Part shown: positions 1-64,000 of the stretch, piece after piece
How the letters are laid out: each line of letters starts with the position of its first letter
How positions within the stretch are numbered: the first letter of the stretch is position 1
Assembly: GCF_016411825.1 (NCBI RefSeq)
Contig: NZ_JAEKMH010000001.1
Location: forward strand, 496,001-560,000
Origin: Devosia sediminis
Lineage (GTDB): Bacteria; Pseudomonadota; Alphaproteobacteria; Rhizobiales; Devosiaceae
Reading direction: 5' to 3'
DNA: 64,000 bases
The notes under the pieces: generated by a model
Seen by the model: the letters and a program-made list of their open reading frames with translations, nothing else
What the model was told of the DNA's origin: nothing
Databases searched by the model: none
Translations under genes and position numbers: made by a program

Positions 1-42
1 CAGGGACGTTGCGCTCGGCCCATCCCGTAGGCTAGTGACGTG

Positions 43-54
43 CTAACATGTTAG
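43..54. promoter_or_regulatory. Palindromic operator-like site upstream of the sugar-acid genes
   Basis: A perfect 12-base palindrome, CTAACATGTTAG, ends ten bases before the ATG at 64. Its position between a likely promoter and the first gene of a catabolic pair fits a repressor operator, for example of a GntR-type regulator. No regulator gene is visible beside it, so the identity of the binding protein is unknown. Confidence 0.4.
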
Positions 55-63
55 GGGCGAGAA

Positions 64-1215
64 ATGAGCGTCAGCGATATTCCCAATGGTCTTCTGATCG
101 GCCGCGCCTGGGTACCTGGATTTGAACATCCGCGCGTCGTGACGGTGCGTGACGGCAAGCTGGTCGACATCACCGCCCAGGGCATGGCGACGGTGCGCGA
201 TATCGCCGAAAGCGGCCGCGCCGGCGAACATGTGCGCACGGCTCCGGGCCGGGCCGTCGGCGACATCGAGGCCGTCGTGTCCAATTCGCGCGCCGACAAG
301 CCCAGCGACACCCTGCCGCGCCTGCTGGCGCCGATCGACTTGCAGGCGATCAAGGCTTCGGGCGTCACTTTCGTGGTTTCGCTGCTCGAGCGCGTCATCG
401 AAGAGCAGGCGCGGGGCGACAAGTCGCGCGCCGATGCCCTGCGTGGCGAGATTCTCGACCTCATCGGCACCGACCTTTCGCAGCTTGTGCCGGGCTCGGA
501 CGGAGCCTTGAAGGTCAAGGCCGCCCTGATCGAAAAGGGCGTCTGGAGCCAGTATCTGGAAGTGGGCATCGGCCCGGACGCCGAAATCTTCACCAAGGGC
601 CAGCCGATGAGCGCCGTGGGCCATGGCGCGCAGGTGGGCCTGCATCCGATTTCGAGCTGGAATAATCCCGAGCCGGAAGTTGCGCTGCTGGTCACCAGCA
701 AGGGCGAGATCATCGGCGCGACGCTGGGCAATGACGTCAACCTGCGCGACGTCGAAGGCCGCTCGGCCCTGCTGCTGGGCAAGGCCAAGGACAATAATGC
801 CTCGGCCGCCCTCGGACCGTTCGTGCGTCTCTTCGATGGGGAATTCAGCCTCGACACAATCAAGCAGGCGGAAATCGCGCTGCGCGTGGAAGGCACTGAC
901 GGCTTCGTGCTGGAGGGGCATTCCAACATGGCGCAGATCTCCCGCACCCCGGAATCGCTGGTGGCGGCGACGCTGGGCGAGCACCATCAATATCCCGATG
1001 GGCTGGTGCTGTACCTCGGCACCATGTTCGCGCCGGTGAAGGATCGCGACGGCGCCGGCAAGGGCTTTACCCACAAGTTGGGTGACGTTGTCTCCATTTC
1101 GACACCGAGCCTTGGCAGGCTCACCAATGTCGTCAATCTTTCCACCAAGTGTCCGCCCTGGACCTATGGCACCAGCCATCTGATGCGCGACCTGTCGCGC
1201 GCCAACCTGCTCTGA
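64..1215 (+). CDS. Fumarylacetoacetate hydrolase-family dehydratase (AraD1-like)
   Basis: The 383-residue protein has a C-terminal fumarylacetoacetase fold. Metal-site signatures are visible as EPEVALLV followed by GATLGNDVNLRD near residues 215-240. In sugar-acid catabolism such proteins dehydrate 2-keto-3-deoxy-pentonates, for example L-2-keto-3-deoxyarabonate, to alpha-ketoglutarate semialdehyde. The assignment rests mainly on the next gene, which encodes the dehydrogenase that would consume that product, 45 bases downstream on the same strand. The start codon follows a purine-rich stretch (GGGGCGAGAA). The exact substrate (arabonate, xylonate or galactarate-derived) cannot be told from sequence. 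A general FAH-family hydrolase remains possible. Confidence 0.75.
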   Translation: MSVSDIPNGLLIGRAWVPGFEHPRVVTVRDGKLVDITAQGMATVRDIAESGRAGEHVRTAPGRAVGDIEAVVSNSRADKPSDTLPRLLAPIDLQAIKASGVTFVVSLLERVIEEQARGDKSRADALRGEILDLIGTDLSQLVPGSDGALKVKAALIEKGVWSQYLEVGIGPDAEIFTKGQPMSAVGHGAQVGLHPISSWNNPEPEVALLVTSKGEIIGATLGNDVNLRDVEGRSALLLGKAKDNNASAALGPFVRLFDGEFSLDTIKQAEIALRVEGTDGFVLEGHSNMAQISRTPESLVAATLGEHHQYPDGLVLYLGTMFAPVKDRDGAGKGFTHKLGDVVSISTPSLGRLTNVVNLSTKCPPWTYGTSHLMRDLSRANLL

Positions 1216-1260
1216 TTTCTGCGCTTTCTCTTCTCCGGCGCTAACCCGAAAGGCTTCTCC

Positions 1261-2700
1261 ATGACCGAATTGCACAAGAACCTGATCAACGGCGAATGGG
1301 TCGGCGCGGATGGGGTCGAGAACATCAACCCCTCCAATATCAACGAAGTGGTGGGCGTTTATGCGCGTGCCAGCGCCGAGGAAACCAAGCAGGCGATCGC
1401 CGCCGCCAAGGCCACGTTCCCGGCCTGGTCGCGCTCGGGCATTCTCGAGCGCCACGCCATCCTCTCCAAGACCTCGCAGGAAATCCTGGCCCGCAAGGCG
1501 GAATTGGGCGAGCTTTTGAGCCGCGAAGAGGGCAAGACCCTGCCCGAGGGCATTGGCGAAGTGACCCGTGCCGCCCAGATTTTCGACTTCTTTGCCGGGG
1601 AGGTTCTCCGCCTGTCTGGTGAAGTACTACCGTCGGTGCGTCCGGGTGTCGGCGTCGAAATCACCCGCGAGCCCATTGGCGTGGTCGGCATCATCACGCC
1701 GTGGAATTTCCCCATCGCCATCCCGGCCTGGAAGATCGCCCCGGCCCTGGCCTACGGCAATACCGTCGTGATCAAGCCGGCCGACCTCGTGCCAGGCTCG
1801 ACCTGGGCAATCGTCGACATTCTCGTCCGCGCCGGCCTGCCCAAGGGCGTGCTCAACCTCGTCATGGGCAAGGGCTCGGTGGTCGGCCAGACCATGCTGG
1901 AAAGCAAGGACGTCAATGCCATCAGCTTCACCGGCTCGGTGGGCACCGGCAAGCGCGTGGCTGCCGCCTCGATCGAGGTGGGCCGCAAGTTCCAGCTCGA
2001 AATGGGCGGCAAGAACCCGACCGTGGTGCTCGACGATGCCGACCTCAAGGTGGCGGTGGAATCGGTGGCGCAGTCGGCCTTCTTCTCGACCGGCCAGCGC
2101 TGTACGGCGTCGAGCCGCGTGATCGTGACCGAAGGCATCCACGACAAGTTCGTGGAAGCACTCGCCGCCCGTACTGCGGGTCTGCGTGTCGGCCATGCGC
2201 TTGAAAAGGATACGGAAATCGGACCGGTCGTGGATCCGGGCCAGCTCAAGCAGGACACCGACTATATCGAGATCGGCAAGGGCGAAGGCGCCAAGCTGGT
2301 GGCCGGTGGCGAGCGCGTCAAGGTCGGTACCGAGGGCTATTTCCTGCAGCCGACGCTGTTCACCGAGGCAACCAACTCGATGCGTATTGCCCGCGAGGAA
2401 ATCTTCGGGCCGGTGGCCGCGGTCATCAAGGTGAAGGATTACGAGGAAGCTCTGGCCACGGCGAACGATACGGAATTTGGGCTAAGTGCCGGTATCGTAA
2501 CGACTTCTCTCAAGTATGCCACCCACTTCAAGCGTAATGCAGAGGCGGGCATGGTGATGGTCAACGTGCCGACCGCCGGCGTCGATTTCCACGTGCCGTT
2601 CGGCGGGCGCAAGGGCTCGTCCTATGGCCCGCGCGAGCAGGGCAAGTATGCGGCCGAGTTCTTCACCGTGGTGAAGACCGCCTATACCGCAGCCGGCTAA
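1261..2700 (+). CDS. Aldehyde dehydrogenase, probable alpha-ketoglutarate semialdehyde dehydrogenase
   Basis: The 479-residue NAD(P)-dependent aldehyde dehydrogenase is full length. It shows the substrate-channel motif TPWNFPIAIPAWK, the glycine-rich cofactor loop FTGSVGTGK, the general-base glutamate in LEMGGKNP and the catalytic cysteine in FSTGQRCTASSR. Its resemblance is to the alpha-ketoglutarate semialdehyde dehydrogenases that finish non-phosphorylative pentose and galactarate breakdown by feeding 2-oxoglutarate into the TCA cycle. It lies directly behind the AraD1-like gene and is followed by a clear terminator, so the two probably form one transcript. Enzyme class is certain; the precise substrate is inferred from the neighbour. 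Confidence 0.85.
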   Translation: MTELHKNLINGEWVGADGVENINPSNINEVVGVYARASAEETKQAIAAAKATFPAWSRSGILERHAILSKTSQEILARKAELGELLSREEGKTLPEGIGEVTRAAQIFDFFAGEVLRLSGEVLPSVRPGVGVEITREPIGVVGIITPWNFPIAIPAWKIAPALAYGNTVVIKPADLVPGSTWAIVDILVRAGLPKGVLNLVMGKGSVVGQTMLESKDVNAISFTGSVGTGKRVAAASIEVGRKFQLEMGGKNPTVVLDDADLKVAVESVAQSAFFSTGQRCTASSRVIVTEGIHDKFVEALAARTAGLRVGHALEKDTEIGPVVDPGQLKQDTDYIEIGKGEGAKLVAGGERVKVGTEGYFLQPTLFTEATNSMRIAREEIFGPVAAVIKVKDYEEALATANDTEFGLSAGIVTTSLKYATHFKRNAEAGMVMVNVPTAGVDFHVPFGGRKGSSYGPREQGKYAAEFFTVVKTAYTAAG

Positions 2701-2723
2701 TTCGTTGGCAGACTGTTAGCATT

Positions 2724-2748
2724 ACGGGGCCTACGGGCCCCGTTTTCG
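2724..2748 (+). terminator. Rho-independent terminator after the aldehyde dehydrogenase
   Basis: An 8-base-pair GC stem (ACGGGGCC paired with GGCCCCGT) with a 4-base loop is followed by TTTTCGTT. It lies 24 bases after the dehydrogenase stop codon, just before the convergent transporter genes. Confidence 0.85.
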
Positions 2749-3171
2749 TTACTTTGGTCGCTGCGTCAGCGCCATGCCGGCAAAGATCAGGATGATGCCG
2801 AGAAGGCTGACCCAGAGATTGATCGGAACGCCGCGCAGGTAATCGAGCAGGACGCCCGTCACCATCTGCCCGGAAATGACCAGCAGGGTGGAGTTGACGG
2901 CGCCGATGCGGGTGATCAGCCAGGAGCCGGAGGCGACGAAGACCACGCCGATGGCGCCGCCGGTGAAAACCCACCATGGAATGGTGGCGAGGTTGTCGGG
3001 GATCAGTCCGCCGATGACGAGACCGAGGGCGGTCAGGGCGACGAAGCCGACAAAGTGGTTCCAGAAGGACGAGATGAGCGCTGTCGAAGAGAGCGACAGG
3101 CGGCCATTGACCTGCCGGCTCAAAATGATGAGCAGGCCGACGGCGAAGGCGAAGAAGGCCGGGACGATCAT
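2749..3171 (-). CDS. DMT-superfamily transporter subunit (YdcZ/DUF606 type)
   Basis: This 140-residue protein is almost entirely hydrophobic, with about five predicted membrane segments and the polar signatures FWNHFVGF and GQMVTGVLLDYL typical of the short YdcZ-type DMT proteins. These are half-size relatives of EamA exporters. The start ATG at 3171 overlaps the last codons of the upstream partner gene by four bases, so translation is probably coupled and the two products may form a heterodimer. No substrate can be inferred. Confidence 0.7.
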   Translation of the reverse strand: MIVPAFFAFAVGLLIILSRQVNGRLSLSSTALISSFWNHFVGFVALTALGLVIGGLIPDNLATIPWWVFTGGAIGVVFVASGSWLITRIGAVNSTLLVISGQMVTGVLLDYLRGVPINLWVSLLGIILIFAGMALTQRPK

Positions 3172-3668
3172 GCCGCGCCTCCGAGACCGAAGAGGATGAT
3201 CAGCAGGCTGCCGCTGGCGATGAGAATGACGGCGCCGGCGTCGCGCAGGTCGAGGCGGCGCTTGGGCAGGCCGAGCAGGCCCCAGAAATCGGCGGCAAGG
3301 CTGAGGGCGACCTGGCCGGCCAGGCCTAGAGCTAGGGTGCCGGCAAGGGCTAGCGGGGAATTGACCGAGACCGAGGTCAGCATGACGGTGACGGCGCCGA
3401 AGATGCCCCCGAGATAGGCCCATAGCGGGGCGGGGCCGACCGCGGCACGGGCAGTTGCGGCCTCGCGACGCTGGCTGCGCCAGAGCACGGCCAGGATGAG
3501 GACCGCGACCACCGTGCCGACGCCATGGGCGAGCCAGGACGAGAACAGCGGACCGCCATAGCGGCCGGCCTCGCCATTGACGAAGACAGCCATGGTGAGA
3601 AGACCGCCGCTGCCGAAGGCCGCAAGCAGATGCAGCGGGCTCGGCCGCTGGGCAATAGGCATGGTCAT
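3168..3668 (-). CDS. DMT-superfamily transporter subunit (YdcZ/DUF606 type), partner
   Basis: A 166-residue membrane protein with five or so hydrophobic segments. It is similar in style to the overlapping downstream protein, including the motif ADFWGLLGLP, equivalent to the YdcZ second-half signature. It is the first gene of a two-gene leftward operon. The ATG at 3668 was chosen over a TTG at 3689 and an ATG at 3662; none has a strong ribosome binding site. It is probably one half of a paired small-molecule exporter. Confidence 0.65.
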   Translation of the reverse strand: MTMPIAQRPSPLHLLAAFGSGGLLTMAVFVNGEAGRYGGPLFSSWLAHGVGTVVAVLILAVLWRSQRREAATARAAVGPAPLWAYLGGIFGAVTVMLTSVSVNSPLALAGTLALGLAGQVALSLAADFWGLLGLPKRRLDLRDAGAVILIASGSLLIILFGLGGAA

Positions 3669-3828
3669 GAAATAGATCCGACTCAACAAGAAGCGGACGG
3701 ACTTTAGCTCATCCGCGCGATGCTGCGGAGACGCCGGACGGCCCCAGGCAGGCGATCTGGCGCCGCGAACGAACTGCCCTTGTCATGGCCGCTGGTCTGG
3801 CCCATGACACGGGGAGGAGGCCAAATCC

Positions 3829-5457
3829 ATGTCGAGCCAACGCAACTCCTTACTTGCCCCGCTCCAGCACCCGAATTTCCGCATGCTGTGGCTGGCGACC
3901 CTGGCTTCCAACCTGGGTGGCCTGGTGCAGGCGGTGGGCGCCGGCTGGATGATGACCACGCTCACCACCTCGCACAACATGGTTGCCCTGGTGCAGGCCA
4001 CCAACACGCTGCCGATCATGGTGTTTTCCATCGCCGCCGGGGCGCTGGCCGATAATTTCGATCGCCGGTCAGTCATGCTCATCGCGCAATCGGGTATGGC
4101 GCTGGTATCGCTGGCCCTGGCGGTCACCGCCTGGTTCGGGTTGCTGACGCCCTGGCTGCTGCTGACGTTCACCTTTCTCATCGGGGCGGGGACCGCGCTG
4201 TTCAACCCATCCTGGCAGGCCTCGATGGGCGATGTGGTGCCGCGCGAAGATTTGCCGGGCGCCGTGACGCTCAATGCCATGGGCTTCAACATGATGCGCA
4301 GCGTCGGGCCCGCCGTGGGTGGCCTGATCGTGGCCTTTGCCGGCGCGGGCGCCGCCTTTGCCGTCAATGCCGTGTCCTATCTGCCGCTGATCGGCGCGCT
4401 TTATCGCTGGAAGCCGGAGCGGGCGCAGCCACGCCTGCCGCGCGAAAGCCTGGGCAGCGCCATGTGGGCCGGCGTGCGCTATGTGTCGATGTCGCCCAAT
4501 CTGCTCACCGTACTGTTTCGCGGATGCCTGTTCGGCGGTGCGGCCATCGTGGTCATGGCGCTGCTGCCTTCGCTGGCCGAGGCCTATCTCGGTGGCGGCG
4601 CGCTGCTCTATGGCACGCTGCTGGGCTGTTTCGGGCTCGGCGCCATCCTGGGTGCGTTTCTCAATGGCCGGGTGCGGCAGCGTTTCAGCAACGAGCTCAT
4701 CGTGCGCGCGGCGTGCCTGGGCTTTGCGGTGGCCTGCGCCGGGCTGGCTTTCAGCCGCGACCCTGTCCTGAGCCACCTGTTGCTGCTGCCGGCAGGGGCA
4801 AGCTGGGTCCTGGCCCTGTCGCTGTTCAACGTCTCGATCCAGCTTGCCTCGCCGCGTTGGGTGGTGGGGCGGGCGCTCTCGCTCTACCAGACGGCGACAT
4901 TCGGCGGCATGGCGCTGGGCAGTTGGATCTGGGGCATGACCTCGGACGCGCTCGGCCTCGACTGGGCACTGCTGCTGGCGAGCGGCGTGCTCTGCCTCTG
5001 CGGGCTTGTCGGCTTGCGGCTGGCGCTGCCGCAATTCGACAAGCGCGATCTCAACCCGCTCGACACGTTCAACGAACCCATCCTCCGCCTGGACCTGCAG
5101 CCGCGCAGTGGGCCGATCATGGTCATGATCGACTACCAGATTGCGCAGGAAGACATTCCCACGTTCCTACGGCTGATGAGCGAGCGCCGGCGCATCCGCA
5201 TCCGCGACGGGGCGCGGCAGTGGACGTTGCTGCGCGATCTCGAAAGGCCCGATATCTGGGTCGAGAACTACCATGTGCCGACCTGGATCGATTATGTGCG
5301 GCATAATCTGCGGCGGACCAAGGCCGATGCCGACAATATCGAGCAGCTCCGCGGCCTGCATCGGGGTGAGGGATTGCCGAGGGTACACCGGATGATCGAG
5401 CGGCAGACGGTGCCGCTCGATGACACCACGCCGCTGCGGGATTCGCCCGAGCTCTAG
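3829..5457 (+). CDS. MFS exporter of the MFS_3 (EntS-like) family with C-terminal soluble domain
   Basis: The 542-residue protein has an N-terminal 12-segment major facilitator domain of about 405 residues, beginning with the HPNFRMLW and GWMMTTLT signatures seen in MFS_3 exporters. A hydrophilic tail of about 130 residues (from PRSGPIMVMIDYQI) follows. In this family the tail resembles a ferredoxin-like, monooxygenase-type fold. A strong GGGGAGGAGG ribosome binding site precedes the ATG. The gene is flanked by unrelated genes and appears to be transcribed alone. The family exports siderophores and drugs; the substrate here is unknown. Confidence 0.8.
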   Translation: MSSQRNSLLAPLQHPNFRMLWLATLASNLGGLVQAVGAGWMMTTLTTSHNMVALVQATNTLPIMVFSIAAGALADNFDRRSVMLIAQSGMALVSLALAVTAWFGLLTPWLLLTFTFLIGAGTALFNPSWQASMGDVVPREDLPGAVTLNAMGFNMMRSVGPAVGGLIVAFAGAGAAFAVNAVSYLPLIGALYRWKPERAQPRLPRESLGSAMWAGVRYVSMSPNLLTVLFRGCLFGGAAIVVMALLPSLAEAYLGGGALLYGTLLGCFGLGAILGAFLNGRVRQRFSNELIVRAACLGFAVACAGLAFSRDPVLSHLLLLPAGASWVLALSLFNVSIQLASPRWVVGRALSLYQTATFGGMALGSWIWGMTSDALGLDWALLLASGVLCLCGLVGLRLALPQFDKRDLNPLDTFNEPILRLDLQPRSGPIMVMIDYQIAQEDIPTFLRLMSERRRIRIRDGARQWTLLRDLERPDIWVENYHVPTWIDYVRHNLRRTKADADNIEQLRGLHRGEGLPRVHRMIERQTVPLDDTTPLRDSPEL

Positions 5458-5541
5458 GCGTTCGGGGAAGCGCGAGCGTTCCTTGTCGAAAGTGCCGGTT
5501 GCCGCTCGTCGTCCAGTCAATAAGCGATCTGGAGGCCTGAT

Positions 5542-6351
5542 ATGTCTTTACCTGCTCCCACCCGGTCGGGCTACGCGCCCGTCAATGGCATTGAACTGGC
5601 CTATGCGGTGTTCGGCGAAGGCAAGCCGCTGGTGCTGCTGCATGGCGGCCTGCAGACCATGGATGATTTCGGGCCGGTGCTGAGCGAGCTGGCAAAGCGA
5701 TATCAGGTGATTGGCGTCGATTTCCAGGCCCATGGGCGCACGCGGCCATGCGATCGGAAGATGAGCTTTGAGGCCTTCGCTGGCGACGTGGCCGGGCTGA
5801 TCCGATGGCTGGGTCATGAACGGGCCGATGTCGCGGGCTATTCGATGGGTGGCATCACCGCCATTCGGCTCGGCATCGACCACCCGGAGGTGGTCAACCG
5901 GCTGGTGGTCGCCTCGGCGCCTTATGCCTATGCAGGATGGCACGACTACAACGCCGAGGGCATGCGGAGCATCGGCGTGCATATGGCCGACGAGATGATG
6001 CAGACGCCGCTCTATGAGGCGTACAAGGCGGTGGCGCCCGACCCGGAGAACTTTCCCAAGCTGTTCGAGCAGATGGGCAGCTTCATCGGCAATGACTATG
6101 ACTGGTCAAGCGAGGTGGGCCAGATCAAGAGCCCGACATTGCTGGTGGTGGCTGACTATGACGCGGTGCGGATCAGCCATTCCACGCATTTCTTCGAACT
6201 GCTGGGCGGCGGGAAAATCGATGGCGGCTGGGCAGGCGAGGGCATGACGCCCAACCGCTTTGCGGTCATTCCGAGCGCCACGCACTATACCCTCAACACC
6301 GATCCGCGCTTTGCGCAGGCGATTGTCGACTTCCTGGCGATCGAGGGGTGA
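5542..6351 (+). CDS. Alpha/beta hydrolase
   Basis: The 269-residue cytoplasmic protein carries the oxyanion motif LLHGG, the nucleophile elbow GYSMGG, an acid candidate in VADYDAV and a histidine in PSATHYTL, a complete Ser-Asp-His triad in the expected order. It resembles small-ester or peroxidase-type hydrolases; no substrate is indicated. A GGAGG ribosome binding site lies eight bases before the ATG. It converges on the next hydrolase gene across a GC-rich hairpin. Confidence 0.85.
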   Translation: MSLPAPTRSGYAPVNGIELAYAVFGEGKPLVLLHGGLQTMDDFGPVLSELAKRYQVIGVDFQAHGRTRPCDRKMSFEAFAGDVAGLIRWLGHERADVAGYSMGGITAIRLGIDHPEVVNRLVVASAPYAYAGWHDYNAEGMRSIGVHMADEMMQTPLYEAYKAVAPDPENFPKLFEQMGSFIGNDYDWSSEVGQIKSPTLLVVADYDAVRISHSTHFFELLGGGKIDGGWAGEGMTPNRFAVIPSATHYTLNTDPRFAQAIVDFLAIEG

Positions 6352-6399
6352 CCGCTTTGCTCGCCGCGCCGGTCGCGGTGGCGGCGTATCGAGGGAAGT

Positions 6400-6421
6400 G
6401 CCGGCGCCCTGAGGCGCCGGC
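6400..6421. terminator. GC hairpin between convergent genes
   Basis: A perfect 9-base-pair stem, GCCGGCGCC / GGCGCCGGC, with a CTGA loop lies between two convergent hydrolase genes. Neither side has a run of T, so it is only a probable bidirectional transcription end. Confidence 0.5.
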
Positions 6422-6429
6422 AGGCTGGC

Positions 6430-7332
6430 TCAATCCTTAAGGGTACGGGTGAAGAAGTCGATCAGGGCCTGATTGACTTCGGGCACGCTGGTCATCTGCT
6501 CGAAGTCGTGGCCAACGCCCTGCACGGTAACCAGCGTGGCATCGACGCCACCGGCCTCCAGAGCGGCATAGAGGCGCTCGCTGGAGGCGAGGGGGACCAC
6601 CGGATCTTCCGTGCCGTGGATCAGCAGAACCGGCGGGCTGTCTTCACTGATATGGGTCTCGGGGAAGGCTTCCTTGACCGCCTCGGCATTGGCCTCGTCG
6701 TGGACCGACATGCCCATGTGCAGGCTCGCCAGGTCGTAGCCCGGCTCGCCAGTCTCGCCGAAATAGGCGGCGGGATAGAAGGTCGCGATGGCGGCGACTT
6801 CGGAAGAGACGTCGGGGAGACGGTCGTCCACATAGGCCTCGTCATTGCCGGTGAGCCCCGCCATGAGCGCAAGATGACCGCCGGCGGACGGGCCGAAGAC
6901 GGCGATGTTGTCCGGGTCTAGGTTATAGAGGGCCGCATTTGCACGCAGATAGCGCACCGCGGCCTTCACGTCCTGCTGCGGCTCGGGGAACTTTGCTTCG
7001 CCAATGCCGCGATAGTCGATAGCGGCCACGGCAAAGCCGGCTTCGGCGAGGCGCACCAGTTGCGGGATCAGGCGTTCGCGCTCGACGGCGCGCCAGCCGC
7101 TCGCCGTCATGAAGACAATAACGGGAGCCGGGTCAGCACTCGTGGGTCGGATGAGGTCGAGGTAAAGCTCATTGCGGAAGAGCCCCAGGGCCTGGGTCGA
7201 GTACTGGATGTCGGAGTAGAGTTCTACCCCCTTGAACTCCACATCCGTGGCGTCAACCGTGATCGATTTCGCCTGCGACATCGAGGTCGCCATGACGGCC
7301 AGGGCCGCGCCTAAAAGCATGCGCTTCAACAT
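6430..7332 (-). CDS. Secreted alpha/beta hydrolase (esterase/BD-FAE-like)
   Basis: The 300-residue protein begins with a signal peptide (MLKRMLLGAALAVMATSMSQA) ending near residue 21, so it probably acts in the periplasm. The catalytic serine lies in GPSAGGHLA, the acid in HGTEDPVVP and the histidine in GVGHDFEQ, matching esterases of the dienelactone-hydrolase/BD-FAE type. The residues normally forming HGGG are replaced by MTASGWRA, so the oxyanion hole differs from the common type. It is monocistronic, preceded by a 325-base AT-rich leader. Substrate unknown. Confidence 0.8.
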   Translation of the reverse strand: MLKRMLLGAALAVMATSMSQAKSITVDATDVEFKGVELYSDIQYSTQALGLFRNELYLDLIRPTSADPAPVIVFMTASGWRAVERERLIPQLVRLAEAGFAVAAIDYRGIGEAKFPEPQQDVKAAVRYLRANAALYNLDPDNIAVFGPSAGGHLALMAGLTGNDEAYVDDRLPDVSSEVAAIATFYPAAYFGETGEPGYDLASLHMGMSVHDEANAEAVKEAFPETHISEDSPPVLLIHGTEDPVVPLASSERLYAALEAGGVDATLVTVQGVGHDFEQMTSVPEVNQALIDFFTRTLKD

Positions 7333-7657
7333 TGATTTCTCCTCATCAAAACCAGGGGACCGGATATCGTCTCTGTGTCCCCTAAATCGCTGTTTCGGCC
7401 GAGGTCGGGTCAGCGGATGAGCTTATGCAATCAAGTCGACGATGTTGTTGTCAACAAAGAATGCTGCAAAATCTTTTGACAACTCAAGTCATACAATTAT
7501 GAATAGGGCAGTGAATACATATGTTTGAAGCAAAATTGGTCGTGATAAATTTCTTGGGTTTGTCAGGCGATTTTACAACTTTGAAGTGGCTATGGTGTGT
7601 TGGGTCTGGCGAACGGAAAAGAAAAAGGGCCCGGTTAGATCGGGCCCCTTTGTGTTC
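7333..7657. other. AT-rich intergenic region
   Basis: This stretch is distinctly AT-richer than its surroundings between about 7430 and 7590. It carries the promoter of the leftward esterase gene and, at its right edge, the terminator of phoB. No ORF with a convincing start was seen. Confidence 0.6.
7620..7651 (-). terminator. Terminator of the pst-pho cluster
   Basis: Read leftward, the sequence forms a strong stem of GGGCCCG with CGGGCCC followed by TTTTTC, just after the phoB stop codon. It is the natural end of the phoU-phoB transcript. Confidence 0.85.
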
Positions 7658-8359
7658 TCAGGCGTTAGCGGCAAACCGTTCGTCGAAGGCGTAACCGGCG
7701 CCGCGGACGGTGCGGATCGGGTCGGTTTCGCGGCCCCGATTGATGGCGCGGCGGAGGCGGCCGATATGGACGTCGACGGTGCGCTCGTCGACATAGACAT
7801 CGTTGCCCCAGACGCCATCGAGAAGCTGCTCGCGCGAATAGACGCGGCCGGGGTGACGCATGAGATATTCGAGCAGGCGGTACTCGGTGGGGCCGAGATG
7901 GACGTCGCGATTGGCGCGGCGGACGCGATGGGTGGTGCGGTCGAGCTCGAGGTCGCCGACCTTGAGGGCGGTGGTGACGAGATTTGGATTGGCGCGGCGC
8001 AGCAGGGCGTGGATACGCGCCACCAGTTCGGGCACCGAGAAGGGCTTGACCACATAGTCGTCCGCGCCGGTGGAGAGGCCGCGCACGCGCTCCTCTTCCT
8101 CGCCGCGGGCGGTGAGCATGATGATCGGGACGCGAGCGGTTTCGTCGCGGGCGCGAAGGCGCCGGCAGAGTTCAATGCCCGAGATTTCGGGCAGCATCCA
8201 ATCGAGCAGGATCAGGTCCGGCAGCTTTTCGGCGATGGCATGCTGGGCCTCGTCGCCGCTCTCGGCGGTGACCACCCGGAAGCCCTCGGCCTCGAGATTG
8301 TAACGCAGCAGGATGGCGATATCGCCTTCGTCTTCGACAACAAGAATTGTCGCGGGCAT
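7658..8359 (-). CDS. phoB: Phosphate regulon response regulator PhoB
   Basis: The 233-residue OmpR/PhoB-type regulator has a receiver domain with acidic residues D10/E11 and phospho-acceptor D53 in LLDWMLPE, and a C-terminal winged helix ending in RTVRGAGYAF. It activates Pho-box promoters under phosphate limitation. It is the last gene of the pst-phoU cluster, separated from phoU by a palindromic repeat element. No phoR kinase gene is present in this window, so PhoR must be elsewhere. Confidence 0.95.
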   Translation of the reverse strand: MPATILVVEDEGDIAILLRYNLEAEGFRVVTAESGDEAQHAIAEKLPDLILLDWMLPEISGIELCRRLRARDETARVPIIMLTARGEEEERVRGLSTGADDYVVKPFSVPELVARIHALLRRANPNLVTTALKVGDLELDRTTHRVRRANRDVHLGPTEYRLLEYLMRHPGRVYSREQLLDGVWGNDVYVDERTVDVHIGRLRRAINRGRETDPIRTVRGAGYAFDERFAANA

Positions 8360-8409
8360 GGATGTGCTCCGTCGTTCGGCGCCTGAGGAGCACCGGTGCT
8401 AATGTTGTG

Positions 8410-8514
8410 GCCTGCCTCCCCCTTGAGGGGAGGGCTGGGGAGGGGGTGGTTGAGTGGTCCACCGATGGACCCCCACCCTCGATCCCTCCCCTCAAGGGGG
8501 TGGGAGGCGCAGGC
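8410..8514. repeat. Long palindromic intergenic repeat between phoU and phoB
   Basis: About 105 bases form an extended imperfect inverted repeat. One arm begins GCCTGCCTCCCCCTTGAGG and the other ends CCTCAAGGGGGTGGGAGGCG, with complementary inner segments around 8450-8470. Dispersed palindromes of this style are common in Hyphomicrobiales genomes. Transcribed, it would fold into one long hairpin and may alter the phoU-to-phoB mRNA ratio. Confidence 0.75.
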
Positions 8515-8533
8515 TGATGCGCCGGTTGACCCG

Positions 8534-9244
8534 CTAAGCCTTAATCTGCTGGCGCTGCAGTTCCTGAACGTCGCCGGTGAGCTGCTTGCCGGTGGCCAGG
8601 TAGTAGGCGCGTTCGGCGATGTTGGTGGCGTGGTCGCCCACGCGTTCGAGGCTCTTGGCGCAGAACAGGAGATGCGTGCACATGGTGATGTTGCGCGGAT
8701 CTTCCATCATGTAGGTCAGGAGTTCGCGGAACAGCGAGGTGTGCATGGCGTCGACCTCGTCGTCGCGGTTGCACACTTCGACGGCCGCCGCCGCCTCGCG
8801 ATTGCCATAGGCATCGAGCGCATCCTTGACCTGCTGGAGGACCAGCGCGGTCATGTTCTTGACGCCATTATAGAAGCTGGGCTGTAGGTTGAGGCCATCG
8901 AGCTTCAATGAGCGGCGGGCCAGTTGCTTGGCCATGTCGCCTATGCGTTCGAGATCGGAGGCGACGTGGATTGCGGTGATGATGGCGCGCAGGTCGCTGG
9001 CCATGGGCTGGCGGCGGGCGATCATCGACACGGCCATGTCGTCGATCTGGCGCTGCATGTCGTCGATGCGCTGGTCGGCGATGATAGTGAGGTCAGCCAG
9101 TTCGCGGTCGAGCTTGAGCAACGCGCGGGTGCCGTTCTCGATCGCGACTTCCACCTGGCCGCCCATTTCGGCAATGGCCTGGGCAAGGGCGGCAAGTTCC
9201 TCGTTATAGGAAGTGACGATGTGGTCGGTGCCGGTATTGGGCAT
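8534..9244 (-). CDS. phoU: Phosphate signalling complex protein PhoU
   Basis: The 236-residue all-helical protein contains the duplicated PhoU signature: SDLERIGDMAKQLARR in the first half and KSLERVGDHATNIAER in the second, both metal-binding helices. PhoU links the Pst transporter to PhoR and restrains the Pho regulon when phosphate is plentiful. The ATG at 9244 is preferred over longer frames that would run into pstB; it lies 26 bases after pstB. Confidence 0.95.
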   Translation of the reverse strand: MPNTGTDHIVTSYNEELAALAQAIAEMGGQVEVAIENGTRALLKLDRELADLTIIADQRIDDMQRQIDDMAVSMIARRQPMASDLRAIITAIHVASDLERIGDMAKQLARRSLKLDGLNLQPSFYNGVKNMTALVLQQVKDALDAYGNREAAAAVEVCNRDDEVDAMHTSLFRELLTYMMEDPRNITMCTHLLFCAKSLERVGDHATNIAERAYYLATGKQLTGDVQELQRQQIKA

Positions 9245-9270
9245 TTTTCTATGTCCTTCTGGCTCGCCGA

Positions 9271-10107
9271 TCAGCCGATGCGGCCCATGATGTAGTCCTG
9301 GGTCTGCTTGTTCACCGGATTGGTGAAGATGTCCTCGGTGTCGCCCTGCTCGATCAGGTTGCCCAGGTGGAAGAAGGCAGTCTTCTGCGAGACGCGGGCG
9401 GCCTGCTGCATCGAGTGGGTGACGATGACGATGGTGTAGTTCTCGCGCAGCTCGTCGATCAGCTCTTCGATAATGGCGGTGGCGATGGGGTCGAGGGCCG
9501 AGCAAGGCTCGTCCATGAGAATGACCTCCGGACCCACGGCAATGGCGCGGGCGATGCAGAGGCGCTGCTGCTGGCCGCCGGAGAGACCGGTGCCGGGCTC
9601 GCTGAGACGATCCTTGACCTCTTCGAAGAGGCCCGCCTTGCGCAGCGAGGAGACGACGATCTCGTCGAGATCCGCCTTGTTGCGGGCAAGGCCATGGATG
9701 CGCGGGCCATAGGCGACATTGTCGTAGATCGACTTGGGGAAGGGGTTCGGCTTCTGGAACACCATGCCGATGCGGGCGCGCAGTTCCACGACGTCGAGCT
9801 TGGGATCGTAGATATCCTGACCGTCGAGCTCGATGCGGCCGCCGACCTTGGCGCCCTCGATGGTGTCGTTCATGCGGTTGATGCAGCGCAGGAATGTCGA
9901 CTTGCCGCAGCCCGAGGGCCCGATGAAGGCGGTGACGGCGCGATCGGGGATGTCGATGGAAATGCCATGCAGGGCCTGCTTGGCGCCGTAGTGAACGGTG
10001 ACGTCACGGGCGGTCAGGCGAATGGGATGGTCCATCAGTTCGGCGGGATTCATGGTCTGATCCAGGGTCTTTTGGGTCACTTTAACCTTACCGGCGAGAA
10101 CGTCCAT
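9271..10107 (-). CDS. pstB: Phosphate ABC transporter ATP-binding protein PstB
   Basis: A 278-residue ABC ATPase with Walker [10 protein letters not shown], signature LSGGQQQRL, Walker [14 protein letters not shown] and the switch histidine in VTHSMQQ. It powers high-affinity phosphate import through PstA/PstC. About 25 residues precede the usual PstB start; the upstream ATG is kept because an AGGAGACTTCAGAA ribosome binding site precedes it. Confidence 0.96.
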
Positions 10108-10155
10108 TTCTGAAGTCTCCTTTTTGTTTTGCCGCGCTTCCGAACCGAGGGTGCT

Positions 10156-11523
10156 CTAGGCACGCTTTTCGAGGCGGGACCGAAGATAGATGGCAGCGCC
10201 GTTGAGGAAGATCATGACGGCAAGCAGGACCATGATGGCCGCCGCCGTGCGGGGTTCGAAGAAATTGCGGTTTTCGTTGCCCTGCCAGAGATAGATCTGG
10301 ACGGGCAAGGCAGTGGCTTGGTCGAGCGGCGTCGCCGGGACGGAAGCCACGAAGGCCTTCATGCCGATCAGCAGCAGCGGCGCGGTTTCGCCCAGGGCAT
10401 GGGCAATGCCCAGGATGGTTGCGGTGAGGATCGAGGGGAAGGTCACCGGCAGCACATGGTGGAACACCATCTGCGTCTTGCTGGCGCCCATGCCGAGCGC
10501 CGCCTGCCGAAGCGCGGGGGAAACGCCCATCAGCGCGCCACGGGTGGCGATGATGATGGTGGGAAGGGTCATGAGGGTAAGCACGAGGCCGCCCACCAGC
10601 GGCGCCGAAATCGGCAGGTGGAACCAGTTGATGAAGACCGCGGCGCCCAGGAGACCAAAGACGATGGAAGGCACAGCGGCGAGGTTGTTGATATTGACCT
10701 CGATGAGATCGGTGATCCGCGACTTGGGCGCGAATTCCTCGAGGTAGATGGCGGCGGCGACGCCGATCGGCACGGCGAGGACGACGACGATCAGCATCAT
10801 CCACAAGGTGCCGACAAAGGCGCCGAGCAGGCCGGCCGAGGCCGGGGCCGAGCGGCTGTCGACATTGGTGAAGATGGCCCAGGCAAAGCCGGTGGAAATG
10901 GTGCCATCGGCTTCAAAGGTGTCGATCAGGGCGCGGGCTTCGGCCGAGAGCTGCTGCTGGGCGTCGCCCAGAGTGCGGTCGATATTGCCCTTGACCCAGT
11001 TGTCGGTATTGGCCGAGCCGAGCAGGTCGACCTCGACGGTCTGGCCGAGCAGGGACGGATCCTTGACATACATTTCGCGCAGGACGTGACGCGCATTGGT
11101 CTCGGGAATGGAGAGCAGGGCACGCGCATCGATCTCGGTGCCAGCGGGCGCCGCGGCGCGCAGGGCCTGTTCGACAATGGTGTTCCAGTTGAGCAGGGCA
11201 AGGTCGCGCTGCCACTTGAGGCTGGCGGCGTTGTATTCGGCCTCGGAGGTGAACTGGTCGCTGGTGGGTGCAGGGCCAACATCGATCACTTCGGGGTCGA
11301 AGGTCACGGCTACATGCAGGTTGGTCTGCGTGAAGGCGGGGATGCCCTTGCGGAACACGTCGGCGAACAGCAGCGTCACGAAGCCGAGCGCCACGCAGAT
11401 GGCGAGGAGGCCCAGGGCTCGGAACAGCCGTTCGTTGAAGTGGCGGCGGCGAAGGCTGTCGCGGACCAGGTTGGTGCGGCTGGCGGCTTCGGGAGCGGCG
11501 GATTTCACGGTATCGGTAGCCAT
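10156..11523 (-). CDS. pstA: Phosphate ABC transporter permease PstA (long form)
   Basis: The 455-residue permease has an N-terminal membrane segment near residues 35-55, then a soluble insertion of roughly 190 residues, then the six-segment BPD-type permease core. The ABC-coupling EAA-type loop is AALGMGASKTQMVFHHVLP. Classical PstA is about 290 residues; the long periplasmic insertion is typical of alphaproteobacterial PstA. The ATG at 11523 is one base beyond the pstC stop, so the two are translationally linked. Confidence 0.93.
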   Translation of the reverse strand: MATDTVKSAAPEAASRTNLVRDSLRRRHFNERLFRALGLLAICVALGFVTLLFADVFRKGIPAFTQTNLHVAVTFDPEVIDVGPAPTSDQFTSEAEYNAASLKWQRDLALLNWNTIVEQALRAAAPAGTEIDARALLSIPETNARHVLREMYVKDPSLLGQTVEVDLLGSANTDNWVKGNIDRTLGDAQQQLSAEARALIDTFEADGTISTGFAWAIFTNVDSRSAPASAGLLGAFVGTLWMMLIVVVLAVPIGVAAAIYLEEFAPKSRITDLIEVNINNLAAVPSIVFGLLGAAVFINWFHLPISAPLVGGLVLTLMTLPTIIIATRGALMGVSPALRQAALGMGASKTQMVFHHVLPVTFPSILTATILGIAHALGETAPLLLIGMKAFVASVPATPLDQATALPVQIYLWQGNENRNFFEPRTAAAIMVLLAVMIFLNGAAIYLRSRLEKRA

Positions 11524-11524
11524 C

Positions 11525-12901
11525 TTATTCGTATTGCTCCCGGAAGCGGCGGACAATGAAGAGGGCGAAGATGTTGAGGCAGAGGGTGATGACGAAGAGG
11601 GTCAGGCCCAGTGCGAAGCCCACCAGCGACTGCGGGCCGGTGAAGTCGGTATCGCCGGTCAACTGATTGACGATGGAAACGGTGATGGTCGACACCGGCT
11701 CGAAGGGATTGCCGCGCAGCACCGGCGAATTGCCGGCGGCGAGCACCACGATCATGGTTTCGCCGATGGCGCGGCTGACCGCGAGGAGGAAGGCGCCGAC
11801 GATGCCCGGCAGGGCCGCGGGCAGCAGCACGTTGCGAATGGTCTCTGACTGGGTGGCCCCGAGGCCATAGGCGCCGTCGCGCAGGGTCTTGGGCACCTGG
11901 TTGAGGATGTCGTCGGAGAGCGAGGAGACGAAGGGAATGATCATGATGCCCATGACCACGCCGGCCGTCAGCGCCGATGTCGCCTTGATGTCGAGGCCGA
12001 TGGCAGCACCGGCATCGCGCAGAAACGGGCCGATGGTGACAAGGGCGAAGAAGCCGAAGACGATGGTGGGAATGCCCGCCAGAATTTCGATCAGCGGCTT
12101 GGCGACGCCGCGCACCCGGCGATCGGCATACTGGTTGAGATAGATGGCCGACATGAGCCCCACCGGCACGGCCACCAGCATGGCGATGGCAGTGATCATC
12201 AGCGTGCCGGCGAGCAGCGGCAGGAGGCCATACTGCCCGTAATGGCCGCCGGTGCCGGCATTGTTGGGCGCCCAGACGGTGCCGAAGAAGAAATCGAGCG
12301 GATTGATGAAGCTGAAGAAGCGAAGCGCTTCGGTCACCAGCGAGGCGACAATGCCGACAGTGGTGAGGATGGCCACGGCCGAGCAGATCAGCAGCACCAC
12401 GCCGACGACGCGCTCGACCGCATTGCGGGAGCGCTGGCGGGCCGTGATGCGGCTGCGGGCATAAAAGAGGGCGCCGGCGCCGGACACCAGGGCCAGGATC
12501 AGCACGGCGGCGAATGTGAGGAACTGGAAAGACCGGAGGGCGTCGCCGGCGGCCTGTTCCCAGGGCTGGACTTCACCCACCACGCCATAGCCGGAGGCCA
12601 GGGCTTCGATGCGGCCAATGGTGAGGTTGAGGCCGGACTGGTCAAGCGCGGTCAGAATATCGACGGGGATCAGGGAGACGATGTAGTCGTGCCGGATGCC
12701 GCCGCCGAAGAGGCCCCAGAGGGCGAGGACGACGAGTGCCGGGATCATGGCCCAGAGCGCCACATAGGCGCCGTGGTACTGAGGCCGGGAATGAACGGTG
12801 ACTCCGTTCGCGGCGACGAGGCTGCGGCCCTTGGACCAGCCACTCTGATAGGCCACGCCGAGCAGGATCAGCAATGCAGCGGCCAGGATGAGCGTATTCA
12901 T
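11525..12901 (-). CDS. pstC: Phosphate ABC transporter permease PstC (long form)
   Basis: The 458-residue membrane protein carries the permease core in its C-terminal 280 residues, with the coupling loop GAYGLGATQSETIRNVLLP and the typical LIEILAGIPTIVFGFFAL segment. About 170 extra N-terminal residues with three or four further membrane segments distinguish it from the short enterobacterial form, matching the long PstC of alphaproteobacteria. It lies 66 bases after pstS in the same operon. Confidence 0.94.
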   Translation of the reverse strand: MNTLILAAALLILLGVAYQSGWSKGRSLVAANGVTVHSRPQYHGAYVALWAMIPALVVLALWGLFGGGIRHDYIVSLIPVDILTALDQSGLNLTIGRIEALASGYGVVGEVQPWEQAAGDALRSFQFLTFAAVLILALVSGAGALFYARSRITARQRSRNAVERVVGVVLLICSAVAILTTVGIVASLVTEALRFFSFINPLDFFFGTVWAPNNAGTGGHYGQYGLLPLLAGTLMITAIAMLVAVPVGLMSAIYLNQYADRRVRGVAKPLIEILAGIPTIVFGFFALVTIGPFLRDAGAAIGLDIKATSALTAGVVMGIMIIPFVSSLSDDILNQVPKTLRDGAYGLGATQSETIRNVLLPAALPGIVGAFLLAVSRAIGETMIVVLAAGNSPVLRGNPFEPVSTITVSIVNQLTGDTDFTGPQSLVGFALGLTLFVITLCLNIFALFIVRRFREQYE

Positions 12902-12967
12902 CTGAAGTCCCCACGAAACCCGGGCGAAACGGGCCGCGCCGGAGCGCGACCCGCAAGAAGAGGCAGA

Positions 12968-13993
12968 TTACTGAGCAGCGCCAGCTTCGAAGGCGGCCAG
13001 GACTTCAGCAGTCTTTTCGGCCGGCTGCGGGATCAGGCCAGCGGCTTCGAGAATGCCACCTTCGCCAGCAACTCCTTCCGAGAGGAAGAACTGGACGTAT
13101 TCTTCGATGCCCGGGATCACGCCGATATGCTGACCCTTGACGTAGAAGAACAGCGGGCGGGAGACCGGGTATTCGCCAGCGGCAACGGTCTCTTTGGAGG
13201 GGACGACACCGTCAACCGAAGCGACCTTCAGGGTGTCGGTGTTCTGCTCGTAGAAGGACAGGCCGAACACGCCAACGGTGTTGGCATCCGAGTTCAGGCG
13301 AGCCAGGGTCTCGGTGTAGTCGCCCGAGATCTCGATGACCACGTCCTGGCGGTAGGTGGTTTCGGCGGCTTCGAGTTCTTCCTCGGAGAGGCCTTCGGGA
13401 GCACCGGCTTCTTCGAAGCCAGCCGAAACGACGCGCTCCTGGAAGACTTCACGGGTGCCGTGGTTGGAGGCCGGGATGGCCAGCATGATCGGCTGAGCCG
13501 GGAGCGACGCGTCGATCTGGTCCCAGGTGGTGTAGGGGTTGTCGACGAGTTCGCCGTCGACGACGACCTGGGCGGCGATGGCCTTGTAGACCTGCAGCGG
13601 GGTGAGGGCGAAATCCGGGCCCGAAGCGGCCGAGGCAAACACGATGCCGTCGAAGCCGAACTGGATTTCACGGATATCGGTCACGCCGGCGGCGGTGCAC
13701 GCCTCGACTTCGCCTTCGCGGATCTGACGCGAAGCATTGGCGATGTCGATGGTGTTGTCACCAACGCCAGCGCAGAACTGGCTGAGACCGCCACCGGTGC
13801 CGCCCGAACCGACGACCGGGGTCTTGAACTCGGGGAAGACGGCCGAGAATTCTTCGGCAACGATCGAGGCGAAGGGGAGAACGGTCGAGGAGCCAGCGAC
13901 CTGGATGGTGTCGCGCGACTGGGCGAAAGCGGCGGTGGTGCCGAACGCTGCGAGAGCGATCACGGCGGCACTGGCGTAGAGTGCGGTCTTCAT
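12968..13993 (-). CDS. pstS: Periplasmic phosphate-binding protein PstS
   Basis: The 341-residue exported protein has a signal peptide cleaved after AFA near residue 24 and phosphate-binding motifs VAGSSTVLPF, GSGGTGGGLSQFC and ASRQIREGE. It captures phosphate and delivers it to PstC/PstA. It is the first gene of the cluster and sits behind a Pho box. Its codon use is the most strongly biased in the region, as expected for a highly induced protein. Confidence 0.95.
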   Translation of the reverse strand: MKTALYASAAVIALAAFGTTAAFAQSRDTIQVAGSSTVLPFASIVAEEFSAVFPEFKTPVVGSGGTGGGLSQFCAGVGDNTIDIANASRQIREGEVEACTAAGVTDIREIQFGFDGIVFASAASGPDFALTPLQVYKAIAAQVVVDGELVDNPYTTWDQIDASLPAQPIMLAIPASNHGTREVFQERVVSAGFEEAGAPEGLSEEELEAAETTYRQDVVIEISGDYTETLARLNSDANTVGVFGLSFYEQNTDTLKVASVDGVVPSKETVAAGEYPVSRPLFFYVKGQHIGVIPGIEEYVQFFLSEGVAGEGGILEAAGLIPQPAEKTAEVLAAFEAGAAQ

Positions 13994-14100
13994 GGAATGT
14001 CCCTTCCGGAATTCATTTTCAAGCTTGGCCCGCCATTCGTGGGCGGCCCTCAGACGCGGCAGACCATAGGAGCGCCTCGCAACGGTTTTATTGCAGTTGC

Positions 14101-14118
14101 GTGACCGGTTTGTGACAG
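14101..14118 (-). promoter_or_regulatory. Pho box of the pst operon
   Basis: Read on the minus strand, the site CTGTCACAAACCGGTCAC contains two PhoB half-sites (CTGTCAC and CGGTCAC) spaced eleven bases apart, close to the classic Pho box. It lies about 110 bases upstream of the pstS start. The rest of the 331-base gap up to the iclR stop at 14,325 holds nothing recognisable. Confidence 0.85.
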
Positions 14119-14324
14119 GTCAGTCCGATGATTTGATTGAATAATTTCTGGAACAAGCGGGTCAATGGCCCGGCTTAATGACTGCCTAAACCACGTCCAT
14201 ACGGGCCAATATGACAGTCTGGTGAGGACTCCCCTACGGCGAGTCCATGCTGGTTCCGGGCGGCAAGGTAGCGAGCGCATGCGACAGTTTCCTGACGCCG
14301 GGCGCGGCTGTGGATACCGGCAGC

Positions 14325-15080
14325 CTAGCGCAGCAGTGGCCGGACTTCGGCCTGCACCTTGCGCATCAGCGGCAGGAAATGCGCGATCATCCGCGAGGTG
14401 GGCGCGCGAGCGGTCTGGGCGCCGATATTGAGCGCGGCCACGACGTCGCCACGGGCATTGTGGAGCGGCACAGCGATGGAGCAGAGGCCCAGCTCCAGCT
14501 CCTGGTCGATGACCGCAAAGCCCTGCGCCGCGACCACAGCCAGCTCGGTGGTGATGGAGGCCATGTCGGCCTTGGTGCGCTCGGTATAGGCGACGATGTC
14601 GGACCGATCGAGAATGGCCTGGGCTTCCTCGCGCGGCAATGCAGCGAGAAGGGTGCGGCCCATCGAGGTGCAATAGGCCGGGAGGCGTGCTCCAGCGCCC
14701 AGGTTGATCGACATCACCCGGCGGGTCGAGGCACGCGCCACATAGAGAATGTCGGACCCTTCGAGCACGGCGGCCGAGGTGCTTTCGCTGGTGGCGTGGG
14801 AGAGTTCTTCGAGGAAGGGCTGGATCAACCGGGGAAGGGGCGTGCCGGCGAGATAGGAATGCCCCAGATTGAGCACACGCGGGGTGAGCTGGAAGAATTT
14901 GCCGTCATAGGTGGCGTAGCCAAGATGGGCGAGGGTGAGCAGGCATCGCCGCGCCGTAGCGCGCTCCAGCCCGGTGCGCTGGGCCACGTCGGTGATCGAC
15001 ATGCGCGCATGCTCTTCGTCGAAACACTCGATGACGGAAAGACCGCGGACGAGGCCGTGGATGATATCGCCATCGCGCAT
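14325..15080 (-). CDS. IclR-family transcriptional regulator
   Basis: The 251-residue protein has an N-terminal winged helix (MSITDVAQRTGLERATARR) and a C-terminal effector domain with the signature LGAGARLPAYCTSMGR. It resembles the PcaR/PobR branch that controls aromatic-acid catabolism, but no such genes lie nearby. Its target and ligand are therefore unknown; the nearest divergent gene is an MFS protein over 600 bases away. Unusual tandem repeats begin 200 bases upstream of its start. Confidence 0.9.
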   Translation of the reverse strand: MRDGDIIHGLVRGLSVIECFDEEHARMSITDVAQRTGLERATARRCLLTLAHLGYATYDGKFFQLTPRVLNLGHSYLAGTPLPRLIQPFLEELSHATSESTSAAVLEGSDILYVARASTRRVMSINLGAGARLPAYCTSMGRTLLAALPREEAQAILDRSDIVAYTERTKADMASITTELAVVAAQGFAVIDQELELGLCSIAVPLHNARGDVVAALNIGAQTARAPTSRMIAHFLPLMRKVQAEVRPLLR

Positions 15081-15703
15081 TGTGCGGGCTCCGGACTTTG
15101 GGCGTCAGGCGCACAGGTTAGCGGCGGGAGGGGCGGAATGGAAGGGGGTGGGGCGGGAAGGGTGAGGGGGGAAGGGTGTGCGAGGAGGAAGGGGTGGGTG
15201 AGCAAGGAAGGGCCGGGGTGAGGAGGCATGGAGGCAAGGAGGCAAGTGGGCAAGTGGAGAGGAGCTGAGGAGCTGAGCAGGTGAGGAAGTGAGGAGGTGA
15301 GGAAGTGAGGAAGTGAGGAAGTGAGGAAGTGAGGAAGTGAGGAAGTGAGGAAGTGAGGAAGTAAGGAAGTAAGGAAGTGAGGAAGTAAGGAAGTAAGGAA
15401 GTGAGGAGGTGAGGAGGTGAGGAGGGGTGAGATGATCGTTCGGCACCATAGCCACCAAGCCCAGGTGCTTCGTGGACAGGTTCCGGCGCCTACTCTCCAT
15501 TCGGCGATCGGCGGTCTTATCCATCCAGATAGTTGGTAACGCGGAAGCAGGTCCTTTGACCTTAGCCGACCATCCCTCGCGGCCTTCCCAATGACGTCTG
15601 GCAAAACCGGGTCGACCGAATACGGGTCGATGTTGAATTTATGGGCCGGCAGCCAATTTGCCGCAACCGCATTGCTCTGACTTGCGTCATCCCGGAGGCG
15701 AAG
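15081..15703. other. Purine-rich intergenic region with tandem repeats
   Basis: This 623-base gap has no convincing gene. From about 15,120 to 15,430 the plus strand is almost pure G/A with scattered T, and includes the 8-base tandem array annotated separately. Open frames through it encode only low-complexity Leu/Thr/Ser or Arg stretches and are not credible proteins. The promoter of iclR must lie near its left edge. Confidence 0.7.
15281..15425. repeat. 8-base tandem repeat array (GTGAGGAA units)
   Basis: About 16-18 copies of an 8-base unit, GTGAGGAA with variants GTAAGGAA and GTGAGGAG, run head to tail. Variant units cluster toward the right end. Eight is not a multiple of three, and no coding use is plausible. 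It lies about 200 bases upstream of the iclR start on the template side. Confidence 0.9.
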
Positions 15704-16927
15704 GTGAATCCTGATTCCGCATCACGATCGGCATTGCCTGCCGCCTGGCAGCTTTACACGGCGTTCTTCGCCTGTGCGGTGATGCTGGGCAGTTGGTATC
15801 CTCGCATTCCGGACGTGCAACGCTTCGCAGGGCTGGAAGGGTGGGAACTCGGCTTCGGACTGGCCGGCTATCCCACAGGGACGCTTCTGCTTTTCACATT
15901 CGGCACCCGCTGGGCAGCCAAGCTCAGTTTCAGCCAAAGCTTCCGGATCGTTGTGCCGACATTGGGGATAGCCCTTGTGGGTGCGACCTTGGCCGGGAAC
16001 GTGGCAAGTTTGTTTGCCTGCATGGCTGCGGCTGGGGCGTTGCAGGGCGTACTGGCCGTTACCGGCAATGTGGTAGCCGATCAAATCGAGGCCGCGCTTG
16101 ATCGACCAGTCCTGGTGCGCGCTCATGGGTTTTACAGCGTCGCGACGGTGGTTGCCGGCGCGGCCGGCATTGGTTTTCGGGCGCTCGATGTTGCGCCGTG
16201 GCTGCATCTGACCATCGCGCTGCCCGTCGCTACCATCCTTGTTGTCGTGGCAACGTTTCGTGTCGGCGGGCAGCGCTCGGTTCCGAGAACGGACGAGTAC
16301 CATGCAACGATCGTTCTCCCGACCGGTCCCATTTTTATGCTGTTCCTGGCTGGAGGTGCTGCACTCTATCTCGACAATGCGGCCTCCGACTGGTCTGGCA
16401 TTCTGCTGCGCGACGGCTATGCGGCCGATGCGACCACCGTAACGGCCGCTGTTACCGCCTGGGCCATCGGACAGGCAGCGGGCCGGCTCGGATTTCCAAA
16501 CCTGTCGTCCCTGTTCGGAAAAGAAAGGCTGGCCTTGATTCTGGCCATGATCGCGGCGATGGGGCTGGCCTTAGTTGTTTTCTCACCCGCCATTTTTGTC
16601 GCGTTTGTTGGGCTGTTTCTGTTGGGAATTGGCACCAGCGCACTCTTCCCGATGGCAATTGCGGCCGCCGCCCGCATCGGAGACCGCCCCGCGGCGACAA
16701 ACGTATCGTCGCTGTCGCAGTTGGCATTCGTCGCCGGCATTGCCACGCCGATTGTGCTGGGTGGGCTGGTTCAAATCGTCGGCGTGCGCTGGGCCTTTGC
16801 CTCCGGCGCCGTGATGCTCGCAGCAAGCCTCGCGGTTCAAATCCTGCTGCACCCCTTTGCCACACCAAGCAATGCCGACGAGAGAGAGGCTCGTAGCGAC
16901 CGCACTCCCCAAAGTGCAGGGCAGTGA
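15704..16927 (+). CDS. MFS transporter
   Basis: The 407-residue protein has about twelve hydrophobic segments and the MFS features AGYPTGTLLLF and GLFLLGIGTSALFP. It belongs to the group that includes YbjJ/fucose-permease-like proteins. The GTG at 15,704 is preferred because GGAGGCGAAG lies seven bases upstream; an ATG at 15,641 would add 21 hydrophilic residues. It is single and its substrate cannot be inferred. Confidence 0.75.
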   Translation: MNPDSASRSALPAAWQLYTAFFACAVMLGSWYPRIPDVQRFAGLEGWELGFGLAGYPTGTLLLFTFGTRWAAKLSFSQSFRIVVPTLGIALVGATLAGNVASLFACMAAAGALQGVLAVTGNVVADQIEAALDRPVLVRAHGFYSVATVVAGAAGIGFRALDVAPWLHLTIALPVATILVVVATFRVGGQRSVPRTDEYHATIVLPTGPIFMLFLAGGAALYLDNAASDWSGILLRDGYAADATTVTAAVTAWAIGQAAGRLGFPNLSSLFGKERLALILAMIAAMGLALVVFSPAIFVAFVGLFLLGIGTSALFPMAIAAAARIGDRPAATNVSSLSQLAFVAGIATPIVLGGLVQIVGVRWAFASGAVMLAASLAVQILLHPFATPSNADEREARSDRTPQSAGQ

Positions 16928-17069
16928 CGACGGCATCTCGCGACAATCATTGGCTATGCTCGTTGGGGCTTTGAGGTCTCAAGGAACAGACTCTTCATGA
17001 AGCCAAGCCCATTGCCCGTCTCCAAAAATCGCAGCATGCTCGTCTGCCAATTTTGGACGGAGACACGTG

Positions 17070-19057
17070 ATGGGCCTTTCAGACCGCGATCGCCAACTGG
17101 GCATGGATCGCCCGATTTCCCGGCGCGACTTTCTCAACGGCATCGCCATGGCGACCGCTGGCCTCGCGGCGACGGCTCTCCTGCCCAAGGGCGTTCTGGC
17201 GCAGGGTGTAGCGACGGCCGCCGGTGATCCGGCCAAGCTGACGGGCCTGCGCGGCCATAGCGAAACGGCGATGAACATCATGCACGCCGTGCGCGACGGC
17301 ACGTTCTGGGATAGCGCGCCCGATGTGACGGAGACAGGTGAGCGCTATGACCTGGTGGTGGTCGGCGGCGGCATTTCCGGCCTGGCTGCGGCGCGGCTCT
17401 ACCAGCGGCAGAAGCCGGATGCCACGATCCTGATCCTTGAAAACAACGACGACTTTGGCGGTCATGCCCGGCGCAATGAATTTGTCGCCAGCAATGGCGA
17501 GACGCTGATCGGCTATGGCGGTTCGCAGTCCTTGCAGAGCCCGACCTATTTCTCGCCGCTGGTGAAGGATCTGCTCGCCGATATCGGCGTCGAATACGAA
17601 AAGTTCGAGACTTTCTACGACAGCGAGTGGCACGAAGAGCGAGGCCTGGGCGACGCGATCCTGTTCCGCAAGGAGGACTGGGACACGCCGGAGGATGTGC
17701 TGGTGGTGACGGCGGAGACCGCGGCCGAGTGGGTGCCGAACACCCCGCTCAACGACCAGGCCAAGGCCGACCTGATCGAGCTCATCGATTCCCCGCCGGA
17801 CTATCTCGCAGGCAAGAGCCGGGAGGAAAAGTTCGCGCAACTCGCCCAGACGACCTATGCGGACTTCCTGACCGAAATCTGCGGATACGATCCGCAACTG
17901 GTCCAATATTTCCAGCGCTCGACCGAAGCCTATTTCGGCATGGGCATTGACGGCACGACGGCACTCGACGCCTGGGGCAACTGGAACCCGGGTTTTGACG
18001 GCATGGATCTAGGCGATCGGCCCTACAAGACCATGAGCCCATCCGGACGCCTCGCGCTGACCGATCCGGACCCGTACATCTACCACTTCCCCGATGGCAA
18101 TGCGGGCGTGGCCCGGTCTCTGGTGCGCAAGCTGGTGCCCGATGCCTTGCCGGGCACGACAATGGAAGATCTGGTGACGACATCGGTCGACTACGGCAAG
18201 CTCGATATCGAGGGCAAGCCGGTGCGGCTGCGGCTCAATGCGTCCGTGGTCCGCGTCAAGCATGATGGCGCGCCGGATAAAGCGCAGAGCGTCACGCTGA
18301 CTTATCTCGAGGGGTTACGCTCAAGACCGTCGTTGCCGACCAGGTCGTGCTGGCCTGCTGGCACCGCGTCATTCCCTATCTCACCGACGAACTCGGCGAC
18401 GAACAGGTCAAGGCACTCAATGACCAGCACAAGATCCCGCTGATCTACACCAATGTGCAGTTGCGCAACTGGGAGGCGCTGGGCACGGCGAAGATCGCCG
18501 GCTTCTCCGACCCGACCGGGTTCTGGAACGGCGCCGAGATCGATTTCCCCGTATCCATGGGCAGTTACCGCTTCGCCCAGGAGCCGTCGGACCCTATTAT
18601 CCTGCACCTGAGCAAGATCCCGCTGACGGGCGATCCGTCGATGAGCTCGCGCGAGCAGGCCGCTGCTGGCCGGCAGGCGCTGACGCAGATTTCCTTCGAG
18701 GACATGGAGCGGGAAATCCGCGACATGCTGCAGCGCGCGCTCGGTCCTCATGGCTTCGACGCGGCCCGCGATATCGAGGGCATTACCTGCAATCGCTGGA
18801 GCCATGGCTATGCGCTGGAATATATGCGCCCCTGGGACCAGTTCTGGCCCGATGGTCCCCTGCCGATCGAAACGGCGCGCCAGCCTTGGGGGCGGGTGGC
18901 GATCGCCAATTCGGATTCCGGCGCCTATGCCTATGTTCACTCGGCTATCGACCAGGCGGCGCGCGCCGTCCATGACCTGCTCGGGGATGGGGCGACGCTG
19001 ACCAATTACAGCCGTTTCCCCGGACCGCCGGTGGAGATGCTCGGCCTGGTGGAGTGA
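17070..19057 (+). pseudogene. Tat-exported NAD(P)/FAD-binding protein, frameshifted
   Basis: The first 410 or so codons encode a Tat signal (SRRDFLNG then a hydrophobic stretch ending AQ), a dinucleotide-binding motif VVVGGGISGLAAARL and a spermidine-dehydrogenase-like flavin domain. Near 18,311 the reading frame breaks at a GGGG run. The matching continuation (GVTLKTVVADQVVLACWHR onward) lies in another frame and runs to 19,057, ending with the typical VAIANSDSGAYAY flavin-binding C-terminus. Adding one G restores a single protein of about 662 residues. The gene may be a recent pseudogene or carry a sequencing error. GGAG precedes the ATG at 17,070 by seven bases. Confidence 0.8.
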
Positions 19058-19148
19058 GGCCCCGCGCGCCTGATCGTCAATAATCGCGGACCTTTGGGGG
19101 GGCGTGTCTGAATGAAGCCCGCCCGTTCGTCGCTGCACGGATAGCGGC

Positions 19149-20321
19149 ATGAACGGTAGCGGGGAGAATTTGGTGGCCAGGGACGTGAATATTCTGCGGC
19201 AGCTTCAACGCATGGTTGAGGGAGCGCTGCAGCCCGGCGCGGTGGTGGGTGTCCTGAGGGACGACACAGTCAGCTTGTTCGCCGCCGGATATATGGAAAG
19301 CGAAAGCGTCCGGGCGATGACGCCGGAGGCGATTTTCCGGATATCCTCGATGAGCAAGCCGATCGTCGCGCTGGCTCTGCTGCAGCAGATCGAGGACGGC
19401 CTCATTGGCCTCCATGACCCGGTGGCCGAGTGGCTGCCGGAACTTGCCCATCCGCGCGTCCTCAAGCGGATCGATGCCTCGCTGGACGACACGGTGGCGG
19501 CCGAAACGCCGATCACCGTCGAACACCTGCTGAGTTCCCGCCTTGGCTTGGGTATATTGCCCATGCAGCCGGGGGCGACGCCGATCCAGCGGGAGATCGA
19601 CAGGCTTGGACTATTGGGGTTTGGTCCCGACGATCCGGCACATCCGATGAGCCAGGACGAGTGGATGGCGCATATCGGTGCCTTGCCGCTCCTTGCCCAG
19701 CCGGGAAGCCACTGGTTCTACAATACCGCTACCCTCGTCCAGGGGGTGCTGGTCTCTCGGATTGCGGGCAAGCCCCTGTCGGAGGTGATCGCCGAGCGGA
19801 TCACGGCGCCACTTGGCATGGTCGATACCGGATTTGTCGTTCCGGACACGAAACGACACCGTCTGACGGCCGCATATGGCGGCGACATGACCGAGACGGA
19901 TGCGGCCGGCTCCAGCCCGTGGTTGCGCCGGCAGCGGTTCGAGGTCAGCATGGTTTCAACGGCTGCCGACTACCTTGCCTTTGCGCGCATAATCGGCCGC
20001 GGCGGCGAGGGGCCTGCGGGCCGGCTGATCCGGCAGGAACAGCTTCGCTGGATGCTCTCTGACCACCTGACGCCGGGCCAACGCGACGCAGGAGCCGCAT
20101 TCCTCGACGGTCGCGGCTGGGGCTACGGTCTGTCGGTCGATGCGGCACACCAGATCGGATCCGACTTTACCGGCGAAGTCGGCTGGGCGGGTGGCCTTGG
20201 AACGTCGTGGATACAGAACTTGGGATCCAAGGCGGCAGTCGTCATCCTTGGTTGCCGCGCCATCGACGGTCCCGACGTTTACGCCGCCCATGTCGACCTG
20301 ACCCGGCAGGCCCTGGGGTAG
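19149..20321 (+). CDS. Serine hydrolase (class C beta-lactamase-like family)
   Basis: The 390-residue protein has the family fold with the nucleophile motif SMSK (S67 to K70) and a C-terminal WGYGLSVD. The usual Y-x-N motif appears as YNT, so the third residue is threonine rather than asparagine. No signal peptide is seen. Such proteins are usually esterases or D-aminopeptidases rather than true beta-lactamases. Its stop codon lies only 27 bases before the apparent end of the Tn7-like element. Confidence 0.85.
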   Translation: MNGSGENLVARDVNILRQLQRMVEGALQPGAVVGVLRDDTVSLFAAGYMESESVRAMTPEAIFRISSMSKPIVALALLQQIEDGLIGLHDPVAEWLPELAHPRVLKRIDASLDDTVAAETPITVEHLLSSRLGLGILPMQPGATPIQREIDRLGLLGFGPDDPAHPMSQDEWMAHIGALPLLAQPGSHWFYNTATLVQGVLVSRIAGKPLSEVIAERITAPLGMVDTGFVVPDTKRHRLTAAYGGDMTETDAAGSSPWLRRQRFEVSMVSTAADYLAFARIIGRGGEGPAGRLIRQEQLRWMLSDHLTPGQRDAGAAFLDGRGWGYGLSVDAAHQIGSDFTGEVGWAGGLGTSWIQNLGSKAAVVILGCRAIDGPDVYAAHVDLTRQALG

Positions 20322-20348
20322 ACCGCCGACGCGGATCGGCTGAAATTG

Positions 20349-20507
20349 TGTCAGGACCTATAAATCCTGAGTCGAAAAAACCCTTTGGATTCAATGACGG
20401 CAGGAAAATTCTGAGTCAACGCCACAGGGAATTCTGAGTCGATCCCAAGTACGCGACCAGCAATCATGAGTCGATAATCGACGTTTCGACAGGCAAATAC
20501 GAGTCGA
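20349..20507. mobile_element. Left end of a Tn7-like transposon with five TnsB-type sites
   Basis: The proposed terminus is TGTCAGGACC at 20,349, the TGT start usual for Tn7-family ends. It is followed by five direct copies of a site centred on TGAGTCGA: at 20,368, 20,412 (as TGAGTCAA), 20,435, 20,467 and 20,500 (as CGAGTCGA). Four are preceded by an A/T-rich block such as GGGAATTC or GCAAATA. Arrays of several TnsB-binding sites are characteristic of Tn7-like ends. The whole gap 20,322-20,614 has no gene. The exact terminal base is inferred, and the matching far end was not found. Confidence 0.65.
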
Positions 20508-20614
20508 TGGCCTGCGGTGCCGCGCAGGCCAAGAAAAATGGCCGGGCGAAGGCCCGACCATAGAACAGAAACCGGCGATTTCGATCAATCGTTTAGGTGG
20601 CGGACGGCGCCCTG

Positions 20615-22549
20615 CTAGGCGGCGGTGCTTACCACGGTCTCGAGCACGCGCTCGACTTCTTCACGCGCGAAGACGAGCTGCTGCCGCTCACGAAGTTCGT
20701 GCTTCGGGTGGACTCCGAACTTGGCGAGGGTGGTGCGAACCAGGCGGTTCGGAACGCCGAGGCGCCGCGAGGCTTCATTCGTGAACATCCACTTTCGCGC
20801 CACGGCGAACACGTCGGCCCGGGCAATCGAAACCTGGCCTTTGGCCTTGACGGGAAGCAGCCGTCGAAGGACCAAGCGACCAACCATTGGCTCGGTGACG
20901 CCAAGTAGGACCGACGCCTCTATGTGGGTGAGCAGACCGTCACGGGCTTCATCAGAACCGGCATGCCGCCCGACTGCTGCTACGACGGTTTCGAAATCCG
21001 GCGCCGCCAACGATGTCATGGTGCCGGTCAGCCTGCCGTCGATACGGTGCACTGGGATGGTCCCGTCGATCACCCTGGAGATGATGCCCGCCCATGGTTT
21101 CGGCCCGGGCGGCAACCTGTAGACCGCCTTGGTCAAGCGGATATAGGTGCATGGCGGTACCGCGGGCAACACTTTCGATTCCAGGCGGTCCACCAGCCGG
21201 TTGACGCTAGAACGCGTGTAGTATTCCTTGCCCACCGCGAGCATCAGGACCGGACCTCCAACGGTATCCACTAGTCCGGCCTCCGCCAGCTCGGCCATCG
21301 CCCCGGTCGGTAGGCCGAGGCGGACGGCAGCCGAACTGGCGGCCTCCATGTCCGCGCGTTGTGCGGCGATCATCGCGATCTGTGCGCGTTCGAACAGCAT
21401 AGGGGAGTTCTTCGATCCCGCATTGCGGATGACGCGCACCTCCGGATGCCCGGCCAGGATCTTGAACAGCTTCGGGCGGATGCCGAATTCCTTGGCGGCC
21501 TCGTAGGCCGTCAGGAGATCGGAGCGATTGCGATAGCTGCCCTTGCGCACGGTGGGCAGACTGACCGCGGTCATGGCCATGTCGTCTTCGACGGACTTCC
21601 GCACAGCGGCACGCAGTTCGGGAGGGAGCGCGCGGTCCGTGGTCAGGGCATAGAGCGATCCGATCTCCTTCTTCACGCCGTAATGGCCGCTGCGTTCGCT
21701 CGCGGAATCACGGGCTTGCGAGCAGAGGTCGTGAAACCCATCGGGCCAAGACAGGACCACGCGGCCCGCCTTGGCGAGGACATCGGGTTCGATGCGATCG
21801 AACATCTCGCGGCTCCCGGGCTTGGCCACCGACGTGACCGAGCGTTTCGGGTCCTGCGTCATGGCGCTCGCGATCGAGATCGCGAACTCGAACAGGGATC
21901 CGCGATCCGTTTCGATATCGGGATGCAGCGCCGGCGCGTAAGCTGCCCTGACGGCAGGATCGGGATCGACGAGCGAGGTCACGAAGCGCAAGGCCTCCAT
22001 GTCCTCCACCTCCACCTTCTCCTGTGGCCAATCCCGCAGATCGACCTCGGAGCGAACGAACCCATGGTCGTCCACCCGATCGCAGCGGTCGCAGAACGCC
22101 AGATCGCGGACCCGCACCCAGCCCAACGTCGTCCCGCAGACTGGACACTCCGAGATCAGGCGCTCGCCCGTTGCCGGATCGAAGCCGAAGGCACGGATCT
22201 GCCAGGCGGCCTTGTGGTATCCGCATGTCGCGAGCGTCCCGGGCGCGATGCGGCGCACGGTCACCTCGCGGTGGATCGCGCGAATCTCGGCACCGAAGAA
22301 CCGCAACCAGCCGGAACGCCCGGCCTGATCGAGGAAGAGCGGCGAAATATCCTCGACGCGGCATCCCAGATGATCCGCAAGGGGAAACTTCAAACCGGGC
22401 GCGGACGCGATGGATTCAGCGCGGGACTTGTATCCCAGAGGGATGAGGACATCGCTGGTGAGATCGTAGCCCATGAGATTGCCCGCGCGGACGACCAGGC
22501 CCGGGAGATGCTCGTCGCCATGCGGCAGGACGGAGACAGGAAGCGTCAT
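20615..22549 (-). CDS. tnsD: TnsD/TniQ-family target-selection protein
   Basis: The 644-residue protein has an N-terminal TniQ domain, visible as MTLPVSVLPHGDEHLPGLVVR. Its zinc-ligand pairs include CGYH, CPVCGTTL and CDRCDR between about residues 105 and 165. A long C-terminal part with helix-turn-helix-like segments (for example LTHIEASVLLGVTEPMVGRL) would bind DNA. In Tn7, TnsD recognises the attachment site and recruits TnsC. The size favours TnsD-type site-specific targeting over short TniQ. The start overlaps the tnsC stop as ATGA, making it the last gene of the tns operon. Confidence 0.85.
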   Translation of the reverse strand: MTLPVSVLPHGDEHLPGLVVRAGNLMGYDLTSDVLIPLGYKSRAESIASAPGLKFPLADHLGCRVEDISPLFLDQAGRSGWLRFFGAEIRAIHREVTVRRIAPGTLATCGYHKAAWQIRAFGFDPATGERLISECPVCGTTLGWVRVRDLAFCDRCDRVDDHGFVRSEVDLRDWPQEKVEVEDMEALRFVTSLVDPDPAVRAAYAPALHPDIETDRGSLFEFAISIASAMTQDPKRSVTSVAKPGSREMFDRIEPDVLAKAGRVVLSWPDGFHDLCSQARDSASERSGHYGVKKEIGSLYALTTDRALPPELRAAVRKSVEDDMAMTAVSLPTVRKGSYRNRSDLLTAYEAAKEFGIRPKLFKILAGHPEVRVIRNAGSKNSPMLFERAQIAMIAAQRADMEAASSAAVRLGLPTGAMAELAEAGLVDTVGGPVLMLAVGKEYYTRSSVNRLVDRLESKVLPAVPPCTYIRLTKAVYRLPPGPKPWAGIISRVIDGTIPVHRIDGRLTGTMTSLAAPDFETVVAAVGRHAGSDEARDGLLTHIEASVLLGVTEPMVGRLVLRRLLPVKAKGQVSIARADVFAVARKWMFTNEASRRLGVPNRLVRTTLAKFGVHPKHELRERQQLVFAREEVERVLETVVSTAA

Positions 22550-23544
22550 GCGGCCACCAGTCGGGCGTCGCCGCCGCGCTTGAAGGGGTTGGTCTTCACG
22601 ATGCCGCGCGGGATCGCGAAGGTATCGACCGCCTTGGACAGGTGCTCGCGCGTCACAGTATCCGCCTTGGCCTTGGCAGCATGCATGCAGGCCTTGGCGA
22701 CGATGCGGCAGGCGATGCCCAGACGACCGAGCGAAGCCTCGTGCAAGGCCGCCGGGATATCCGCGTTCAGGAAATCTGCCCTTTGCGGGAACAACCCCTC
22801 CTTGGCCAGATGAATGCCGAGGCGTCCGACGAAATCCTGGAAGACCTGACGCTCCTGCGTATCCTCCCAGGACAATTCACCGAAGTCGATCTCCTCATGG
22901 CAGCGCAGCGCAAGCTGGATGTCGTCGAGAAGGTAGGGCCGTGCCTCCTCGATGCCGACGAACAGCATAGGCACCACCCCGCGGATGAGCATGGCCTTCA
23001 AAGTGTCAGTCACTTCGCTGGTCCTGGAGCGCTCGATCGAGCGCAGGGCCGCATCCTCAGACATGCGGTGCTTGGAGACCGCCAAGTGCTGGATCTCGTC
23101 GATAACAAGCAGTTCCACGCCGAGAGTGGACAGGAGGTCGTACACACGGCGGAGCATCAGGTTTTTCGATCCCCGGGCGGAGCGGGGATCGCCGAGGGCA
23201 GCCAGGATGTCGGCGCACAGGGAACGAGGCGTCGCGCCGCCTTCCAGCGTGACATGCACGACGAGCTTTTGGAGGCGGACCTGTTCATCGAGGGGCAGAT
23301 CGGCTGGAACCAGCCCTCGGGAAATCGCTTCCGGCACTGCGACTTTTTCCTGGTAGTTCTTGACCGCGGTGGACTTACCGACGTGGCTGGGTGCGAACAG
23401 GGTGCCGAACTGCTTGGGTTCATCGTCGGTGATCGTGGCGCGAAGGTCGTCGCAAACCTCCGTGACGATGTCGAGACGGGGGTGCTTGACCCTGAGCTTG
23501 CGGAACACGGCGAGGATCTCGGAGTTGGTGAGCGTCTTGGTCAT
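22546..23544 (-). CDS. tnsC: TnsC/TniB-family AAA+ ATPase
   Basis: The 332-residue AAA+ protein has Walker A in FAPSHVGKSTAV (about residues 50-61) and Walker B in ELLVIDEIQHL (144-154). TnsC polymerises on DNA and passes the target chosen by TnsD to the TnsA/TnsB transposase. The ATG at 23,544 follows GAGGTAACC and is preferred over a longer frame extending into tnsB. It lies seven bases after the tnsB stop and overlaps the tnsD start. Confidence 0.9.
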   Translation of the reverse strand: MTKTLTNSEILAVFRKLRVKHPRLDIVTEVCDDLRATITDDEPKQFGTLFAPSHVGKSTAVKNYQEKVAVPEAISRGLVPADLPLDEQVRLQKLVVHVTLEGGATPRSLCADILAALGDPRSARGSKNLMLRRVYDLLSTLGVELLVIDEIQHLAVSKHRMSEDAALRSIERSRTSEVTDTLKAMLIRGVVPMLFVGIEEARPYLLDDIQLALRCHEEIDFGELSWEDTQERQVFQDFVGRLGIHLAKEGLFPQRADFLNADIPAALHEASLGRLGIACRIVAKACMHAAKAKADTVTREHLSKAVDTFAIPRGIVKTNPFKRGGDARLVAA

Positions 23545-23551
23545 GGTTACC

Positions 23552-25870
23552 TCAAAGGTCGTCCGCGAGCGCATCTAGAGCAGCAGCGGAATTCAGGATG
23601 TGGTTGGATAGGTCGGCAGGGGCGGGATGCGTTTCGGGCGGCTTCGGCGGCGACGCGGACGGCGGAGCGGGTCGGCCCTTCGATCCCGAAGACCGGCTCT
23701 TCCGCCCCCGCGACGGCGCCTTGGGCGGTGCCCATTCGCCGGTTCGGTGTGCCGCCGAGAATTCACGCGGCGTCTCGGCGGCGGCACCCTTCGGCGTCGC
23801 CGGCACGGCATGCTGGATCACGGTGTCGCCATCGACCAGACTGGGGCTACGATCGATCTCGGCGGCGTAGTGCCGGGCGGCGTTGAACGGCATGGCCGCA
23901 ACCTTCTCCGGCATTTCGTGGTAATAGGCGTGCCGGGCTGCGGCCTTTTCCTGGGGGCTGTGGAAAGCCATGTTGCGTTCGGCGGCGAACGCCTTGATCG
24001 CGTCCACCACAGCCCAGCTCAATCCCTGGGCCGGTGCTCCGTCGACACCGGGGATCCCGTGCACGTGCTTGTCGACGTTGGGCAGGCGCACCGACGTATT
24101 GTTGGAGAAATCCCAGACATGGACATGGCTGGCATCCACGCGATCCCAGTTGGCGATCACAGCCACCGTGCCGCTGGAGCCGAAGCCCTTGCGACGCGAA
24201 CGCTTGGCGCCGTACTTCAGCAGGTTCTCCAGCAAGGCCGTCGTGGTCGCCGGCTCGTGGAAGCGCTGGCCATTCACGGAGACGCCCTCGGCGCTCAGGA
24301 TGCAACGCGAGACATTGCCGAGCATCTTGTCCAAGGCACCCACATCGTCGATCGTAGGACGGGTCTTGGCCTGGACGCCCATTGACCAGCGTTCAGCGGG
24401 CGCCATGTTTAGGTCGGAATGAGGCTCGACGTGATAGATGTTGACGATGCCGTCCCACATCCTGGCGGTGAGGTAGTCGATCCGGAACAGCGCCTTCGCC
24501 CTGGGATCGAGGCCCAGTTCCTGCATGACCTGCGGCTTGAACGGGATGCCGCTGCCGAGGCGGTGCCACACCATTTCGTTGAGGGTGCGGAAGAAGCGCT
24601 CGACGATCGCCTTGAACGTCGGCGTGCCGACCGGCGCCCAGACGACGTGGATGCCCGCCGCCTCGCATACCGACTGCATGGAGATGCCGGAGAACTCCCA
24701 GGCATTGTCCATGACGATGGTCGTAGGTTTGCCCCAGCCGTCCGTCGCTCCCTTATGGTGGCCGTACTTCTCGATGAGGAAGTCCTTGGCTCGAACGATC
24801 TGCCGCAGGCAGAGCATGGCGCTGTAGACGCTCGGCGGCTCGAAGCTCAGGACCGCGCCGAGAATCATTCGGCTATAGACATCAATGGCCAGGGTGAGCC
24901 ATGGACGTTCGGTCATGACGAGGCGACCGTATTGGTCCTCGACCACGGCCCACACGTCGAGACGGGTATGGTCAATGAGCACCAGCTCGAGGGGGCGGGA
25001 CGCCTCCATCGGGACGCCCCGACCCTTGTAGCGGGCGTTGGCCGCCTTCTCGCCGTAGCGGGTCGACCAGGTCCACCATGACTCCACTTCGTCAACCCAC
25101 TTGCGGAAGGTCTCGGGTGAAATTCGGGGCAATTTCTCGAGGCCCTGCTTGACGCGCTCCTCGTTCTCCTCGTCGATCTTCTTGTAGAAGCTCTCGCGCA
25201 CGTCGCAGTAGCGCTCGGTGATCGATGCCCAGTAAGCGTCGATGCTTTCCTTGGCCCACGTCAGCAAAACGTCCGGATAGCGCTTGCTCCGGTCGTGCTT
25301 GCCCCGCTTGTCGAAGAACGCCGAGACGGGGCGCGACCCAGGCACGCCGCAGGCATCGATGGCGCGGAGGATCGTGGCCGCGTCGGGACGCCACACGAAG
25401 CCTAGCTCCCGGGCGCGTTTCTTGACGTCCTTGGATTTGAAGTGGTCGTCGATGCAGTTGTGCCCGCGGCCCAGGTGAGGAGTGGCGTCGTATTCCGATG
25501 CGCACCACGCCAGCGTCCGCGCGCGCTCGAACTTCTGCCACTGGGCCAGCCGTTCCTTGCGCTCCTTGTCGCCGATGCCGCGTTCCTCGGGATCGAGAAG
25601 GGTCGCGGGATGGACGTCGCCGAGCTCGAAGGCGGATTTTTTCCGGCTCGGGATGCTGCCCTTGGGAATGCGAACGGCGCGCCCGTCGCTCCGCATCTTC
25701 TCGAAGAGGTGCGGAGCGATATCGACGGGCATGTCCAGCTGCTCGTCCGAAAAGCGCAGTTGGTGCTGGAGCGTGACCTTCTCGAACGTGGCGAGGAACG
25801 TGCGGTCGGGCAGCGTGAGCCAATAGGTCTCGCCGGCCTCGACGTCGATGGTGATCCAGGACGGCCTCAT
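23552..25870 (-). CDS. tnsB: TnsB DDE transposase
   Basis: The 772-residue protein has a central retroviral-integrase-type catalytic domain. The DDE triad is visible as D300 in LIDHTRLD, D388 in VMDNAWEF and E424 in IVERFFRTLN, a 35-residue D-E spacing. TnsB binds the repeat sites at the element ends and joins the 3' ends to target DNA. The C-terminal 100 residues are Pro/Arg-rich and end with a short conserved-looking helix, the likely TnsC contact. The start ATG at 25,870 overlaps the small upstream ORF's stop as ATGA. Confidence 0.92.
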   Translation of the reverse strand: MRPSWITIDVEAGETYWLTLPDRTFLATFEKVTLQHQLRFSDEQLDMPVDIAPHLFEKMRSDGRAVRIPKGSIPSRKKSAFELGDVHPATLLDPEERGIGDKERKERLAQWQKFERARTLAWCASEYDATPHLGRGHNCIDDHFKSKDVKKRARELGFVWRPDAATILRAIDACGVPGSRPVSAFFDKRGKHDRSKRYPDVLLTWAKESIDAYWASITERYCDVRESFYKKIDEENEERVKQGLEKLPRISPETFRKWVDEVESWWTWSTRYGEKAANARYKGRGVPMEASRPLELVLIDHTRLDVWAVVEDQYGRLVMTERPWLTLAIDVYSRMILGAVLSFEPPSVYSAMLCLRQIVRAKDFLIEKYGHHKGATDGWGKPTTIVMDNAWEFSGISMQSVCEAAGIHVVWAPVGTPTFKAIVERFFRTLNEMVWHRLGSGIPFKPQVMQELGLDPRAKALFRIDYLTARMWDGIVNIYHVEPHSDLNMAPAERWSMGVQAKTRPTIDDVGALDKMLGNVSRCILSAEGVSVNGQRFHEPATTTALLENLLKYGAKRSRRKGFGSSGTVAVIANWDRVDASHVHVWDFSNNTSVRLPNVDKHVHGIPGVDGAPAQGLSWAVVDAIKAFAAERNMAFHSPQEKAAARHAYYHEMPEKVAAMPFNAARHYAAEIDRSPSLVDGDTVIQHAVPATPKGAAAETPREFSAAHRTGEWAPPKAPSRGRKSRSSGSKGRPAPPSASPPKPPETHPAPADLSNHILNSAAALDALADDL

Positions 25871-26088
25871 GACGGCGCCCCCTGGATCTCGACGGCGGCA
25901 TCCCGGTCGAACATGTCCTCGAGGGTTTCCTCGGACAGCACGATCTCGGAATCGATCTCGTCGATATGGAACGCGTAACCTTCCGCCGTCACGGCCACCA
26001 GCGTGCCCAGCCAAGGCAACCCATCATCGTCGACCAGCACGAAGCGCTGCACCGGAAAGGCGCGGGGGGATTGGAAGACCTGACTCAT
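25867..26088 (-). CDS. Small acidic protein coupled between tnsA and tnsB
   Basis: This 73-residue protein is not recognised. It begins MSQVFQSPRAFPVQRFVLVDDD and is acidic, with a beta-rich first half (LGTLVAVTAEGYAFHI) and a glutamate-rich helix at the end. It overlaps the tnsA stop and the tnsB start by four bases each, so it is translated together with the transposase subunits. Its place suggests a transposition cofactor or regulator. That is inference from position only. Confidence 0.7.
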   Translation of the reverse strand: MSQVFQSPRAFPVQRFVLVDDDGLPWLGTLVAVTAEGYAFHIDEIDSEIVLSEETLEDMFDRDAAVEIQGAPS

Positions 26089-26933
26089 GCCGCGCCTCCG
26101 ATCGAACCCATAGGGAACACCATGGACTCCGGCGCCAGCCGTCCGGCGATGTCGATGCAGAGCAGGCGGCGGACATGAAGCGCGCAGGCCTTCTGGATGG
26201 CCGCCGCGTTGCCGCCGAGAGCATCCAAGACCGCATCCAGCGTCACCGGGCCGTCGCTCAGCGCCTTCTGGGCGAGATGCACCTCATGGGGCGAGACGAT
26301 GACGTCGTGGTCGAGCACGATCTCGCGCACCGCATGGGCGATGCGGGAGTAGCCGAGCCCGGTGGGATCGACGAATTGGAAGAACTGCCAACCAATCCTG
26401 CCGTAGACCTCCTCGGCCAAGGCGAGCTTTGACTGGTAGACCGGATCGGCGTTGCGCGGGTCGTTCGCGGTCTTCACCTCCACGATCAACTCGCGGGTGT
26501 CGCCCGCCGTGGACGCGTCGGGACGCCATTCGGCGCAGGCGAGCAGAAACGGTACGCCACCGGCCAGTGCGGACGCAAAGCGTGCGTCAACGGTCAGGCG
26601 CAGATCGGGGAAGAACACCAATGGCGCGGGAACACCCTCGATGATCATTTCAAGGCGGTGCGGTTGCGCCATCATCCTATGGACCGGAGGCGCCGCCTCC
26701 ATCAGTTCGAGCGCGGGCAGTTCGCCGCGCAACGATTCCCAAGGCAACGCACGGTGCCCGGCCTTGACCGAGACGAAGCGTCCCGTGGCATGGTGCTCGC
26801 GCCCGGTGATCAGGGTGCGGATAGGACCGCCGTCCTCGGCGACGAAGATGCGGGCGAAGATCTGATGGTCTTCGAGCAGAAGCTGATCAGACAGCAGTTC
26901 GCCGCGCCGCGGCGGCTTGATACTCTTAGGCAT
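26085..26933 (-). CDS. tnsA: TnsA-type endonuclease
   Basis: The 282-residue protein shows a PD-(D/E)XK nuclease core: D110 in FFPDLRL and E152/K154 in LIVEVKTAND. Helical segments with a DNA-binding look follow (residues 190-270). In Tn7, TnsA cuts the 5' ends so that the element moves by cut-and-paste rather than replication. AAGGAGAAACC precedes the ATG at 26,933; a longer in-frame extension to 27,179 lacks such a signal. It is the first gene of the tns operon. Confidence 0.85.
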   Translation of the reverse strand: MPKSIKPPRRGELLSDQLLLEDHQIFARIFVAEDGGPIRTLITGREHHATGRFVSVKAGHRALPWESLRGELPALELMEAAPPVHRMMAQPHRLEMIIEGVPAPLVFFPDLRLTVDARFASALAGGVPFLLACAEWRPDASTAGDTRELIVEVKTANDPRNADPVYQSKLALAEEVYGRIGWQFFQFVDPTGLGYSRIAHAVREIVLDHDVIVSPHEVHLAQKALSDGPVTLDAVLDALGGNAAAIQKACALHVRRLLCIDIAGRLAPESMVFPMGSIGGAA

Positions 26934-27162
26934 GGTTTCTCCTTCCATGCCCGGAAAGTGCTTGACGCGAAAAGGCGCCCAGCGGATACTCGCCGTGCAT
27001 GTGTGTGGTTCCTGTCTTTGTGGGACGGGCCTATGTGTGCGGGAACGGCCTTGGTCGTTCCGTTTGCTAGGATCGGCTGCCAGGCCTTTCCAAGCGATTT
27101 GTCGCCTTTCGGCGGTGAGGATTGACCTGGTGTTTTCCAAACACGTGCCGGGTCTCGGTATT

Positions 27163-27203
27163 CTAACGCCCTGGAGCAATCCGGGGCGTTTCCGTTTTTG
27201 CGT
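27163..27203 (+). terminator. Terminator-like hairpin antisense to the tnsA leader
   Basis: AACGCCC and GGGGCGTT with inner GGA/TCC pairs form a stem over a GCAA loop, followed on the plus strand by TTTCCGTTTTT. It would end rightward transcription, yet no rightward gene precedes it. On the minus strand it has no T run. Confidence 0.5.
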
Positions 27204-27264
27204 TCACCTTTCCTTCGCCAACGACCGGTATCTTGGAAGACGCCGGCAACGTTGAAGCCTCACG

Positions 27265-27340
27265 ATGATGACTCAAATCGACCGGTGCGCAAGCCCCCTC
27301 CGTTTGATTCGGAGGCGGATTTCGGAGTCATGACTCGACT
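27265..27340. repeat. GAGTC-centred sites upstream of tnsA
   Basis: Two GAGTC-type sites lie here: TGACTCAA at 27,269 and a perfect palindrome GAGTCATGACTC at 27,325-27,336 followed by GACTTG. They share the GAGTC core and an adjacent A/T block with the left-end sites at 20,368-20,507 but differ outside it. They may be the second transposon end, TnsB sites used for autoregulation, or a remnant of an older end. Confidence 0.5.
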
Positions 27341-27615
27341 TGTGGGTGTTTCTTAATGTAATGGTTTAAGAGCCTCGGGTTTGCGTCACGGCTGTGTCAA
27401 TAGGCGATCCCGGTCCGGAAATTACTGCCCGCGATCGCATGTCGTGACGCCGTTCACGACGGTCGCAGATGTCATTTTCCCCCTCGTTCTTCCAGGGAAA
27501 AAAGAATCAGCACTGCACCTCCTTCGGAAGGCCTCTGCGTGCTCGTCGCCACGAGAAACTTTCCCGATCGGGAATGAAAAGCGGCGAGATGGCACACGCC
27601 CAAAGGGCTGAGACG

Positions 27616-29604
27616 TCACGCCGATTCGGTCCAAGGCAGCGTCGATTCGTTCGATTCGAACCTTCGCGATACGAGGTTCGTGGACGCCGATTCGCCCTTG
27701 CGCACTATCGTCAGCACTTCCGCAGCCGACAACGTAGAGCGGGACAGGAGCTCGCCGGCCAAGGTCTCGATCTCGCTTCGGCGGGAGCGCACCAGGTCGA
27801 TGGCAGACGCCGCCAGCTTCGCAAGCTCCGTTTCGACCTGGGACATTGTCCTAGGGTCCAGTCGCAGCATGTCCATCGCCCTTTCGGGCTCGCATCGCCA
27901 ACGCGGGGCATCCGCAGTGCCGAACGACAGATGCGCCGCCGCGAGCATTCGCATGGCGAGCCCGAGATCACTGGTCTCCGAACCACCCGATCCCGATGAT
28001 GCCTCGCCTAGAAAGGCGATCTCGGCCGCTCGGCCCGCGAGCAGCATCTCCACCCGCCGATCGAGGTCGGACTTCGTCTCGAGAAGGTCATCGGGGATTT
28101 CGACGCGCACGTGACCACCCGAGGCGATGCCGCCGCCAAAGGGGTCGATGCTGACGGACACCAGCCGATCGGGAAAATGCAGGGCCGCGATGGCCGCATG
28201 TCCTGCCTCGTGCAGAGCCACGCGACTTCGTTGGGCCTCGGTCAATTCGTACGGCGGCACGAGCCGCGCAGTCAGATCGGACAACGACATCTCGCGCTTC
28301 TCGCGCCTTGCCAGCCGCTTGGCCGATCTCACGAGGTCCATGATGTCGGCCCCTGTCATCCTGCGAGCCGAGCAGATGCTCGCCATGGGAGAGAGATCGG
28401 CATCGGCGAGAGAAGGCCCGAGGTGATGACGCAGGACCCTCGCTGCTCCTGTTTCGTCGGGCGGTCCCAGATAGATCGAGCGCTCCAGCCGCCCGGGACG
28501 CAGGCAAGCCGGTGCCAGGGCCTCGACGCGGTTCGTTGCGCCGATGACGATCAGACCATCCCTGTCGGACACGGCACTGTCGAGCAACTGCAGGAAGTCG
28601 GCGACCACCGGGCTCCACCAGTCCTTGCCGCGCTGGGAGATCTGGTCGAGATCCGGCATCTGGTCGATCTCATCGAGGAACAGGACGGCCGGCGCCTGCT
28701 GCATCGCACGCTCGAAAAGGGCTCGCTGGGCCTTGATCACCGAATCCAGATATCCCGCGCTGCACGCGAACAGCTCCGACACGCTCCCGATAACCACGGG
28801 AATGCCGAGATACTGGCCCAGCGCACGGGCATATGTGGTCTTGCCCGTCCCGGGCGGTCCATGGAGGACGCAGCCCTTGTCCACCTCCGACCAGCCGATG
28901 ATCCCGGCTTTGATATCGGACAGATCCTGCTTGAGATCGATCGCCCACAGCCGCGCATCGCCGAATTCGACCGCCACCTCCAGATCCGGCAGGGTTTCGC
29001 CGACACGAGCCGTGCGCGTTTTCGCCGAGATGGCATTGGCGATGCGTTCCGCCGTCACCGCGGCGTCGGCGCCCTTCTCCACGAGCCCGCACAGCTCGTC
29101 GAAGTCGAGGACCGAGGTGTCGAGCCTCGAAAAAGAGGATGGCAAGCGACCCACCGAGAACCTGCGGACCAATTGGGCCACCAGAGCTGCGCTTGGCGGC
29201 GGGACCTCGATGGTCTCCGATGCGACCGTCTTGAAGATCGCCGGCAACGTCCGCACGGACGGCGTCACGGCCACGACCGTCCTGCCGGCAGCAAGGGCCT
29301 TGTTGATGGCACTGGCGTCCTCCGCTTCTTTCTTCCCCGAAGCCTTGCAGAACGCGTAGATGCGGTCGTGAATATCCTCCACCGCTCCTCCGGCCATGTT
29401 GGTCCATTCGGCGGACGGCACGACCAGCACGATCGAGCGCAGTTCCCCCTTGATCAAGGACTTGCGCAGATCCGTCGAGATCGCACCTTTCACCGCCAGT
29501 TCGGCCAGCGCCTGCCGGACCGTCAGTCCCTCATCCTTCCTGCCGATCGTCATCTCGTCGTCTCCGTGCTGAAAAGGGAAATCGTCTTCGTCGTGGTCGA
29601 ACAT
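27616..29604 (-). CDS. Soluble AAA+ ATPase with FtsH-like M41 peptidase domain
   Basis: The 662-residue protein has an unrecognised N-terminal region of about 200 residues. An AAA+ module follows with Walker A HGPPGTGKTT near residue 250, Walker B AVLFLDEID near 310 and the arginine finger region RPGRLER. A complete M41 metalloprotease domain completes it, with HEAGH near 465 and a downstream SETSDLGLAM supplying the third zinc ligand. Unlike FtsH it has no membrane segments, so it should be cytosolic. ATG 29,604 is chosen over a GTG nine bases earlier. It is the last gene of a leftward cluster of unknown genes. Confidence 0.85.
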   Translation of the reverse strand: MFDHDEDDFPFQHGDDEMTIGRKDEGLTVRQALAELAVKGAISTDLRKSLIKGELRSIVLVVPSAEWTNMAGGAVEDIHDRIYAFCKASGKKEAEDASAINKALAAGRTVVAVTPSVRTLPAIFKTVASETIEVPPPSAALVAQLVRRFSVGRLPSSFSRLDTSVLDFDELCGLVEKGADAAVTAERIANAISAKTRTARVGETLPDLEVAVEFGDARLWAIDLKQDLSDIKAGIIGWSEVDKGCVLHGPPGTGKTTYARALGQYLGIPVVIGSVSELFACSAGYLDSVIKAQRALFERAMQQAPAVLFLDEIDQMPDLDQISQRGKDWWSPVVADFLQLLDSAVSDRDGLIVIGATNRVEALAPACLRPGRLERSIYLGPPDETGAARVLRHHLGPSLADADLSPMASICSARRMTGADIMDLVRSAKRLARREKREMSLSDLTARLVPPYELTEAQRSRVALHEAGHAAIAALHFPDRLVSVSIDPFGGGIASGGHVRVEIPDDLLETKSDLDRRVEMLLAGRAAEIAFLGEASSGSGGSETSDLGLAMRMLAAAHLSFGTADAPRWRCEPERAMDMLRLDPRTMSQVETELAKLAASAIDLVRSRRSEIETLAGELLSRSTLSAAEVLTIVRKGESASTNLVSRRFESNESTLPWTESA

Positions 29605-29619
29605 GCCTGGCACCTCTGC

Positions 29620-29961
29620 TCACTCGTCCAGGCCGAAGACCTTCGGAGGACCCAATTGGTAGTAGCGCGATAGGGTCCTTGCCCAACTGCGGTCCCGGGC
29701 GATCGCGAAGAGCTCGGACGTCACGCATTCCCTGCCGTCGACGATCCGCGGATGGCCGTATGCCGTGCCGGCCAGGCAAAGCGCGCTCCTCGGCGCGAAG
29801 CCCCAGCGCCGGAGATGCGGTGCTTCCAGCAGGCGCCCGGGCGAGGGAGGAGAACCGGCGGCAAGGCCGCGAAGGTCGGCGGCCAGGTCCTCCAGCAGCT
29901 CGGCGATCGCCAAAGGGTCGGCCCCCAGGAAGTCGACGGGGTCGCTGTTGTCACCGATCAT
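29620..29961 (-). CDS. Small conserved-looking protein, DUF6634-like
   Basis: This 113-residue protein has an N-terminal helix (LLEDLAADLRGLAAG) and a C-terminal block GHPRIVDGRECVTSELFAIARD then WARTLSRYYQLG. That layout resembles the small DUF6634 proteins of rhizobial phages and islands, recalled from memory rather than searched. Its function is unknown. It overlaps the upstream gene by four bases (ATGA) and precedes the M41 protease by 15 bases, so all three are co-expressed. Confidence 0.7.
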   Translation of the reverse strand: MIGDNSDPVDFLGADPLAIAELLEDLAADLRGLAAGSPPSPGRLLEAPHLRRWGFAPRSALCLAGTAYGHPRIVDGRECVTSELFAIARDRSWARTLSRYYQLGPPKVFGLDE

Positions 29962-30569
29962 AGGCCCGGCTCCACCAGGTGGACCTGACTGGAAGGCATG
30001 AGCCTGGCGTCGAGGTCCATGTGCAGACCGCCCTCCACGACCAGTCCCAGCACTCCCGCCACCGGATCGCCGCTGTTGACCAACCCCGCCAGGTCGAGCA
30101 GGGGCGCGCTGCCGCCGTTCTCGATGAGATGAACAAGCATCCTCATACGATCGGTCGCGCCAACGGCAGTCTCCGCCGCCTCTGCAATGACGAAGGCGTT
30201 GGTCAAGCGGGGCTCGCGACGGACGAAGCTCTCCGGTACCAGGACCACGGTACGACCGATCGTCGCCGCCGAGGCTTTCAACTCGAAGAAGAGGGGCATT
30301 CCACCCCGACGCCTCGTCCTGGTGGGCACCACCACGAGGTCCACCGCGCGATGGCCGATAGCCACAGGCACCACCACGAGTTCGTGCGGTTCGAGTCCCA
30401 GTTCGGCTGCGGTTTCCTCGATGCCGTGATCATCCGGCAAGCGACGGATGCCGGGATACGCCATGACGAGTGCCTCGGCGGCACGGCGCAGGGATTTCCC
30501 CTCCCTTTCCTGTTGCGAACGCCATTTGCAGGGTTCCGATTGCATGCGAGCGGAATTGGCCTCCAGCAT
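29958..30569 (-). CDS. Unknown protein with D...ELK nuclease-like motif
   Basis: The 203-residue protein is not recognised by family. Its middle contains AVDLVVVP followed about 18 residues later by MPLFFELKASAATIG. This beta-strand-D / beta-strand-E-x-K pattern matches the PD-(D/E)XK nuclease core, but the similarity is motif-level only. AAGGAG lies seven bases before the ATG at 30,569. It is translationally coupled to the downstream DUF6634-like gene. It could instead be a structural protein with a chance motif. Confidence 0.65.
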   Translation of the reverse strand: MLEANSARMQSEPCKWRSQQEREGKSLRRAAEALVMAYPGIRRLPDDHGIEETAAELGLEPHELVVVPVAIGHRAVDLVVVPTRTRRRGGMPLFFELKASAATIGRTVVLVPESFVRREPRLTNAFVIAEAAETAVGATDRMRMLVHLIENGGSAPLLDLAGLVNSGDPVAGVLGLVVEGGLHMDLDARLMPSSQVHLVEPGL

Positions 30570-30751
30570 GGGGCATCTCCTTGGTTCGTCGGAATTGAAA
30601 ACGTGATCGGACCGGCGATCCGCCGATCGAAGGTGGCGGAATTCGTTAGGCGTCAGGTGCTTGTGACCGAGGTCAGGCCAAAGCTCCGCCACCTCGCTGC
30701 CTATGGGTCAGCGAAAGGACATCGTGGCGTATGGGGTGATGAGGCTTGGTT

Positions 30752-31279
30752 TCAGCCCAGGCAGGGCGTGCCGGTCGCGAGTTCGACGGCGAGGCAGCCG
30801 ACCGGGTCATGGCCTCGCCCGTACCGGCAGGCATCGATATCGCGCAGGAGCGGAGCTGTACGTATCGCCTGCAGGAGGATTTGCGGATCACGATCGGCGA
30901 TCGGGCGGGAGTGCAGCCTCGCAATTCCTTCGAGCGCGCGCTGGGGCACGAGAATGCAAGACCTGCCGGAGGCCAACATGTTCCGCTTGACGCGATGGAC
31001 GTCCCGCATGACGGCGCCGTACCAGATGCGATTGGGAACACCCACGACCGTGAGCGGAGATCCGTCGATCAGGATCTGGCAGGTCGCCAAAGATTCGGGA
31101 TCGAGGCCCTCGGCCCGGCTGTAGTGGATGAGGAGCGGGTCGGGGCCGATCACCACGATCTCTTTCGATTCCCGGAGGATACCGAACAGCTGAGCGGAAA
31201 TGCGCCGGCGCAATTGCCGTGACCGCGATCCGGCCCCATCGGTGTCGTCGCGAGAGATGCCGGCAACAGGATGATGCAT
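30752..31279 (-). CDS. Unknown protein, first gene of the M41-protease cluster
   Basis: A 175-residue protein of unknown family. The central part is beta-rich (EIVVIGPDPLLIHY, CQILIDGSPLTVVGVPN) and the end (GRGHDPVGCLAVELATG) is Gly/Ala-rich. An AAGGAGAAGG ribosome binding site precedes the ATG. It faces away from the XRE regulator across a 207-base divergent promoter region. A gap of about 180 bases without obvious features separates it from the next gene. Confidence 0.6.
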   Translation of the reverse strand: MHHPVAGISRDDTDGAGSRSRQLRRRISAQLFGILRESKEIVVIGPDPLLIHYSRAEGLDPESLATCQILIDGSPLTVVGVPNRIWYGAVMRDVHRVKRNMLASGRSCILVPQRALEGIARLHSRPIADRDPQILLQAIRTAPLLRDIDACRYGRGHDPVGCLAVELATGTPCLG

Positions 31280-31445
31280 TAACCTTCTCCTTGTCTTTCA
31301 CGACAAGTCCCCTGACGCAGTAATTGGGAGGTCGTGCACGAGCCACGAGAGAGGGAAGGTATTGATCGGCGTTCACCTCCTGTGAACGCACGCGGCTTCC
31401 ATAGCTCTAGTCACTATAGGAGATGGCCGGCTTTGTCAAGCCTCT

Positions 31446-31462
31446 TTGCACATTTTGTGCAA
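31446..31462. promoter_or_regulatory. Palindromic operator before the XRE regulator
   Basis: TTGCACATTTTGTGCAA is a perfect palindrome of two 7-base arms around TTT, ending 24 bases before the XRE gene start and within the divergent promoter region. Autoregulation by the XRE protein is the simplest reading. Confidence 0.65.
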
Positions 31463-31486
31463 CAAGAATCGTTTGGTGACGGTAGA

Positions 31487-31780
31487 ATGCCGTTGAAATC
31501 GATTCGACGGACCTCGAGCTTGGCCCTTAGCCAACCCAATGCCGCGCAGATAAGAGCCGCCCGGGCTTTGCTGGACTGGTCCCAGCAGATACTGGCCGAA
31601 CGAAGCGGCATCGCTCGACGCACAGTAGCGGCGATCGAAACCGGCGACGACCGCGTCACAGCCGAGAGCATCCGGGCCGTACAGGGCGCGCTCGAAGCGG
31701 AGGGTATCGTCTTCTTGGGTCTGGAAGGAGGCGCGCCCGGAGTGAAGCACTCTCGAGAGTGCGATCCCGACGAGCGCTAG
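31487..31780 (+). CDS. XRE-family helix-turn-helix regulator
   Basis: The 97-residue protein carries a single HTH_3 domain, recognisable in QIRAARALLDWSQQILAERSG and ARRTVAAIETGDD. It ends with a short Cys/Asp-rich tail. It stands divergent from the M41-protease cluster and upstream of the DUF3883-type gene, so it may control both. An upstream in-frame extension to 31,334 lacks a good ribosome site and would overlap the palindrome, so ATG 31,487 is used. Confidence 0.85.
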   Translation: MPLKSIRRTSSLALSQPNAAQIRAARALLDWSQQILAERSGIARRTVAAIETGDDRVTAESIRAVQGALEAEGIVFLGLEGGAPGVKHSRECDPDER

Positions 31781-32058
31781 CGCTCCGGCTTGAGCATTCG
31801 AACGAGGCTGTCGTTCCTGCAGACGAAGTGCTACCTAGATCCGTGTCCAGGAACCAGATGCCGGCAATGACCTGGTGCACTATATCGAGATGTGCCGCCG
31901 ATCGAGGCTGGGGCTGCGGCTATCTCCCTCGCACCGAGGTATTTCGCAACCTATTCCGTCGCCACCGGTCGACGCGACGCATCACTCGGATGCGCTCGGT
32001 CGATTTCCAACCTTTTCGATCCGCGCTGCGTCGGGCATCTTGGCCAACGGGGGTGCCG

Positions 32059-32904
32059 ATGGTCGACTACAACAGGCAGCGAGAAGAATGGCGCGGGAGC
32101 GAACTCGATGCCATCGTCGCCGACTACTTCACGATGCTCTCGGACGAACTGGTGCAGCGACCCTACGTGAAGGCGCACCATCGCGCAGTCCTGATGCAGC
32201 AGGTAGGCCGCTCCGCCGCTTCGATAGAGTTCAAGTACCGCAACATCTCCGCGGTGCTCCAGCACCTGGGCTTCCCCTGGATCTGGGGCTACAAGCCCGC
32301 GCTCAATTATCAAGACGCCCTGTTCGACGCCATAGATCGGTATCTCACCGGCAATCGCAACATCCTCGATCAGCAACCCACCGCCTCGCCGACGCCTATA
32401 CTAGATCCCGTCAGCATCTTCGCACCGATGCCGGTGATGACCATCCCAGGCCCTCGCACCGTCGGCCTCGAGCGGCTGGTCCGCAAATTCGACCCCGTCG
32501 AACGGGACTTCAGAAATCGGCAGTTGGGTCGCGCCGGCGAGGCGTTCGTAGTCGATCTGGAGCGCAGGAGATTGTTGGCCGGCGATCGGGGCGATCTCGC
32601 CCGCAAGATCAGGTGGGTGGCAGAGGAGGACGGAGACGGCGCGGGTTTCGACATCCTCTCCTTCGACCCGGATGGGCGGGAGCGTCTCATCGAGGTCAAG
32701 ACGACCAATGGTGCTGCCTCGACCCCGTTCTTCGTGACCCGCAACGAGATGGAGGTGTCCTCGGAAAGATCCGAGCACTGGCATCTCTACCGGCTTCACC
32801 AGTTCGCGCAGAAGCCGCGCATCTTCACGGTCAGGCCGCCGCTCGAAAGCGTCTTGAGGCTCGACACGGAAACCTGGCGGGCGACGCCGCATCCGAGTGC
32901 TTGA
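32059..32904 (+). CDS. DUF3883-type protein with restriction-nuclease-like core
   Basis: The 281-residue protein has an N-terminal helical half (residues 1-95) and a C-terminal region with GRAGEAFVVDLERRRL, then GAGFDILSF and LIEVKTTNG. This GxxGE...D...ExK layout is the DUF3883 signature, a PD-(D/E)XK-like fold found in restriction and anti-phage proteins. The long open frame upstream (from 31,759) has atypical composition and no ribosome site, so the ATG at 32,059 after GGGGGTG is preferred. It follows the XRE gene by 278 bases. Confidence 0.8.
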   Translation: MVDYNRQREEWRGSELDAIVADYFTMLSDELVQRPYVKAHHRAVLMQQVGRSAASIEFKYRNISAVLQHLGFPWIWGYKPALNYQDALFDAIDRYLTGNRNILDQQPTASPTPILDPVSIFAPMPVMTIPGPRTVGLERLVRKFDPVERDFRNRQLGRAGEAFVVDLERRRLLAGDRGDLARKIRWVAEEDGDGAGFDILSFDPDGRERLIEVKTTNGAASTPFFVTRNEMEVSSERSEHWHLYRLHQFAQKPRIFTVRPPLESVLRLDTETWRATPHPSA

Positions 32905-32964
32905 GAAGGGCGCATCGTCGGCACGGATCGTACGCACCCACGGACGGCAAGCAAACCCGTCGCC

Positions 32965-33527
32965 TCAAACAGGGCGCCATCGCTTCATGGTGTCGCCTTG
33001 CCGCCACATGGTGACCAGACCCCACCACCCCGCTGGCGCCAGCAGGAAGACGCTGGCCATTGCCGGGAAGTACTCGAACGGGCGCCCGGTCACGAGGGGG
33101 AACACGACGATATGGGCCAATTCCGTAATCCCCATGGCCGCGAAGAAGGTCCAGGCCAGGTAGGTTCCGAAGCGAGTCCGACCAGTCAGAAACGGTATCA
33201 GCAGCCACGCGCCGACGGACAGCACCACCAACAGGATCACGGGCGGCGAGGCGACGTCGGCATTGGGCACTCCGGTGATGCCGGCCAGCGCATCGAAGAA
33301 ATCCTTGAAATATTCCTCGGCCCGATGGAGGGCGGACAGGACCAACGCGGTGAAGAACGGCCACCGGACCGAGCGGAACGGACCACGCCCGGCCTCAACA
33401 GGAAGAGCAGGAGGCCGGTGACGAAACCCGTCGTGAAGAGGAGCATGGTCGCCAGCCCCAGCGACCAATAACCGACCGCCAGAAGGACGGCGGTGAACAG
33501 CGTCGCCGACATCGTCGAAAGCGTCAT
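32965..33527 (-). pseudogene. HXXEE-type membrane protein, frameshifted
   Basis: The N-terminal membrane segments (MTLSTMSATLFTAVLLAVGY onward) lie in one frame. The rest, with the HRAEEY motif of the HXXEE family and three further membrane segments, lies in another. The frames join near 33,390 at a GGG run; adding one G gives a continuous protein of about 187 residues. The region is otherwise intact, so this is a recent lesion or a sequencing error. It diverges from the dsbB gene across the MerR-type promoter. Confidence 0.7.
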
Positions 33528-33603
33528 TTATCCCCCCCGGACGAGAAGTATCGTACTTCCTCTACCGACTGGAGGAGCAATAGGTGTGCGACATTTTTTT
33601 GCC

Positions 33604-33634
33604 TTGCTCCTCTAGTGGCTTGAGGTCGTAGGTT
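33604..33634 (+). promoter_or_regulatory. MerR-type promoter/operator of the dsbB-dsbA-CDF operon
   Basis: A -35 box TTGCTC and a -10 box TAGGTT are separated by 19 bases, the over-long spacer typical of MerR-controlled promoters. The spacer holds the dyad CCTCTAGTGGCTTGAGG. It matches the promoter at 43,062 in 23 of 31 positions. Confidence 0.8.
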
Positions 33635-33657
33635 GCGCTCGCAATTCGGAGTCCCGC

Positions 33658-34089
33658 ATGTCCGCAACAGATGATCGATCCTGGACCTGGCTCTTCTCGG
33701 CATGGGCCGTCGCCCTGGTAGCGACGCTAGGCGCCCTGTTCATCGGCGAGGTGATGGGACAGGCACCGTGCGTGCTCTGCTGGTACCAACGGATCGCCAT
33801 GTTCCCCCTGGTGATCACCCTGGGGGTGGGTGCATTCCTCTCGGACCGGAACGCGATCCTGCATTCAGCCCCGCTGGCCGTCGCCGGATTCGGCTTCGCC
33901 GCGTTCCATTCCCTCCTGTTCTACGGCATCGTCCCTGAGGCCATCCAGCCCTGCACCGCGACGGGTCCGTCCTGTTCGGACGAAGCCATGACCCTGTTCG
34001 GCATCGTCCCGCTGCCTCTCCTGTCTTTGTCGGCCTTCGCCGCCATCCTCCTCTGCCTTTTCCTCGTCAACCGGAGTCGCCCCTCATGA
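33658..34089 (+). CDS. DsbB-like disulfide bond formation protein
   Basis: The 143-residue inner-membrane protein has four predicted membrane segments and two periplasmic cysteine pairs: CVLC in APCVLCWYQRI near residue 40, and CTATGPSC near residue 100. DsbB reoxidises DsbA and passes electrons to quinone. The sequence is of the short DsbB type paired with a dedicated thioredoxin-like partner. It overlaps the following dsbA-like gene by four bases and sits behind a metal-type MerR promoter. Confidence 0.88.
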   Translation: MSATDDRSWTWLFSAWAVALVATLGALFIGEVMGQAPCVLCWYQRIAMFPLVITLGVGAFLSDRNAILHSAPLAVAGFGFAAFHSLLFYGIVPEAIQPCTATGPSCSDEAMTLFGIVPLPLLSLSAFAAILLCLFLVNRSRPS

Positions 34090-34739
34090 ATCGTCGCCTC
34101 GTGGTCCTTACCACCGCGGCAGTCGCCGTCCTCGTTCTCGTCATCGGGGCGATCCTCTATCCGCAATTCGCCGGCAACCAGCGTGCCGCCACCGCCGAGC
34201 CCGTCGCACCGTCCAACCTGGTGCGGTTCAACTCGCCCGTGATCGGTCCGCAGAACGCCCCGGTGACGATCGTCGAATGGTTCGACCCCTCGTGCGAGGC
34301 CTGCCGGGCCTTCTATCCGATCGTCAAGCAGATCATGGATCGCCATCCCGACCGCGTGCGACTGGTGCTGCGCTACGCTCCGTTGCACGAAGGGTCGGAC
34401 CGGGCGGTCCGCATCCTCGAAGCAGCGCGCAAGCAGAACCTTTTCCTGCCGGTGCTGGAGGCATTGCTGGCCGCGCAGCCGAGCTGGGCCGCCCATGGGG
34501 CGCCCAATCTCGATATCGCCTGGCAGGCCGCGGCGGGAGCCGGCCTCGACCTTTCCCGGGCGCGCGCCGATGCACAGGGCGAGGACGTCACCGCGACCCT
34601 GCGGCAGGAGATGACGGATCTGGAGGCGCTGGGCATCGCGCAGACGCCGACCTTCTACGTGAACGGGCAGGAACTCGTCGATTTCGGTCCGCAGCAATTG
34701 GCCGACCTCGTCGCCGCCGAGGTGGAGAAAACCAACTAG
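34086..34739 (+). CDS. DsbA-family thiol oxidoreductase
   Basis: The 217-residue protein has an N-terminal membrane anchor (residues 5-25) and a periplasmic thioredoxin-fold domain. The active site is CEAC in WFDPSCEACRAFYP and the cis-proline loop is QTPTFYVNG. It would oxidise exported proteins with the adjacent DsbB. Co-expression with metal exporters suggests it protects or matures envelope proteins under thiophilic-metal stress; that is inferred from context. Confidence 0.88.
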   Translation: MNRRLVVLTTAAVAVLVLVIGAILYPQFAGNQRAATAEPVAPSNLVRFNSPVIGPQNAPVTIVEWFDPSCEACRAFYPIVKQIMDRHPDRVRLVLRYAPLHEGSDRAVRILEAARKQNLFLPVLEALLAAQPSWAAHGAPNLDIAWQAAAGAGLDLSRARADAQGEDVTATLRQEMTDLEALGIAQTPTFYVNGQELVDFGPQQLADLVAAEVEKTN

Positions 34740-34773
34740 CGTCCGGATGCGTTGAGGCTCCGAGGAGGCTCGA

Positions 34774-35691
34774 ATGGCTCACGCGCACGAAGGAACGGCG
34801 GATCGATCGCCCGATCGCGGCCACCGTTTGCTGATCGCCCTGGCGCTGAACCTCGGCATTACCGTTGCCGAAGTCGTCGGCGGCGTTCTTTCGGGATCGC
34901 TGGCGCTCATAGCCGATGCGGCGCACAATCTCTCCGATGCCGGAGCGGTGCTGGTCTCCTATATCGCCTGGCGCATCTCCAGGCGCGCCGCCAACGAAAA
35001 GCGGACCTTCGGCTATGCCCGGGCCGAGACGGTCGGAGCGCTCATCAACCTCACTGCGCTCATCATGATCGGCCTCTACCTGCTCTACGAAGCGGGTTCC
35101 CGCCTGTTCGAGCCGACAGAAGTCGTGGCCACGACGGTATTGATCGTGGGAGCCATCGCCTTCGTCGAGGACGTCGCCGCCGCCTGGGTGTTGCGCAAGG
35201 ATCTCGGCAGCCTCAACGTGCGCAGCACCTTCCTGCACATGATCGCCGATGCCCTAGCCACGGTGGCGGTGATAGCCAGCGGCGTCGCGATCATGGTCTG
35301 GGGCCCGGCTGTCTCATGGATCGACCCCGTCGTCACCGCCATGATCGCGGTCTACGTCCTCATCCATGCGTCGCGGGAAATCCGCGAGGCGATCGCGGTG
35401 CTGATGGACAGCGCGCCGAAAGGTTTCCACCACGACGAACTGGTCGCAAGGCTGCAAGGCACTGCCGGCGTATCGGACGTGCATCACCTCCACGTCTGGC
35501 GCATCAGCGAGGATCGGACCGCTCTGCAAGTCCACCTGATCGTCGATGAGCCCGAACTATCCGCGGCGACCGCGCTGAAGGAACGGCTGAAGCGGGAATT
35601 GCACGACGATTTCGACATCGACCACGCGACCATCGAGATCGAGGCCGCTGACGGCATCGAACACGACACGGACCTCGTTCGTAAGGAGTGA
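34774..35691 (+). CDS. Cation diffusion facilitator (CzcD/ZitB-like)
   Basis: The 305-residue protein has six membrane segments, the metal-site motifs ADAAHNLSDAGA in segment II and FLHMIADALATVAV in segment V, and a C-terminal ferredoxin-like regulatory domain (VHHLHVWRISEDRTALQVH). CDF proteins export Zn2+, Cd2+ or Co2+ in exchange for protons. GAGGAGGCTCGA precedes the ATG. It is the third gene of the MerR-promoted dsb operon. Confidence 0.92.
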   Translation: MAHAHEGTADRSPDRGHRLLIALALNLGITVAEVVGGVLSGSLALIADAAHNLSDAGAVLVSYIAWRISRRAANEKRTFGYARAETVGALINLTALIMIGLYLLYEAGSRLFEPTEVVATTVLIVGAIAFVEDVAAAWVLRKDLGSLNVRSTFLHMIADALATVAVIASGVAIMVWGPAVSWIDPVVTAMIAVYVLIHASREIREAIAVLMDSAPKGFHHDELVARLQGTAGVSDVHHLHVWRISEDRTALQVHLIVDEPELSAATALKERLKRELHDDFDIDHATIEIEAADGIEHDTDLVRKE

Positions 35692-35723
35692 GGAAGCCTC
35701 GCGCGGGTCCCTCCCGCCCGCAA

Positions 35724-36032
35724 TCAAACGTCGGCTTCTTCGTCGAGATGGGCGACGACATTTGCCAGAATGCTTCTGACATGGTCGTCCCCGACCCTGT
35801 AGAATACCCACTTGCCGTCCCGCTCGCGAGCGACGAGCCCGGCACCGCGCAACAGGCGCAGGTGGCGGCTCACCGAGGTCTGCTGGAGCGAGAGCTCGTC
35901 CGCGATCCGGCCAACGGCCTTCGCTTCCTCGAGGCAGCACAGCAATATCCCGAGCCTTGTGGGGTCACCCAGCAGACGGAATATCTCCGACATATCGCAC
36001 AATACACGGTTGGCGATCGGCGCGGTTCGCAA
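35724..36032 (-). CDS. ArsR-family transcriptional regulator
   Basis: The 102-residue winged-helix protein has the family core FRLLGDPTRLGILLCCLEEA and the recognition helix LSLQQTSVSRHLRLLRGAGLV. A TTG start at 36,032 is chosen because GAGAGGAAA lies seven bases upstream; an internal ATG at 35,993 would remove the first helix. The CC pair after the first helix is a possible thiophilic-metal site. It converges on the CDF gene and overlaps no other real gene. Confidence 0.85.
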   Translation of the reverse strand: MRTAPIANRVLCDMSEIFRLLGDPTRLGILLCCLEEAKAVGRIADELSLQQTSVSRHLRLLRGAGLVARERDGKWVFYRVGDDHVRSILANVVAHLDEEADV

Positions 36033-36148
36033 CGGCTTTTCCTCTCGGCTCGTACGACCGGATGGTAAGGAGGGTTTCGGCTGTCGTCGATCACATCTGC
36101 GGCACGGAAAACCTTCCGGTAACCCCGCCGCCATATGGTTGCCGAAAA

Positions 36149-36940
36149 ATGAACGGGACCGCCATGCCAAGCTTCGCCTTCCGGGCCCTCGTCCTGCTGA
36201 TCTCCGTGATCGTCCTCTCGGCGTGCAGCAGCCAGTTCGTCGGGGACAACCGCCATATGGTCCCGCTCAGCCGCGACACGGTGCAACGCCTGGCGGCGAT
36301 GGGATCGTCGCCGACCGAGCCCATGGTGATCCGCGTCTACAAGCAGAGCTCGGAACTGGAGGTCTGGAAGCGGACCAATACCGGCGATTATGCCTTGTTC
36401 AAGACCTACGAGATCTGCAACTGGTCGGGCGAGCTCGGACCCAAGTTCCGCGAAGGCGACTACCAGTCCCCCGAGGGCTTCTACGACGTCACGCCTGGGC
36501 TGATGAACCCGAAATCGTCCTACTGGCTGTCGTTCAACGTCGGCTTCCCGAACAAGTTCGACCGTGCCTGGGGCCGCACCGGCACCAACCTCATGATCCA
36601 CGGCGACTGCAAGTCGGTAGGCTGCTATGCCGTGACCGACGACCAGATCAAGGAAATCTACGCCCTGGCGCGCGAATCCTTCACGGGAGGCAATCGTTCC
36701 TTCCAGGTGCAATTGCTGCCCTTCCGCATGACGGACGCCAACATGGCGGCCAATGCCTCAAGTCCGCACGCGGCCTTCTGGGCCAACCTCAAGGAAGGCA
36801 CCGATCTCTTCGATCGGAACCGCAAGCCGCCCGACTGGGACGTCTGCGAAAAGCGCTACGTGTTCAACCGCAATGATCCGCGTACCAACCCGCTCGATCC
36901 CCTCGGCGCCTGTCCTGCAGCATCGGACGATCGGGTCTAG
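36149..36940 (+). CDS. L,D-transpeptidase lipoprotein (YafK-like)
   Basis: The 263-residue protein has a hydrophobic signal ending in a lipobox (VIVLSACSS), so it should be lipid-anchored. The YkuD catalytic motif is HGDCKSVGCYAV, with His, Ser-x-Gly and Cys all present. YafK/DpaA-type enzymes act on 3-3 cross-links or detach bound lipoprotein from peptidoglycan. Either the ATG at 36,149 or at 36,164 could be the start. Confidence 0.8.
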   Translation: MNGTAMPSFAFRALVLLISVIVLSACSSQFVGDNRHMVPLSRDTVQRLAAMGSSPTEPMVIRVYKQSSELEVWKRTNTGDYALFKTYEICNWSGELGPKFREGDYQSPEGFYDVTPGLMNPKSSYWLSFNVGFPNKFDRAWGRTGTNLMIHGDCKSVGCYAVTDDQIKEIYALARESFTGGNRSFQVQLLPFRMTDANMAANASSPHAAFWANLKEGTDLFDRNRKPPDWDVCEKRYVFNRNDPRTNPLDPLGACPAASDDRV

Positions 36941-37030
36941 CCGCCGTTTCCCACCGTACTTGCTCGACTCGCCCGACATAGGCAGCTTCGAGCCGGCCCG
37001 GCAGAGGCTGCCGTTCGCACAGGTGCACCC

Positions 37031-38428
37031 ATGCGTCACGATTTCAACCCGTTCTCGAAGAGTATTGTCGACATCGTACCCGCCGACCTCGCCGTTCTCA
37101 GGGGCGTGGCAGAGGGGTGGTACGTCGAGTACAAGCGGGAGGTGTCGAATGCGGGCGCCGTTGCAAAGTCCATCTCCGCGTTCGCCAATACCTATGGGGG
37201 ATGGATCTTCTACGGAATTGCGGAGAAGTCCAAGGATGATGCCGTCGCGGGCGAATTCCCGGGCATCCCGCGACAGGAGGCCGACGCCCTGCTGCAGCGC
37301 ATTCGCCAGAGCGCTGCGAACCATATCCAGCCGACGCCGTATTTCGAGGCGAAGGCGCTGTTCGGTCCCGAGCCCGGCATCGGTCTGCCGGAAGATCGCT
37401 GCGTGGTCGCCGTCCGCGTGCCATGGGGCGCGGATGCCCCATTCATCCACAAGGACGGTCGGATCTATAGGCGCGTGGCGGACGGCTCGGAACCGCGTCA
37501 CGAAACGGATCGCCACATGCTCGATCTTCTGTCGGCACGCTCCACCAAGGTCACCGACCATTTCGCGGAATGGACGAACCGCGATCTCGAGACTTCCGAG
37601 GCCGAGGAAGACGTCGCGCATGTCCGCATCTTCCTCATCGCCGATTTCTGGGGCGACCATGAACCCGTGAAGGACGTCCCCATCGGAAAGATCCGGGAGA
37701 TAATGCGGGATACGAGCGGCGACTTCACGCTCTCCTTCGACAACGTCTATCGCGCCACGGGCGCCTATGTCTGCCGACAGGCCCAAATCACCGACCCCCA
37801 GTCCCTGACGCTCACATGGACCCTGCGGACGGACTTCTGCAGCGAGATCGTCGTCCCCCTGCCGAAATTCCGCGGCGGCAATCTCGCGAGCCTGCACGCG
37901 TTGTTCCGGGGATACGATCACGCCGATCGATTCATCGGGCTTTGCCGCCAGCAGCGCTACAAGGATCCGACAGTCATCGACCTGAACCTGCTGATGATCG
38001 TTCTCATGGCGCTGGCCCGGAAGCACCTGGCCTTGGCTAAGGAATTCGGCTGGACCGAGAAGATGTCCGTCAAGATCAGGATAGCAGGCGTGTGGAGGAC
38101 CATCCCCTTCTTCGACGCTACCCATGTGCTGGACGAGTACGAGCAGCACGGACTGGCGCTCAACCTGCGCGACGAAGCGGAGATCCACCCCGGCAAGAGC
38201 CATCACTCCTATTTCGATCTGGCGGCGCCACAGCCCGGAGAGACGGATCAATCCAACGTCATCTGGATCGCAATAGCCCTTTTCGTGCCTATCGCGAGAG
38301 CTCTGGGGGTATCGATGGGGATGGGCGACGAGGAGGACTACGACGCCTTCAAGACATCCATCGTGGATTTCGTCATGGCGGGTCAAAGAGCTATCGGGGT
38401 CCAGAAGACCCGACTCGACCAACGGTGA
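37031..38428 (+). CDS. AlbA_2 (Schlafen-type) domain protein
   Basis: The 465-residue protein begins with an AlbA_2 domain, seen as WYVEYKREVS then ISAFANTYGGWIFYGIAE, the E-x-K and GG-x-x-x-x-GI signature. The remaining 300 or so residues are not recognised. Proteins of this type occur as regulators and in defence contexts, where the domain may bind nucleic acid or act as an RNase. AGGTGCACCC precedes the ATG. It stands alone between metal and nucleotide-metabolism genes. Confidence 0.75.
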   Translation: MRHDFNPFSKSIVDIVPADLAVLRGVAEGWYVEYKREVSNAGAVAKSISAFANTYGGWIFYGIAEKSKDDAVAGEFPGIPRQEADALLQRIRQSAANHIQPTPYFEAKALFGPEPGIGLPEDRCVVAVRVPWGADAPFIHKDGRIYRRVADGSEPRHETDRHMLDLLSARSTKVTDHFAEWTNRDLETSEAEEDVAHVRIFLIADFWGDHEPVKDVPIGKIREIMRDTSGDFTLSFDNVYRATGAYVCRQAQITDPQSLTLTWTLRTDFCSEIVVPLPKFRGGNLASLHALFRGYDHADRFIGLCRQQRYKDPTVIDLNLLMIVLMALARKHLALAKEFGWTEKMSVKIRIAGVWRTIPFFDATHVLDEYEQHGLALNLRDEAEIHPGKSHHSYFDLAAPQPGETDQSNVIWIAIALFVPIARALGVSMGMGDEEDYDAFKTSIVDFVMAGQRAIGVQKTRLDQR

Positions 38429-38718
38429 CGGAAAACCACAACCGGGGCGGGCACACCTTGCCCAAAGCAGCCCTGTGCCGACCGCAGGAACAGCCGCCTC
38501 GACGCCGGCAACTGCAGCGCTCCGTGGAACGCGTTCGTGGTCACGACCATTGGTCGTCCAAGAAACTGTTATCGGCGGCCCGTTGATTTATGCATTTGCT
38601 AACCGAAATGTGGGGATAGAATAATGCAGACGCATCTCGGTAGAAGATTCGGTCGCCGTTCCATGGTATTCATGTTCCGGTAACGTTCCAAATCAGTCCG
38701 AGCAAGACAGGTTTAGCG

Positions 38719-38958
38719 ATGTCCAGGTCCGAGCTCTCACCCATTGCACGTCAGATCGTCGATGGAACTCTGAAGCGAATCGAAGAAGCGCAGTCCCACA
38801 ATCAGCCGATCGACACGACCGCGGCGATGGACACCGTCGTGGGGCGGCTCTACGCGACGATAGGAAACGACTTCGCCGGCACCAACGTGAACAACGCCTT
38901 GATCGAGTTGGCGAGCACGTTGGTCGAAAAGCACCGCGAAGAACTCGTCAACTCCTGA
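38719..38958 (+). CDS. Small helical protein of unknown function
   Basis: A 79-residue, mostly helical protein (MSRSELSPIARQIVDGTLKR...) ending one base before the convergent dGTPase stop codon. No family was recognised. The 290 bases upstream are AT-richer than average and probably contain its promoter, but hold no other gene. Confidence 0.6.
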   Translation: MSRSELSPIARQIVDGTLKRIEEAQSHNQPIDTTAAMDTVVGRLYATIGNDFAGTNVNNALIELASTLVEKHREELVNS

Positions 38959-38959
38959 A

Positions 38960-40333
38960 TCAGGTCATCCGCCCTATCAGCGGGCTGGTGCCGTTGAGCT
39001 TCAGGAACAGTTCGTGGGCGTAACGATCGGTCATCCCCGAGATGTAGTCCGTGATGACCAGAAGCGCCTTGTACTTGTTCAGGCCGGCTGCATCCAAAGC
39101 GGCCCGGGAGTGGCTCGGGAGCAGATCGTAGAGATGGCGCTCCTTGGTCTTGAGATCCTTGCCCGATGCCTTCGACATGGCCATGCCGGTCAGATGCTCG
39201 AGCAGATAGGATAGAATGGTTATGCCGGCGCTCTCGGTCTCGAGCTTTCGCCGTTCCTTGTAGACCTTGTCCCTGCAGGCCTCGGCGATCGCCTCCAGAT
39301 CACCGGCCACGTTGGGATCCTTGATCAGGTCCTGCCCCAGGCTGTCCGCCTCGATCGTATCCTTCATATCGATGAAACGGCGAACCGCGATCTTCGAGAG
39401 ACCCACGATCGCTCCGGACCTCAGGTAGGCGATCCTATCCTGCTCCTCGGCTTCCGGGATTTCGTTATACCGTTTGGGATCGCCGCCTTTCTCCGCCAAC
39501 GGACGAAGCAATGTTTCCGCAGCCTTGAATTGCAGGTGGCCTATCCGAAAAGCGTCCTCGATATCGGTCGTGCGGTAGCAGATGTCATCGGCTGCCTCGA
39601 GGATATGCACGAAGGGATGCCTTGCATATCCTTCCTGCTCCTTATGGGGTATCCCGACAGACTTGAACACCTCCGCGGCAGCATCCCTGTCGTCCCATGT
39701 AAAGCCGAACTTCGATTTTCCCGGCGACTTGTAGCGGGACGAGAAGCGTTTGGTCGATCCATAGGGATACTTGATGAATGATGCCAGCACGGAATTGGTC
39801 AACCGCAGGCCCCCCTGCTCCCGCCAGCCGGCGAGGCGGGTGACGACACGGAAACCCTGGGCATTACCCTCGAAGCCCAAAAAATCCCCGGCATATCGCC
39901 CGTCGCCCATAACGTCGCCGATCGCTCCCTTTTCCTTGTTGTCTTCGAACCATGACTGGATCGCGTACTCGCCGACATGGCCGAAAGGCGGATTCCCGAT
40001 GTCGTGGATGAGGCTCGCGCAGTATACGATGTCGCCCCAATCGACTGGGTTCACCGTATCGTCATCCTTCTGAAGGATGTCCGCTATTCTCGTTGCTATC
40101 GACCGGGCGACATTGGCGACCTCGATGCTGTGGGTCAGTCGCGTCCGCAGATAGTCATAGCTCGGAAAGGGATGGACTTGCGTCTTGCCCTGTAGCCGAC
40201 GAAAAGCACTGCTGTACAGTATCCTTTGCGCATCCTGTTGAAACAGCGTGAAACCTTCGGCGTCAGGATTATCCGCTCCGTCCATTCGATCCTGATAGAA
40301 CCGATCTTTGGTTGTGAGCGTCTTCCAATCCAT
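38960..40333 (-). CDS. dgt: dGTP triphosphohydrolase (Dgt-type HD protein)
   Basis: The 457-residue enzyme has the HD metal site with RTRLTHSIEVANVAR and SLIHDIGNPPFGH, and the N-terminal FRRLQGKTQVHPF signature. It hydrolyses dGTP to deoxyguanosine and tripolyphosphate. Its layout is closer to the classical Dgt type than to the shorter dGTPase-like housekeeping protein of alphaproteobacteria. On an accessory island it could act in anti-phage dNTP depletion, though a general nucleotide role is equally possible. The ATG at 40,333 follows GGGGACGG. Confidence 0.88.
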   Translation of the reverse strand: MDWKTLTTKDRFYQDRMDGADNPDAEGFTLFQQDAQRILYSSAFRRLQGKTQVHPFPSYDYLRTRLTHSIEVANVARSIATRIADILQKDDDTVNPVDWGDIVYCASLIHDIGNPPFGHVGEYAIQSWFEDNKEKGAIGDVMGDGRYAGDFLGFEGNAQGFRVVTRLAGWREQGGLRLTNSVLASFIKYPYGSTKRFSSRYKSPGKSKFGFTWDDRDAAAEVFKSVGIPHKEQEGYARHPFVHILEAADDICYRTTDIEDAFRIGHLQFKAAETLLRPLAEKGGDPKRYNEIPEAEEQDRIAYLRSGAIVGLSKIAVRRFIDMKDTIEADSLGQDLIKDPNVAGDLEAIAEACRDKVYKERRKLETESAGITILSYLLEHLTGMAMSKASGKDLKTKERHLYDLLPSHSRAALDAAGLNKYKALLVITDYISGMTDRYAHELFLKLNGTSPLIGRMT

Positions 40334-40523
40334 TTTCGCCGTCCCCACGCGAGTATTTTACCTGATTAGCGGCGAAGGATTGCGATTGTGTCAATCGTTC
40401 TCATAGGTGGACCCAGCACAATATAGACTGGCAGCGTCTTGCCTTTGACAGCATAGGCAGCTGGAATCCGACAGCAATGTCGTCAGGTGGGGCGGTCTTC
40501 TCGGATGAAATCCCGAGATGCCA

Positions 40524-42479
40524 TCAGGCGTGGGTGGAGCCGCCCGCCGGCATGTCCATGATGGACCGAACCTGTTCCATGGTCCGGCGCAGGTCTTCCA
40601 TGTATTGGGGCGGCAGGGTCTTCGCCCGGGGCAGCTTGATCTCCAGGGGATCGGCGATGCGCCCGTTGATCTCGAGTTCGAAATGCAGGTGATTGCCGGT
40701 GGACCGGCCCGTCGAGCCGACATAGCCGATGACCTGGCCCTGGCGGACGCGGACACCGGGCGTGATGCCGTCGGCGATGGCGTTCATATGCGCATAGGCG
40801 GTCTGATAACCGTTCAGGTGCTTGATCTGCACGTATCTGCCGTACCCGGAATACCACTGCGCCATGTCGACGACGCCATCGGCGGCGGCATAGATCGGCG
40901 TGCCGCGCGGGGCGGCGAAATCCGTCCCCTCGTGGTTCGCATTGCCGCCGTTGAACGGGTCGATGCGTGTTCCCATCGCAGAGGTCAGGCGACCGCCGCC
41001 CTCCAGCGGACGACGCAGCAGGAAGCGCTTGCCGCTCTCGCCCTGCTCGTCGAAGAACGCGACCGTGCCGTCCGGTCCGGCATAGCGATAGAACCGTCGC
41101 TTCGCATTGCCGAGGGAAATCGCGGCATAGAGCAATTGCTCGCTCGCGCCGTCCCCGGGCGCGGCGGTGAGCAGCTCGATCCCGTCGCCGGGCTGCACGC
41201 GGCGGGTCAGGTCCGTATCATAGGCGACGAGGGCCACGATCTGGGAGATGACCTCGTCAGCGACATCGTTGCGGCGGCCCGTCTCCCAGATCGACTGGTA
41301 GATGCTGGGCAGATTGGCCACATCGATCTGCTCGGTGCTTTCCTCCGAGAAGGGGATGTCCGGCGGCGCGAGGGCCACGACGTAGCGACCGGTATCGGTC
41401 AGGGCGACGGTGACCGCGTGCCGATCGCTGTTGGAGGCGTCGTCGTGCAGATAGATGCTGAGCCGGTAAGGAACGAGTCCACCGCCATTGCCGGACGGGC
41501 CGAGCAGGATGCGCAGGCGCGATCCGGCCTCCAGGGTCGAGAGCCGATAGAGGTTGCGGATCATCTCCTGCACTTCCGCTGCGGAGCCAGGTGTGAAACC
41601 ATGGGTGACCAGCGTGTCGAGGAGCGGCCCGGCGACGTCGAGTTTTACGATACGTTCGGACGTCGCCCGGCTGTCTCCGGCCATTGTGGTCTTGGGCACG
41701 ACGGTGACGTTCTCGGCCATTCCGGCCAGCGGCGCGCTGGCTCGCGCGGTCGCGTCCGATCCGAAATAGGCCATCGCGACCCCCGGCTCGGAATAGTCGC
41801 CCCATGAAGTCGCGCCCACATAGGCGGCGGCGATGGCATCGCTGATCGCCCGCCGCGGCACGTAGCCGGACGGGAGGGCGGCATAGCTGATGCTCACCTC
41901 CGCCGCGGGCGCTCCCAGAACGTCGGTGCTGATCTGTATAGCCACCTCGGAAAAGGCATCGTCCGGCAACGCCTCGATATAGTTCTCCGGCGAATAGGCG
42001 ACGACATCGTCCGTCAAGGCGGTCTGCGAGGTGGCCAGGGTGGCCGAGACCCGCACGAAGGATGCGTTGCGGATGACCTCCGAAGCCCCGTCGCTGGCCA
42101 TGACGCTTGCGGAGACGACCTCCCGGTCGGACCGCGTCTCCAGCACCGGTCGCGCCCTGCTCGTCTTGCCGTCAGCGGCAGCCGGCGGCACATCGCGTTC
42201 GACCTCGAGCGATTTGTAGGCGGTCGAGTAGCCCTCGATATCCGAGAACGAGACGTAGAGCGCGGCCCCCATGAGAAGGACCGACGTTAGGCCCGTGAGG
42301 ACGGTTCCGGCGAGCCAGGCGCCGCTCAGTTCCCGCGACCCGGGCTCCTTTCCGTCCGCCGAACGCGTGGTGAGAGCCGCCTCGTCCCTGTAGCCCAGGG
42401 CCCGTGCGCCGAGCCCGTCGAAAGTCCCGACGCGCCGTCTCCCCGATTTCTTGTGCCCGCCCAGCATCTGCCCCGTCAT
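40524..42479 (-). CDS. M23 family metallopeptidase (peptidoglycan hydrolase)
   Basis: The 651-residue protein has one membrane segment near residues 55-75, a long extracytoplasmic region and a C-terminal LytM/M23 domain. Zinc ligands are HEGTDFAAP, then AYAHM and HLHFEL. The Cys-free linker from about residue 270 resembles the M23-associated dimerisation region. The active motifs are intact, so it probably cleaves peptide cross-links. Two ATGs (42,479 and 42,467) are possible starts. It is single, followed by an empty 190-base gap. Confidence 0.85.
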   Translation of the reverse strand: MTGQMLGGHKKSGRRRVGTFDGLGARALGYRDEAALTTRSADGKEPGSRELSGAWLAGTVLTGLTSVLLMGAALYVSFSDIEGYSTAYKSLEVERDVPPAAADGKTSRARPVLETRSDREVVSASVMASDGASEVIRNASFVRVSATLATSQTALTDDVVAYSPENYIEALPDDAFSEVAIQISTDVLGAPAAEVSISYAALPSGYVPRRAISDAIAAAYVGATSWGDYSEPGVAMAYFGSDATARASAPLAGMAENVTVVPKTTMAGDSRATSERIVKLDVAGPLLDTLVTHGFTPGSAAEVQEMIRNLYRLSTLEAGSRLRILLGPSGNGGGLVPYRLSIYLHDDASNSDRHAVTVALTDTGRYVVALAPPDIPFSEESTEQIDVANLPSIYQSIWETGRRNDVADEVISQIVALVAYDTDLTRRVQPGDGIELLTAAPGDGASEQLLYAAISLGNAKRRFYRYAGPDGTVAFFDEQGESGKRFLLRRPLEGGGRLTSAMGTRIDPFNGGNANHEGTDFAAPRGTPIYAAADGVVDMAQWYSGYGRYVQIKHLNGYQTAYAHMNAIADGITPGVRVRQGQVIGYVGSTGRSTGNHLHFELEINGRIADPLEIKLPRAKTLPPQYMEDLRRTMEQVRSIMDMPAGGSTHA

Positions 42480-42625
42480 GTCCCCGCGATTCGTGGGTGG
42501 AATTTGAAGGCATGGAAAAAGGCGGACAATCGGCGACCACGTTCACGACCACGTGATGTCGTGCTGACGCGGTGGGTTTCGGTGCGGTTCCGACCGTATT
42601 GCGCTGAACTGTCGCAGGCCGGGTG

Positions 42626-43054
42626 TCAGGTCTCACCGTGATACCGGCATTTGCCGTGATCGGCCAGGATCTCGATGACCCGGCAGGTCTCGACGCGACC
42701 GTGGCTGCAGCCCTCGACCATGCGCTCCAATTCGTGCTGCAAGGCGGTGAGGCTGGCGATCTTCTTCCTGACCTCCACCAGGTGCGCCTTGGCGATCCCG
42801 TCCGCCTGCTCGCAGGACTGGTCGGGCGAATCCTGCAGCTCCAGCAAGGTCTTGATCTCGTCAATATCGAAACCGAGCTCGCGGGAATGGCGGATGAAGG
42901 TCAGGCGTTCGGTATCCTTGCCGTCGTAGGTGCGCCGTCCGCCATCCGTGCGCGGCGGGGCGGGCAGCAGGCCGATCTGCTCGTAGTAGCGGATGGTCGG
43001 CACCTTCACCCCGCTGGCCTCCGACACCTTGCCGATCGCAATCCCGTGATTCAT
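42626..43054 (-). CDS. MerR-family Zn/Cd/Pb-type regulator (ZntR/PbrR/CadR-like)
   Basis: The 142-residue protein has the MerR wing-helix start (IGKVSEASGVKVPTIRYYEQIGLL) and a dimerisation helix. Metal-site residues are C81, C116, H118 and C124 (in GCSHGRVETC), plus C136. This pattern matches regulators of Zn(II), Cd(II) or Pb(II) exporters. It is divergent from the P-type ATPase operon, with the operator between them. ATG 43,054 is chosen; the frame upstream has no MerR similarity and would cross the operator. Confidence 0.9.
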   Translation of the reverse strand: MNHGIAIGKVSEASGVKVPTIRYYEQIGLLPAPPRTDGGRRTYDGKDTERLTFIRHSRELGFDIDEIKTLLELQDSPDQSCEQADGIAKAHLVEVRKKIASLTALQHELERMVEGCSHGRVETCRVIEILADHGKCRYHGET

Positions 43055-43061
43055 TTTTCGC

Positions 43062-43092
43062 TTGCTCCTATAGCGGCTAGAGCATGTAGGCC
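43062..43092 (+). promoter_or_regulatory. MerR-type promoter/operator of the P-type ATPase operon
   Basis: TTGCTC and TAGGCC boxes are separated by 19 bases, with the dyad GCTCCTATAGCGGCTAGAGC between them. This is the textbook arrangement for MerR activation by DNA untwisting. It begins eight bases from the regulator's own start codon. Confidence 0.88.
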
Positions 43093-43121
43093 GGCACGAA
43101 GGTTTGCAAGGAGCGATTGCG

Positions 43122-45407
43122 ATGTCGGCAAGGATTGAAACGTCACGCTTCCGTGTCGAGGGCATGGATTGCGCGAGCTGTGCCTCCAAGGTGGATACCG
43201 CTGTGCGACGCCTGCCCGGCGTGGAAGACGTCTCGGTCTCCGTCGTGGGCGCCTCCATGACCGTCAAGCACACGGATGCCGACCTGGGCGCCATCGCCCG
43301 GAAGGTGTCGAGCCTCGGGTACAAGACGGCGCCATTGCCGGCGCGCGGTGCAGGAGCCGACAAGAGCGAGGAGGCTCATGATCATGCCGGTCACGACCAA
43401 TCCGGCCATGACCATGCGGAGCATGATCACTCGGGACACGACCATGCCGACCACGACCACGGCCCGTCGGAAAAGCCGAAGCGGGCCGAGACCCTGTCGG
43501 GTATGCACGGCCACGACCATGGCTTCGAGGACGGACCCTGGTGGCAGTCCTCCAAGGCCAAGCTGACGATCCTGTGCGGCATCGCCGTGGCTCTGGCCTT
43601 CGTCGCCGGCCAGCTCATCCCCGCTATCGCGCAGTGGGTCTTCATCGTCGCCATGTTCGTCGGGCTGATCCCCATCGCCCGGCGCGCCTGGATGGGGGCG
43701 ATCAACGGCAGCCCGTTCTCCATCGAAACGCTGATGACGGTCGCCGCGATCGGCGCCGTCTTCATCAACGCGGCGGAAGAAGCGGCCATCGTGGTACTGC
43801 TCTTCCTCGTCGGCGAACTGCTGGAAGGCGTCGCAACCGGGCGGGCGCGGGCCAGCATCAAGGCACTGGCCAATCTGGTTCCGCGCATCGCGTTGCGGGA
43901 AGCGGGCGACAAGGTCGTGGAAGTGCTCGCAGATCAATTGGCAGTGGGCGATGTGGTCCTGGTTCGACCGGGCGACCGCGTCCCTGCCGATGGCGTCGTC
44001 GTCTCCGGCGACAGTGCCGTGGACGAAGCGCCGGTCACCGGCGAATCCGTGCCCAAGCGCAAGCAGGTCGAGGATCAGGTCTTCGCCGGCACCATCACCC
44101 AGGAAGGCGCATTGCGTGTTCGGGTCACCGCCGCAGCGGCGGACAACACGATCTCGCGCATCATCGCCCTGGTGGAGGAGGCGCAGGAATCCAAGGCGCC
44201 CACCGAACGCTTCATCGACCGCTTCTCGAAATACTACACGCCCGGCGTCATGGTCGTGGCCGCGCTCATCGCCATGCTGCCACCCCTGTTCCTGGGCGAG
44301 CCCTGGAGCGAATGGGTCTACAAGGGTCTTGCAGTGCTTCTGATCGGCTGCCCGTGCGCCCTGGTCATCTCGACGCCCGCCGCCATCGCCGCTGCGCTTT
44401 CGGCGGGTGCCCGTCGCGGCCTTCTCATGAAGGGCGGCGCGGTGCTTGAGCAATTGGGCAAGATCGACATGGTGGCGCTCGACAAGACCGGCACTCTGAC
44501 CGAAGGCAGGCCGAAGGTCACCGATATCATCGGCGTCGGCAGGCCGGAGCGAGAGGTTCTCGCGCTGTCGGCGGCGCTCGAGGTCGGATCGAGCCATCCG
44601 CTCGCCACGGCGATCCTGGCCCGCGCCAAGGCGGACGGGATCGAACCGGCCCGGGCCGACAAGGCCGGTGCGGTCGGCGGCAAGGGCGTGGTCGGCACCG
44701 TGGATGGCAAGGAGTTGTTCCTCGGCTCGCCCAAGGCCGCGGCCCAAATGGCCGGCGTCGCCGGCGATCTGATGACCCGGATCGAAAAGCTCAACGACGA
44801 GGGCAAGACCGCCTCGGTGCTGCTCGTCGACAACACTTTCGCCGGCATCATCGCCATGCGCGACGAACCACGCGACGACGCCCGTACCGGTCTCGCGGAA
44901 ATCAAGCGCCTCGGCGCCGATATCGTAATGCTGACCGGCGACAACAAGCGAACGGCCGCCGCCATCGGCGCGAGCCTCGGCATCGAGCCGCGCGCCGAGC
45001 TGCTGCCGCAGGACAAGCAGCGCATCGTCGGAGAACTCAAGGCACAGGGCCGGATCGTCGCCAAGGTCGGGGACGGCATCAACGACGCGCCCGCATTGGC
45101 CGCGGCGGATATCGGCATCGCCATGGGCGGCGGTACCGACGTGGCGCTCGAAACCGCCGACGCCGCCGTGCTGCACGGCAGGGTGACCGACATCGCCAAC
45201 ATGATGGTCCTGTCGCGGTCCACCATGGCCAATATCGGCCAGAACATCACCATAGCTCTCGGCCTCAAGGCGGTGTTCCTGGTGACGACGGTCATCGGCA
45301 TCACCGGGCTCTGGCCCGCCATCCTCGCCGATACCGGCGCCACCGTCCTCGTCACAGCCAACGCCATGCGATTGCTGGCCTGGAAGGGGATCGGACCACG
45401 TGCATGA
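43122..45407 (+). CDS. P1B-type heavy-metal ATPase (ZntA/CadA/PbrA-like)
   Basis: The 761-residue pump has an N-terminal HMA domain with GMDCASC and a His/Asp-rich segment of HDH repeats near residues 85-115. Eight membrane segments include the transport motif GCPCALVIS, and the phosphorylation loop DKTGTLTEG, SSHPLA and GDGINDAPALAAAD follows. The CPC motif with these features fits the Zn2+/Cd2+/Pb2+ subgroup. AAGGAG lies eight bases before the ATG at 43,122. It heads an operon of six overlapping or nearly overlapping genes. Confidence 0.95.
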   Translation: MSARIETSRFRVEGMDCASCASKVDTAVRRLPGVEDVSVSVVGASMTVKHTDADLGAIARKVSSLGYKTAPLPARGAGADKSEEAHDHAGHDQSGHDHAEHDHSGHDHADHDHGPSEKPKRAETLSGMHGHDHGFEDGPWWQSSKAKLTILCGIAVALAFVAGQLIPAIAQWVFIVAMFVGLIPIARRAWMGAINGSPFSIETLMTVAAIGAVFINAAEEAAIVVLLFLVGELLEGVATGRARASIKALANLVPRIALREAGDKVVEVLADQLAVGDVVLVRPGDRVPADGVVVSGDSAVDEAPVTGESVPKRKQVEDQVFAGTITQEGALRVRVTAAAADNTISRIIALVEEAQESKAPTERFIDRFSKYYTPGVMVVAALIAMLPPLFLGEPWSEWVYKGLAVLLIGCPCALVISTPAAIAAALSAGARRGLLMKGGAVLEQLGKIDMVALDKTGTLTEGRPKVTDIIGVGRPEREVLALSAALEVGSSHPLATAILARAKADGIEPARADKAGAVGGKGVVGTVDGKELFLGSPKAAAQMAGVAGDLMTRIEKLNDEGKTASVLLVDNTFAGIIAMRDEPRDDARTGLAEIKRLGADIVMLTGDNKRTAAAIGASLGIEPRAELLPQDKQRIVGELKAQGRIVAKVGDGINDAPALAAADIGIAMGGGTDVALETADAAVLHGRVTDIANMMVLSRSTMANIGQNITIALGLKAVFLVTTVIGITGLWPAILADTGATVLVTANAMRLLAWKGIGPRA

Positions 45408-45868
45408 AGGGAATAGTGCCGTATTTCGTGTTCGTCTGGCTCATGGCCCTCGACTTGGCCTCGAGAACCCTGGCCGCGGAGCTGGTGGGGGCGATGGACG
45501 GCTTCCACGGTCTTCTGCCCGGGATCTCGATCGACTATCTGGTTCGCCCGAACGCCGCGCTGCCAGTCTGGCCGACACTCGCGGTGACGATCATTGCCCT
45601 CGTGGTTCTGATCCGGCTCCGCGGCAGCCACCGCAGCGTCGAGCATCTGGCCTGCGCGGCGCTGCTGGCGGGTGGGGCCGCCAATCTGCTCGAGATCGTC
45701 TTCAGCGGAACGATGACGACGTTGGTGTCGATCGGGCCCGTCTCCGCGCCCCTTCTTCGCCTCAATCTCGCTCATGTCTGGATCGCCGGAGCGGTGCTGC
45801 TCGCCCTGGGCGATGCGTTCGGTCGCGCGGGCGCCAACCTCAGGCCCGGGGAAACGGAAGCCTCATGA
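45404..45868 (+). CDS. LspA-like membrane protein lacking catalytic aspartates
   Basis: The 154-residue protein has four membrane segments and the layout of lipoprotein signal peptidase, with GGAANLLEIVFSG and LRLNLAHVWIAGAVLL matching the LspA motifs GGxxGNLxDR and FNLADxxI. The two catalytic aspartates of the family (in the VVDF and NLAD motifs) are absent, the second being His. Proteolytic activity is therefore unlikely. LspA paralogues are known partners of P-type ATPases in lead and cadmium operons such as pbr. It overlaps the ATPase gene by four bases. Confidence 0.75.
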   Translation: MKGIVPYFVFVWLMALDLASRTLAAELVGAMDGFHGLLPGISIDYLVRPNAALPVWPTLAVTIIALVVLIRLRGSHRSVEHLACAALLAGGAANLLEIVFSGTMTTLVSIGPVSAPLLRLNLAHVWIAGAVLLALGDAFGRAGANLRPGETEAS

Positions 45869-45901
45869 GACTTCGCGACGCATTCAAATCCGGCGGGCAC
45901 C

Positions 45902-46069
45902 ATGCAGACTAAGCCGCCACTGGTCCTCCGCATCTTCCAATGGACGCTATGGCTCCTGATGCTCGCGCTGTTCGCCTATGCGTTCCTGCCGGGCATCCTC
46001 TTTCGACTTACGGGCGGCCACGACGCGCCAGTCGTCACGCCGCCGGCCACCGAACAGGTATCGCAATGA
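45902..46069 (+). CDS. Small single-pass membrane protein
   Basis: A 55-residue protein with one membrane segment (WTLWLLMLALFAYAFLPGIL) and a proline-rich periplasmic tail. It overlaps the next gene's start by four bases, which supports translation. It is not recognised, but its place between metal-export and copper-chaperone genes suggests a small accessory subunit. Confidence 0.65.
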   Translation: MQTKPPLVLRIFQWTLWLLMLALFAYAFLPGILFRLTGGHDAPVVTPPATEQVSQ

Positions 46070-46545
46070 AAAGACTTCTCCTGATCGCCATCGCGGCGTT
46101 CGCCATCACTCCCGGGGCCATTGCCCATGATTTCGATGCCGGGGCGATCTACATCGATCACCCAATGATCGAGGAGGCGCCACCGAGCGCCCGCGTGCTC
46201 GGCGGCTACGTGTCGCTGTACAATCAAGGCGACGAGGACGATCGACTGATCGGGATCGAGAGCACCGCCGCCGAGAAGGTCGAACTGCATCGGTCGGTGG
46301 TGACCGACGGTATCGCCCGTATGCAGCCTCTGACCGATGGCATCGAACTGCCCGCCGGCGAGATGGTCTGGCTCGGCTCGGACGGCACGCATGCCATGTT
46401 CATCGGCCCCGACAAGCGCTATGTTGTCGGCGATGAGCTGCCGGCCATTCTCGTCTTCGAGAAGGCGGGGCGGGTCGAGGTCACCTTCAGGATAGAAGAG
46501 CGCTCGACCACCCGAGCGCCCGGCCACGGGGAACACGCCCAGTGA
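46066..46545 (+). CDS. PCu(A)C-type periplasmic copper chaperone
   Basis: The 159-residue exported protein has a signal peptide ending near residue 20 (GAIA) and the copper motif of the family: His in VELHRSVV, Met in IARMQPL, and the HxM pair in GTHAMFIG. PCu(A)C hands Cu(I) to the CuA site of cytochrome oxidase, usually together with SCO, whose gene overlaps its end by four bases. Confidence 0.9.
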   Translation: MKRLLLIAIAAFAITPGAIAHDFDAGAIYIDHPMIEEAPPSARVLGGYVSLYNQGDEDDRLIGIESTAAEKVELHRSVVTDGIARMQPLTDGIELPAGEMVWLGSDGTHAMFIGPDKRYVVGDELPAILVFEKAGRVEVTFRIEERSTTRAPGHGEHAQ

Positions 46546-47135
46546 GCTCCCTGCGTCTCCTCCGTATTGTCCTGTGGTCTCTCGTCGTGGTGGCGGGAGC
46601 TGGGTTGGCCTATGTCTATTTCGTCCCGCGCACTGCATCGACGGACGCCGGCCAGACCGTCTATGCGACGGCGTTCACGCTGGTGGACCAGGACGGCGAG
46701 GAGGTCACCGAAGCCGACTTCCTCGGCAAGCCATCGGCCTGGTTCTACGGCTTCACCCAGTGTCCCGACGTCTGCCCGACCACATTGTCGGAAATGTCGG
46801 CGCTGCTGGAAGCGCTCGGACCGGACGCCGACCGACTGCAGGTCGTCTTCGTGAGCGTCGATCCCGAACGCGACGACGTGGCGACCATGAAGGACTACGT
46901 CGACTATTTCGACGACCGCATCGTCGGCCTGACCGGGACCGTCGCGGACGTATCGAGCATGGCCAAGGCCCGCTACATCTTCTTCGAGAGGGTTCCGCTC
47001 GAAGGCGGTGACTACACGATGGAGCACAGCGCCAGCGTCCATCTCGCCGATGCCGACGGTGCCTTCTTCGGCACGCTGGATGGCGAGGAACCGTTCGAGA
47101 CGCGCCTCCAAAAGCTGCGGCGCCTCATCCAATGA
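46542..47135 (+). CDS. SCO1/SenC-family copper protein
   Basis: The 197-residue protein has an N-terminal membrane anchor and a thioredoxin-fold domain with the Cu site CPDVCPTTLSEM and the distant histidine in EHSASVHLAD. SCO proteins deliver copper or reduce thiols for cytochrome oxidase assembly, and can also aid copper tolerance. The GTG start overlaps the PCu(A)C stop as GTGA. No oxidase genes are nearby, so a periplasmic copper-handling role is likely. Confidence 0.9.
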   Translation: MSSLRLLRIVLWSLVVVAGAGLAYVYFVPRTASTDAGQTVYATAFTLVDQDGEEVTEADFLGKPSAWFYGFTQCPDVCPTTLSEMSALLEALGPDADRLQVVFVSVDPERDDVATMKDYVDYFDDRIVGLTGTVADVSSMAKARYIFFERVPLEGGDYTMEHSASVHLADADGAFFGTLDGEEPFETRLQKLRRLIQ

Positions 47136-48202
47136 AGCGGCTCGACGTCGTCGTCATCGGTGCCGGCCAGGCGGGCCTTGCGACAGGACGGTTGCTCGCC
47201 GATGCCGGCCTGGATTTCGCTATCTTCGATGCCGGGGATCGCACAGGCGATTCCTGGAGACGGCGATATGAGGGGCTGACGCTGTTCACCCCGCGCGTTT
47301 ATAGCGGCCTGGGCGGGATGGCAATGGCCGGCGAGCCGACCGGATATCCCGACAAGGACGAGTTCGCCGACTATCTCGAAGCCTATGCCGCACGCTTCCG
47401 CCTGCCCGTAGAGCACCGAGCCGTGGTCGCCTCGATCACCCGGGATAGCGGGGGCCGATTTATCGTCTCGGGTTCCGGTTTCGACACCATCGCCGCCGAT
47501 GCGGTCGTCATGGCGACCGGCGCGTTCCGTGACCCGATCGTCCCCTCCTGGGCCGCGGCGCTCCCGTCCGAGGTAGCGGCAATGCCTGCCGAGGAATTCG
47601 GCGACGGCAGCCATCTGCCGCCGGGGCCGCTCCTGGTCGTCGGCGACGGCGCCAGCGGGCGCGATATCGCCGTGCTGGCGAGACCGAAGCGCGAAGTCGT
47701 TCTCGCCACCGGGCGACCGAGACGGCTCCTGCCCGAACGCCTGTTGGGGAAGAGCCTCTGGTGGTGGCTGGACGTCACCGGCCTGGTGCGAGCGCCGACG
47801 CGATCCCTGCGCGGAAGGGCGATGCGGCGGAGCGATCCGTTCCCCAACAGGGGGCGGCGGGCGCTGAGCGATCTCGCTGCCGAGGGCATCCGGATCAAGC
47901 CGCGCGCAACGGGCGTTGCCGCTGGCATGGTTGGCTTCGCGGACGGGTCCGCGGTACGGCCAGCCGCCGTCGTGTGGGCGATCGGCTATAAAGCGGACTG
48001 GTCCCTCATCGAGGTCGAGAACGTGCTGGACGGGAACTGCGTCGTGCGGCACGACGACGGCATATCTCCCGTAGAGGGTCTCTATTTCGTCGGGCTGCCC
48101 TGGCAGAGGAACCGGGCCTCGGGGCTGGTGATGGGGGTCAGCGCGGACGCCGCCGTCATCGTCGATCACCTGCTGCGAAGACACCTGGCTCGACACCGCT
48201 GA
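47132..48202 (+). CDS. Flavin-containing monooxygenase-like oxidoreductase (CzcO-like)
   Basis: The 356-residue protein has an N-terminal FAD motif VVIGAGQAGLATG, a second nucleotide-binding motif LLVVGDGASGRDIAV near residue 170 and the C-terminal GLPWQRNRASGLVMGV. It resembles the CzcO/TrkA-type flavoproteins often found in metal-resistance operons. Its reaction is not established by sequence. It overlaps the SCO gene and closes the operon that begins with the P-type ATPase. Confidence 0.85.
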   Translation: MKRLDVVVIGAGQAGLATGRLLADAGLDFAIFDAGDRTGDSWRRRYEGLTLFTPRVYSGLGGMAMAGEPTGYPDKDEFADYLEAYAARFRLPVEHRAVVASITRDSGGRFIVSGSGFDTIAADAVVMATGAFRDPIVPSWAAALPSEVAAMPAEEFGDGSHLPPGPLLVVGDGASGRDIAVLARPKREVVLATGRPRRLLPERLLGKSLWWWLDVTGLVRAPTRSLRGRAMRRSDPFPNRGRRALSDLAAEGIRIKPRATGVAAGMVGFADGSAVRPAAVVWAIGYKADWSLIEVENVLDGNCVVRHDDGISPVEGLYFVGLPWQRNRASGLVMGVSADAAVIVDHLLRRHLARHR

Positions 48203-48511
48203 GCGAATGGTGCGGCGGATGCATGGGCATCCACGAGGCGAGCATGAAGACCGTCATCACCCCCAGCACGAGCAGGACCACATCGAAAATACGCAAGACG
48301 CACCGCCGGAATTGAACGCCCCATGCTGACCTCCGCCTCGTCGTTCCGCAACGACGGCGACTTCAAAGCCCCGTGAAGCAGCGGACAAGTATCGTCGCCG
48401 CCGGTTCGAGGCTGCCATAGGACACCGTTATCACCGCGCAAGCCGACAGGGGTCGATGCGAGAAGCGCAGGCAGCATCGCCGGCAGCGAAACAGGCTTCG
48501 CTCGCCCTAGC
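48203..48511. other. Intergenic region with a possible small membrane ORF on the minus strand
   Basis: No confident gene lies here. On the minus strand a TTG-started frame (48,296 down to 48,156) would encode 46 residues with a hydrophobic helix (FDVVLLVLGVMTVFMLASWM) and a His-rich tail. A strong GGAGGT site upstream is in a different frame, so a frameshifted remnant is possible. Confidence 0.35.
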
Positions 48512-49135
48512 CTAGTAGCCCGCCGTCACCGTCGTCGCGCCATTCCGTCCGCCGAGGATGTCGACCCATTGGGCGGCATGGGCCTGGCTCTGACGCTTCA
48601 GATAGGTATAGGGCGTATCGGTCCACAGCTTGATCTCGGCCGCTTGGTTGTCGAGGACGAAATCGCCCCGGTCGGTCCGAACCATCAATACCGCATGACC
48701 AGCCCCGTTGGGCTGGGTCACCACTGTCAACAGCAAGGTGGACGGGGCCCAGTTGCGTTCGATTAGCGCGGCTCGCTTGGCCAGCGCATAGTCCTCGCAA
48801 TCGCCGTACCCGTCGGTGGGATAGGTCCAGAATTCCTCGACGCCGTAGAAATCCTGGTCGCTGATGGGCTTGATCGCGACATTGTAGTGGTAGTTGACCT
48901 CCACCAGGTCGCGCCAGAGCGCTTCATCGAGCGCAACGCTCCGGACCATGTCGGTGGATTGGCATTCGGAAGGCCGACGCTGGCAGAATTCGGCATGGCC
49001 GAAGGGAATCGACGTCCGGTCGCCTATCGAGGCGAAGGCGGAGTGGCCTTCGTTCGCGGCTGCCGGTGCGGCAACGCTCAACGACAAAACTATCGCGACA
49101 AGTGCCAATAGAATGGTGCCAGCAGCTTTCATCAT
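48512..49135 (-). CDS. Transglutaminase-like cysteine peptidase (BTLCP family)
   Basis: The 207-residue exported protein has a signal peptide ending near residue 25 and the papain-like triad of the BTLCP family: Cys in GYGDCEDYALAKR, His in GAGHAVLMVRT and Asp in FVLDNQ. In pseudomonads relatives (LapG) cut adhesins from the surface; in Hyphomicrobiales they are mostly uncharacterised exported proteins. AGGGAG lies before the ATG at 49,135. No LapD-like partner is near. Confidence 0.85.
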   Translation of the reverse strand: MMKAAGTILLALVAIVLSLSVAAPAAANEGHSAFASIGDRTSIPFGHAEFCQRRPSECQSTDMVRSVALDEALWRDLVEVNYHYNVAIKPISDQDFYGVEEFWTYPTDGYGDCEDYALAKRAALIERNWAPSTLLLTVVTQPNGAGHAVLMVRTDRGDFVLDNQAAEIKLWTDTPYTYLKRQSQAHAAQWVDILGGRNGATTVTAGY

Positions 49136-49379
49136 CACGATCTCCCTGATGGAGACCACGATGGGCGTCGCGAATTGCCCTGATCGAAAAACTACGAAGC
49201 AATTTTGAATCGAGTTTTAGTCGGCCGCCTAACGGACTGTTAGCCATGCCATCGGCGCGCCCGGCTCGCTCTCGGGAACACCGTGCTCCGGCTCGGGCGA
49301 TATCGTCATGCACCGACGTCCATTCCCCAATATCGCCGGATTTAACCGTACGATAAGGATGATCCGCTGATATGACCTC

Positions 49380-49727
49380 GTGCGTCCGCTGGGTGAAGAT
49401 GTGTTGGATTTAGGCCGCAGGGTGCTGCCCGCTCTCATCGCGATCTTGGCGCTGGTGATCGCATTGCACCAGCCGGTTGCGCTCGAGTCCGGAACCGGCG
49501 TCGCGAACGCGGTCGCGGTCGCGCACACGTCAGCGCCCGAAATCGGCTCCGGCACGGAGCCCCTCCATTCCACCCCGTGCTGCTCCGTGGTGGCGTTCCT
49601 GCCCACAACTGCCTTCGAACAGATCCTCTGGGACGGTTCCGCCCAGGTCGCCCATGGCAATACCCGGGATGCCGCCGACCTGCCGAAGCCTCCGTCCAAG
49701 CCTTTCCGGCCTCCGCGCATCGCCTGA
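49380..49727 (+). CDS. Small exported or membrane-anchored protein
   Basis: The 115-residue product has one hydrophobic segment (LPALIAILALVIALHQPV) and a following Pro-rich region with a CC pair. It is unrecognised and its start (GTG) is uncertain, because no good ribosome binding site is visible. It is included since the signal-anchor layout is not expected from chance translation. Confidence 0.45.
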   Translation: MRPLGEDVLDLGRRVLPALIAILALVIALHQPVALESGTGVANAVAVAHTSAPEIGSGTEPLHSTPCCSVVAFLPTTAFEQILWDGSAQVAHGNTRDAADLPKPPSKPFRPPRIA

Positions 49728-49856
49728 GCGCCAGCCGTGAACCGAAGGAGCCGAGCGGCTCCGCGGCCTCGCGGATGAACGAGCGAGCAATCGACGATTG
49801 CGGCCATCGAGCGCCCATTCGTCGCCCATTCGGACCGGAATCCATTGGACCGCACC

Positions 49857-51104
49857 ATGAAACGCAGAGACTTCATTCGACTCTTTCCCCTGGGAATGGC
49901 GGCGACCTTGCCGTTCGCCTCCCCGACCTACGCCCAATCGCTCTGGAGCATGATGAACCGCGACCGCTCCCTCACGGACGCGGACCGCGAAGCCAACAGC
50001 GCCGCGGCGCTACAGGCCATAGACACGGTGGAGCCTATCCTCTCCTACGACACCGCCAACAACCTGCAGATGGCGATCGCCCAATACGAACCATTCGTGC
50101 TGGCCGGCGGCTGGGAACAGGTGCCGCAGGAGACCTACGGCGTCACCATGGGCGTCTCCCGCGACGGGGTGATCCAGCTCAAGCGTCGCTTGCTCTCATC
50201 CGCCGACATGGCGATGGTGGACAATGTCGATGAGGTCTTCGACGCGCCAACCGATGCCGCCCTGCGGCGGTTTCAGGCTCGTCACGGCTTGCGCGTGAGC
50301 GGGGAGGTCGACGAGGCAACCTGGTATGCTCTCAACGTCCCCGCGGAAACGCGTCTGCACCAGTTGCGCCTCAATCTGCTACGGGTGCAGAACATGGCGG
50401 CCCGTCTCGCCGACCGCTATGTCGTGGTCAACATCCCCGCCGCCTTCATCGAGATCGTCGAGGGCGGCATGGTCTCCCGCCGCCACACCGCCGTGGTGGG
50501 GCGCATCGACCGGCAAACGCCGATCCTCAAGAGCCGCATCCACCAGATCAACTTCAATCCGTTCTGGAACGTCCCGGTCTCGATCATCCGGAACGATCTC
50601 ATAAAATACATGAACGAGAACCCGAACTACCTCACCGAGCAGGGCATCCGCATCTACGACGGCGACGGGCGGGAACTGCAGCCGACCGACATCGACTGGC
50701 AGACCGAGCAGGCGGTCAACTACCGCTTCCGGCAGGACCCAGGACCGCTCAACGCCATGGGCAATGTCAGGATCAATTTCCACAACCCGCATTCCGTGTT
50801 CCTGCACGACACGCCGACCAAAGGCCTGTTCGGCGACAATGCCCGCTTCCTGTCCTCCGGCTGCGTCCGCGTCGACCAGGTGCAAGATTTCGTGGCCTGG
50901 GTCCTGCGCGACAACGGCGACTGGGGCCCCACGGAAATAGCGGATGTCTTCACCAACGGTGCTCGGACCGACGTGGATGTCCGCAATCCGGTCGAGATCC
51001 ATACGACCTATATCTCGGCCTGGGCCAACAGGCAGGGCATCGTCAGCTTTCGGGACGACGTCTACGAATTCGACATGGCGGGCAAGGTCACGTTCGAGAG
51101 TTGA
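49857..51104 (+). CDS. L,D-transpeptidase with peptidoglycan-binding domain (YcbB-like)
   Basis: The 415-residue protein starts with a Tat-like signal (MKRRDFIRLFPLGMAATLPF). It has a PG_binding_1 domain near residues 110-160 (LRRFQARHGLRVSGEV) and a C-terminal YkuD domain with HDTPTKGLF and SSGCVRVDQV. It would make 3-3 peptidoglycan cross-links, which bypass ordinary PBPs and can confer beta-lactam or envelope-stress tolerance. It lies 13 bases upstream of a PBP gene, so the two are co-transcribed. Confidence 0.9.
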   Translation: MKRRDFIRLFPLGMAATLPFASPTYAQSLWSMMNRDRSLTDADREANSAAALQAIDTVEPILSYDTANNLQMAIAQYEPFVLAGGWEQVPQETYGVTMGVSRDGVIQLKRRLLSSADMAMVDNVDEVFDAPTDAALRRFQARHGLRVSGEVDEATWYALNVPAETRLHQLRLNLLRVQNMAARLADRYVVVNIPAAFIEIVEGGMVSRRHTAVVGRIDRQTPILKSRIHQINFNPFWNVPVSIIRNDLIKYMNENPNYLTEQGIRIYDGDGRELQPTDIDWQTEQAVNYRFRQDPGPLNAMGNVRINFHNPHSVFLHDTPTKGLFGDNARFLSSGCVRVDQVQDFVAWVLRDNGDWGPTEIADVFTNGARTDVDVRNPVEIHTTYISAWANRQGIVSFRDDVYEFDMAGKVTFES

Positions 51105-51117
51105 TGGAGCCACGACC

Positions 51118-52812
51118 ATGGCAATGGCCGAGACCATCGCGCTCGACGGCGCCCGCAAGCAGCGCGGCGACCTCACGCGGTCGCGCATCCGCTGGATGAT
51201 CCTGGGCGTCGTGCTCGGCTTCGTCCTGGTCGGCGGGCGGCTGGTGCAGCTCGGTATGGTCGAGACCGACCAGACCATCGAGGGCCAGACGCGTGACGCC
51301 ATCACCGCCACCAGACCGCCGATCCTCGACCGCAACGGCCTGGAGATGGCGGTCGATATCCGCGTGCCCTCGCTCTACGCCGAGCCGCGCCGCATCGTCG
51401 ACGTGGAGGAGGCGGTTGAGAAATTGCGGACCGTCCTGCCCGATCTCGACGAGAGCTGGCTGCGCAACCGGCTCACGGGAGAGCAGGGCTTCGTCTGGGT
51501 GAAGCGCGAATTGACGCCCGCCATAGAACAGCAGGTGATGCGGCTGGGCATTCCCGGCATCGACTTCATCACCGAGTCCAAGCGCTTCTACCCCGGGATG
51601 CGCGAGGCCTCCCACATCCTGGGATCCACCAACGTGGACAATCAGGGGATCTCCGGCATCGAGCGCTACATGGACACCGAATCCGTGGCCCTGCTGCAGG
51701 AGCTGGGCCTGGCGCGCGGCAATGCGCTGGCGCCGGTGGAGCTCGCCGTGGACATGCGCGTCCAGCACGTCATGTACACCCAATTGGCCGACGCCATGAC
51801 CCGCTATCAGGCCATCGCCGCGGCAGGAGTGATGATGGACATCCGCACCGGCGAGGTCGTGGCATTGGCCTCGCTGCCGGATTTCGATCCGAACGACCCG
51901 GCGACGGCGCTGGTCGAGGACACCTTCAATCGCGTCACCTCGGGCATCTTCGAGGTCGGTTCGATATTCAAGACGATCACGCTTGCCGCCTCGCTCGACG
52001 CCGGCGCCGTGAGGATGACCGACACCTTCGACGCCCGCTTCGGCGTGCGCTTCGGTCGCTACACCATCAGCGACTTCCGCGGCAAGAACAGGATCCTCAG
52101 CCTGCCTGAAGTGTTCAAATACTCATCCAACATCGGCACGATCCGCGTCATGCAGGCCATGGGCGCGGACAATTTCCGCGCGTTCCTGACCACCATCGGC
52201 CTCGACCGGCGCGTGCCCTTCGAATTGCCGGAGATGCGGCTGCCGTCGGTCAAGTCCTCCTTCGCGGAGGTCGAGGCGGCGACGGCCTCGTTCGGCCACG
52301 GCCTCTCGGTCTCTATGCTGCACATGGCCGCTGCCTATTCGGCCATAGCCAATGGCGGCAACTACATCGCGCCGACCCTGTACAAGCGCGAGATGGCCGA
52401 TGCGGAAGCCGTGTATCAGCGCGTCCTGGCGCCCGAGACGAGCGCCGCCATGCGCTACCTCCTGCGCCTCAACGCCTTGGAGGGGTCGGGGACGCAGATG
52501 AACCGGGAGACCCTCGGTTACCGGACCGGCGGGAAGACGGGAACGGCGGAAAAGGTGGTGGACGGCGCCTATTCCTCGAGCAAGGTCACGAACTTCTTCG
52601 CCTCGGTCTTCCCCATGGACGCGCCGCGCTACGCCATGGTGATCATGGTGGACGAACCCAAGGCCGAGAACCCGCAATCGGGAACCACCGCCGGGTGGAA
52701 CGCCGGCGCGGTCAGCGGGAGGATAATCCAGCGCGTGGCGCCGATGCTCGGCGTGGCACCGGATTTCTCGGAGGCACTGGACAGGGATCTTGTACCGGTC
52801 ACCTTGAGATAG
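51118..52812 (+). CDS. FtsI/PBP2-type class B penicillin-binding protein
   Basis: The 564-residue protein has a membrane anchor at residues 25-45, a pedestal region starting with ITATRPPILDRNG and a transpeptidase domain. The active-site motifs are GSIFKTIT, SSNIG and KTGTAEK. It resembles division-specific FtsI but lies away from any dcw cluster and beside an L,D-transpeptidase. It is therefore most likely a second copy carried by the island. ATG 51,118 follows a short gap after the L,D-transpeptidase. Confidence 0.9.
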   Translation: MAMAETIALDGARKQRGDLTRSRIRWMILGVVLGFVLVGGRLVQLGMVETDQTIEGQTRDAITATRPPILDRNGLEMAVDIRVPSLYAEPRRIVDVEEAVEKLRTVLPDLDESWLRNRLTGEQGFVWVKRELTPAIEQQVMRLGIPGIDFITESKRFYPGMREASHILGSTNVDNQGISGIERYMDTESVALLQELGLARGNALAPVELAVDMRVQHVMYTQLADAMTRYQAIAAAGVMMDIRTGEVVALASLPDFDPNDPATALVEDTFNRVTSGIFEVGSIFKTITLAASLDAGAVRMTDTFDARFGVRFGRYTISDFRGKNRILSLPEVFKYSSNIGTIRVMQAMGADNFRAFLTTIGLDRRVPFELPEMRLPSVKSSFAEVEAATASFGHGLSVSMLHMAAAYSAIANGGNYIAPTLYKREMADAEAVYQRVLAPETSAAMRYLLRLNALEGSGTQMNRETLGYRTGGKTGTAEKVVDGAYSSSKVTNFFASVFPMDAPRYAMVIMVDEPKAENPQSGTTAGWNAGAVSGRIIQRVAPMLGVAPDFSEALDRDLVPVTLR

Positions 52813-52853
52813 AGACGAGCAGGCAGCAACGATCCGAAAGGAACAGGTCGAAA

Positions 52854-53783
52854 ATGGCGGGAAACGAAGCGGCCACTGGCCACGGGAACGACGACGGGCA
52901 CGATCACGGCCAGACGGTGACGGCTGACAACGAGAGGCGCATCCGTTTCGTCTTCATCTTCACGGCAGGCTACGCGGCGGTGCAGGCCGTCGGCGGGTGG
53001 TTCTCGGGATCGCTAGCCCTGATCGCGGATTCCGGCCACATGGTCTCGGACGCCGCCGCTCTGCTCCTGGCGCTCATCGCCTATCGCGTGGCGCGCCGTC
53101 CCGTGGACAGCACGCGCACCTACGGCTTCCATCGCGTGCGGGTGCTGGCGGCCCTGGCCAACGGCGCCTCACTCCTCCTCCTCGTCGCCTGGATAACCTG
53201 GGAGGCGATCAACCGCATCAACGATCCGCACGAAGTGCTGGCGGGGCCGATGCTGGTCGTCGCCGTCATCGGCTTGATCGTCAACCTCGCGGGCGCCTGG
53301 ATTCTCTCACACGGAACGAAAGGTGATAGCAACCTCAAGGGCGCCTTCCTTCACGTCATCGGCGATCTCCTAGGCTCGGTGGGCGCCATCGCCGCGGCCA
53401 TCGGCATCATGCTGACCGGCTGGACGCTGCTCGATCCGATCCTGTCCGTCCTGGTGGCCATCCTGGTCGTCCGCTCGGCCTGGACGCTGGTCAAGGAATC
53501 CATACGCGTCCTGCTGCAGGCCGTGCCCCGCGGGCTGGATGCGCGCAGGGCGGAAGCGGAAATGGCGGAACTGCCCGAGATCGACAAAGCCGGGCATTTC
53601 CACGCCTGGACCCTCACCGACGAGACGGTGGTCGCGACCGTTCACGTCGTGCCCGCGGACGGGATAGATCCTCTGACCCTGCCCACCCTGGTGTCGGGAT
53701 GGCTAAAGTCCCGGTACGACATCGATCACGTCACCGTCCAGGTCGACCCGCGCGGCACTGTCTGGGAGGCGGACACGATTTGA
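52854..53783 (+). CDS. Cation diffusion facilitator, second copy
   Basis: The 309-residue protein has a His/Asp-rich N-terminus (HGNDDGHDHG), six membrane segments with ADSGHMVSDAAA and FLHVIGDLLGSVGA, and a C-terminal cytoplasmic domain. It is a distinct relative of the CDF at 34,774, not a recent duplicate by eye. It would export divalent metals. It follows the PBP gene by 41 bases and converges with the ZIP gene, with only four bases between stop codons. Confidence 0.92.
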   Translation: MAGNEAATGHGNDDGHDHGQTVTADNERRIRFVFIFTAGYAAVQAVGGWFSGSLALIADSGHMVSDAAALLLALIAYRVARRPVDSTRTYGFHRVRVLAALANGASLLLLVAWITWEAINRINDPHEVLAGPMLVVAVIGLIVNLAGAWILSHGTKGDSNLKGAFLHVIGDLLGSVGAIAAAIGIMLTGWTLLDPILSVLVAILVVRSAWTLVKESIRVLLQAVPRGLDARRAEAEMAELPEIDKAGHFHAWTLTDETVVATVHVVPADGIDPLTLPTLVSGWLKSRYDIDHVTVQVDPRGTVWEADTI

Positions 53784-53787
53784 GTAG

Positions 53788-54972
53788 CTAGATCTTGATC
53801 ACCGCCGCGGTCACATACATGAATGCCAGGCCGATCAAGAAGCCCGACAGCACCGGGGCCGAGAGCCAGGATTGTCCCTCCCGTTCGGCCCGGCGCAGGA
53901 AATAGCTCGTTACCTCGACGATGACCTGCAGGATGGCGCCGGCCCCGATACCCAGGGCGAGCGCCGACCATTGCGGGCCGTAGGCAAGGCTGCCCAACCA
54001 CATGCCGAAGACCGCTGGCAGGCCCGCGACCAGGGTCAGGGCGCCGAAGGTCCAGAGCGGCGGGCGCCTGTCGACCATGGGGGCGGCGATGCCGATGCCT
54101 TCGGTGACATTGTGGATGGCGAAGCCGAGAACGAGGAAGGTGCCGAGGCCCGCGGAGCCGGCGGCGAAGGCGGCGCCGATCGCCAGCCCCTCGCCGAAAT
54201 TGTGCAGACCGATGCCGAAGGCGATGTAGAAGGCGAGGGCCAGGCCTTCCGGCTGCCCGGATCGACGCCCGATCCCCATCAGGATCAGGAAGGTGGACAG
54301 GGCCGCGAGGATAACCATGGCCTGTCCCTGGAACAGGGCGGCTGATTGCAGTGAGAGTTCCAGCGCCTCGAACGTCATGTCGACCAGGAGGAAAGCGAGC
54401 AGGCCCACCGTCAGCGCGAGCAGGAATCCCATGCCCAAACTACCCATCCCGCGCAGCGCCGGATAGAACATGAGCCCGATGGCCACCGGCAGGATGCCCA
54501 CGATTGCCCCCACGATCGCCTGCTGGGTGAGCTGGCCTTGCGTGGCCACCGGCGTCGGCACGGCCACTGGGATCTCGTGCTCGAAGGTGGCACCGGTATT
54601 GGTGACGAGATTGATCCGATGTGCCTCTCCGAGCACCCACGGATACGGAACCTGCAACCAGGCCGTGCTGCCGCGCGCCAGCGGCCCGGGCGGGTCCATG
54701 GTAAAGGTCCAATAGGCGTTGTCTATCTGGACTTGGGCGATCGTCATCGGTTCGGAGCCGCCCGCGCGGATGAAGGTCTTGATGCCGCCGCTGTCGAGGA
54801 CGACGCGCTCGAAGGCGATCGCCTCGACCGGCGGAGCACCGTTGTTGAAGCTGCGCAGGGGATCGACCGAAGCGATCCAAGCCACCGCAACCGCGAGTAC
54901 CAGCAGCGGCGCGAGCAGCCAGGCGAAGCGGCGCCATCCGGCGGTCGGCGCACCAGGGGACGTGTCGGTCAT
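53788..54972 (-). CDS. ZIP-family metal transporter with N-terminal extracytoplasmic domain
   Basis: The 394-residue protein has an N-terminal membrane anchor and a soluble domain of about 135 residues. Eight membrane segments follow with the ZIP metal sites LHNFGEGLAIGAA and IHNVTEGIGIAAP. ZIP proteins move Zn2+, Fe2+ or other metals, usually into the cytoplasm. The extra soluble domain is common in ZIP genes linked to multicopper oxidases. Its start lies one base after the oxidase stop, so the two form an operon. Confidence 0.85.
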   Translation of the reverse strand: MTDTSPGAPTAGWRRFAWLLAPLLVLAVAVAWIASVDPLRSFNNGAPPVEAIAFERVVLDSGGIKTFIRAGGSEPMTIAQVQIDNAYWTFTMDPPGPLARGSTAWLQVPYPWVLGEAHRINLVTNTGATFEHEIPVAVPTPVATQGQLTQQAIVGAIVGILPVAIGLMFYPALRGMGSLGMGFLLALTVGLLAFLLVDMTFEALELSLQSAALFQGQAMVILAALSTFLILMGIGRRSGQPEGLALAFYIAFGIGLHNFGEGLAIGAAFAAGSAGLGTFLVLGFAIHNVTEGIGIAAPMVDRRPPLWTFGALTLVAGLPAVFGMWLGSLAYGPQWSALALGIGAGAILQVIVEVTSYFLRRAEREGQSWLSAPVLSGFLIGLAFMYVTAAVIKI

Positions 54973-54973
54973 C

Positions 54974-56110
54974 TCAGGCCTCCACCACATCGAACATGCC
55001 CATCCAGCCCAGTTCCGTGAACTCGGCCTGATGGGCGTGGAACATGTATGGACCGGCTTCGTGCTCGGCATAGCTGAACTCGAGGATGCCCCGTTGCGCC
55101 TGGCACTGCATGATGAGGTCCACCGTGCGCAGCGTCGGCGTCAGGGTCGTACCGGTATCGAAATAGTCGAAGAAATTGGCGTGCAGGTGAAACGAGTTGA
55201 TCGGGTCAAACTCGGTGACGTTGACGAGATAGATGCGTACCGGTCGCGACTTCTCGATGCGGATCGGCTGCTGCGCGAAGGCATGGGCGACGGTGTTGAC
55301 AGCGTAGAACTCGTTCGCGTTGTCGAAATTGGTGTCGAAGGCGTTCATCACCATCACCAGTTCCTGCCAGCGTGCGTTCTCCGGCGTGCCGTAAAGGCGC
55401 GATCGCGCGGCATCGGCGAATTCGGGATGCAGCTCCGGGTCGGGATCGATGACGAAGGCGCCGTACATGCCCTTGTGCATGTGCCGCTTCAGCGGCAGGG
55501 CATGGCAATGGTAGAGATGGCAGCCGAACGGCCTGGCGTCGAACTCATAGATGAATTCCTCGCCCGGATTGATGAGGCCGGCTCCCGGCACGCCGTCCAT
55601 GCGCCAGGAATGAATGCCGTGGAAATGCATGGAATGAGGATGGGACCCGTAGTTGCGGAAGACGATCCGCAACCGCTCGCCCTCCTTGGCTCTCAGGGCG
55701 GGGCCGGGCACGCGACCGTTGAAGGTCCAGGCCGGAAACGTCACGCCGGGGGCAATCTCGATGTCCTTGTCGATGGCCTCCACCTCGAAGGTGCGCAAGA
55801 CCCTGCCATCCTCCATGAGCGACACCGTCCCGAAATCCCAATCGGTGAGCATGGCCGTGGGGTCGAAGCCGTTGGCCGCCGCATCCACTCGCCCCACGGT
55901 GATCATCTGCCCATGACCACCTTCGTGAATGGACGGAGCCGAGTAAGGGTTCACAGCGCTGGGGGCATCGTCTTGCATCGCCGCCATGTCATGCCCGGGC
56001 ATGGATTGAGCCGCGGCGACGCCGGCAAATGCCGCAGTGCCGCCGGCAGCCGCGATGCCGGCGATGAGGCTGCGCCGCGAAACCTTCTCTGTTTCATGCT
56101 GGGTTGTCAT
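54974..56110 (-). CDS. Two-domain multicopper oxidase (domain-1 type 1 Cu)
   Basis: The 378-residue protein has a Tat signal (SRRSLIAGIAAAGG) and four copper motifs: HSMHFHGIH, HLYHCHALPLKRHMHKGM, NSFHLHANFF and YMFHAHQAEF. The Cys of a type 1 site occurs only in the first domain (HCH), and HAH in the second lacks it. This fits the two-domain class with type 1 copper in domain 1. It probably oxidises Cu(I) or another metal in the periplasm and works with the ZIP protein. ATG 56,110 is used rather than an upstream extension made of repeats. Confidence 0.88.
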   Translation of the reverse strand: MTTQHETEKVSRRSLIAGIAAAGGTAAFAGVAAAQSMPGHDMAAMQDDAPSAVNPYSAPSIHEGGHGQMITVGRVDAAANGFDPTAMLTDWDFGTVSLMEDGRVLRTFEVEAIDKDIEIAPGVTFPAWTFNGRVPGPALRAKEGERLRIVFRNYGSHPHSMHFHGIHSWRMDGVPGAGLINPGEEFIYEFDARPFGCHLYHCHALPLKRHMHKGMYGAFVIDPDPELHPEFADAARSRLYGTPENARWQELVMVMNAFDTNFDNANEFYAVNTVAHAFAQQPIRIEKSRPVRIYLVNVTEFDPINSFHLHANFFDYFDTGTTLTPTLRTVDLIMQCQAQRGILEFSYAEHEAGPYMFHAHQAEFTELGWMGMFDVVEA

Positions 56111-56122
56111 GGGTCGCCCTTG

Positions 56123-56139
56123 TTGCGAACGGTTCGCAA
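56123..56139. promoter_or_regulatory. Palindromic operator of the multicopper oxidase-ZIP operon
   Basis: TTGCGAACGGTTCGCAA is a perfect palindrome (8-base arms around one G) ending 13 bases before the oxidase start codon. Direct TTTGCAA copies lie slightly further upstream. A dedicated repressor is implied but not identified; the 56,456 gene is one candidate. Confidence 0.6.
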
Positions 56140-56244
56140 TAAGACGCTCGAACGATAGTTTTTGCAAGTAGGAATTATTTGCAACTTTGGAATGCCGCGT
56201 CGCTCGGGTGCGTCCAAAGGCGGCTGCCTCACTCGGGTGACGTC

Positions 56245-56412
56245 GAAATCCCATCGCGAGATGTCGAAATGCCATCAGCTGATGGCGAATGGCGATCGGC
56301 TGATGGTGAAATGTCTTCTGAAGATGTCGAAATGCCATCAGATGATTTCGAAATCCCATCCGAAGATGGCGAAATGCCATCAGCCGGTGGCGAAATCCCG
56401 TCATCGTCAACA
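56245..56412. repeat. 21-base tandem repeat array
   Basis: Eight units of 21 bases, each starting GAAAT-C/G-CC-ATC (for example GAAATGCCATCAGCTGATGG), run head to tail with sequence variation. As the unit length is a multiple of three, frames stay open on both strands and would encode heptapeptide repeats (such as DVEMPSA). No start codon with good context makes any of them a likely protein. The gap 56,111-56,455 otherwise holds only the oxidase promoter. Confidence 0.85.
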
Positions 56413-56455
56413 GTTTCTTCAAGCGTCCGTGCCAGCCTGGGAGCCAGGAGGCACG

Positions 56456-56851
56456 ATGGCGACCAGACCCAAGCTAGAACCCGATGTCACGCTGGGGGAG
56501 CTGCTGCTCTTGGCGCGGTTGGCGGAATTGCTCTACGACGATGGCAAGGCGGCGCCGGCAGGAGCCTACGGCTCTGAGACGGGAGTCTCGAAAACCCGTA
56601 TCAGGAATGCCTTGTTGCGCATCGAGAGCGCTCTGGGCATTGTAGAAATGCAGGGCGCCGGTCGCCGGACCCAGAAGCCGAACGCATTCGGAAGAAACAT
56701 CGGCAGTGCCGCGCGGCTCGTCGAGCGCCTCATCTATGTAGCCCGCCAGCACGCCACGGATCAGGACAAACTGCATCTAGCCATCCGTACCGCCGAACAA
56801 GGGCTCGAACGGCAATGGCGAGCCGGTGGCTTCGACAAGGCCGCGCCGTGA
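56456..56851 (+). CDS. Unknown protein with winged-helix-like N-terminus
   Basis: The 131-residue protein is not recognised. Its first 70 residues (LGELLLLARLAELLYDDG, then VSKTRIRNALLRIESALG) look like a helix-turn-helix followed by a dimerisation helix, as in LysR-type N-termini. It may be a DNA-binding regulator. The ATG at 56,456 lies after the tandem repeats, and GGAGG sits nine bases upstream. It precedes the methyltransferase by 112 bases. Confidence 0.6.
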   Translation: MATRPKLEPDVTLGELLLLARLAELLYDDGKAAPAGAYGSETGVSKTRIRNALLRIESALGIVEMQGAGRRTQKPNAFGRNIGSAARLVERLIYVARQHATDQDKLHLAIRTAEQGLERQWRAGGFDKAAP

Positions 56852-56963
56852 TGGACGGTTGCGGTCACAATGCCATTCGTCAGGCAAGCTCGCGTCGACC
56901 CTCCATCGTCGCTCCGGCTTGCCAGTCGTTCCGTCGTGCTGTACTCCCGCGCCCGAGGTGAGC

Positions 56964-58001
56964 ATGCCAACTGCGGTCGATATCTTCTGCGGGTCGGGCG
57001 GGGTGACGCAGGGATTGCGCAGCGCCCGATGGCGCGTGTTGGCTGCGTGCGACAACGATCCCGTGGCCACCGCCACGTATCGTGCCAATCACCCCCGCAC
57101 CAAACTGGTCGACGGCGATATCCGGCTGGATGACACCATCGATCGCATCGCCTCAGCTGTTCGCGGGCGAGCCGTCGATCTGCTCGTCATCTGTGCCCCC
57201 TGCCAACCGTTCAGCAGCCAGAACCGGCATCGCGGCGACGACGAGCGCGAACAGCTCATCGTCAGGGCTTTGGCGGTCGCGGAACGGCTGAAGCCTGCCA
57301 TGGTGTTCTTCGAGAACGTCCCTGGGTTGGCGACGCCGACCTATGCATCCATCGTGGCGCAGGTGAGGACGAAACTCGATGAACTGGGTTATGTCGTCTC
57401 CGATCCGCTCCTGAGGGATGCGGCGGATTTCGGGGTGCCCCAGCGGCGACGCCGTTGCATCATGCTGGCGGCCAGAACCCGGGACGCCGTCGATACGTTC
57501 GTCTCCCTGGACATGACGATGCCGAGAAAGACCGTATTCCGTGCCATAGCGGATCTCGAAAGACTGGAATCAGGACAGGCCAGTGCCGAGGATGCGCTGC
57601 ACAGGGCCCGCACTCATCAATCGATAGCGGTCGAGCGCCTCAGGCACATTCCCGCGGACGGTGGTAGTCGATCCAGCCTTCCCGCTCATCTCGAGCTCCG
57701 TTGCCATGTCGGCAAGCCCAGGTCGTTCTCCGACGTGTACGGTCGCATGGCCTGGCAGGACGTCGCGCCAACGCTGACCACGGGATGCACGGACATCACG
57801 CGCGGTCGTTTCGCCCATCCCGAGCAACATCGCGCCATCACCCTGCGCGAGGCCGCGCGCCTACAAAGCTTTCCCAACGATTACGAATTCAGGGGGAATG
57901 ACAGCGACATCGCAAGGCAGATCGGCAACGCCGTGCCGCCGGAGATGATCAAGGCATTCGTTCCGGCCTTCAGGGCGGCCCTGAAGGCCTCGCAGCGTTG
58001 A
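56964..58001 (+). CDS. dcm: C5-cytosine DNA methyltransferase
   Basis: The 345-residue enzyme contains the canonical motifs: I DIFCGSGGVTQGL, IV CAPCQPFSSQN with the catalytic Cys, VI FFENVPG, VIII QRRRRCIML, and a C-terminal IGNAVPPEM. The target-recognition region is between motifs VIII and IX. It methylates cytosine in a specific, unknown sequence. GAGGTGAGC lies before the ATG. Translational overlap with the following vsr gene indicates a modification/repair pair. Confidence 0.95.
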   Translation: MPTAVDIFCGSGGVTQGLRSARWRVLAACDNDPVATATYRANHPRTKLVDGDIRLDDTIDRIASAVRGRAVDLLVICAPCQPFSSQNRHRGDDEREQLIVRALAVAERLKPAMVFFENVPGLATPTYASIVAQVRTKLDELGYVVSDPLLRDAADFGVPQRRRRCIMLAARTRDAVDTFVSLDMTMPRKTVFRAIADLERLESGQASAEDALHRARTHQSIAVERLRHIPADGGSRSSLPAHLELRCHVGKPRSFSDVYGRMAWQDVAPTLTTGCTDITRGRFAHPEQHRAITLREAARLQSFPNDYEFRGNDSDIARQIGNAVPPEMIKAFVPAFRAALKASQR

Positions 58002-58414
58002 CGATCGAACCACCGCCGCCGGCGAACGCCGGCGTCTCGGCTCGGATGCGGCGGCAGCGCACGAGCGATACGCAGGTCGAGCTGGCGGTGCGAAAGGCCC
58101 TGTTCTCCTCGGACGTGCGCTACCGCAAGCACTACCCGGTGCCGGGTCGCCCGCGCCGATCGATTGACATAGCCTTTCCCGGGAAGCGGATCGCCGTATT
58201 CGTCGACGGCTGCTTCTGGCATGGATGCGCCCTGCACAAGACGATCCCCAGGTCCAACGATGGCTGGTGGGCAGCCAAGTTGGAGCAGAACAAACAACGG
58301 GACACGGAAACTACAGCGCTTCTGACTGAGCAGGGCTGGCGGGTCCTGAGGTTCTGGGAGCACGACCGGCTCGAAGACGTCGTCCAAGCGATCCTGAACG
58401 AATTGGCGCGATGA
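57998..58414 (+). CDS. vsr: Very short patch repair endonuclease (Vsr)
   Basis: The 138-residue protein carries the Vsr core: RRQRTSDTQVELAVRKAL, the catalytic region SIDIAFPGKRIAVFVDGCFWHGC and a final RFWEHD. Vsr nicks next to T:G mismatches that arise from 5-methylcytosine deamination, protecting methylated sites. In some restriction-modification loci a Vsr-like nuclease acts as the cutter instead. A TTG start overlaps the methyltransferase stop by four bases. Confidence 0.92.
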   Translation: MTIEPPPPANAGVSARMRRQRTSDTQVELAVRKALFSSDVRYRKHYPVPGRPRRSIDIAFPGKRIAVFVDGCFWHGCALHKTIPRSNDGWWAAKLEQNKQRDTETTALLTEQGWRVLRFWEHDRLEDVVQAILNELAR

Positions 58415-58608
58415 CTTGCAGCACGGAGCCACGTTAGGCGCCCAACGATCTACCTTAGCCTGACCGGGCTCGAATGACCCTCGCTGTTGCCCAATGCCCG
58501 GCGTGATCCCTGTTCTCATGCTCTCATGTGATGACGGCAGGACTATCCCGACTATCATGCGGCCCCTGGATTTCGAGAAGATCCCGCCCCGGCAGGGCGA
58601 TGGGGGCG

Positions 58609-59337
58609 TTACGCGCGGGAAAGACAATCCGCCACCATCCACCGCAACGCCGCAGGCGCTCCCCTCAGAACCACCTCAATATTGGCTTGGGCATCGGATG
58701 AGTTCCTGAATTCCCCGCTCCCGACGGCGAGCTGGTATCTGTCGGATGGCGTCATCAACACCATCAGCGGTCCTCTCCTCGCGTAAAGCTCGAATTGATT
58801 GTTGAAGCGCGCCGATGTGCACCAACGAGTCCCCATTCCCCACCAGCGGGCCGCCGCCTGGCTCTTGAGACGGACCAGCTTCCAGTGTTCGTCGTCGAAC
58901 AACAGTTCACTCTCTGCATATGCCTGGTCGCGTTCCGCCTTCCTCAGGCTCCTCGCACCGAGCACTGTGAGGCGGTTTTCGGCGCAAAGCAGTTCGTCGA
59001 CCGTCTCGAGACGGTTGATATCGCGCATCTCCATAGGAAGATGCGGACGCACATCGTGGAAATGCCGCAAGCCCGAGGATAATCGGTCCATCTCGGCCAT
59101 GCCGCAACAGGTTCGCAGACCGTAGTCGGTCCACCAGCGTCGGCGCCAGGCCGAAAGCCACGTGAAGTATTTGCCTTGCGGAGTCGGATCGCATCCGCAG
59201 ATCAACGTGAAGACGCGCTGCTCCCGCTCGATGCTGAGATACGGGTCGAGCCGTTCGATGCCGGCGCGACGCCAAGCGTGCTGCAGGTGGGAATTCAGGA
59301 CGGCGTCAACTCGTCGTAGGCTCGGTGCTCGGGACAT
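58609..59337 (-). CDS. Unknown protein (WCT-motif type)
   Basis: The 242-residue protein is not assigned. Its second half contains WWGMGTRWCTSARFNNQFELY and then GPLMVLMTPSDRYQLAV, a layout reminiscent of phage and mobile-element proteins of the PcfJ/WCT kind; this is recollection, not a search result. It is transcribed opposite to its neighbours inside the methyltransferase/GHKL locus. About 190 bases without features separate it from vsr, and 269 from the GHKL gene. Confidence 0.6.
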   Translation of the reverse strand: MSRAPSLRRVDAVLNSHLQHAWRRAGIERLDPYLSIEREQRVFTLICGCDPTPQGKYFTWLSAWRRRWWTDYGLRTCCGMAEMDRLSSGLRHFHDVRPHLPMEMRDINRLETVDELLCAENRLTVLGARSLRKAERDQAYAESELLFDDEHWKLVRLKSQAAARWWGMGTRWCTSARFNNQFELYARRGPLMVLMTPSDRYQLAVGSGEFRNSSDAQANIEVVLRGAPAALRWMVADCLSRA

Positions 59338-59606
59338 GCCCAAGCCTGGTCTTCGTTGACGCCGAGGTCGATCCGAATTTTTTGCGGATCCCCGGATTTC
59401 CTCCGCTGGACGAGTTCGCTGAAAGGCAACAGCAACCCGGCGACAATGATCGCGCCCATTGGAGTAATAAGTTGTGTAAGAATTTTCAGCTTAGTTTAGG
59501 GTACAAAAGGATATGGGCCGAATAAGAAAACAATGACGCAGGCGAGGGATAGAGGCGCAGCCCCGGGGCGAGTGTTCTCCAACATACTTTTCGGAGCGTC
59601 CGCATA

Positions 59607-62567
59607 ATGGCACGCATCAAGGTTCGCGCCAGGGCGGTCGACATGCTGGGGCGCCAGCAGATCGCGGGCATTCCAACAGCGGTCCACGAGCTCTTCAAGA
59701 ACGCCCACGACGCCTATGCCGACAACGTTCGGGTCGACTATTTTCGCGCGGACGAACTCTTCATCCTCCGCGACGACGGCATCGGCATGACGCTGGAGGA
59801 TTTCGAGGGTCGGTGGCTGACCCTCGGCACCGAGAGCAAGGTCGGTGCGAACGACCCGGGTAAGCAGCCGTGGACCGGACCTCGCAATGCGACCGCGCGC
59901 GCCATTACCGGCGAGAAAGGTATCGGACGGCTGGCGATCGCCGCTATCGGACCCCAAGTGCTGGTGCTCACGCGCTCCGTTCGTCCCAGCGGTTTGGGAT
60001 CACTTGTCGTCAGCCTCATACAATGGGGCCTATTCGAAATCCCGGGATTGGACCTCGAGGCCATCGAAGTGCCGGTCGTCGAGCTGGAGGGTGGGAAACT
60101 GCCGGATCTCGGCGTGGTGACGGGCCTTGCCGACCGCATCCGCGCCAACATCTGGCAATTGGGCGATCGAATACCCGGTGACATAGGAAAGCGGTTGTTG
60201 TCGGAACTCGACATGGCCGACTTCGACCCGGGCTCCGTCTACGCTCAGATCGACGGACCGACACTGGCCGGCGACGACTTCGGCACGCACTTCTTCATCC
60301 GTCCGACGAACCCGGTGCTGGCGGACGACATAGAGCAATCCGACGACGCCGGCTCGGAGGCCACTCCGTTGGAGAAGATGCTCCTCGGCTTCGGCAACAC
60401 CATGATGCCGCAAGGCGGCGAGCCACCGATATCCGCGCAATTCTGGGATCATCGCGAGGACGGGGTCAGCCGCGACCTCATCGGCGGGTCGGCGTTCTTC
60501 ACGCCCGCCGAGTTCGACTCCGCCGACCACCACATCGACGGCGAGTTCGACGAATTCGGCCAATTCACCGGCACCGTGTCGGTGTACGGCCAGCCGGCAC
60601 GGCAGCACACCATCGTATGGCCGGACTCCACAGGACGTCCGACCGAGTGCGGCCCGTTCCGCCTCCGTTTCGCTTATCTACAAGGATCGCTGAAGGACTC
60701 GCGGGTTCCACCGGACGAATGGGCTCGGCTGAGCGGCAAGCTCAACAAGATCGGTGGCCTGTACGTGTACAGGGACAACATAAGAATATTGCCCTACGGC
60801 AACTCCGACTTCGATTTCGTCGGTATCGAACGGCGGCGCACGAAGTCGGCGCAGGATTGGTTCTTCTCGTACCGGCGCATTTTCGGCGCCGTCGAACTCA
60901 CCCATTCGCGAAACAGCAATCTGGTCGAGAAGGCGGGACGCGAAGGCTTCAGAGCGAACCGTGCCTATCGGGAGATGACCAGTATGCTGGAAAATTTCTT
61001 CGAGCGGCTCGCCATCGACTTCTTCCGCCCCACTTCGCAGTTCGGGTCCGAATTCAACTCGATCAAGGCGGAGATCAACCAGGAGGCCAAGCTGCTGGCC
61101 AAGAGGGCGACCAAGACAAAGGAACGCCAGGCGGAATTCAAGACCGAACTCGATACCTTCTTCACATCCATCGAGAAGGGCGACCCTACCCGGGAAGCCG
61201 AGCGCATCCGCGCGATGACGGAAGAGCGCCTATCGGCAGTGGCGACGATCAAAAGTCCCGAAGCAGCCGCCGACGCGCTCATCAACGCCGAGGCGGATGC
61301 GAGGCGCGCCGTCGCAGCGCTCGAAAAGTCCATCACAGTGGTCAAACCGCGCGCGCTCGGGATGAACAAGTCGCTGACCTCGGATTGGAACGCGTATCAG
61401 CAGAATTCCGAGCGGATCAGACGGGAAGTGGTCATGCCTCTGCTCGTGCAGGTCGAGGAGAGGATCAGCGAGGTTGCGGCTGTCAACGAGATCGACGTCG
61501 ATCGGCGTCGTCGGCTCATCACATCGTTGGAGCAGCGTCGATCGTCGACCGAGAACGAGGCCACCCGTCTCCGTCGCCAAGTCCTCGAACGTACGACGGG
61601 TCTGTCGCAGCAGGTCGACACAATGGCGAGAAAGGCCCTGGAGCGCATGGCATCCGGGTTCGACCTGATTTTCGCCGAAGTCGGTCGGACCGATATCTCC
61701 GACATGTCGGAGTCGGATTTGACCCATCTACAGCGGGGATGGGAGAATCGGGCGGACGTTATCGCCAAGGATGCCCGGGACCTGCTCGAAGCACTCGGCG
61801 AACAACTGGTGTCACTCACAGGGGCGGTCGCGGAAGGCGGAACCCTCGACGCGACGACCGCCGCATTGGAAAGTCGTGCCGATGCCTTGGAAGAGCAGTT
61901 GGACATGTACTCGGAGTTGGCACAATCCGGCATGGCGATCGGGATCGTCCAGCATGAATTCGCCAATACGGTGAAACGAATCCGCACGGCCATCGCCCAG
62001 TTGCAACCCTGGGCGTATGGAACGTCCGAAATCCGTGAGATACGGGACGACCTGAGCGATGGCTTCGATCATCTCGATAGTTACCTCACCTTGTTCACGC
62101 CCTTGAGTCGGAGACTACACAGGAAGCCCGTGGAACTCTCGGGCGAGGAGATACGGAACTATCTTTTCGAGGTGTTCAACGACCGGCTCCGCCGCCACGA
62201 CATCAAGTTGGTGGCCACGCCGGCGTTCCGCAGCAAGGTGATACTGGCTTTGCCTCCCATCATCCTGCCAAGCTTCGTGAACATCGTGGACAACGCCATC
62301 CACTGGATCACGACCGTGCCGGGCGGGGAACGCGAAATCCTTCTCGATGCGGACGAGGATCTATTTCTCATCTCCAACAGCGGCCCCGGCATCCCGTTGC
62401 GCATCGCGGACCGCATCTTCGAATTCGGCGCTACGGAGAAGATAGGCGGACGGGGAATGGGGCTGTTCATCGCGCGTCAGGCGCTGCGCTCGAACGGCCT
62501 GGACCTAACATTGCAGGCAGCGGGCGAGAACGTCAGACCGCAGTTCGCGATCGGTCCAAGGGAATAA
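59607..62567 (+). CDS. Dual GHKL ATPase: MORC/MutL-like N-terminus and histidine-kinase-like C-terminus
   Basis: The 986-residue protein starts with a MutL/MORC/Hsp90-type ATPase: AVHELFKNAHDAYA (E28, N32), RDDGIGM (D56-G60) and TGEKGIGRLA (102-110). A middle region with long coiled-coil-like helices spans roughly residues 480-740. The C-terminus is histidine-kinase-like, with a possible phospho-acceptor His783 in QHEFANTV, N-box NIVDNAIHWI near 892, ISNSGPGI and GRGMGLFIAR near 948. Two ATP-binding modules in one protein are unusual. It is followed 15 bases later by a receiver-like gene, implying phospho-relay. Confidence 0.85.
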   Translation: MARIKVRARAVDMLGRQQIAGIPTAVHELFKNAHDAYADNVRVDYFRADELFILRDDGIGMTLEDFEGRWLTLGTESKVGANDPGKQPWTGPRNATARAITGEKGIGRLAIAAIGPQVLVLTRSVRPSGLGSLVVSLIQWGLFEIPGLDLEAIEVPVVELEGGKLPDLGVVTGLADRIRANIWQLGDRIPGDIGKRLLSELDMADFDPGSVYAQIDGPTLAGDDFGTHFFIRPTNPVLADDIEQSDDAGSEATPLEKMLLGFGNTMMPQGGEPPISAQFWDHREDGVSRDLIGGSAFFTPAEFDSADHHIDGEFDEFGQFTGTVSVYGQPARQHTIVWPDSTGRPTECGPFRLRFAYLQGSLKDSRVPPDEWARLSGKLNKIGGLYVYRDNIRILPYGNSDFDFVGIERRRTKSAQDWFFSYRRIFGAVELTHSRNSNLVEKAGREGFRANRAYREMTSMLENFFERLAIDFFRPTSQFGSEFNSIKAEINQEAKLLAKRATKTKERQAEFKTELDTFFTSIEKGDPTREAERIRAMTEERLSAVATIKSPEAAADALINAEADARRAVAALEKSITVVKPRALGMNKSLTSDWNAYQQNSERIRREVVMPLLVQVEERISEVAAVNEIDVDRRRRLITSLEQRRSSTENEATRLRRQVLERTTGLSQQVDTMARKALERMASGFDLIFAEVGRTDISDMSESDLTHLQRGWENRADVIAKDARDLLEALGEQLVSLTGAVAEGGTLDATTAALESRADALEEQLDMYSELAQSGMAIGIVQHEFANTVKRIRTAIAQLQPWAYGTSEIREIRDDLSDGFDHLDSYLTLFTPLSRRLHRKPVELSGEEIRNYLFEVFNDRLRRHDIKLVATPAFRSKVILALPPIILPSFVNIVDNAIHWITTVPGGEREILLDADEDLFLISNSGPGIPLRIADRIFEFGATEKIGGRGMGLFIARQALRSNGLDLTLQAAGENVRPQFAIGPRE

Positions 62568-62582
62568 TCGGGGGAGTACAAG

Positions 62583-64000
62583 ATGGCTCAGGCCGCCAAC
62601 GCGTTTCAGGACTATCGGTTGTCGGGGGTGCGACGGTTCCTGCAGACTGCCGTCGTCATCGACAACGAGGCGGAGATGCGAGCCGTCCCGGCACCGTCGA
62701 CCGAGCCGAAGGTCGCAGTGCGCAAGCCTGCCGGCGTGCTGAAACAAGAACCGGCCTCCGCTGCGGCGCAGCCCGAGTCGGATGAGGTACCCGCCGTCGA
62801 GCCCGTGCCCGAAGCCGGGAAACAAAATGCCCCCCTGCACAGCGCAGCAGGCAGCTTGAATGCCAAGCTCCTGACCGATGCCTTCTCGGAGAGGGAGATC
62901 ATCTGCGGGCTTTATAGGCCGGAGCCCGGCGAGAACATGGTGTCGTTGGCGACGAACGCAGCCAAGCACGCCGACGTGGTGGTCGTGGACTGGCTGCTGG
63001 AGAACAATTCCTCGGTGAAGGCCGTGGAGATCATCATCGCGATACTCAAGGACGACATCTCGGGCAATGGCAGGCTACGCCTGCTGTCCGTCTACACGTC
63101 CCAGAACGGCGTCTCCGTGATCGCGAAGGAACTGTTCGATCAGATCGTCGCCGTCCCGGAGCTGGCCGACAAATTTACCCTGTCGGGGGTGGCGATCGTC
63201 GGCGCCAACGTCCGCATCTGTGTGCTGAGTAAACCCCAGTCGATCGGGGATGACGACGTCGAGAAGGTGAGCGAACAGGACCTGCCCGAACGCCTTCTCA
63301 AGGAGTTCGTGCACCTCTCCGCCGGTCTGCTGACCAGTTTCGCCTTGCACTCCATCTCCGCCGTGAGACGATCCGCCCACCACGTCGTGGCGGTGTTCGG
63401 CGAGGAACTGGACGGCGCTTATCTGGCCCACCGGTCGACACTAGTCGATCCCGACGAGGCCGTGGAGTTCGCGATCAACCTGCTCCTGGGCGAGCTGCAG
63501 AATGCGATAGCGGTCGATGAAAGGCTTGACGGCCAGATCGGTTCGGACGTGCTGAATTCATGGGTGGACGTCAAGAGCGTCTCCCATAAGTTCGTGAAGG
63601 GCGGCGCCGAGGCCTCGCCGGAAATCGTCAAGGAGTTCGTTGTCGGTGGATTCGCCAAGCTGAAGGCGACCAAGGACAAGCTGACAAAAGCGGACGGCAC
63701 CGCCGCCGAAGGTGGTCTCGGCGGACACAACGTCGGGGAAGTATTCTACGCAAGCGCCGCGGACGCATGGCAGAGGCAGATCGAGTTCGCCAGGCTGAGC
63801 GCCTTCAAGCGAGAGGCTTACGGGCGAACCCGGTTGCCGCAAGGTTGGCTCCCTACGTTGACGCTCGGGTCCGTCCTCAAGGTTAGAGGCCCGAAGAACG
63901 AGGCCGAGAAGCCGAACTACGATGATCTGGGCGCCAACTATCTGGTGTGTATGCAGCCGAGATGCGACAGCGTGCGCCTTGCGGGAGCGACGGGCTTCCC
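62583..64000 (+). CDS. Receiver-like protein paired with the GHKL protein (partial, runs off window)
   Basis: At least 472 residues are visible and the gene continues past 64,000. The start resembles a receiver beta-1 with its acidic pair (TAVVIDNEAE, D27). A Pro/Ala/Glu-rich insertion covers residues 33-90 or so. DVVVVDWLLE follows with phospho-acceptor candidate D136, then LLSVYTSQNG. This order matches a response-regulator receiver split by a disordered insertion. The remaining 300 residues are of unknown family. It lies immediately behind the kinase-like gene and should be its partner. Confidence 0.75.
   Translation, partial: MAQAANAFQDYRLSGVRRFLQTAVVIDNEAEMRAVPAPSTEPKVAVRKPAGVLKQEPASAAAQPESDEVPAVEPVPEAGKQNAPLHSAAGSLNAKLLTDAFSEREIICGLYRPEPGENMVSLATNAAKHADVVVVDWLLENNSSVKAVEIIIAILKDDISGNGRLRLLSVYTSQNGVSVIAKELFDQIVAVPELADKFTLSGVAIVGANVRICVLSKPQSIGDDDVEKVSEQDLPERLLKEFVHLSAGLLTSFALHSISAVRRSAHHVVAVFGEELDGAYLAHRSTLVDPDEAVEFAINLLLGELQNAIAVDERLDGQIGSDVLNSWVDVKSVSHKFVKGGAEASPEIVKEFVVGGFAKLKATKDKLTKADGTAAEGGLGGHNVGEVFYASAADAWQRQIEFARLSAFKREAYGRTRLPQGWLPTLTLGSVLKVRGPKNEAEKPNYDDLGANYLVCMQPRCDSVRLAGATGF

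Follow-up and report, generated by a model that had tools for sequence, protein, structure and literature searches.

A HEF_HK/Response_reg_2 kinase-receiver pair beside a C5 methyltransferase, Vsr and a candidate nuclease gene in Devosia sediminis

The closest described relative of the locus considered here is the two-component-like pair HEF_HK (PF19191)/Response_reg_2 (PF19192), reported from genome comparison by Bellieny-Rabelo et al. 2021 (PMC8011034), who set out the pair, its domain order, its C5-methyltransferase (MTase) and Vsr neighbours and its kinship with paraMORC ATPases, and who speculate that the domains act in signalling that controls restriction-modification (R-M) systems. Our literature search found no paper with an anti-phage test of the pair. 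The MORC/paraMORC R-M operons (Iyer et al. 2008, PMC2292703) resemble our locus in placing an N-terminal GHKL ATPase by a cytosine methylase and Vsr, with predicted nucleases nearby, but our locus has no Z1 helicase, fuses the ATPase to a kinase module and adds a receiver partner. In VcSduA, a Shedu protein with a GHKL head (PMC12137116), the ATPase head is proposed to control a PD-(D/E)xK nuclease, as in our own model, although there both parts lie in one protein, whereas here the ATPase and the candidate nuclease are separate and a phosphorelay would run between them. The BbrUII/HgiDII restriction enzymes (NF050001) share the N-terminal GHKL stretch with our kinase-like protein (E 1.1e-14, 53.9 of the 550 bits required), the rest of which falls outside the match (residues 5-123). 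Two-component signalling in phage defence is also used by Detocs, in which an effector gene carries a purine-nucleoside-phosphorylase (PNP) domain; Pfam found no PNP domain in the eight proteins of our locus. GrwAB was rejected as a match, being a DUF262 system in the available part of its description, and the accessible part of a BREX survey (PMC12839542) mentions neither GHKL nor paraMORC.

The window, the whole stretch of 64,000 nucleotides that we analysed, ends with a locus (Table 1) that is a HEF_HK/Response_reg_2 pair of the published kind and not a new kind of locus, since its Pfam domains match the pair of PMC8011034. The sequence features of membership were found, namely the three kinase domains, the adjacent Response_reg_2 gene, the core histidine with the receiver Asp/Thr/Lys, and the C5-MTase/R-M neighbourhood. 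As far as the pair is described in the part of that paper available to us, it agrees with our locus in domain order (group 1 of those authors), adjacent receiver gene, C5-MTase and Vsr neighbourhood and paraMORC kinship, and the window copy adds the gene of protein X, a 244-aa ORF that separates vsr from the kinase gene, and a probable 48-kb mobile island. The original prediction of a possible new defence locus is therefore not supported, as these domains and that publication, which describes a system of the same architecture, rule out novelty.

Table 1. Features of the kinase-receiver locus and its neighbourhood
Feature	Position	Strand	Basis
C5-cytosine DNA methyltransferase (MTase)	56964..58001	+	345 aa from ATG; Pfam DNA_methylase E 1e-57
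Vsr mismatch endonuclease, 138 aa	57998..58414	+	TIGR00632, Pfam Vsr
244-aa ORF, family without name, between vsr and HK gene	58609..59343	-	ORF only
HK-like protein, 986 aa	59607..62567	+	Pfam HATPase_c_3 + HEF_HK + HATPase_c
RR-like protein, 588 aa	62583..64000, on past window to 64349	+	Pfam Response_reg_2 PF19192 E 5e-28
Protein X, 544 aa, predicted PD-(D/E)XK-type nuclease	continued coordinates 64424-66058 (L002 10425-12059)	-	ORF + motif

The individual parts had been read correctly from the letters of the sequence. The cytosine MTase, one part required of type II R-M and present here by Pfam, overlaps vsr by 4 bases as predicted, and both genes are matched in Pfam and NCBIfam (TIGR00675 dcm, 148.2 bits, cut-off 100.65; TIGR00632 vsr, 112.1 bits, cut-off 97.85, with Pfam Vsr E 5e-18). 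The mechanical MTase ORF spans 56826-58001, and GAGGTG lies closely upstream of the ATG at 56964. The Vsr family repairs T:G mismatches left by deamination of 5-methylcytosine. The HMM search suggested for the other two proteins upheld a kinase-like (HK-like) protein of exactly the predicted length with a MORC/MutL-type ATPase at one end and a histidine-kinase-like module at the other, together with its dedicated receiver (RR-like protein), encoded 15 bases downstream. From the N terminus the HK-like protein comprises a GHKL ATPase (HATPase_c_3, 24-124), a middle region, the HEF_HK DHp domain with H783 (773-839, E 6.7e-24) and a C-terminal HATPase_c (891-969), all over the Pfam cut-off; PADLOC recovered weak restriction-enzyme heads only. 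H783, N892, N896, G926, G950 and G952 are invariant in 27/27 aligned proteins, as are E28, N32, D56, G58, G60, G105 and G107 of the N-terminal module in 26/26, one row being gapped. Pfam recognised no helicase among the eight locus proteins scanned, in agreement with the original prediction, nor any of the Z1 type that marks the MORC-Z1 R-M operon.

As had been anticipated, the locus runs off the window, and extending the sequence past 64,000 supplied both the end of the RR-like gene and the convergent gene of protein X, 74 bases from it. Protein X has no match in Pfam, PADLOC, NCBIfam or PHROGs, and it carries the conserved E...D...(E/Q)xK expected of PD-(D/E)XK nucleases: R357-E358, T392-D393-x-D395 and Q410-L411-K412 are invariant in 8/8 rows, one of which is a 99% copy, and in an 11-row alignment the D and QxK columns hold in 11/11 and E358 in 10/10, one fragment not covering it. 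The fold model of a relative is too poor for a fold search (pLDDT 45), its order of elements fitting a restriction-endonuclease-like fold in part. The hhalign comparisons with Mrr (0.5-4.2%) and NERD-type hits (3.7%), the best of ten, are not significant, and Vsr, itself a nuclease, gave 0.08% (controls: Mrr against NERD 19%, Mrr against MazF 1.25%). The three nearest relatives found outside the island copy (50%, 45% and 39%) all adjoin a kinase/receiver pair, which makes protein X a candidate nuclease arm of the pair locus; by its motif it may be the cognate endonuclease that type II R-M also requires. It is no universal companion, a role ruled out by its presence in 5/42 loci only, a count that includes two copies of one island. 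More distant relatives (19-24% in alignment) have other neighbours: Vsr and a TrwB/HerA-like ATPase in L037, Vsr and an ORF of the same size in L038, and a DUF87 ATPase, but no Vsr hit, in L040. In L039 the relative is near Z1, AIPR, GHKL (HATPase_c_3) and Vsr genes like those of the MORC/paraMORC operons of PMC2292703, and in L042 a GmrSD gene is some 3 kb away. As these relatives lack the pair, the protein X superfamily is not confined to it. A further distant relative (L041) lies among genes without assignment. Scans of viral contigs gave no relative with one protein X alignment and, with another, a single prophage-like copy without the pair. The available part of PMC8011034 lists several unnamed neighbour gene groups, of which protein X may or may not be one.

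We propose a model in which the window locus is an R-M-type system of the HEF_HK/Response_reg_2 kind and a soluble His-Asp phosphorelay governs its cutting arm, a reading drawn from sequence to which we assign a probability of roughly 0.45, somewhat short of even odds. The C5 MTase, to judge from its family, would mark host DNA, and Vsr would mend the mismatches to which that mark gives rise. The N-terminal GHKL module would bind ATP, dimerise on DNA and sense foreign or unmethylated DNA. H783, on which the C-terminal kinase domain would place a phosphate, would receive this signal, and the phosphate would then move to D136 of the RR-like protein, as the intact residues on both sides would allow. 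The phosphorylated receiver, acting through its conserved C-terminal domain, would finally activate or recruit a nuclease, which neighbourhood and motif suggest is here protein X; HNH or Mrr-type genes may hold a similar place in a few other loci. The suggestion in the original prediction that sensing of DNA state could feed a phospho-signal is consistent with the intact H783 (27/27) and D136 (11/11). A more general scheme, which we put forward more tentatively, is that of a phosphorelay-licensed restriction in which a DNA clamp-kinase senses unmodified DNA, a dedicated receiver with an output domain outside Pfam switches on exchangeable nucleases, family X among them, and the linked C5 MTase protects the host. 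If our model is true, a two-component phosphorelay, usually a device of gene control, gates DNA cutting, and restriction is subject to a checkpoint that costs ATP. The locus also makes the role of the pair published in 2021 (PMC8011034) testable, with protein X as a concrete candidate output.

The RR-like protein joins a Response_reg_2 receiver domain (98.9 bits, cut-off 27) to a conserved domain at the C terminus that carries C456, C461-D462 and R565-x-G567, and D27, D136, T172, K217 and these C-terminal residues are invariant in 11/11 group A receivers, as D33, D34, D102 and T135 are in 11/11 of group B. It is on this C-terminal domain that an abortive-infection reading would turn, in which the pair is itself the effector, a toxin-like MazF/PemK-like barrel being released by phosphorylation, and protein X is a separate defence gene of the island. 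The domain is common to both groups (hhalign 98.7%), with C-x4-C-D and R-x-G invariant or nearly so, and Foldseek placed MazF chains against the receiver model at probability 0.75-0.91, but with E 0.13-0.35 and 0/778 matches below 0.001; its sequence profiles gave 1.1% or less against 21 PemK-family proteins, Pfam gave no match up to E 10, and the receiver gene of one locus (L043) lacks the CD motif. For the domain as MazF there is thus a Foldseek hint only, the sequence profiles being negative, and we did not adopt it. Fold comparison with a relative of the RR-like protein returned mostly receivers (best Z 11.8, to AdeR), the VIA list being filled by the receiver domain and thus scarcely probing the C-terminal one. 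PADLOC holds no model for the RR-like protein or protein X, profile searches of solved structures with either gave nothing meaningful, and no match to a viral fold library had an E below 0.001. The abortive-infection reading can also point to how few loci have an evident nuclease partner: among 30 of 66 listed neighbour genes that were scanned, one nuclease domain exceeded its cut-off (Mrr_cat, directly after the receiver gene in L024), leaving many loci without an evident cutting partner, and HNH-type matches stayed below cut-off near the pair in three (L016, L025 and L023, in the last slightly under and directly after the receiver gene). As it leaves the tight linkage to the MTase unexplained, we regard this reading as unlikely.

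That linkage emerges from 42 kinase/receiver loci chosen by HK, RR or protein X and never by MTase. An MTase is present in 40 of them. In 36 it shares the strand of the HK or RR gene and is no more than 113 bases away from it, either directly or via Vsr; in most tabulated loci it overlaps or abuts one of the two in operon-like fashion. Distances between HK and MTase sequences correlate (r=0.81 over 24 loci; 0.84 in group A, n=11; 0.62 in group B, n=10), as do those between HK and RR (r=0.98 over 11 loci and r=0.98 over 10), with 0/5000 permutations as high in Mantel tests, and part of the correlation may reflect shared descent. The co-occurrence check in unrelated genomes thus ties the MTase to the pair, which had been thought associated by proximity only, and the pair proper does not occur mostly without it. 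Among shorter dual-GHKL proteins surveyed more widely on viral contigs, an MTase was seen in 38/62. The order and phylum sets of loci overlap; 11 of 12 order genomes with Response_reg_2 were taken, G495 falling below cut-off. A viral HK scan gave 111 relatives and 79 retained loci, of which 14 with full-length kinases joined the 42, while 62 with a shorter kinase frame, mostly 700-800 aa, were surveyed apart, L066 being cut off. Counted in the 42 are L015, which is almost identical to the window block and was excluded from the Mantel tests, and two loci that look like one system on two contigs (L058 and L059). Where scanned, one or both Pfam models failed to match in L018, L043 and L044; HEF_HK had picked up the kinase of L018, whose receiver gene, like that of L043, was assigned by position. 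A second MTase in L025 with an adjoining Vsr hit lies apart from the pair, and this Vsr was not counted.

The same operon-like arrangement would suit a regulatory role, in which the pair, as the authors of PMC8011034 speculate, tunes expression or activity of the MTase or R-M genes, and has no direct part in cutting. We hold this to be improbable: Pfam recognises no DNA-binding output domain in the receiver protein, protein X recurs, and a MORC-headed ATPase of 986 aa seems costly for mere regulation, the last being an argument and not data. That Dcm-Vsr and the pair are chance neighbours, each independent cargo of a defence island, as the block's own place on an island and the 1192 bases and opposite-strand ORF between vsr and the HK gene might suggest, is very improbable, since finding the same cluster in unrelated genomes excludes chance for the observed arrangement, the MTase counts and the HK-MTase distance correlation speak against it, and the linkage is already published (PMC8011034).

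Promoter and terminator scans performed no better than on shuffles. The window block is cargo of an island, probably a 48-kb mobile element, that is common to another species at 99.66%. The 244-aa ORF, which matches nothing in Pfam, PADLOC, NCBIfam or PHROG, was confined among 28 clustered loci to the window and to the copy on the shared island (L015), and was absent from the original description of the locus.

We propose a model for the locus in which restriction is gated by a phosphorelay, and to which we assign a probability of roughly 45%. The GHKL head of the 986-residue kinase-like protein would sense DNA, phosphate would pass from this protein to the receiver, and X, a 544-residue candidate nuclease, would be activated as the outcome of the relay. 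The genes, their domains, their intact residues and their conserved linkage are established. The four genes of the original prediction (methyltransferase, vsr, kinase-like and receiver) are all present as it described them, and extension past position 64,000 (continuation L002, whose coordinates plus 53999 give those of the window) completes the receiver gene and adds X, a 315-residue ORF, a HEPN/AbiU2-family gene and tRNA-Met. The ORF between vsr and the kinase gene contains a GMGTRWCT stretch and has no family match in the libraries scanned, Pfam among them. The frame directly upstream of the methyltransferase has, by eye, a helix-turn-helix look and no Pfam match, and is a possible controller gene.

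Features of the locus and its surroundings, in window coordinates (window, bases 496001-560000 of its contig; genome, 4.1 Mb)
Feature	Coordinates	Strand	Basis or remark
Schlafen/AlbA_2 protein	37031-38428		Pfam
Heavy-metal P-type ATPase	43104-45407		Pfam
131-aa frame (helix-turn-helix-like)	56456-56851	+	by eye
C5 methyltransferase	ATG 56964, end 58001	+	ORF reading
vsr	57998-58414	+	ORF reading
244-aa ORF	58609-59343	-	between vsr and kinase gene
Kinase-like protein, 986 aa	59607-62567	+	HATPase_c_3 + HEF_HK + HATPase_c
Receiver gene, 588 aa	62583-64349	+	Response_reg_2; runs past window end
X, 544 aa	64424-66058	opposite to receiver gene	ORF beyond window
315-aa ORF	66228-67175		beyond window, after X
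HEPN/AbiU2-family gene	67318-68079 (13319-14080 of continuation L002)	-	Pfam E 2.3e-18; right end of island
tRNA-Met	68339-68414		past HEPN/AbiU2 gene

Both proteins are recognised by Pfam, with all three kinase domains and the receiver's Response_reg_2 over cut-off; scans of PADLOC and NCBIfam yielded no model for it. The suggestion that the locus might be new does not stand, because its architecture is already in print: according to Bellieny-Rabelo et al. (2021; PMC8011034), the two genes are linked in 91.6% of 644 regions, the triple-domain order is the commonest kinase architecture (174/222), C5 methyltransferases often lie upstream, Vsr genes occur nearby in 20 genera, several kinds of nuclease domain are found near the pair, and the kinase is related to paraMORC ATPases. 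The literature searched, with most subscription journals outside its coverage, yielded no experimental test of the pair.

The residues of the proposed relay are intact. H783, N892, N896, G926, G950 and G952 are invariant in 27/27 aligned kinases, as are the N-terminal ATP-binding residues in 26/26 (one further row is gapped), and receiver residues D27, D136, T172 and K217 are invariant in 11/11 members of group A, one of two receiver groups. Structure prediction agrees with the receiver assignment: the N-terminal part of a relative, L050 (mean pLDDT 70.8, built from 17 sequences), resembles receiver domains, with AdeR at Z 11.8 over 131 residues (rmsd 3.0). The receiver C-terminal domain has no Pfam match. 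Its group A and group B versions are homologues by hhalign (98.7%), and C456, C461-D462 and R565-x-G567 are kept in 11/11 of group A. Foldseek hints at a likeness to MazF (probability up to 0.91, E 0.13), to which profile comparison gave no support. An effector residing in the receiver itself is an unlikely alternative to the relay model. A recurrent family of ~190-213 residues adjoins the receiver gene in L017, L026, L028 and L043; the four members scanned had no Pfam match.

Loci were gathered through kinase, receiver or X, the methyltransferase never being a selection criterion, and 42 were tabulated: the window's own, 24 from family, order and phylum genomes, 14 on viral contigs, two in named genomes and one on a plasmid. 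All but two of them, L018 and L043, include a methyltransferase (40/42), which in 36 cases lies on the same strand within 113 bases of the kinase or receiver gene, directly or via Vsr. A 244-residue ORF is interposed both in the window and in L015, a copy of this block, and a broken vsr in L033, while the methyltransferase of L056 is convergent. Vsr occurs in 22/42, counting the broken L033 copy found by tblastn. Pairwise distances of kinase and receiver correlate at r=0.98 in each receiver group, and those of kinase and methyltransferase at r=0.81 across 24 loci (group A alone, 0.84; group B alone, 0.62), with 0/5000 permutations reaching the observed values; common descent may contribute. 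The association, earlier put down to proximity only, thus recurs across genomes. HEF_HK is present in 8/136 family genomes and Response_reg_2 (E 0.001) in 12/397 order and 11/398 phylum genomes, two overlapping sets, and so scattered a distribution speaks for joint transfer of the genes. That the pair purely regulates the restriction-modification genes is an unlikely alternative to gating of restriction by the relay. Among 62 further viral-contig loci (L070-L133) with shorter dual-GHKL proteins, whose HEF_HK membership is not established, 38 have a methyltransferase; receiver-like genes of ~440-480 residues with the same CD motif often follow.

Searches of Pfam, PADLOC, NCBIfam and PHROGs found no family for X, the putative target of the phosphorelay, a single Pfam match of a piece (E 5.3) being taken as chance. 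R357-E358, T392-D393-x-D395 and Q410-L411-K412 are invariant in an alignment of eight proteins (one of them a 99% copy) and match the E-D-(E/Q)xK pattern of PD-(D/E)XK nucleases. The QxK form of this motif is that of Mrr. Mrr- and NERD-type profiles were the best of ten compared by hhalign, with D and K columns in register, at 0.5-4.2% and 3.7%, Vsr reaching 0.08%; the fold model is weak (pLDDT 45). Folding and profiles lend weak support to a nuclease, and genomic context is stronger. The closest plasmid match, in Rhizobium sp. TAL182 (45%), is broken by IS66 and adjoins Vsr, C5 methyltransferase, receiver and kinase genes. Matches in Mesorhizobium xinjiangense (50%) and Taklimakanibacter lacteus (39%) each adjoin a dual-GHKL protein and a gene called receiver-like from position and residues. 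Since these kinases (shorter, at 720 residues) have no HEF_HK match and the receiver-like genes no Response_reg_2 match in Pfam, X goes with a wider branch of the pair than HEF_HK/Response_reg_2 proper. More distant relatives of X have different surroundings, of which several are restriction-modification-like. One without the pair (L134, 3505-5250), on a prophage-like contig beside ORFs named by eye as tail-like and umuC-like, is a candidate single-gene defence.

At other loci, 30 of 66 listed neighbour genes were scanned, and the majority lacked an assignment or appeared unrelated. Mrr_cat directly follows the receiver gene in L024 (over cut-off) and HNH in L023 (below cut-off); two more matches below cut-off are HNH_5 (L016) and HNH_2 (L025). 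An AbiJ_NTD4 gene is also present in L016, and a Fic gene in L027.

Positions 20349-68452 (ending at 14453 of L002) are 99.66% identical over 48,106 bases to a stretch of G062, a genome of another species of the genus; the flanks, among the matches listed, show 76-87% identity in opposite orientation. The left end carries rve, TniB and HTH_17 matches (rve and HTH_17 just below cut-off), the right end adjoins tRNA-Met, and short repeats of the TGAGTCGA type lie at both. This 48-kb stretch looks like a recently moved Tni/Tn7-like element with putative ends and the locus as cargo. The HEPN/AbiU2 gene is a further defence candidate. Other cargo (34774-56422) includes the P-type ATPase, the Schlafen/AlbA_2 protein and, named by eye, cation-efflux and multicopper-oxidase-like genes.
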